21,395 nt of DNA from an uncultured Rhodospirillaceae bacterium (GTDB lineage: Bacteria > Pseudomonadota > Alphaproteobacteria > RF32 > CAG-239), in NCBI GenBank assembly GCA_900313355.1, contig OMQZ01000167.1, positions 1-21,395 of the forward strand, given 5' to 3'. Of the stretch, positions 1 to 21,395 are shown in pieces (the first letter of the stretch is position 1; every line of letters starts with the position of its first letter). A program made the translations under genes and the position numbers. The notes under the pieces were generated by a model. It was not told where the DNA came from. It saw only the letters and a list, made by a program, of their open reading frames with translations, and did no database searches.

Positions 1-111
1 AGCAGCAGCGGCTGAAACGCCCCATTTTTCTTCTAACATTTTTGATAAATCAGCAGCTTCCATAACTGTTAAAGCTGATAATTCGTCTACCAATTTGGCT
101 AAATCTGCCAT
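1..111 (-). CDS. rplL: 50S ribosomal protein L7/L12, N-terminal part (cut by window edge)
   Basis: Only the first 37 codons are present; the gene runs off the left edge. The visible protein starts [20 protein letters not shown] and reaches an alanine-rich stretch after KWGVSA. This is the N-terminal dimerisation domain of L7/L12, which docks on L10, followed by the start of the flexible hinge. L12 dimers form the ribosomal stalk that recruits and stimulates translational GTPases. The ATG is preceded by GGAG with a 7-base gap. The gene follows rplJ with 57 bases between them and no visible terminator, so the two are probably co-transcribed under the L10 leader. Confidence 0.95.
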
Positions 112-168
112 TCTTTTTCTCCAAATAAAATAAAATTAAAACTTTTTTTGTTAAATAACTCAAAAACC

Positions 169-651
169 TTAAGCGGCTTCTTTTTCGCTGTATGCTTTTG
201 TAACCCTTGCCAATTTTGATGCAGGAGCCTGCAAAAGACCGATAAGTTTTGCTCTGAGTTCGTCCATTGACGGAATGGTTGCCAAGCGTTTGATTTCATC
301 AATCGTTAAAGCACCTGTTCCCATCGCGCCACCGACAATAACGAGCTTTTCATTATCTTTAGCGAAGTTGACACAAGCTTTGCAGGCAGCAACAGGATCG
401 CTTGAATAAGCAATTGCTGTCGGACCTTTAAATAAATCAGCCAAGCCTTCAAATTTTGTATCTTTAAGAGCCAATTTTGTAATGCGGTTTTTTGTTACTC
501 TAAACCCGGCGCCTGCTTTGCGGACTGCGTTACGGAGCTCTGAAACTTCTGCAACCGTTAATCCCTTATAATGAGAAATAACGACAACTTCAGAACCGTT
601 AATCAGCTCGTGCAATTCGTCGAGTAATTGTTTCTTTTCATCGCGGTTCAC
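169..651 (-). CDS. rplJ: 50S ribosomal protein L10
   Basis: A 160-residue protein of normal L10 length (E. coli has 165). The N-terminal half holds the rRNA-binding domain, with the conserved SHYKGLTVAEVSELR segment and FRVTKNRITKLAL. The C-terminal helix, ending KLARVTKAYSEKEAA, is where L12 dimers bind. L10 anchors the stalk to 23S rRNA and, bound to L12, represses its own mRNA in the species studied. The start is a GTG, chosen because GGAGACC lies 5-8 bases upstream and the first residues (NRDEKK) fit the family. Upstream are a recognisable L10 leader and a strong promoter. The usual neighbours rplK-rplA are absent; a deoxynucleoside-salvage operon lies there instead. Confidence 0.97.
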   Translation of the reverse strand: MNRDEKKQLLDELHELINGSEVVVISHYKGLTVAEVSELRNAVRKAGAGFRVTKNRITKLALKDTKFEGLADLFKGPTAIAYSSDPVAACKACVNFAKDNEKLVIVGGAMGTGALTIDEIKRLATIPSMDELRAKLIGLLQAPASKLARVTKAYSEKEAA

Positions 652-777
652 TTTATGGTCTCCACTAAAAAATTTTTACCATACCACAAACAAAAACAAT
701 CGCTTGCCATTATTTGCGGCAACCAAATCTGTCCGATTAAGGGGAGAAAAAATCGATTATAAAAAACCTTCTTTTGA

Positions 778-840
778 ACTCCGTCTATGTAGGAAATTAA
801 GGTCAAAACAAGTTTGTCCGCCTACAGTCTTGGACAGAGT
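778..840 (-). promoter_or_regulatory. Ribosomal protein L10 leader (autoregulatory mRNA element)
   Basis: Read on the minus strand, an outer stem ACTCTGTC/GACGGAGT (8 pairs, one G-U) encloses CAAGA, an inner stem TGTAGG/CCTACA and the internal-loop segment CTTAATTT. The strings GTCCAAGACTGTAGG and CCTACATAGACGG closely match, from memory, the E. coli rplJ leader (GTCCAAGACCGCAGG and CTGCGTAGACGG), including the AAGA and CTTAAT internal-loop elements bound by the L10-L12 complex. Differences within the inner stem preserve pairing. The element lies inside the leader, about 125 bases before the rplJ start, and probably represses rplJL when L10-L12 is in excess. Confidence 0.88.
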
Positions 841-851
841 GACAACTTATG

Positions 852-877
852 AAAGGTCATCACTTGAGCGACCTTTT
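852..877 (-). other. Hairpin at the 5' end of the rplJ leader
   Basis: AAAGGTC and GACCTTT form a 7-pair stem around an 11-12 base loop at the predicted start of the rplJ transcript. No run of T follows on either strand, so it is not a convincing terminator. It may stabilise the 5' end of the leader RNA. The position relative to the promoter is seen; the role is inferred. Confidence 0.35.
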
Positions 878-901
878 ATATGAAAAAAAATCATCTGTCA
901 A
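875..901 (-). promoter_or_regulatory. Sigma-70-type promoter of rplJL
   Basis: On the minus strand there is a perfect -35 TTGACA (896-901), a 15-base spacer and TATAAA (875-880). TAAAAG two bases further on is an alternative -10 with a 17-base spacer. Transcription would begin near 868, giving a leader of roughly 215 bases that contains the L10 element. The promoter lies in the gap after deoA, so rplJL does not depend on read-through from the nucleoside operon. Confidence 0.75.
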
Positions 902-936
902 GTATATTTTTTATGTTTCTGTAAAAAAGAATTTCT

Positions 937-2241
937 TTACTTTATTTCTTCCAAAACCACAGGTGTTGCTTGAGGCTTATCACCGATTTGAATAAATTGA
1001 TGAATCTTGTTTTCAACCTTTTCAAAATCCGATTCGCTTTGAGCATGAATAAAGCACAACGGTGTTTTATCATCAACTTTATCGCCGATTTGGCAAAAGT
1101 TTGTAAAACCTGTTGCGTGGTCAATTTCTTGCTTTGGATGCGTTCTTCCGCCTTTCAGTTCAATAAGCAAAAGACCGATATCGCGTGTTGACATCTCCCG
1201 AACATATCCCGCTTCCTTGGCAAAAACAGGCGCAACAAACGAGGCTTTCGGCATATAATCACTTGCATGATCAGCAAAATCAGCCGGTCCGCCTAAGGCT
1301 TTAACCATCTTTGAAAAACATTCCAATGCCTCACCTGAAGATAAAACTTTTTCAATTTTTGCATACGCGTCATCTTTATCGATTGCAAGTTTTGAGTTGA
1401 TTAAAATTTGCGCACAAAGAGCTTTGGTAACCATATCAAGACGTGCATTAACATTTTGATTTTTCAAATATTGAACCGACTCAATTACCTCCAAAGCATT
1501 TCCGACCGTATATCCCAAAACAGAATTCATATCGGTTAAAAGGGCTGTGGTTTTTGTTCCCGCATCATTTGCCACTTGTACGATAGAATGTGCGAGTGCC
1601 CCTGCATCATCTACATTTTCCATAAACGCACCGTTTCCGAACTTCACATCCATCACAAGTGTTTGCAAACCCGCCGCCAATTTTTTAGACAAGATTGAAG
1701 CTGTAATAAGCGGAATAGATTCAACTGTTGCACAAACATCTCGAACAGCATAAATACGCTTGTCAGCCGGCGCCAAATTACCTGTTTGCCCTATAATAGC
1801 GCACCCGACTTTTTCAACCGTTTTCTTAAAAACCGAATTTGAAGGGGCTGTTTGATAACCATGAATTGAATCTAATTTATCAAGCGTTCCGCCCGTATGT
1901 CCCAAACCTCTGCCCGAAATCATCGGTACATATGCCCCCAATGCCGCCAAAATCGGACCTAACACAAGACTAACTTTGTCTCCGACACCGCCTGTTGAAT
2001 GCTTATCAACCACAGGTCCGTTCAAATTCCAACTCAAAACATCACCGCTGTCACGCATTTCAAGTGTCAAATCGACAGTTTCTTCTTTATTTAAACCGTT
2101 CAAAAAACAAGCCATTGTGAATGAACCTATTTGAGCATCCGAAATTTCTTCGCTTGTAACTCCTTTAACAAAAAAATTAATTTCCTCTCGGCTCAAAACT
2201 TCATTATTTCTTTTATGACGAATAATCTCTTGAGGTAACAT
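937..2241 (-). CDS. deoA: Thymidine phosphorylase (pyrimidine-nucleoside phosphorylase family)
   Basis: A 434-residue protein of standard length for the family. It splits thymidine or deoxyuridine with phosphate into the free base and deoxyribose-1-phosphate. The N-terminus (QEIIRHKRNNEVLSREEI) matches the family's helical domain. The phosphate-binding loop KHSTGGVGDK lies near residues 80-89, and the signature SGRGLGHTGGTLDKLD near 109-124. The last position of that motif is usually Glu (KLES); here it is Asp, a conservative change. It is the last gene of the cdd-punA-deoA operon, with one base between the punA stop and its ATG. DeoA and the broader-specificity Pdp cannot be separated by eye, so the substrate range is an inference. 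Confidence 0.93.
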   Translation of the reverse strand: MLPQEIIRHKRNNEVLSREEINFFVKGVTSEEISDAQIGSFTMACFLNGLNKEETVDLTLEMRDSGDVLSWNLNGPVVDKHSTGGVGDKVSLVLGPILAALGAYVPMISGRGLGHTGGTLDKLDSIHGYQTAPSNSVFKKTVEKVGCAIIGQTGNLAPADKRIYAVRDVCATVESIPLITASILSKKLAAGLQTLVMDVKFGNGAFMENVDDAGALAHSIVQVANDAGTKTTALLTDMNSVLGYTVGNALEVIESVQYLKNQNVNARLDMVTKALCAQILINSKLAIDKDDAYAKIEKVLSSGEALECFSKMVKALGGPADFADHASDYMPKASFVAPVFAKEAGYVREMSTRDIGLLLIELKGGRTHPKQEIDHATGFTNFCQIGDKVDDKTPLCFIHAQSESDFEKVENKIHQFIQIGDKPQATPVVLEEIK

Positions 2242-2242
2242 A

Positions 2243-3043
2243 TTATTTCTCCAAAAATTTCAAAACAAGACCTTGTAAATCAACTGCTGCTTGGCGCGCT
2301 TCAAAGAGTGTTTCTTCGTGGCTCAAAGCCGTAGTCTGAATATCCGCACTTTGATTCGTAATCACTGAAATTCCGACAACTTTCATTCCAAAATAAACAG
2401 AGGCGATCACTTCAGGCACGGTCGACATTCCGACAGCATCCGCACCCATTAAGCGAAACGCTTTAATTTCAGCTTTTGTCTCAAAATTCGGTCCCACAAC
2501 AAAAAAATACGTCCCCTCATAAAGCTTGATTTGGTTTTCTCTTGCTGTCGTTCGCATTCTTTCCTGCAAATCTTTATCATAAGCATTGCTCATATCAGGA
2601 AATCTCGGCCCTTCTTGATCATTGTTTAAACCGATTAACGGATTCTGTCCCGAAAAATTAATATGATCCGTAATCATCATCAACGAACCCGCCGGCATAT
2701 CAGCTCTCAAAGATCCTGCTGCATTTGTTGCAATCACTTCCCTAATGCCGATTTTTTCAAAAGATGACATCATATCTTTCACAAGAGCCGGAGAATGACC
2801 TTCATACAAGTGATAGCGGCCGTTCATACACAACACTTTTTTTGAACCTAAAGTTCCCGCAATCAATTCCCCTTTATGACCGGCCACACTGATTTTCGGA
2901 AAACCGATTTGCGTATATGGCACAACAATTTTATTTTCAATTTTATCTGCCAAAACGCTCAAACCCGACCCGAGAATAATCAAAACAGTCGGATCAAAAC
3001 CATTTAAGGCCGTCTTTATATTTTGAACATAAGTTTCGATCAT
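2243..3043 (-). CDS. punA: Purine-nucleoside phosphorylase, trimeric (PunA/XapA) class
   Basis: A 266-residue enzyme that cleaves inosine, guanosine and their deoxy forms with phosphate to give the base and (deoxy)ribose-1-phosphate. Motifs of the trimeric class are clear: ILGSGLS with Ser26, GRYHLYEGH with Arg76 and His78, NAAGSL near 107, GPNFET with Glu187, GMSTVPEV near 205, and VITN with the base-binding Asn230. Asn rather than Asp at that position fits a 6-oxopurine preference, as in mammalian-type PNP. Its ATG overlaps the cdd stop by four bases (ATGA), so translation is coupled. Hexameric DeoD is a different fold and is excluded by these motifs. Confidence 0.93.
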   Translation of the reverse strand: MIETYVQNIKTALNGFDPTVLIILGSGLSVLADKIENKIVVPYTQIGFPKISVAGHKGELIAGTLGSKKVLCMNGRYHLYEGHSPALVKDMMSSFEKIGIREVIATNAAGSLRADMPAGSLMMITDHINFSGQNPLIGLNNDQEGPRFPDMSNAYDKDLQERMRTTARENQIKLYEGTYFFVVGPNFETKAEIKAFRLMGADAVGMSTVPEVIASVYFGMKVVGISVITNQSADIQTTALSHEETLFEARQAAVDLQGLVLKFLEK

Positions 3044-3438
3044 TTTTTCAAATCCTCATGAAAAGAAAAAGGCAACAGCTCATCGATTCGGTAAGAAAAA
3101 CGAATCTCGTTCAAATCAGCGCTGTGGACCATCGTATCTTTATTTGAAAACTCTAAGATTCGTTGCAAACAAGCACCACACGGCATAATCGGATTTTGAC
3201 TGTCTGCAACAACAACTATTGCCGCAATTTCATATTCCCCCGCGCTAACCATCGCCGCAATTGCACCCGCTTCAGCACAAGTCCCGCAAGGGTACGAAAC
3301 ATTTTCAGCATTTGCTCCTTTATAAATATGCCCTTTTTTTGTGAGAACGGCTGCTCCGACCTTAAAGTTCGAATATGGTGCATATGCATTATTTCTAGCC
3401 TCAAGTGCTTGTTTAAAAAGTTTTTTGAGATCCGACAT
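3040..3438 (-). CDS. cdd: Cytidine deaminase, small homotetrameric type
   Basis: A 132-residue protein, the usual length of tetrameric CDA. It hydrolyses cytidine and deoxycytidine to uridine and deoxyuridine, which feed the phosphorylase two genes downstream. Zinc ligands are visible as Cys54 in TCAE and Cys87/Cys90 in PCGAC; Glu56 is the catalytic proton shuttle. The ribose-binding NAEN motif lies near 43-46. The family usually reads CAERTA at the active-site helix; here it is CAEAGA. The ATG is preceded by AAAGGC with an 8-base gap. It is the first gene of the operon, divergent from the AsmA-family gene across about 105 bases. Confidence 0.94.
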   Translation of the reverse strand: MSDLKKLFKQALEARNNAYAPYSNFKVGAAVLTKKGHIYKGANAENVSYPCGTCAEAGAIAAMVSAGEYEIAAIVVVADSQNPIMPCGACLQRILEFSNKDTMVHSADLNEIRFSYRIDELLPFSFHEDLKK

Positions 3439-3470
3439 TTTTATTTGCCTTTGTTTAAAAAAATTAATTG

Positions 3471-3500
3471 ATTATAAAGATAATATACATTATTCTAACA
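3471..3500 (-). promoter_or_regulatory. Possible promoter of the cdd-punA-deoA operon
   Basis: A perfect -10 TATAAT lies at 3471-3476 on the minus strand, 33 bases before the cdd ATG. The matching -35 region (GTTAGA or TGTTAG) is a poor fit, so the operon may need an activator or the -35 is degenerate. Only the -10 is well supported. Confidence 0.35.
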
Positions 3501-3543
3501 ATTGGCAAAGACTTTTTTGTATTTGATACAGGAGAATTATTTC

Positions 3544-6500
3544 GTGTTTAAGAAAATTTTTTTCGGCTTACTATTACTGATAATAATAGCCTTTGGCGGC
3601 CTTTCATACTACGTTTCAACGATTAACTGGAACCGTTACAAAACAAAAATAACCAACCAAATTGAAGATGTGACCGGTAAAAAAGTTGTCATCAATGGTC
3701 AAATTAGCTTAAAATTTTTGCCAAAGCCTCATTTACGCGCCAACGACATCAAAATTTACAATTCCGAAGACAGAAAGCTCTCAGAACCGATTGCTGAAGT
3801 TAAAGAAATGGTTACGGATTTAAGCTTAATGCCCCTGATCCATAAACGTTTTGTTATTGATAAGATGAATTTAGTCGACGCTAAAGTTCTGATTGAATTT
3901 TTAGACAATGGAAAAACAAACTGGTATTCCGACATCAATCAAAATCAAAATTTCAATTTGGCAGGTGTCGATATTGCTTTCAACAGCGTTATGCTCCAAA
4001 ATTCAACAGTACGCATTATTGACAAAGCCCTTAAACTGGACGTTTTACTCAACAAATTAAATGCCGACATTTCAGCTCAAAGCCTGATAGGGCCGTTCAG
4101 AATTGACGGAAACTTCATTAAAGACAACACGCCTGCGGGCTTTGCCCTTAACGTCGGAACTTTAACTGAAAGCTTTGCAACTTCCTTAAACCTTGTGTTA
4201 ACCCATCCGTCCTCCGACAGTTATGCCAGATTTGATGGTTCCGTACAATCAAACAACAGCGAAATTCAAGGCAATTTTACAATAGAATCTCAAAAGCCCT
4301 CAACCTTCCTAAACACCATTTCAAGCCAAACTTTGCTGCCGGAAGAATATAATTACCCCTTAGCTGCTTCAATTGAGCTTTCCGTCAACCCCCGCCAGAT
4401 TGACCTTTCAAGCTTTGTCGTTAAATACGGCGAACGTTTGGCCGGATCCGGAAAAGTCTTAATTCCGCTTCAGAGCATAACAAATGACCGCAAAAAAATA
4501 GATGTTGTTTTTGAAATGACTGACCTTGATCTGATGCCGCTCAGCATCGTTTTAACAGAATACCTGAAAAAATTCGATGAAGGAAGAAAAACTTTTGAAC
4601 CTGCGCTGGAATATGATGTCATTGCCGATATTGTGGCAACACGCGCTCACTACAATAACGATATTATTCGAAACTTCAAACTCAGTGCTGATATCATCAA
4701 TAACATCTTAACCATCAAAGACTTATCTGGTTTGTTCCCCGGCGACACCGAAATTTCATTAACCGGTGATATTTTTGAAAATGAAAAACAATTATCCTAT
4801 AATTTGAAAACGAAAGCTCTAAGCCAAGATTTTCTCAAATTCCTTGAATTTACGGGCCACAAACCTCAAACATACGCTCAAAGCACCTATCGAAACGCCA
4901 GATCGGTTTTTGAAATTTCAGGAAATTTAAAACAAATCAAAATCATGCCCTTTGAATTCGGTCTGGATAAAATAGATGTCACCGGTGCGATTGGTATAAA
5001 ACGCGACCGCAAAAATATGTACTTTTTATCTCTTCAAAGCGAAAACATTAATTTTGACAATTATTTAAAACCTTTGAGTGATGAAAATAAGGATTCTTCT
5101 TTCGCAGACAAAGTCAAACTTTTCTTAAATGATTTCAAATTCTTCAACAAGACGGATATGCACGCTGAACTTGCATTAAAACTTGGTATTTATAATAACA
5201 CCGCGTTTGAAAATTTGAACATCAATCTTGATGCAAATGATGGTGTGGTAAACATCAAAAAATTTGACATTGACCAAATAGCATCGTCAAAACTACAATT
5301 ACAAGGAAAGATTTCAAACATTGGAAATAATCCGACATTTGAAAACTTTAAATGCAACTTTGAAACAGACAATTTTGCAACATTTAAAAACAAACTAGGT
5401 CTTAATTTGCCTGATTGGCCTCTATTTAAAACAGCCAATACTTTTCAAACGCAAAGTATCCTTTCCGGAACGCTTGACAATGCAAACATTAACATTGCTT
5501 CTAAGGTAGAAAAAATCAACACAAATTATACCGGTAAAATTTTCAGACAGGATCAAAAACTCTATTGGCGCGGAAATTTAGAATTAAAAGCGCCTGATTT
5601 TGTAGATTTTGCAAACCAAATCAATTTAGACTACAATCCGGATAATTTGGCAGCCAACGTATTCAATTTCAAGGCCGATATAGAAGGCTCATTTAACAAT
5701 TGGCGCGCAAAAAACATGGATTCTTTTATCGGAGCGAACAACTTTACGGGAGCATTTGCTTACCTCAAAAAAGACGACAAACCTGCAATTAAAGCAAACA
5801 TTGCAGCCAACATGTTTGAATTTGATCGTTTTATATCTATGCCGAGCAAAAATCTGGCTCAAAAAACGAAAAAAGAAGCCCATACATTTATAGAAAGACC
5901 TTCTTTTGATAAAACACCGGTCAATTATGATGTTTTCAAAAACTTTGATTTAATCGGAAAATTCAAAATCAAAAATTTAAGTTACATTGATTCGTATATC
6001 GAAAACGTCGACTTTTTAATGAACATCTCAAACGGAAACATTGAAGTCAAAAATTTGACCGCTACAAAGAATACGGCTCCGATGAACATAAACTTTGTAA
6101 TTACAAACACCCAAACGCCGACGATTAAAGGCGATTTAACCCTGACGAACTATCCTCTCGAAAATTTCGGCGGATCAATTTACAATATCAAAAAAGGACA
6201 ATTAAGCCTCAAAGCAAATTATGAAAGCCAGGCTTCATCAATTGAAAGTTTTATCAATAATATGCAATCCAAACTTTCTGCCGAACTGACCAAAGCCGAA
6301 GTTGAAGGAATTGATATTGAAATCATAGAAGACGATCTCTCAAAACGGAATAAATCAGATGATTTTGATTCATTCTTAAAAACAAACCTTTCTTCCGGCA
6401 AAAGCGCCTTTGAAGTCATTTCAGCTGCTTTTGATGTTCAAAAAGGCGATTTTATAATCTCAGATGGTGCCATGTTATCCCCGTTAGTAACGATTGACAT

Positions 6501-7848
6501 TTCCGGAAACGGATCGTTCGTCGACTGGAATATGAACACAGCCTTTAAGATGAGATTTAATCGACTGACCGATCAAAATTTGCCCATAACATTCCACCTA
6601 AAGGAAAACATCTCTAATCCCGTTTTGTCTGTTGATGCAAGTGAATTAAAAAACAAATATGATTCACATTGGGCAAAAATCGAGCAAGAAGCGAAAGAAA
6701 AAGAAGAAGCAAGACTTGCCGCCTTAAAGAAAAGAATGAGTGAAACTCAAGAAAGAAGATTAAAGCAGGTTAACTTAATTACGGCTGAAATTAATCCGCG
6801 TATTCAAAGATATAAGCCATTCAGCTCTGATGCACGCATCAGAAGTGTTTACGAAAGTATTGACATCCAAGCCCAAGAAATGTTAGCCGAGCTTCGCAAA
6901 ATTGAAAACAAAGCCATGGGACAATACGAAGATAAAGATATTGATGAATTCAACTTAAAGCTCGACATTTATGACCCGCTTTTAACCGAATTGATCACTC
7001 AGCTTGACGATAACTATATTTTCGATTTAAGACTCCATATTGCAAACACCTATAAAACAATTTCTGATATTTACGAAAATTCCGTTGAAAAATCAAAGAA
7101 CTATCAAAACACTCTGAACTCATATGCAATGCGTTTAGTCCAGCTTAACTCGCTTGTTGTGCTCAATGAATTGGTAGAAGTCAAAAGCGGTAGAGATTCA
7201 ATTGAAGAGTCGATCAGAAAAATTGCTGACATGTATACAGATGCTTTCAAAATTAAAGAAGTTGCCGACAATGAAAACAAAATACCAATGCTCGATAAAC
7301 ATTATTCTTCATTGTCAGACATTTATCAAAAATCATCCGCCGAATTAAGAAAATTGAACACTAATTTGGAAGATCTGTTCATTTTCATCCAAGATGTCAT
7401 ATACTTCGAACAAACCGGAAAGCATAAAACCCAGCCCAAACAAAATACTCAAATTCAAGAACAACCTTCCGTTAAACAGTCTGAGTTGGTACAATCTTCG
7501 GATGTAAAAGAGGTTGAAGCAGTAACTGAAGAAATGCAATCACCTCAAAAATTTGAAGAACAAAAAGAACCTGAAACAATTTCTGAACCGCTTAAACAAA
7601 ACGAACCTCAAGCTCCTTCAGAAGTTACAGAGCCCGTTCAAGATCAACCTGAACCCGAAATTGAAGAACCTGAACAGCCGCTCTTAATTGAAATAACTGA
7701 TGACTATACATCTAAAACAAGATTAAGCGGAACAGTCACCAAAAAAGGTAAAAAAAGTGAAATAATACAACAAAAACAAGATGATAAGCCTTTATTAAGG
7801 CCAATTGTCGGCGAAGTCTTGATTGACGGAAATGTAACAAGAAATTAA
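3544..7848 (+). CDS. Very large AsmA-family protein with a C-terminal coiled-coil and Pro/Glu-rich extension
   Basis: The frame is open from TTG 3502, but the likely start is GTG 3544, because AGGAG lies nine bases before it and translation there begins directly with a membrane anchor (MFKKIFFGLLLLIIIAFGGL). The product is 1434 residues. After the single N-terminal transmembrane helix comes an AsmA-type N-terminal module (NWNRYKTKITNQIEDVTGKK, then GQISLKFLPKPHLRANDI), then long beta-rich repeats ending in an AsmA C-terminal-like region (near 850-1035). AsmA proteins are inner-membrane-anchored, mostly periplasmic, and linked to lipid transport to the outer membrane. From about residue 1040 a charged helical segment (EQEAKEKEEARLAALKKRM) and long helices follow, then a tail at about 1290-1390 rich in Pro, Glu, Gln and Lys. 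That tail is unlike the family core. No terminator follows; a new promoter starts two bases after the stop. Confidence 0.88.
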   Translation: MFKKIFFGLLLLIIIAFGGLSYYVSTINWNRYKTKITNQIEDVTGKKVVINGQISLKFLPKPHLRANDIKIYNSEDRKLSEPIAEVKEMVTDLSLMPLIHKRFVIDKMNLVDAKVLIEFLDNGKTNWYSDINQNQNFNLAGVDIAFNSVMLQNSTVRIIDKALKLDVLLNKLNADISAQSLIGPFRIDGNFIKDNTPAGFALNVGTLTESFATSLNLVLTHPSSDSYARFDGSVQSNNSEIQGNFTIESQKPSTFLNTISSQTLLPEEYNYPLAASIELSVNPRQIDLSSFVVKYGERLAGSGKVLIPLQSITNDRKKIDVVFEMTDLDLMPLSIVLTEYLKKFDEGRKTFEPALEYDVIADIVATRAHYNNDIIRNFKLSADIINNILTIKDLSGLFPGDTEISLTGDIFENEKQLSYNLKTKALSQDFLKFLEFTGHKPQTYAQSTYRNARSVFEISGNLKQIKIMPFEFGLDKIDVTGAIGIKRDRKNMYFLSLQSENINFDNYLKPLSDENKDSSFADKVKLFLNDFKFFNKTDMHAELALKLGIYNNTAFENLNINLDANDGVVNIKKFDIDQIASSKLQLQGKISNIGNNPTFENFKCNFETDNFATFKNKLGLNLPDWPLFKTANTFQTQSILSGTLDNANINIASKVEKINTNYTGKIFRQDQKLYWRGNLELKAPDFVDFANQINLDYNPDNLAANVFNFKADIEGSFNNWRAKNMDSFIGANNFTGAFAYLKKDDKPAIKANIAANMFEFDRFISMPSKNLAQKTKKEAHTFIERPSFDKTPVNYDVFKNFDLIGKFKIKNLSYIDSYIENVDFLMNISNGNIEVKNLTATKNTAPMNINFVITNTQTPTIKGDLTLTNYPLENFGGSIYNIKKGQLSLKANYESQASSIESFINNMQSKLSAELTKAEVEGIDIEIIEDDLSKRNKSDDFDSFLKTNLSSGKSAFEVISAAFDVQKGDFIISDGAMLSPLVTIDISGNGSFVDWNMNTAFKMRFNRLTDQNLPITFHLKENISNPVLSVDASELKNKYDSHWAKIEQEAKEKEEARLAALKKRMSETQERRLKQVNLITAEINPRIQRYKPFSSDARIRSVYESIDIQAQEMLAELRKIENKAMGQYEDKDIDEFNLKLDIYDPLLTELITQLDDNYIFDLRLHIANTYKTISDIYENSVEKSKNYQNTLNSYAMRLVQLNSLVVLNELVEVKSGRDSIEESIRKIADMYTDAFKIKEVADNENKIPMLDKHYSSLSDIYQKSSAELRKLNTNLEDLFIFIQDVIYFEQTGKHKTQPKQNTQIQEQPSVKQSELVQSSDVKEVEAVTEEMQSPQKFEEQKEPETISEPLKQNEPQAPSEVTEPVQDQPEPEIEEPEQPLLIEITDDYTSKTRLSGTVTKKGKKSEIIQQKQDDKPLLRPIVGEVLIDGNVTRN

Positions 7849-7849
7849 C

Positions 7850-7876
7850 TGGACAACTCAAATTTTGTATTATAAA
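7850..7876 (+). promoter_or_regulatory. Promoter of the secreted repeat-protein gene
   Basis: TGGACA (7850-7855) is separated by 15 bases from TATAAA (7871-7876), the same geometry as the rplJ promoter. It begins two bases after the stop codon of the AsmA-family gene and 20 bases before the next ATG, so the small gene can be expressed on its own. Confidence 0.5.
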
Positions 7877-7895
7877 ATGGAATTGTGAGGTTGAA

Positions 7896-8381
7896 ATGAA
7901 GAAATTATTGGCATATTTGATGATAGCGATTTTATATACCGCCGCCGTCCACGCATCGACGGAAGATGGAAATATGCCTATCACAACCATCAAACACCTC
8001 TATTGCAACACAGAACACGGCATCATCATCTGCACAAATCACAGATTTGAACCCTACACCGGCATCATTAAAGAAGAATATCCGAACGGGCATTTGAAAA
8101 TGATGGCCTACTATAAAAACGGCAAAGCAAACGGCTTGAGAAAAGAATATTACGACAACGGCCAACTAAAAGAAGAAGGCTACTACAAAAACGGAAAGTT
8201 GGACGGTCTTGTCATCTCATATTATAAAAACGGACTGCTTGAAGAAGAAGCTTACTATAAAGACGGAAAGATTGACGGCCGCTGGAAACTATATAACGAC
8301 AAAGGCGGCATCCAAAACGAAAAATATTTTGATAACGGCACTGAAACTTCAGCTTCCGCATATGGTTATCAATATCAATAA
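7896..8381 (+). CDS. Secreted MORN-variant (YwqK-like) repeat protein
   Basis: A 161-residue protein with a Sec signal peptide (MKKLLAYLMIAILYTAAVHA, probable cut after the AHA-type site at residue 20). From about residue 58 there are four repeats of 22-24 residues with the pattern Y-x-N-G-x-L-x-x-E-x-Y-Y-K-N-G-K-x-D-G, typical of the MORN_2/YwqK repeat fold of short beta hairpins. Such repeats are often labelled antitoxin YwqK, but no toxin gene is adjacent and this copy is exported, so that label should not be transferred. Two cysteines (CNTEHGIIIC) precede the repeats. GAGG stands five bases before the ATG. The stop overlaps the convergent acetyltransferase gene by seven bases. Function unknown; a periplasmic or outer-membrane scaffold is a guess. 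Confidence 0.85.
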   Translation: MKKLLAYLMIAILYTAAVHASTEDGNMPITTIKHLYCNTEHGIIICTNHRFEPYTGIIKEEYPNGHLKMMAYYKNGKANGLRKEYYDNGQLKEEGYYKNGKLDGLVISYYKNGLLEEEAYYKDGKIDGRWKLYNDKGGIQNEKYFDNGTETSASAYGYQYQ

Positions 8382-8911
8382 GTATTAAGCCAATAACCGC
8401 ATTCAATATTTTCACCGGCTTTATGCGGCTCCAAGCGCTTTCCTCCAAAACATTCTAAAGCACTTTCTAAAACCTTATGCGAAGCAATGTTTTTCTCATC
8501 ACAAAAAAGCAAAACCTCATCAAGGTTTAAGTTTTGTTTGCACCAGTTCAAAACAAGTCTTAAACCCTTTAGCGTGTAGTTATGACCGCGTTTAGACGGA
8601 ACAATTTCATAGGCAATGTGTCCGCCTCTTTGTTTTAAGACATCATTTAAATAGTGGCGAACCCCGAAAATGCCCACAAAGCTTTCGTCGTCAAAAAGCC
8701 ATAAAACTGTTTCAGGAATACGACCTTGAGGTTGATTTTCAGAAACATTTGCTTGTAAATAGTCTGTATACCCATCAAAATTTTGAGCGGCAAACTCTGC
8801 CCCTTTTTTAGCGCTTCCTATATCAAATGGTGATGGATTTTCTTTGATTTCCAGCAATCCGTTTTTCGCTTTTTCAAACAAGTCTGCCGATGGTTCTTTA
8901 ATCAAAAGCAC
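8375..8911 (-). CDS. GNAT-family N-acetyltransferase
   Basis: A 178-residue protein with the GNAT core. ETVLWLFDDESFVGIFGVRH forms the central beta strands, and GGHIAYEIVPSKRGHNYTLK carries the acetyl-CoA-binding motif A (a relaxed R/Q-x-x-G-x-G/A type), followed by helix GLRLVLNWCKQNLNLDEVLL. CDEKNIASHKVLES matches the usual N-x-x-S-x-x-V motif B. It transfers acetyl from acetyl-CoA to an unknown amine. Translation starts at GTG in the sequence TAGTG, so the start shares one G with the upstream gene's stop and the pair must be translationally coupled. Its own ribosome-binding site is weak (AAGAAG). The two proteins may act together, but no link is established. Confidence 0.85.
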   Translation of the reverse strand: MLLIKEPSADLFEKAKNGLLEIKENPSPFDIGSAKKGAEFAAQNFDGYTDYLQANVSENQPQGRIPETVLWLFDDESFVGIFGVRHYLNDVLKQRGGHIAYEIVPSKRGHNYTLKGLRLVLNWCKQNLNLDEVLLFCDEKNIASHKVLESALECFGGKRLEPHKAGENIECGYWLNTY

Positions 8912-10242
8912 TATTTTTCTTCTTTCTTTTGTCGCTCTTTTAATGTAACCTTGACTCGTCTGACGCGCATTTTGCCAGCCGAAATCACTTCATAGACGCA
9001 ATATTCGTCCTCAACCCTGTCGCCAACCTTAGGTGCACGCCCTAAAAGAGTAAAGACATAACCACCGATAGTGCTTTCCTCGCGTTCGCATTCCGGCAGA
9101 CACATACAGTCATAAACATCTTCAACCAAAACCTTACCGTCAAATTCGCATATCTTATCATTTAGCTTATGAATTTCTTCAACTTCATTAATATCATGCT
9201 CATCCATGATATCACCGACAAGCTCTTCTAAAATATCTTCCATAGAAAGCATCCCCGCCGTTCCGCCATATTCATCGACCACAATAGCAAGATGCGTATG
9301 TTTACGCATCATAAGGTGCAAAACTTCTGAAATAGACTGATTCTCAGGAACGAACAAAACCTGACGTGCGATTTTGTTTAAACGACCCTTCTCTAATTTT
9401 TCCTCTGAATGTTCCAACAAATCTCTGATATGAATCATCCCGACCACATTATCTTTATCTTCGCCGCAAAGCGGATAGCGCGTGTGTTTCGTGCGCTTAA
9501 CCAAACTCATCACATCGTTAAAATCGTCATCTAAATAAAGACATTGCATATCTTGTCTGGGAATCATCACCTCATGAGCAAAAATCTCAGAAAAACTGAT
9601 GGCATTTTGAATAATATCACGCTCGGTATCATCAATCACACCGCCTTTTTGTGAAGCATTAACAATAAGCTTTATTTCTTCCTCAGAATGAGCCATATCT
9701 TCTTCTTTTGCCGGCTCGACCCCCATAAGATGTAAAATTTTGAGCGTCAAAACATCTAAAATCCAAATAAAAGGATAAAATGTGCGTTTGAATAAATAAA
9801 GCGGATATGCAATGTGTAAAACAAAGGTTTCTGTTTTTTGAATGGCAAGCGACTTTGGAATAAGCTCACCTAAAACAACATGCATTAACGTAATCAATCC
9901 GAATGCAACACCGAAACTGATGGAATGCAACAAAATCGGGTTGTCTGCAAAAAATCCGCCGAGCAAATCTGAAAACAATTTTGCCACAGCTGGTTCACCG
10001 ACCCAACCTAATCCCAAAGAAGCAAGGGTAATACCGAGCTGAATAGCACTCAAATAGCTGTCAAGATGTTCCGTAATTTTCAAAGCGATTTGAGCGCGCT
10101 TATTGCCGTTTCCGGCAAGCTCCTCAAGTTTAGTCCGGCGAATTTTCACAATCGCAAATTCGGAAACAACAAAAAAAGCATTAAATAAAACTAAGATTAA
10201 AACAAAAACAAATTTAAACAAATAAATATAAAAAGGATCCAT
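8911..10242 (-). CDS. Hemolysin/CNNM-family membrane protein: DUF21, two CBS domains, CorC-type C-terminus
   Basis: A 443-residue protein of typical family length. The first 190 residues form the DUF21/CNNM membrane domain with several hydrophobic helices, starting FKFVFVLILVLFNAFFVVSE and including QLGITLASLGLGWVGEPAV. Two CBS domains follow (about 225-280 and 290-350); the second ends in the hallmark DEYGGTAGMLSMEDILEELV. The last 80 residues match the transporter-associated CorC_HlyC domain (FDGKVLVEDV, then ESTIGGYVFTLLGRAP). Members are implicated in magnesium or cobalt efflux; the hemolysin name is historical. The CBS pair probably senses adenine nucleotides. A consensus promoter lies 42 bases upstream. 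The ATG has no close Shine-Dalgarno; AAAGG is 16 bases away. Confidence 0.92.
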   Translation of the reverse strand: MDPFYIYLFKFVFVLILVLFNAFFVVSEFAIVKIRRTKLEELAGNGNKRAQIALKITEHLDSYLSAIQLGITLASLGLGWVGEPAVAKLFSDLLGGFFADNPILLHSISFGVAFGLITLMHVVLGELIPKSLAIQKTETFVLHIAYPLYLFKRTFYPFIWILDVLTLKILHLMGVEPAKEEDMAHSEEEIKLIVNASQKGGVIDDTERDIIQNAISFSEIFAHEVMIPRQDMQCLYLDDDFNDVMSLVKRTKHTRYPLCGEDKDNVVGMIHIRDLLEHSEEKLEKGRLNKIARQVLFVPENQSISEVLHLMMRKHTHLAIVVDEYGGTAGMLSMEDILEELVGDIMDEHDINEVEEIHKLNDKICEFDGKVLVEDVYDCMCLPECEREESTIGGYVFTLLGRAPKVGDRVEDEYCVYEVISAGKMRVRRVKVTLKERQKKEEK

Positions 10243-10283
10243 CTTATTCTTTTATTACCTTTGATAATTAACAATTAAGGCTT

Positions 10284-10312
10284 ATCTTATGATTTTATAA
10301 ACAACTTGTCAA
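10284..10312 (-). promoter_or_regulatory. Promoter of the CNNM-family gene and coupled acetyltransferase
   Basis: Perfect -35 TTGACA (10307-10312), 17-base spacer, -10 TAAGAT (10284-10289) on the minus strand. It would start a leader of about 35 bases before the ATG. Confidence 0.65.
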
Positions 10313-10394
10313 CAAACATTATTTGAAGCGGATAAAAATACGACAAAGTCTTGTTTCCTCACAAACATTGCAAAGATCTTCTAAAAAAAAGATA

Positions 10395-10472
10395 TCATCC
10401 CTCGTTTTTGTATCATTTTACCTATTTGTCATCCTTTATTTTTACATCATTTTACCCCCTTGTTATCCCTCA
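10395..10472. repeat. Imperfect 34-bp tandem repeat, about 2.3 copies
   Basis: Two complete 34-base units (10395-10428 and 10429-10462) share TCATCC at the start, TTTTT, ATCATTTTACC and a final TTG. A third begins TTATCCCTC at 10463 and then diverges into the palindrome that follows. The roughly 360-base gap 10243-10604 holds these repeats, the palindromes at 10465 and 10516 and the tRNA terminator. The reading frames across it lack ribosome sites and protein-like sequence, so I see no gene here. Confidence 0.6.
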
Positions 10473-10497
10473 ATTGCGCCGGCAATCGTCAAGGGAT
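10465..10497. repeat. REP-like nested palindrome
   Basis: ATCCCT (10465-10470) and AGGGAT (10492-10497) form an outer stem. ATTGC and GCAAT around GCCG form an inner stem. The GTTATCCC...AGGGATCT frame resembles the short dispersed palindromes common between genes in alphaproteobacteria. That family link is an impression and needs a genome search. Confidence 0.4.
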
Positions 10498-10515
10498 CTT
10501 CAAATTTTTTATAAT

Positions 10516-10543
10516 GTAAAGAAAAAGATTCTTTTTTCTTTAC
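10516..10543. repeat. AT-rich inverted repeat
   Basis: GTAAAGAAAAAG and CTTTTTTCTTTAC pair along about 12 bases with one mismatch or bulge. There is no G/C core, so it is a weak terminator at best. It lies between the REP-like palindrome and the tRNA-Ser(GCU) mirror arm. Confidence 0.35.
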
Positions 10544-10573
10544 ACTTTTTCACCGAGTCCTCACTTTTCCATT

Positions 10574-10599
10574 AAAAAAAACACCCTTTCGGGTGTTCT
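10574..10599 (-). terminator. Rho-independent terminator of tRNA-Ser(GCU)
   Basis: On the minus strand AACACCC, loop GAAA, GGGTGTT and eight T form a strong GNRA-capped terminator six bases after the tRNA CCA. Confidence 0.9.
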
Positions 10600-10604
10600 T
10601 TTAT

Positions 10605-10693
10605 TGGCGGAACGTAGAGGACTCGAACCTCTGCATCCTTTTAAGGGGATGACGGATTAGCAATCCGCTGTATTACCACTCTACCAACGTTCC
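10605..10693 (-). tRNA. tRNA-Ser (anticodon GCU)
   Basis: An 89-base class II tRNA. The acceptor stem GGAACGT/ACGTTCC closes the molecule, with discriminator G and encoded CCA. The anticodon loop TTGCTAA (anticodon GCT in DNA) sits on stem GCGGA/TCCGT and reads AGC/AGU. A long variable arm CATCC/GGATG is characteristic of serine tRNA. The T-arm is AGAGGTTCGAGTCCTCT. Its promoter is TTGACG-17-TAAAAG. Confidence 0.96.
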
Positions 10694-10704
10694 GTGGTAA
10701 AGAA

Positions 10705-10733
10705 CTTTTAACTTATCTTTTTTCTTCCGTCAA
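10705..10733 (-). promoter_or_regulatory. Promoter of tRNA-Ser(GCU)
   Basis: TTGACG (10728-10733), 17-base spacer, TAAAAG (10705-10710) on the minus strand, 11 bases before the mature 5' end. The same -35 hexamer and spacing serve tRNA-Ser(UGA) at 12765-12793. Confidence 0.65.
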
Positions 10734-10846
10734 CTGATTTTTTATTTTTTTCGATTTTTTTTAAAATCCGCCTAAAGTTTTATTTAAAAAAGTGGGTAAC
10801 ACACTACATTTTTAAGTGAAAATATTCATAGCGAAAGGAAAAAATC

Positions 10847-11206
10847 ATGCAAAAAACGACCAAACTGGCCTTACTGGCAGTTTTAGCCGTCGCCGGCTTT
10901 TGGGGCGGAGAGGAGCTTTATGCAAAAAACCATCAAAATGATACAAACGAACCCCAAATAATCATAGCCGAAAATGCTTCCAGTGGTGTTTGGGATAAAA
11001 CAAAAGATGTTACCTCGGATGTCTGGAGCGGCACAAAAGAAGTTGCCTCAGATGTTTGGGATGGCACAAAAAAAGTCAGCTCCGACGTCTGGGACGGCAC
11101 AAAAGAAGTCGGTTCCGACATCAAAGACGGCCTGAGCAATGATGAAACGACAGCCAAACATCATAAAGATGAAACTCATACCTCAACCACTACCAAAACA
11201 AATTAA
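10847..11206 (+). CDS. Small secreted protein with four 11-residue amphipathic repeats
   Basis: A 119-residue protein. The N-terminal signal peptide (KLALLAVLAVAGFWGGEELYA) is followed by an acidic linker. Residues 48-91 are four exact-length 11-residue repeats with consensus V-W-D-G-T-K-E-V-x-S-D: VWDKTKDVTSD, VWSGTKEVASD, VWDGTKKVSSD, VWDGTKEVGSD. A fifth decayed unit starts IKDGL, and a His/Lys/Thr-rich tail follows. Eleven-residue periodicity with TK-E-V is the hallmark of membrane-surface helices such as LEA group 3, apolipoprotein and synuclein types; this is an analogy of pattern, not shown homology. GAAAGGA lies about seven bases upstream of the ATG. No clear promoter is visible in the 110 AT-rich bases before it. 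The gene converges on kdsA across a shared terminator. Function unknown. Confidence 0.8.
   Translation: MQKTTKLALLAVLAVAGFWGGEELYAKNHQNDTNEPQIIIAENASSGVWDKTKDVTSDVWSGTKEVASDVWDGTKKVSSDVWDGTKEVGSDIKDGLSNDETTAKHHKDETHTSTTTKTN
10988..11119 (+). repeat. Four tandem 33-bp coding repeats
   Basis: Each unit begins GTTTGGGA or GTCTGGGA/GTCTGGAG, contains ACAAAAGA or ACAAAAAA and ends in GAT or GAC. They encode the 11-residue repeats. Differences between units are mostly synonymous or conservative (for example GAT/GAC, GTT/GTC), suggesting the repeat is kept at the protein level. Confidence 0.85.
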
Positions 11207-11233
11207 AAAAGCGGTGAAAATCACCGCCTTTTT
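11205..11233. terminator. Bidirectional terminator between the repeat-protein gene and kdsA
   Basis: GCGGTGA and TCACCGC form a seven-pair stem with A-rich and T-rich flanks on both sides, serving both convergent genes. The kdsA stop lies inside its T-run. Confidence 0.88.
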
Positions 11234-12077
11234 AATAATCATGAATCATCGTTTTTGTGATTTGATCATACGCTTGAAGCTCTCTTAAAACACCTTCCAT
11301 ATCACGAAGAGCTATTGTATTCGGCCCATCAGACAAAGCTTTATCCGGATTATCATGCGTTTCCATGAAAACACCTGCAACACCGACGGCTACCGCTGCC
11401 CTTGCCAAAACGGGCGCAAATTCGCGTTGCCCGCCTGTCGAACTTCCCTTTCCGCCGGGTTGTTGAACCGAATGTGTTGCATCCATAATCACGGGACAGC
11501 CCGTATCTTTTGCCATTTGAGGGAAACCGCGCATATCAACAACCAATGTGTTATATCCGAAACTGGTTCCTCTTTCCGTAATCATCACCTGATTATTTCC
11601 TGAATCAACAGACTTTTGAACCAAATTTTTCACATCCCAAGGTGCTAAAAATTGCCCCTTTTTAATGTTCACAACTTTGCCTGTCTTAGCCGCAGCCACA
11701 ACCAAATCTGTCTGACGACATAAAAAGGCCGGAATTTGAAGCATATCAACGTGCTTTGCAACCTCCTCACATTGCCAAACTTCATGTACATCAGTTACAA
11801 TCGGCAAATCAGGATACAATTTTTTGATTTCATCAAAAGTCCTCATCCCTTCTTCTATTCCAACCCCGCGTGCACCATTGATAGATGTGCGATTCGCTTT
11901 ATCAAATGAAGCCTTAAAAACATAAGGCATTTTAAGCTTAGATGTTATCTCACGCATTACCCCGGCAATCATAATCGCATGATCTCGGCTCTCAATTTGA
12001 CAAGGACCGCAAATCAAAGCCAAAGGCAGCTTATTTGAGAACGACACATTTCCTACTTTAACGATTTTTTGTTCCAT
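11232..12077 (-). CDS. kdsA: 3-deoxy-8-phosphooctulonate (KDO-8-P) synthase, metal-dependent type
   Basis: A 281-residue cytosolic enzyme, close to the E. coli length of 284. It condenses phosphoenolpyruvate with arabinose-5-phosphate to KDO-8-phosphate, the precursor of the inner core sugar of lipopolysaccharide. Diagnostic segments are YVFKASFDKANRTS, IVTDVHE, LQIPAFLCRQTDL, GYNTLVVDM and ALSDGPN. The metal-binding Cys is present as Cys26 in CGPCQIES, where the E. coli metal-independent enzyme has Asn. The other metal ligands are visible as His in DATHS, Glu in METHDNP and Asp in SDGP. GAGG lies five bases before the ATG. It appears monocistronic, with terminators on both sides. Confidence 0.95.
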   Translation of the reverse strand: MEQKIVKVGNVSFSNKLPLALICGPCQIESRDHAIMIAGVMREITSKLKMPYVFKASFDKANRTSINGARGVGIEEGMRTFDEIKKLYPDLPIVTDVHEVWQCEEVAKHVDMLQIPAFLCRQTDLVVAAAKTGKVVNIKKGQFLAPWDVKNLVQKSVDSGNNQVMITERGTSFGYNTLVVDMRGFPQMAKDTGCPVIMDATHSVQQPGGKGSSTGGQREFAPVLARAAVAVGVAGVFMETHDNPDKALSDGPNTIALRDMEGVLRELQAYDQITKTMIHDY

Positions 12078-12171
12078 TCTGACCTCACAATTAACTTAAA
12101 CTTGCCCTCAAAGTATTACAAGAAACATAAAATATCAATTTTTTTATCACTTTTTATTCACATTTGAACAA

Positions 12172-12202
12172 TAAAAAAGAGTGTTTCTCTTGAAAAACAC
12201 TC
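12172..12202 (-). terminator. Terminator of the 42-residue small gene
   Basis: GAGTGTTT and AAACACTC form an eight-pair stem (12179-12202), followed on the minus strand by TTTTTTATT. A second small stem, CTCAA/TTGAG around an AGCGCT core, lies just before it. Confidence 0.85.
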
Positions 12203-12235
12203 TCAATAGCGCTGTTGAGGGCAGGACTAAAAAGT

Positions 12236-12364
12236 CTATTGCTTATCTTTTTCAGGCTCTTTTTCTTCGTCCTCTCCCCAATACTTCTTTTTGACTCTTT
12301 CCGAAACAAAAACAGCACGGGGCATAGAATCAAAGGGCCCCTCCATTTCTCGCGGTTTGAACAT
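12236..12364 (-). CDS. Hypothetical 42-residue charged protein
   Basis: The frame MFKPREMEGPFDSMPRAVFV continues with SERVKKKYWGEDEEKEPEKD and ends KQ. The last 20 residues are strongly charged (Lys and Glu). I do not recognise a family. The unit is self-contained: a near-consensus promoter at 12408-12435, about 37 bases of leader, the frame, and a strong terminator at 12172-12202. The ATG at 12362-12364 has no Shine-Dalgarno; ATG at codon 7 has only GAG upstream, so the start is uncertain. Codon use (Lys AAA/AAG, Glu GAA) is like the neighbours. It could instead be a small RNA whose open frame is accidental, but the protein-like sequence favours a gene. Confidence 0.55.
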   Translation of the reverse strand: MFKPREMEGPFDSMPRAVFVSERVKKKYWGEDEEKEPEKDKQ

Positions 12365-12407
12365 AGCACAAAAATTTAGTTGATCCAAAAATATAAAACT
12401 GGACTCA

Positions 12408-12435
12408 AATATATCACAAGCGCAAAAATTGTCAA
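12408..12435 (-). promoter_or_regulatory. Promoter of the small gene
   Basis: Perfect TTGACA (12430-12435), 16-base spacer, TATATT (12408-12413) on the minus strand. It starts seven bases after the duplicated copy of the tRNA-Ser(UGA) terminator. Confidence 0.7.
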
Positions 12436-12442
12436 TAAAATT

Positions 12443-12480
12443 AAAAAACACCGACACAATGTCGATGTTTTTTTGTTGGC
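12443..12480 (-). repeat. Second copy of the tRNA-Ser(UGA) terminator segment
   Basis: Identical in 37 of 38 positions to 12623-12660, exactly 180 bp away. The repeat includes the last tRNA bases GCCA plus the whole terminator hairpin. Just beyond it (12481-12498) the similarity to the tRNA 3' end continues weakly (GGCAG, then GATT). Confidence 0.9.
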
Positions 12481-12592
12481 TTCAATGGCAGGATTGGCTT
12501 GATTTTTACAAAATCTGCGCCGCGCCTGCGCTCATCGCAGATGCGACCGGCGTTCTTTCGTCCGCCTTTCGCTTGCCGTCGAACTCTTCTTT
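12481..12592. other. GC-rich segment between the two terminator copies
   Basis: From 12511 to 12580, 45 of 70 bases are G or C, in sharp contrast to the AT-rich flanks. It holds several small hairpins (CTGCG/CGCAG near 12526-12540, AAAATC/GATTTT near 12499-12514, GAACTCT/AGAGTTC at 12581-12601). Reading frames across it on both strands overlap the tRNA and lack ribosome sites, so I take it as non-coding. It may be a relic of an inserted element or a member of a dispersed repeat family. Confidence 0.6.
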
Positions 12593-12601
12593 CCAGAGTT
12601 C
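12571..12601 (-). repeat. Inverted and direct copies of the tRNA-Ser(UGA) T-arm
   Basis: On the minus strand GAACTCTGG (12593-12601) is the exact reverse complement of the tRNA's CCAGAGTTC. After GAAAG-type loop bases, AGAGTTCGA (12579-12587) repeats the T-loop in sense, followed by CGGCAAGC. The layout matches that after tRNA-Val. Confidence 0.8.
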
Positions 12602-12622
12602 TTATCTCGCTTTCCATCAACA

Positions 12623-12656
12623 AAAAAACACCGACACAAGGTCGATGTTTTTTTGT
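12623..12656 (-). terminator. Terminator of tRNA-Ser(UGA)
   Basis: On the minus strand ACATCGAC, loop CTTGT and GTCGGTGT form the stem, flanked by A7 and T7. The stem begins a few bases after the CCA and is the core of a much longer palindrome (12593-12685). Confidence 0.88.
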
Positions 12657-12746
12657 TGGCGGAAAGGCAGAGATTCGAACTCTGGGAGGGCTCGCACCCT
12701 CGACGGTTTTCAAGACCGCTGCATTAAACCGCTCTGCCACCTTTCC
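12657..12746 (-). tRNA. tRNA-Ser (anticodon UGA)
   Basis: A 90-base class II tRNA. Acceptor stem GGAAAGG/CCTTTCC, discriminator G, encoded CCA. Anticodon loop CTTGAAA (TGA in DNA) on stem GCGGT/ACCGT reads UCN codons. A long variable arm (GAGGGT...GCCCTC) identifies serine. T-arm CAGAGTTCGAATCTCTG. Promoter TTGACG-17-TATATG lies just upstream. Confidence 0.97.
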
Positions 12747-12764
12747 ATCTTCGAAAGTGATACC

Positions 12765-12793
12765 CATATATCTTAAAAAAAATCCCTCGTCAA
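12765..12793 (-). promoter_or_regulatory. Promoter of tRNA-Ser(UGA)
   Basis: TTGACG (12788-12793), 17-base spacer, TATATG (12765-12770) on the minus strand, 18 bases before the mature tRNA. Confidence 0.7.
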
Positions 12794-12883
12794 GTGTTTT
12801 TGTTTAAGATATACAAAAAATACTTGATTTTATCTTCCAATCAGCTAACGTTAAGCTTAAATTAAATCATTTTGAGCACTTTG

Positions 12884-13219
12884 ATGAAACGTATTTTAAA
12901 AGCATTTATTTATTCTTATGACGGTCTTAAAGCCTTATTCAAGTCAGAACCCGCCTTTAAAGAAGATTTGCTTGTTTTCATAATTTTCGCGCCGATTGCC
13001 TACCTTTTAGATATTTCTTCCGAACAAAAAGCCCTGCTCATTTTTTCGCTTATTTTCATCTTGTTTGCCGAATGTGTCAATACTGCTATAGAAGTCTGCA
13101 TTGATCGTATTTCGCCTCAAATACACCCTTTATCAAAAAAAGCTAAAGACATTGGTTCGTTTTTAGTGTTGCTTTCTTTTATAAATGCCATTACTATCTG
13201 GTTGCTTATTTTATTATAG
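12884..13219 (+). CDS. dgkA: Diacylglycerol kinase, small membrane type
   Basis: A 111-residue integral membrane protein with three hydrophobic helices, close to E. coli DgkA (122). It phosphorylates diacylglycerol with ATP to phosphatidate, recycling lipid by-products at the inner membrane. The signature AECVNTAIEVCIDRI (Glu63, Asn66, Glu70) and HPLSKKAKDIGS are clear. The frame is open from a TTG at 12872, but ATG 12884 is preferred: GAG lies seven bases before it, and translation there begins with the usual amphipathic N-terminus. First gene of a three-gene operon with a HAD phosphatase (9 bases downstream) and pagP. Confidence 0.93.
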   Translation: MKRILKAFIYSYDGLKALFKSEPAFKEDLLVFIIFAPIAYLLDISSEQKALLIFSLIFILFAECVNTAIEVCIDRISPQIHPLSKKAKDIGSFLVLLSFINAITIWLLILL

Positions 13220-13228
13220 GAAAAGAAA

Positions 13229-14059
13229 ATGCGCAGACTAATCCCTATGGCAATTTGTTATGATTTTGACGGCACACTTGCTCCCGGAAACATGCAGGAA
13301 TACAGCTTTGTCCAAAAGCTGGGCATGACTCCGTCTGAATTTTGGACAACAGCAAACAACCTCGCCAAAAACCAAAAAGGCGACGAAATCCTAACTTATA
13401 TGAAAGTAACCATTGACGAGTCGCGTAAAAGAAATTTGCCCATCACGCGTGAAGACTTTAAGAGCTACGGAAAAAATATTAAGTTTTTCCCCGGCGTTGA
13501 AACCTACTTCGACCGAATCAATAAATATGCGCGCTCAAAAGGCATAAAACTTCAACATTTTATCATCTCGTCGGGCTTAAAAGAAATGCTTGAAGGCACA
13601 TCTATTGCCGACAAATTTACCGAAATTTTTGCATCAACATTTTTATACGACAACACAGGTGCTGCCGTTTGGCCCGCAATGATTTTAAACTATACCTCAA
13701 AAACCCAATATATGTATCGAATAAACAAAGGCTGCTTAGATGTGACGGATACTGAAGGCGTAAATCGCCACATGCAAAAAGAATGTAAACCGCTGCCTTT
13801 TGAAAATATGATATATATAGGCGACGGAAACACCGATATTCCTTGTATGTCCATGCTCAACAAAGCCGGCGGACACACTTTAGCTGTCTATAAAGAAGGT
13901 CAAAAAGAGCGTGCAACTTCGCTTAACCGTGACGGAAGAGCACATATGATTGCCCCTGCGGACTATCGTGAAGGCAAAAAAATAGATCAATTCATCAAAG
14001 CCGTAATTGATAAGATTTCGGCTGACGGAAACTTAAAATATATCATCTCAAAAAAATAG
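13229..14059 (+). CDS. HAD-superfamily phosphatase, PSPase-like
   Basis: A 276-residue protein with all four HAD motifs: DFDGT (Asp12 nucleophile, Asp14 acid/base), ISSG (Ser114-115), Lys158 in TSKTQ, and IGDGNTD (Asp199, Asp203). A helical cap probably occupies residues 20-85. It hydrolyses a phosphate ester; the substrate cannot be read from the motifs. AGGAAAAG lies just before the ATG and overlaps the end of dgkA. Its place between a lipid kinase and a lipid A acyltransferase suggests a lipid or envelope substrate, but that is inference. No signal peptide, so it acts in the cytosol. Confidence 0.88.
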   Translation: MRRLIPMAICYDFDGTLAPGNMQEYSFVQKLGMTPSEFWTTANNLAKNQKGDEILTYMKVTIDESRKRNLPITREDFKSYGKNIKFFPGVETYFDRINKYARSKGIKLQHFIISSGLKEMLEGTSIADKFTEIFASTFLYDNTGAAVWPAMILNYTSKTQYMYRINKGCLDVTDTEGVNRHMQKECKPLPFENMIYIGDGNTDIPCMSMLNKAGGHTLAVYKEGQKERATSLNRDGRAHMIAPADYREGKKIDQFIKAVIDKISADGNLKYIISKK

Positions 14060-14070
14060 GATACAATAAC

Positions 14071-14625
14071 ATGAAAAAATTCTTTCAAATTTTTGTTTTA
14101 ACCCTTTTGTTAACTGCTCCTATCTCTGCAAAAGCCGGAATATGCGACACATTAGGCGATTGGTATTGCACGATTCGTTACAATGTAATCGAAACATGGA
14201 ACGAACATTCTTATGATGCCTACGTCCCGCTCTATGCTTGGCATAACCGTCTCACATACGACAAAAAACATATTGATAAATATAACGAAAATCCGTGGGG
14301 AGCAGGCTTAGGCTTTTCTCGTTTTGATGAAGACGGCGATTTTCATTCTTTATATGCCCTTTATTTTAAAGATTCGAACGGCTATGGTGAAACAATGTTC
14401 GGCTATGCATTCTTAAAAAATAAATATTGGCACGATATTCGTTTAGGCTACGGCTTTACAATTGGCGCAACCCAACGCCATGAATACAGCTACATTCCCG
14501 TTCCGTTGCCATTGCCGATGATCGGTATCGGCTACAAAAGATTTGACCTTCAAGCCGCCTATGTCCCTGGCATCAAAAATGACGGAAATGTTCTCTTCGT
14601 TTGGTCAAGAATACAGCTTTATTAA
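14071..14625 (+). CDS. pagP: Lipid A palmitoyltransferase PagP
   Basis: A 184-residue outer-membrane enzyme that moves palmitate from a phospholipid to lipid A. The signal peptide (about 1-22, cut after AKA) precedes an amphipathic helix (YNVIETWNEHSYDAYVPLYA) and an eight-strand barrel. Matches to E. coli PagP are extensive: Y-x-P-x-x-x-WH-x-R-x-x-YDK, YNENPWGAGLGFSR against YNERPWGGGFGLSR, LYALYFKDS, YIPVPLPLP, and YVPG-x-x-N-x-GNV-x-F-W-R-Q at the end. Catalytic His58, Asp101 and Ser102 (E. coli His33, Asp76, Ser77) are present. Two cysteines (25, 33) could form a disulfide. AGGA lies nine bases before the ATG. It closes the dgkA operon before a strong terminator. Confidence 0.94.
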   Translation: MKKFFQIFVLTLLLTAPISAKAGICDTLGDWYCTIRYNVIETWNEHSYDAYVPLYAWHNRLTYDKKHIDKYNENPWGAGLGFSRFDEDGDFHSLYALYFKDSNGYGETMFGYAFLKNKYWHDIRLGYGFTIGATQRHEYSYIPVPLPLPMIGIGYKRFDLQAAYVPGIKNDGNVLFVWSRIQLY

Positions 14626-14653
14626 AAAAAGAGGTCTGAACGACCTCTTTTTT
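14624..14653. terminator. Bidirectional terminator between pagP and ftsY
   Basis: AAAAAAGAGGTC and GACCTCTTTTTT form a perfect 12-pair stem around TGAAC, with U-runs in both directions. Confidence 0.92.
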
Positions 14654-14667
14654 ATTTCAGAAAATCT

Positions 14668-15582
14668 CTATAAAAGACCTAAAAGATTTTTAGCATAATC
14701 TTCGGCCTTAAAAACGTCCAAATCGTCAATTTTTTCACCCACACCGACAAAATAAACAGGTGTCGGATTCTCTCTTGAAATCGCAACCAAAATACCGCCT
14801 TTTGATGATCCGTCAAGCTTTGTGACAACAAGCCCGTTCACATCAACGATTTGTTTAAAAATATCAACCTGTGAAAGAGCATTTTGCCCTGTCGTTGCGT
14901 CTAAAGTCAAAAGTGTTAAATGCGGTGCGTCCGGTATAACTTTTTTAATCACACGTACAACTTTTTTCAGTTCGTCCATCAAACCATTCTTATTTTGTAA
15001 CCGACCTGCCGTATCAATAAACACGACATCATCCCCAGCTTTAACGGCAGTGCTGAGCCCATCATAGCACAAACCCGCACTATCACAACCTTGCTCACCC
15101 TTAAAAACACGAACCCCCAGTCTGAAAGCCCAAGCTTCCAATTGTTCCACCGCCGCCGCACGAAACGTATCGCCGGCAATAAATGAAACTTTTTTGCCTT
15201 CCGCCTGAAGCCGTGCGGCCAGTTTACCGATTGTTGTCGTCTTTCCAGCCCCGTTAACCCCAACCATCAAAATAACATAAGGCTTGTGTCCCACAGTATC
15301 AAAACGCGCCTCCATCGGCTTCAAAAATTCACAAATCTGAGAACAAAGATGGGTTTTAACCTCTTCTTCTGAAACTTCCTTATCAAATTTTTGAGTCGAG
15401 AATGTCTTAATCATATCAGAACTTGCTTTAAGTCCCATATCTGACGTTATCAACAACTCTTCAAGCTCATCTAAAAGATTCTGATCAACTTTTCTTTTAG
15501 AAACAATATCTCTTAACCCCTCAGTAATCTTTGCTGAAGTTTTTTTCAAACCCATACCTAATTTTTCAAAAAAACTAATCAT
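14668..15582 (-). CDS. ftsY: Signal recognition particle receptor FtsY
   Basis: A 304-residue protein consisting of the N and G domains only; the long acidic A domain of E. coli FtsY is missing, as in many alphaproteobacteria. It docks SRP-bound ribosomes at the inner membrane. GTPase motifs: P-loop GVNGAGKT (108-115), DTFRAAAVEQL (138-148), DTAGR (190-194), TKLDG (254-258), and GVGEKIDDL near the end. The segment that normally reads DPA is DSAGLCYDG here, a departure in the G domain. The N-terminal FFEKLGMGLKKTSAKI is the amphipathic membrane-targeting helix. Its ATG lies inside the end of mtaB (8-base overlap), so the two are coupled. Confidence 0.96.
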   Translation of the reverse strand: MISFFEKLGMGLKKTSAKITEGLRDIVSKRKVDQNLLDELEELLITSDMGLKASSDMIKTFSTQKFDKEVSEEEVKTHLCSQICEFLKPMEARFDTVGHKPYVILMVGVNGAGKTTTIGKLAARLQAEGKKVSFIAGDTFRAAAVEQLEAWAFRLGVRVFKGEQGCDSAGLCYDGLSTAVKAGDDVVFIDTAGRLQNKNGLMDELKKVVRVIKKVIPDAPHLTLLTLDATTGQNALSQVDIFKQIVDVNGLVVTKLDGSSKGGILVAISRENPTPVYFVGVGEKIDDLDVFKAEDYAKNLLGLL

Positions 15583-16618
15583 CTTTTTCCTCTCTCATCT
15601 GTCTTAAAATTTTAGCACGCTCACGCCTGATTTTCATATCCGTTTGTTCCATTTTTGCCGCAACAGTTCCTGCTCTCTCGGAATAAGGAAACACATGTAG
15701 CTTATCGATTCGTGCTTCATCAACCAATCGACATGTGTTCAAAAAGGCCTCATCTGTCTCCCCCGGAAAACCGCAAATAAAGTCAGCCCCGAAAGTTGCT
15801 TCTTTGCGAACCTGCCTTATTTTTTCACACAACTTAATAACATCTTCTCTCAAATGCCTTCTTCCCATACGTTTCAATACATCGTTATCCCCTGATTGAA
15901 CAGACAAATGGAAATGAGGTAACATTTTTTTATTCTTCCCGATTAAGTTAATCAAATCATCATCTATCGCAGCCGGATCCAACGAGCCGAAAGAAAGTTC
16001 TTCAAGCCCTGAAACATTTTCCAAAATAGCTTCAGAAACACGAGCAAGTCCGTATTCATACGAACAAATATCAACACCTGTCAAACAAATTTTTTTAATT
16101 CCTTCATCCACGAGCCTTTGAACTTGAGCCACAACCTTTTCAATTTTTGCCGAACGATTCTTTCCCCTTGCAAACGGAACAATACAATATGTACAACGAT
16201 AATTGCACCCCTGTTGAATCTGAACAAAAGCTTTTTGACGTCCCTCAAAACCGGTAATCATAAAATCATCTAAATCTTTATCTTTCATAATATCACTGAT
16301 CAAAGACTTGGCCCCGTCGATTTGACTTACATAATCTTCAATATGTGCTTTTTCCTGATTGCCGAGAACTAAGTCAACTTCATCCATGCATTCAAACGAA
16401 TTTCCGTGAACCTGAGCCGAACAGCCCGTAACAATAATTTTTGCCTGAGGATTTTCTTTTTTTAACTTCCGAACAGCTTGACGGCATTGCCTTTCAGCCT
16501 CGCCTGTAACCGCACACGTGTTGACAACAATAAGATTATCATATGCTTTGAGTTTTTCTTTGATAACTTCAGACTCAAAAGCATTAAGACGACAGCCGAA
16601 TGTAACAACTTGAACCAT
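15575..16618 (-). CDS. mtaB: tRNA t6A37 methylthiotransferase MtaB, C-terminally short
   Basis: A 347-residue radical SAM enzyme that converts t6A37 to ms2t6A37 in tRNAs reading ANN codons. The N-terminal UPF0004 cluster uses Cys9 (TFGCRLNAFESEV), Cys35 (NTCAVTGEAE) and Cys66 (GCSAQ). The radical SAM cluster is CNYRCTYC (Cys138, 142, 145), followed by PFARG. LSVQSGDNDVLKRMGR and FPYSERAGT are typical. The family usually has a C-terminal TRAM domain and runs well beyond 400 residues; here the protein stops at RQMREEKDD because the ftsY start is embedded in its end. AAGGAAAAG precedes the ATG. Confidence 0.93.
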   Translation of the reverse strand: MVQVVTFGCRLNAFESEVIKEKLKAYDNLIVVNTCAVTGEAERQCRQAVRKLKKENPQAKIIVTGCSAQVHGNSFECMDEVDLVLGNQEKAHIEDYVSQIDGAKSLISDIMKDKDLDDFMITGFEGRQKAFVQIQQGCNYRCTYCIVPFARGKNRSAKIEKVVAQVQRLVDEGIKKICLTGVDICSYEYGLARVSEAILENVSGLEELSFGSLDPAAIDDDLINLIGKNKKMLPHFHLSVQSGDNDVLKRMGRRHLREDVIKLCEKIRQVRKEATFGADFICGFPGETDEAFLNTCRLVDEARIDKLHVFPYSERAGTVAAKMEQTDMKIRRERAKILRQMREEKDD

Positions 16619-16663
16619 ATTCTTTTCCTTATATTTTCCTTAATATAAAGCAAAAAAATATCA

Positions 16664-16691
16664 TTGCAATTTAATTTTGATGTTTTATAAT
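16664..16691 (+). promoter_or_regulatory. Promoter of pgpA
   Basis: TTGCAA (16664-16669), 16-base spacer, perfect TATAAT (16686-16691), about 30 bases before the ATG. It lies in the divergent gap with mtaB. Confidence 0.6.
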
Positions 16692-16721
16692 TTCAGATGT
16701 TGTTTTACAAGGAAGAAACAA

Positions 16722-17204
16722 ATGCTCAAAAAAATTTCATTGTTTATTTCAACCCTCTTTGGCGTCGGCCTATCGCCGAAAGCCCCCGGAACGATGGGCT
16801 CTCTGGCCTCCTTACCCTTAGCTTTTTTAGTTATCTATAATTTCGGATTTAATGGTCTGTTCTATGCCATTCTCATCACTTTTATCGTTGGCAGCTGCAC
16901 AATTTACTTTGCCACAAAAAATGAACCTGAAAATGATCCCGGAAAAATCGTTATTGACGAAACTGCCGGACAGTTAACAACGTTCATTTTAGCAACACCA
17001 TATTTATATCACAACAGCTCTGTTAATACCCTTTTAGTTTATCTGATGGGATTTGGCCTGTTTCGTTTTTTTGATATTTGTAAAATAGGACCTGTTAAAT
17101 GGGCCGATTCGAAAATCAAAAACGCTTTCGGCGTCATGCTTGACGATATTTTTGCCGGTATTTTTGCCGCATTAATATTAATGTTGATTATCAAACAATT
17201 GTAA
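16722..17204 (+). CDS. pgpA: Phosphatidylglycerophosphatase A
   Basis: A 160-residue membrane enzyme that dephosphorylates phosphatidylglycerophosphate to phosphatidylglycerol. Diagnostic segments are GVGLSPKAPGTMGSL (near 14-28), DPGKIVIDETAGQ (72-84) and RFFDICKIGPVKWADSK, then GVMLDDIFAG (137-146). Several hydrophobic helices span the protein. The frame is open from an ATG 45 bases upstream, but that lies before the promoter's expected start; ATG 16722 has AAGGAAG seven to twelve bases upstream and begins with the family's normal N-terminus. It is followed after 46 bases by a membrane-protein gene, with no terminator between. Confidence 0.94.
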   Translation: MLKKISLFISTLFGVGLSPKAPGTMGSLASLPLAFLVIYNFGFNGLFYAILITFIVGSCTIYFATKNEPENDPGKIVIDETAGQLTTFILATPYLYHNSSVNTLLVYLMGFGLFRFFDICKIGPVKWADSKIKNAFGVMLDDIFAGIFAALILMLIIKQL

Positions 17205-17250
17205 AAAACAAAAAAATACTTAAATTACTTTTTATTAAAGGAGATAAGAT

Positions 17251-17946
17251 ATGCAAAAATTAATAACTTACATCAAACAAGGAAAAGGCATCGGTGCCTT
17301 ATGGCTTTTCATTTTGGGTGCGCTTGTTGCTTTTTATTCAGCATACAGTGTACACAAAAACTTGCCTGAACTTGTCCCATATGCCCAAAAACTTGCCGAT
17401 GATATTTTGCCGATAAAAATCGAAAACAGCAAATTGGTTATCCCGCAAGAACCGAAAACTTTAACCTACACCATAGGAAAAGATTCTCTTATCGTTGAAA
17501 TAGATCCGACAAAAGATCTTCTCCAAGAAGTTGAAAAGCCCGGATTTTACCTCACACGTTCTTATTTTTATTCAATCAATGACAGAGAAGTTCGTCGCCA
17601 AAACTTAATCAAAGAACTTGACCTGCCTAAAAAAGATTACACTCCTTGGATGTATAGTTTTATAAAAGGCCTGACATGGTTTATTGTTTTGGTCGGACCG
17701 CTTTTCAACTTTGCGTGTTTTTTAATTGCTGTCCTTTTTTACGCTTTTTGTACCGGTCTGTCTTGTGTCTTAAACAAAACGCCGCTTCAGTTTAAAACAA
17801 AGATGCGCTTAAACACCATTTTGTTTATAAGCATATATGTTTTATCAACACTTGCACGCATAATTGGCCTGAACTTATCATTACTGGGATTTTTCCTGAT
17901 TATGATTGCGCTTCAACTAATTTGCGTCAAACGGTTAAAAAATTAA
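17251..17946 (+). CDS. DUF1189-like integral membrane protein
   Basis: A 231-residue protein with one hydrophobic helix near 16-34 (LWLFILGALVAFYSAYSV), a roughly 100-residue polar segment that includes PEPKTLTYTIGKDSLIVEID-like beta structure, then four hydrophobic helices (about 141-165, 160-175, 187-205, 207-225). This layout (helix, periplasmic domain, helix bundle) resembles DUF1189 proteins, whose role is unknown. The assignment is by architecture rather than a firm motif. An excellent AAAGGAG lies before the ATG. It probably shares a transcript with pgpA and ends at a strong terminator. Confidence 0.75.
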   Translation: MQKLITYIKQGKGIGALWLFILGALVAFYSAYSVHKNLPELVPYAQKLADDILPIKIENSKLVIPQEPKTLTYTIGKDSLIVEIDPTKDLLQEVEKPGFYLTRSYFYSINDREVRRQNLIKELDLPKKDYTPWMYSFIKGLTWFIVLVGPLFNFACFLIAVLFYAFCTGLSCVLNKTPLQFKTKMRLNTILFISIYVLSTLARIIGLNLSLLGFFLIMIALQLICVKRLKN

Positions 17947-17975
17947 AAAAAGGCGGCTATTGAGCCGCTTTTTTT
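17945..17975. terminator. Bidirectional terminator
   Basis: GCGGCT, loop ATTG, AGCCGC with A7 upstream and T7 downstream. It serves the pgpA unit on the plus strand and the thioesterase gene on the minus strand. Confidence 0.9.
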
Positions 17976-17994
17976 CACAACAAAAATGAAAAAA

Positions 17995-18726
17995 TTAAAC
18001 TTCAACCCATTTTATCCGAATAAAAGCAAGTTCTTTCGGCTCAGAAGAAGAAACAACCATATGCAAAGACGTCAGATCTGAAAATTCCGTTTTAACCAAA
18101 ACTTTTTCTCCATACAAACATTCTTTTTTATATGTAATCTCAATTTCTGAAGGCAAATGCTTTTCGTGAAACTCTGCCCCTAAAGACTCTGATGCCCATA
18201 AAGGATAAATAGCATTATTAACATGTCTGTTCAAATCAATATCATCAAAACGCGCCTCAAATTCTTTTGAAAAAGTGACGTTCTGAGGAGCTGAAAGCTT
18301 TGAAAACTCTGTTCCCAAAACACGTTCATCAATATACATATAATCAGGCAGATATTGGTTTAAGCTGACAGGTCTTTTGCGCTCAACATCAACCAAAACC
18401 CACTGACTTGTTGCTTTTATAATTTCCGTGCCCGTTTCATCTTTGATGACAAAATCACGCAAAGCCATAAACTTATTTTCGCCCGACGGCCATGTATGAA
18501 CGACGATTTTTTCATGAACTTTTGGCAGACGATTGATCATAATATGATAATTTGTTCCAACCCATGCCAAACCGCTTTGAACACAAAAATCAAATCCGAA
18601 CCCTAAAGAAGTCGCACTCAAATCAGCCGCGTCTTGTAAAATATTCATCAATGTTACAACACGCAAAAAGCCGTTTTTATCACATTCATAAGAACGAATT
18701 TGAAATTCTTTTGCAAATTTATCCAT
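17995..18726 (-). CDS. Acyl-ACP thioesterase (FatA/FatB-like double hotdog)
   Basis: A 243-residue protein, the usual bacterial length. It hydrolyses acyl-ACP to release free fatty acid. It has two hotdog halves: the first includes NILQDAADLSATSLGFG and FMALRDFVI, the second carries the active site. DIDLNRHVNN supplies Asp164, Asn166 and His168; the catalytic Glu is probably Glu202 in YKKEC, as in plant FatB. The start has AGGG seven bases upstream. It follows the transglycosylase gene by nine bases, so they are probably co-transcribed. Acyl chain preference cannot be read from sequence. Confidence 0.88.
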   Translation of the reverse strand: MDKFAKEFQIRSYECDKNGFLRVVTLMNILQDAADLSATSLGFGFDFCVQSGLAWVGTNYHIMINRLPKVHEKIVVHTWPSGENKFMALRDFVIKDETGTEIIKATSQWVLVDVERKRPVSLNQYLPDYMYIDERVLGTEFSKLSAPQNVTFSKEFEARFDDIDLNRHVNNAIYPLWASESLGAEFHEKHLPSEIEITYKKECLYGEKVLVKTEFSDLTSLHMVVSSSEPKELAFIRIKWVEV

Positions 18727-18735
18727 AAAACAACC

Positions 18736-19347
18736 CTAAAACAGAGAAATATTCGGCTGATAATCAAGAAAAGCAACTTTCATTTTATTAAAACGATTAA
18801 GAAGCTTTTTCTTATATATTTCAGCATGCTCCGGAACTTTGGAATGATAAGCCATTGCAGCTTTCTGCCAATTTCCTTTTTTACGATATAGTTTTTTTAA
18901 GAATTGCGCACTGTATTCAACATTTGTATCCGGATTCATAGCTTCTTCAACGCTCTTAAATGATTTCCCGTGAAATTTCAGGCTGATTTGCATACATCCG
19001 ACATCAATACTTGTAATTCCCTGCGCCTGAAATTTTTTAACAGCCTCAACAGCTTCTTCTTTTGAAGCATAGCGATATCCTTTGCCGTTCACATTAATTG
19101 ACCACGGCCATGAAATAAACGTCCCCGTTTCATTATCGAAAACACCTGTTTCCACACTGGCGATTGTTTCGAGCACATGATTTTTAATCTCATATTTTTC
19201 TTCCATCCGCGCAACAGAAAGGGCGCAAACTTCAGAAGCCGTAGGCTCCAAGCTTGTGTGAGTATTCATCTTAAAATCTTTCTGAGCTTTAATCGGGTGC
19301 GCAACTCCCAAACAAATCACCAATATAAAAATGATTTTTCTAAGCAC
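18736..19347 (-). CDS. Periplasmic SLT-type lytic transglycosylase
   Basis: A 203-residue protein with a signal peptide (RKIIFILVICLGVAHPIKA, cut near residue 21) and a lysozyme-like SLT domain. The catalytic Glu is Glu66 in ASVETG, where the family often reads ESGF. DVGCMQISLKFHGKSF and MNPDTNVEYSAQFLKKLYRK, then AMAYHS, are the standard downstream SLT motifs. It cleaves murein to 1,6-anhydro-MurNAc products; single-domain forms of this kind can serve secretion or flagellar assembly, but no such genes are near. The start is GTG; AAGGATG lies about 11 bases upstream, and no in-frame ATG would keep the signal peptide. Confidence 0.88.
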   Translation of the reverse strand: MLRKIIFILVICLGVAHPIKAQKDFKMNTHTSLEPTASEVCALSVARMEEKYEIKNHVLETIASVETGVFDNETGTFISWPWSINVNGKGYRYASKEEAVEAVKKFQAQGITSIDVGCMQISLKFHGKSFKSVEEAMNPDTNVEYSAQFLKKLYRKKGNWQKAAMAYHSKVPEHAEIYKKKLLNRFNKMKVAFLDYQPNISLF

Positions 19348-19631
19348 TTTAAAAATACATCCTTTTATATCCGCATTAAAAGCAAAAGACTTCCCTTAAA
19401 ATTTTCGTTTAATTTCGGTCCGGCAATTACAGCATCTGCCATAAAGGCTTAAAACACGGCGTTAAAACGTCTTAATTTTTCATTTAACATAATTAACGAA
19501 AAATTAATTTCGACCTTCATAACACAGTTTTTATTTAAAATCCAGCAAAAAATACAAAAAAAGTATCAAAGCAACAAATAATTTAGCAAAAACAAAGGGC
19601 TAAATACATTTCTGCACAAGCCCCTCGAAAC
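19348..19631 (-). other. Intergenic region before the transglycosylase gene
   Basis: About 284 AT-rich bases. It holds the terminator of the barrel gene (19588-19623), an AT-rich inverted repeat (19474-19505: AATTTTTC and GAAAAATT with internal TTAA steps), and a tiny frame on the minus strand (MADAVIAGPKLNENFKGSLL, then LLMRI, ending near 19367) without a Shine-Dalgarno, which I do not call as a gene. A weak TTGCTG-18-TGTTAT could be the promoter. Confidence 0.4.
19588..19623 (-). terminator. Probable terminator of the outer-membrane barrel gene
   Basis: GGGCT and AGCCC (19597-19623) form a five-pair stem with a 17-base loop, followed on the minus strand by TTTGTTTTTG. The loop is long for a classic terminator. 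Confidence 0.5.
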
Positions 19632-20153
19632 TTAAAAATTGATACCTAAACCAGCAAGAAAAGACAGATTCTGAAAATGTTGAACGTTCGCGTCATCTTT
19701 TCTGGGCAAAAGATAAACCCCGCTGACATTAAAATAGAACAAATCCGAAATCCTGAAATCAACACCCGTTTCAATTTTAAGGTGCCAAATGTCGCTCAAG
19801 ATTTTCTGTGTTCCGTCCTCAAACGTCCTCAGACCGCCCCATGTCTGAGGTCCGACCAACAAATAAACCATATTTTTGTTGCCATAGACAACCCCGAACG
19901 AGGGTGAAAAATAGATGGCGTGCTCAGTTTCGAGATTTCCGACCCGAAAAGGAGTATAGCCCCACTCAAACTCTGCTCTGAGAAAACCAAGATCCGCATT
20001 CAGATCAAAAACGGTCACGGGTCTTTTCCCGAGCACATTATAACCGCCTTTCAGAACGGCACTTCCGTAGACATGGTACCACGACACATTCATCTGCGCA
20101 TACACTGCCGTTGAAAGCAACGCACCAATCAACAATAATACTATTTTCCTCAT
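19632..20153 (-). CDS. Small outer-membrane beta-barrel protein, function unknown
   Basis: A 173-residue protein with a signal peptide (RKIVLLLIGALLSTAVYA, cut before QMNVSW). The mature part is a series of alternating strands with aromatic ends (FLRAEFEWGYTPFRVG, MVYLLVGPQTWGG, FYFNVSGVYLLP) and ends in NF, the C-terminal Phe that marks BAM-assembled barrels. About eight strands are likely. I do not recognise a specific family. The ATG lacks a Shine-Dalgarno (TTAGTATGCCTT precedes it), and a short leader is predicted from the promoter upstream, so translation may be weak or nearly leaderless. Confidence 0.78.
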   Translation of the reverse strand: MRKIVLLLIGALLSTAVYAQMNVSWYHVYGSAVLKGGYNVLGKRPVTVFDLNADLGFLRAEFEWGYTPFRVGNLETEHAIYFSPSFGVVYGNKNMVYLLVGPQTWGGLRTFEDGTQKILSDIWHLKIETGVDFRISDLFYFNVSGVYLLPRKDDANVQHFQNLSFLAGLGINF

Positions 20154-20179
20154 AAGGCATACTAATTTTAAAAGACATA

Positions 20180-20227
20180 TCTATAAAGAAGTGTCTTGTT
20201 TTTAGCAAAAAGCACACAAAATGTCAA
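20180..20227 (-). promoter_or_regulatory. Promoter region of the barrel gene, overlapping the upstream stop codon
   Basis: Two overlapping candidates on the minus strand: TTGACA (20222-20227)-17-TAAAAA (20199-20204), whose -35 contains the TGA stop of the upstream gene, and TTGCTA (20203-20208)-17-TATAGA (20180-20185), which would leave a leader of only about 20 bases. Confidence 0.55.
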
Positions 20228-21093
20228 GCCATAAGTGATTTAGCAAAATCAAGAACAGCCTCACACAAATCTTTTTGAACCTTTTCAAAAGAGCTGTTCT
20301 TTGAAAGTTTTAATTCATTCGCATAAAGCGCACGATTAAGCTCAAGTTGCAACGTATATATTTTTTTTCTCGGTTGGCAATAATTAAAAGTTGTATAAGC
20401 TCCCGAATACGGAACATTTTTCAAAACCTCATAACCTTTATTTAAAAGAGATTTATTTAAGTATTCACACATTTCGGACGGACAGCTTTGTGAAAACAAA
20501 TCGCCGAGGCAGATATCAATTTTTTTCTCATCACCCATAATCGAACAAATTTTTGAAGGCATGGAATGACAATCAAGCAAAAAGCAAAATCCGAATTTTT
20601 GCACACACTTGTTAATCATAGAACTCAATCGTTTGTGATAGACATCATAAACCTTTTTAACCCGTTCTTGAACTTCGTTATAAGAAATAGGCTCTTCATA
20701 AATCGGCAATCCGTCTGCACAAACCTTGTGAATTAAACCATATCCCGAACGGCAACGGCTGTTTTCAAAAATAATTTTATCGGCCGGATAATCATAAAAC
20801 ATTTTTTCATCCAGCTCAATCTTATCGCGGTTCACATCAATAAACGCACGCGAAACATTTTGTTTCAAACAGGCGATTCCGTTTTTTTCAAGCGGTTCAA
20901 GCAATTCATCAACAAACAAATCTTCATTTGTCCGAAGCTCATCAAGTGTTCTGTTTGTGAGGGCAAAAAATTCTTGAGGAAAAACCTTTCCTGAATGAGG
21001 CATACTCAAAACGAGCGGAAATTCCAGACGATCAAGACCTGTTTCCGTGCAAACATCAATTTTTTTATAATCAACATAAAAAGGCTGAACCAA
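20224..21093 (-). CDS. N-formylglutamate amidohydrolase family protein
   Basis: A 289-residue protein of the HutG-type FGase family, which hydrolyses N-formylglutamate to formate and glutamate. Motifs: SMPHSG (30-35), SRAFIDVNRD (81-90), LLDCHSMP, PYSGAYTTFNY and LQLELNRALY. His and Asp/Glu residues in the first, third and last of these are likely metal ligands. The start is TTG: AAGGA lies seven to eight bases before it, and the nearby ATG is out of frame and too close to the ribosome site. No other histidine-degradation genes are present, so the true substrate may be a different formyl-amino acid. No promoter is clear upstream. Confidence 0.9.
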   Translation of the reverse strand: MVQPFYVDYKKIDVCTETGLDRLEFPLVLSMPHSGKVFPQEFFALTNRTLDELRTNEDLFVDELLEPLEKNGIACLKQNVSRAFIDVNRDKIELDEKMFYDYPADKIIFENSRCRSGYGLIHKVCADGLPIYEEPISYNEVQERVKKVYDVYHKRLSSMINKCVQKFGFCFLLDCHSMPSKICSIMGDEKKIDICLGDLFSQSCPSEMCEYLNKSLLNKGYEVLKNVPYSGAYTTFNYCQPRKKIYTLQLELNRALYANELKLSKNSSFEKVQKDLCEAVLDFAKSLMA

Positions 21094-21190
21094 TGCATAA
21101 TCCTTTCAAGAAGCGTATGTTTGATTATATCCTAAAGAATCTTAATGTTTTATAAAAAAGCAAAAAGTTTGTATATTTAAAAAAAACATC

Positions 21191-21219
21191 TTGCTATTTA
21201 AAAAAGTGTGTGCTATTTG
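21191..21219 (+). promoter_or_regulatory. Promoter of tRNA-Val(GAC)
   Basis: TTGCTA (21191-21196), 17-base spacer, TATTTG (21214-21219), 12 bases before the mature 5' end. An overlapping alternative is TTGTAT-17-TGCTAT starting near 21170. Confidence 0.5.
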
Positions 21220-21231
21220 AGAACTACTTTC

Positions 21232-21308
<77 letters not shown>

Positions 21309-21310
21309 AT

Positions 21311-21339
21311 AAAAAGACGACCTTTACGGTCGTTTTTTT
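21311..21339 (+). terminator. Terminator of tRNA-Val(GAC)
   Basis: ACGACC, loop TTTAC, GGTCGT followed by seven T. The pairing extends outward through A5/T5 and ATTGGTG to the CACCAAT that contains the tRNA CCA end. Confidence 0.92.
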
Positions 21340-21395
21340 ATTGGTGATATAAAAAACCGCTCGAACTTGTGAAAAACAAGTTCGACTACAAGCGA
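21340..21395 (+). repeat. Inverted and direct copies of the tRNA-Val T-arm, continuing past the edge
   Basis: CTCGAACTTGTG (21360-21371) is the exact reverse complement of tRNA bases 21280-21291. ACAAGTTCGA (21376-21385) is a sense copy of the same T-arm. The window ends in CTACAAGCGA, matching CGGCAAGCGA after tRNA-Ser(UGA). Confidence 0.8.

Follow-up and report, generated by a model that had tools for sequence, protein, structure and literature searches.

Follow-up of a long palindrome predicted behind a tRNA gene in the analyzed DNA stretch (the window, 21,395 nucleotides of one contig) shows that it belongs to a small repeated unit, which carries the end of its own tRNA and is found behind many different tRNA genes in uncultured gut bacteria. 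The unit is very probably of the TLR (RtT/TLR) type known from E. coli, as the tRNA-linked repeats at E. coli tyrT/tyrV, lysV and lysQ share its anatomy. Taken as a whole, the observations are better than evenly likely to be explained by a TLR-type unit with a small, mobile, folded core, the arms of which are re-made at each tRNA.

Reverse-complement alignment of the palindrome arms (12593-12635 and 12641-12685, plus strand) gives 38 identities, 5 mismatches and 2 gaps over 45 columns, exactly the positions and counts originally predicted. The prediction had also held that an ordinary terminator would not suffice to explain them, and this was borne out: with the terminator masked (tRNA 12657-12685 against 12593-12620), the palindrome score was reached by 1 of 5000 shuffles, so that a similarity no better than that of shuffled controls, named beforehand as speaking against the mirror, was not what we found. 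The palindrome reading was correct as far as it went, and it covered only the left part of a larger repeat unit. It had missed a 38-nt direct repeat (12443-12480 and 12623-12660, 97% identical with one base different between the copies, spacing 180 nt) with a folded core between the copies.

Read on the minus strand, the 180-nt unit behind tRNA-Ser(UGA) comprises tRNA positions 58-76, a terminator, an antisense T-arm, a copy of positions 49-57, the folded core, a second 58-76 copy and a second terminator. The tRNA is intact (12657..12746, with positions 58-76 at 12657-12675 and positions 49-57 at 12676-12684). It is followed by the first terminator hairpin of the unit (12617..12656), by the antisense arm that mirrors the acceptor part and T-arm and forms part of the left palindrome arm (12593..12616), and by a sense copy of the T-stem 5' strand and T-loop (49-57 region, AGAGTTCGA; 12579..12587, coordinates inferred from the neighbors), for which the predicted fold shows pairing with the antisense arm. 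The folded core occupies 12496..12578 and contains hairpin A (12549-12566) and hairpin B (12535-12546); R1, a covariance model built from 30 cores (alignment A1), matches it at 12520-12584. The second 58-76 copy (12477..12495) is decayed, having 15 identities, 3 mismatches and 2 gaps relative to the first, and the second terminator (12443..12476) is a direct repeat of the first; all these features lie on the minus strand. The locus holds a single unit and no tandem. A search of the whole window against Rfam at the gathering score yielded no family for the repeat unit, and in Rfam searches of seven loci with E up to 5 all non-tRNA matches fell under the cut-off. Both the tRNA and the repeat are overlapped by open frames of 102-115 aa on the two strands of 12429-12807, which probably do not represent genes.

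The same layout had been predicted at the other two tRNAs of the window, and the antisense arm is indeed present at all three (dinucleotide shuffles: 0/500 each for Ser-TGA and Val-GAC, p=0.008 for Ser-GCT). On the plus strand, tRNA-Val(GAC) (21232..21308) is followed by an antisense T-arm (21360..21371) and by a 49-57 copy with the first core bases (ACTACAAGCGA, 21376..21395), where the contig ends. On the minus strand, tRNA-Ser(GCU) (10605..10693) is followed by an antisense remnant, probably of a collapsed unit (10554..10580); another core type stands behind the same tRNA in four relatives. Among the 29 tRNA genes examined in the window's genome (31 tRNA-model hits), 25 were testable and four were cut by contig ends. 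The antisense arm was significant in 12 of these 25 (p<=0.008), Arg-CCG gave p=0.02, and 12 had no arm, so the arm is not universal genome-wide, and the absence of a mirror arm at other tRNAs, which the original prediction named as counting against it, is seen for 12 of the 25 and not for the 12 with a clear arm. Several contigs of this genome stop at tRNA genes, as repeats would cause.

A second core type, composed of CGAAAGG and a long hairpin followed by GATTTGTTAATGAG...GTTACAAATC, has similar arms and was observed behind tRNA-Ser(GCT) at L069, L071, L072 and L073, in all four of which the copy begins at A58, as well as at L008 and L009 in the window's own genome, L009 having its second part only. 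A further repeat type behind tRNA-Ser(TGA) (L061, L064, L065) has a duplication that begins in the acceptor stem (CTCTCCGCCA) and not at A58.

Matches to R1 were found in 101 of the 107 genomes searched in the host's family, with 1 to 21 cores per genome, and in 12 of the 385 genomes sampled across the class; five of these 12 belong to the host's family. Loci were read in five of the seven genomes outside the family (the other two being G339 and G486): L199, L204, L205 and L206 fit in having a tRNA end and a core, and L207 showed neither tRNA end nor arms. L199, at the start of contig G313:C8 of another family's genome, is a strong core match (78.5 bits) that may reflect contamination or transfer. 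Loci L039-L068, retrieved by a tRNA query, are left out of the tRNA-association counts; A1, the source of R1, partly includes them.

The nine near-complete genomes contain 115 cores and 360 tRNA hits. A same-strand tRNA lies upstream within 100 nt of 75 cores, at 101-700 nt from 20 and within 1500 nt of one more (96/115); by arithmetic, about 0.15 cores would be expected by chance to have a tRNA within 100 nt. The remaining 19 cores have no tRNA upstream in the retrieved stretch. Five of these are at contig edges. Most of the other 14 open with either a tRNA end that is truncated or a preceding unit's copy, neither of which is clear at the start of L171, L321 and L330. The 75 tRNA-adjacent cores follow 75 different tRNA genes for 14 amino acids and 25 anticodons, and occupancy is patchy, with a core within 100 nt of about one tRNA in five (75 versus 360 tRNA hits). 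In a further sample of 47 of 59 hits (the 12 left out being mainly repeats of earlier loci), 12 had no upstream tRNA, five of them near a contig edge. Units in relatives are 161-184 nt long and gene-free (eight measured), and occur in tandem at L149, L150, L156 and in G034:C3, which has four. Two candidate islands of 16-22 kb (G074:C3 91908-108110 and G034:C6 2487-24788) extend from a tRNA, suggested by its length to be tRNA-Gly, to a displaced unit starting CCCGTTACCTGCTCCA.

Covariation establishes that the structure of the core is conserved, as judged from two alignments. The consensus structure was chosen from a MAFFT alignment of 30 cores, in which 94.0% of cells are paired and 8 of 10 pairs covary; four measures were reached by 0/500 shuffles, and the fifth (further pair types) by 36/500. 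In the alignment of 116 cores (103 distinct), made with the R1 model itself, 92.7% of 1011 cells are paired and double-sided changes occur in all 10 pairs; all five measures were above the values of every one of 500 shuffles, and pairing in shifted structures is 23-55%. Helix A loops are mostly of the GNRA type. In helix B, 26 of 103 rows have tandem G-A in place of two Watson-Crick pairs, and a tandem GA motif is reported for the RtT RNA in PMC7657543. Wobble pairs are rare in the core helices (15 GT and 10 AC of 1011) compared with the tRNA T-stems of the same genomes (25 GT and 4 AC of 250), a hint that the folded core matters on both strands or as DNA.

The joints of the 75 tRNA-adjacent units place the unit between T-loop positions 57 and 58, as read from their sequences, so that the upstream tRNA remains intact. 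Behind the core, the tRNA-end copy begins at A58, and a perfect 19-nt A58-A76 copy is present in 36 units and not in the other 39. The sense copy in front of the core begins at position 49, as identity to the tRNA is 81-97% at positions 49-52 and 11-41% at 43-48. In the 46 units with both borders exact the core is 66-96 nt long and ends at the next A58, and a terminator is present in most printed units.

The antisense arm exceeds shuffles at p<0.01 in 69 of the 75 units (p of 0.01 or more in six) and beats at least 95% of non-cognate tRNAs in 61, failing in 14. It is specific to its own tRNA at positions 49-52 and 59-62. Over 63-75 it is at most 16 points above non-cognate tRNAs, and below them at 64 and 75, so that the mirror is mainly one of the T-arm; the description of the left arm as an antisense copy of the tRNA 3' part is right, with this correction from the units of relatives. 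At tRNA position 57 the arm matches in 33%. Opposite positions 58 and 57 the arm reads TT in 30 of the 75 units (with G57), the plain complement TC in 15 and GA in 13, with the others split, which mostly weakens pairing right at the insertion point. The mean arm score is 20.8 of 28 in units with a perfect second copy and 20.2 in those without.

This anatomy can be compared with that of the E. coli repeats. PMC8144298, which cites Egan and Landy 1978, Rudd 1999, and Bosl and Kersten, counts 22 TLRs at ten loci in E. coli K-12, three of them at rRNA operons. It defines them by a stretch of 18-19 bp shared exactly with the 3' end of the RNA upstream, dates their first description to 1978 and states that no function was known for them before its own rRNA-linked sRNAs, of which RrA/B/F bind Hfq and CsrA. 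Two Salmonella serovars differ in the number of a 175-bp rtT repeat, according to PMC2658671. Our K-12 test set comprised 47 genes (46 tRNAs, one 5S) at eleven chosen loci. A non-genic copy of the own end with 18-19 identical bases is listed behind 12 tRNAs, of which 11 count because the copy listed for argY belongs to argZ. No end copy was found for the rrfB 5S gene by a search that demanded the last 15 bases exactly; an 18-bp copy there is reported in PMC8144298.

At tyrT/tyrV, four RtT RNAs (RF00391, 133-138 bits) lie between exact 19-nt copies of tRNA-Tyr positions 58-76. The antisense T-arm reads GGGGAAGGATGAGAAGCTTC in three and GGGGAAGGGTGAGAACCTTC in one, with the GA variant at 58'57', AAGGTTCG is the copy of the T-stem and loop, and the core ends with GAGT or AAT before the A58 copy. 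Like the window unit, these repeats stand directly behind the tRNA, here in tandem units of 175-178 bp. At lysV and lysQ the order of the window unit recurs, from the terminator through the antisense arm and the sense copy to the core; in the short lysT/W/Y/Z and arg units, by contrast, the stretch printed contains no antisense arm. The core stretch AACGTTGC...GCAACGGCCCGAAGGGCGA stands behind both Lys and Arg tRNAs of E. coli and, slightly changed, behind Tyr, each time with the tRNA's own end.

The defining traits of TLRs are found in the gut genomes as well: the cores lie directly behind a tRNA gene (75/115 within 100 nt, and tRNA-Ser for the window unit), perfect copies of the tRNA 3' end are present (36/75, the distal copy of the window being decayed), and one to five tandem copies occur (four in G034:C3, one in the window). 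Compared with E. coli, tRNAs for 14 amino acids carry units in the nine genomes, and a single genome has up to 21 cores. RF00391 also matches six E. coli lys units (46.7-60 bits) and is above its gathering score of 45 in none of 17 gut genomes, the three sub-threshold matches being in G046 (best 29 bits). R1 is weak on tyrT/tyrV, where the four copies are the top four of 17 matches in 2 kb (19.4-13.1 bits; next 5.1), and found nothing on the E. coli lys and arg TLRs. The unit belongs to the tRNA-linked repeat kind, with a core outside the reach of the Rfam RtT model.

Sequence comparison across the nine genomes establishes that the arms follow the local tRNA and that similar cores occur behind different tRNAs. 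Cores sharing at least 85% identity form 43 pairs in which the two tRNAs are different and also differ in sequence at positions 49-52, 16 of these pairs being within one genome; the pairs involve 38 units, tandem copies counted apart, and are not independent since they share units. In these pairs the 49-52 copy matches its own tRNA at 3.71 of 4 bases and the partner's at 1.34, and matches fully in 66/86 versus 0/86 cases. Pairs examined side by side include Pro/Arg in G034, Met/Ser in G020, Lys/His in G061, Lys/Pro in G005 and Arg/Lys in G003. With same-genome same-tRNA copies excluded, the nearest core stands behind a different tRNA in 91 of 95 cases, a count in which the nearest same-tRNA relative may simply be missing among the nine genomes.

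On one reading of these data, the core would be a mobile element, small and folded, that recognizes the T-loop sequence GTTCG|A. The antisense arm, which spans the insertion point, could be guide-like, and the arms may be re-made from the target; one possible route, template switching at the palindromes of the T-arm and terminator, would leave a functional tRNA in front. We give this mobile-core mechanism about an even chance. The broader claim that TLRs are mobile, with the 66-96 nt core inserting at 57|58 of any tRNA gene and re-making its arms, and with the antisense arm as a regenerated guide, is a tentative one. In nine pairs inspected by eye, the shared segments stop at the core borders and the arms there are not homologous, which favors movement of the core with newly made arms. 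Several findings count against a mobile core, namely the imperfect second copies (39/75), the cores without an upstream tRNA (19/115) and the tested enzyme families, none of which explains all the core genomes. The arm scores, similar regardless of the perfection of the second copy, also do not fit fresh copying from the target.

The main rival is gene conversion, whereby the units would be old and fixed per tRNA, their cores being homogenized within a genome and units being lost by recombination between direct repeats; we regard it as rather unlikely. It would account for the cores being most alike within a genome, as similarity behind different tRNAs has a mean of 0.576 and a 90th percentile of 0.762 in the same genome versus 0.541 and 0.692 between genera. 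It is also favored by the antisense arms, imperfect even beside perfect direct copies, and by tRNA-Ser(GCT), behind which the same core type is found in four relatives and looks vertically kept. Gene conversion does not readily explain why similarity stops sharply at the core borders, nor why cores of other genera are no more alike behind the same tRNA (0.538) than behind different ones (0.541). Syntenic sites moreover differ inside the genus: beside kdsA, the unit behind tRNA-Ser(TGA) is present in the window and in L069 and absent in L071 and L072, and the distal terminator of the window unit matches the empty site of L072.

Less likely still is that the unit is retained for its transcript, which would act in the processing of tRNA 3' ends or as a small RNA, as proposed for the rRNA-linked RrA/B/F of E. 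coli; such a role would not exclude mobility. The strong structural conservation of the core, the mostly GNRA-type loops of helix A and the Hfq and CsrA binding of RrA/B/F stated in PMC8144298 are consistent with such a role; the patchy occupancy of about one tRNA in five, the imperfect second copies in 39 of 75 units and wobble pairs rarer than in tRNA stems speak against it.

It is highly improbable that the units are integron-like cassettes or tRNA islands whose attachment site is the core and whose movement depends on a tyrosine recombinase. Like integron cassettes, the units can be tandem, have a fixed site and folded ends, and genes lie between two cores at L208, L211 and L212. Integron joints carry a GTTRRRY box, and the sites of tyrosine recombinases need a 6-8 bp overlap. 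The units described here differ in having no integrase link found, no genes in the eight measured, and a 57|58 joint without such a box, the shared sequence beginning at A58 and giving no 6-8 bp overlap. Two further points weaken the cassette idea: most core-distant cases start with a tRNA end that is truncated, as ordinary islands would leave it, and some core-rich genomes have few tyrosine recombinases. These enzymes were found in 49 of 49 genomes, and the core-rich G020 and G003 show two PF00589 proteins only, leaving no indication of a dedicated integrase of the integron kind. Finally, a chance extension of an ordinary terminator, which does form part of the palindrome, is refuted by the masked shuffles (1/5000) and by the significant antisense arms elsewhere (69/75).

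At L212 (G099:C10), positions 949-2626 encode a MunI-type restriction enzyme and an MT-A70 methylase between two units behind tRNA-Pro, possibly an island inserted into the repeat.

Candidate enzymes and vectors for a mobile core were also considered. An IS200/IS605-derived element was rejected, as the Y1 transposase is found in 5 of 17 genomes and missing from 12, and so is not common to the core carriers; an enzyme may act from outside. Reverse transcriptase (4/17) and IS110 transposase (0/17) were discarded as drivers for the same lack of a common presence. A plasmid vector was set aside since the plasmid match spans 42 bases only, and a search of viral contigs with the exact core pattern returned nothing. 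A phage vector was likewise rejected: MT836861, marked UNVERIFIED, carries a tRNA-Gln with the same repeat unit among bacterial-looking ORFs. This locus (L359, MT836861.1, 1431-1700), filed as bacteriophage, is possibly misfiled gut alphaproteobacterial DNA. MITEs and palindromic repeats such as REP and RPE are likewise small, folded, gene-free and many-copy; unlike them, the unit sits at one point of a T-loop copy and its arms match the local tRNA.

In the open-licence papers searched we found nothing on the mobility of tRNA-linked repeats, on exact joints over many tRNAs or core covariation, on a guide-like antisense arm weak at 57/58, or on cores that resemble each other at different tRNAs while their arms match the respective tRNA. 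In one bacterial family, 101 of 107 genomes have 1-21 such cores, with tRNAs for 14 amino acids represented, and this makes the origin of each repeat's tRNA end answerable by comparison of close strains. Elsewhere in the window, a small ORF at 10847-11206 encodes repeated WDxTKEV motifs with no Pfam match, and a similar ORF is present at L359 (2419-2808).
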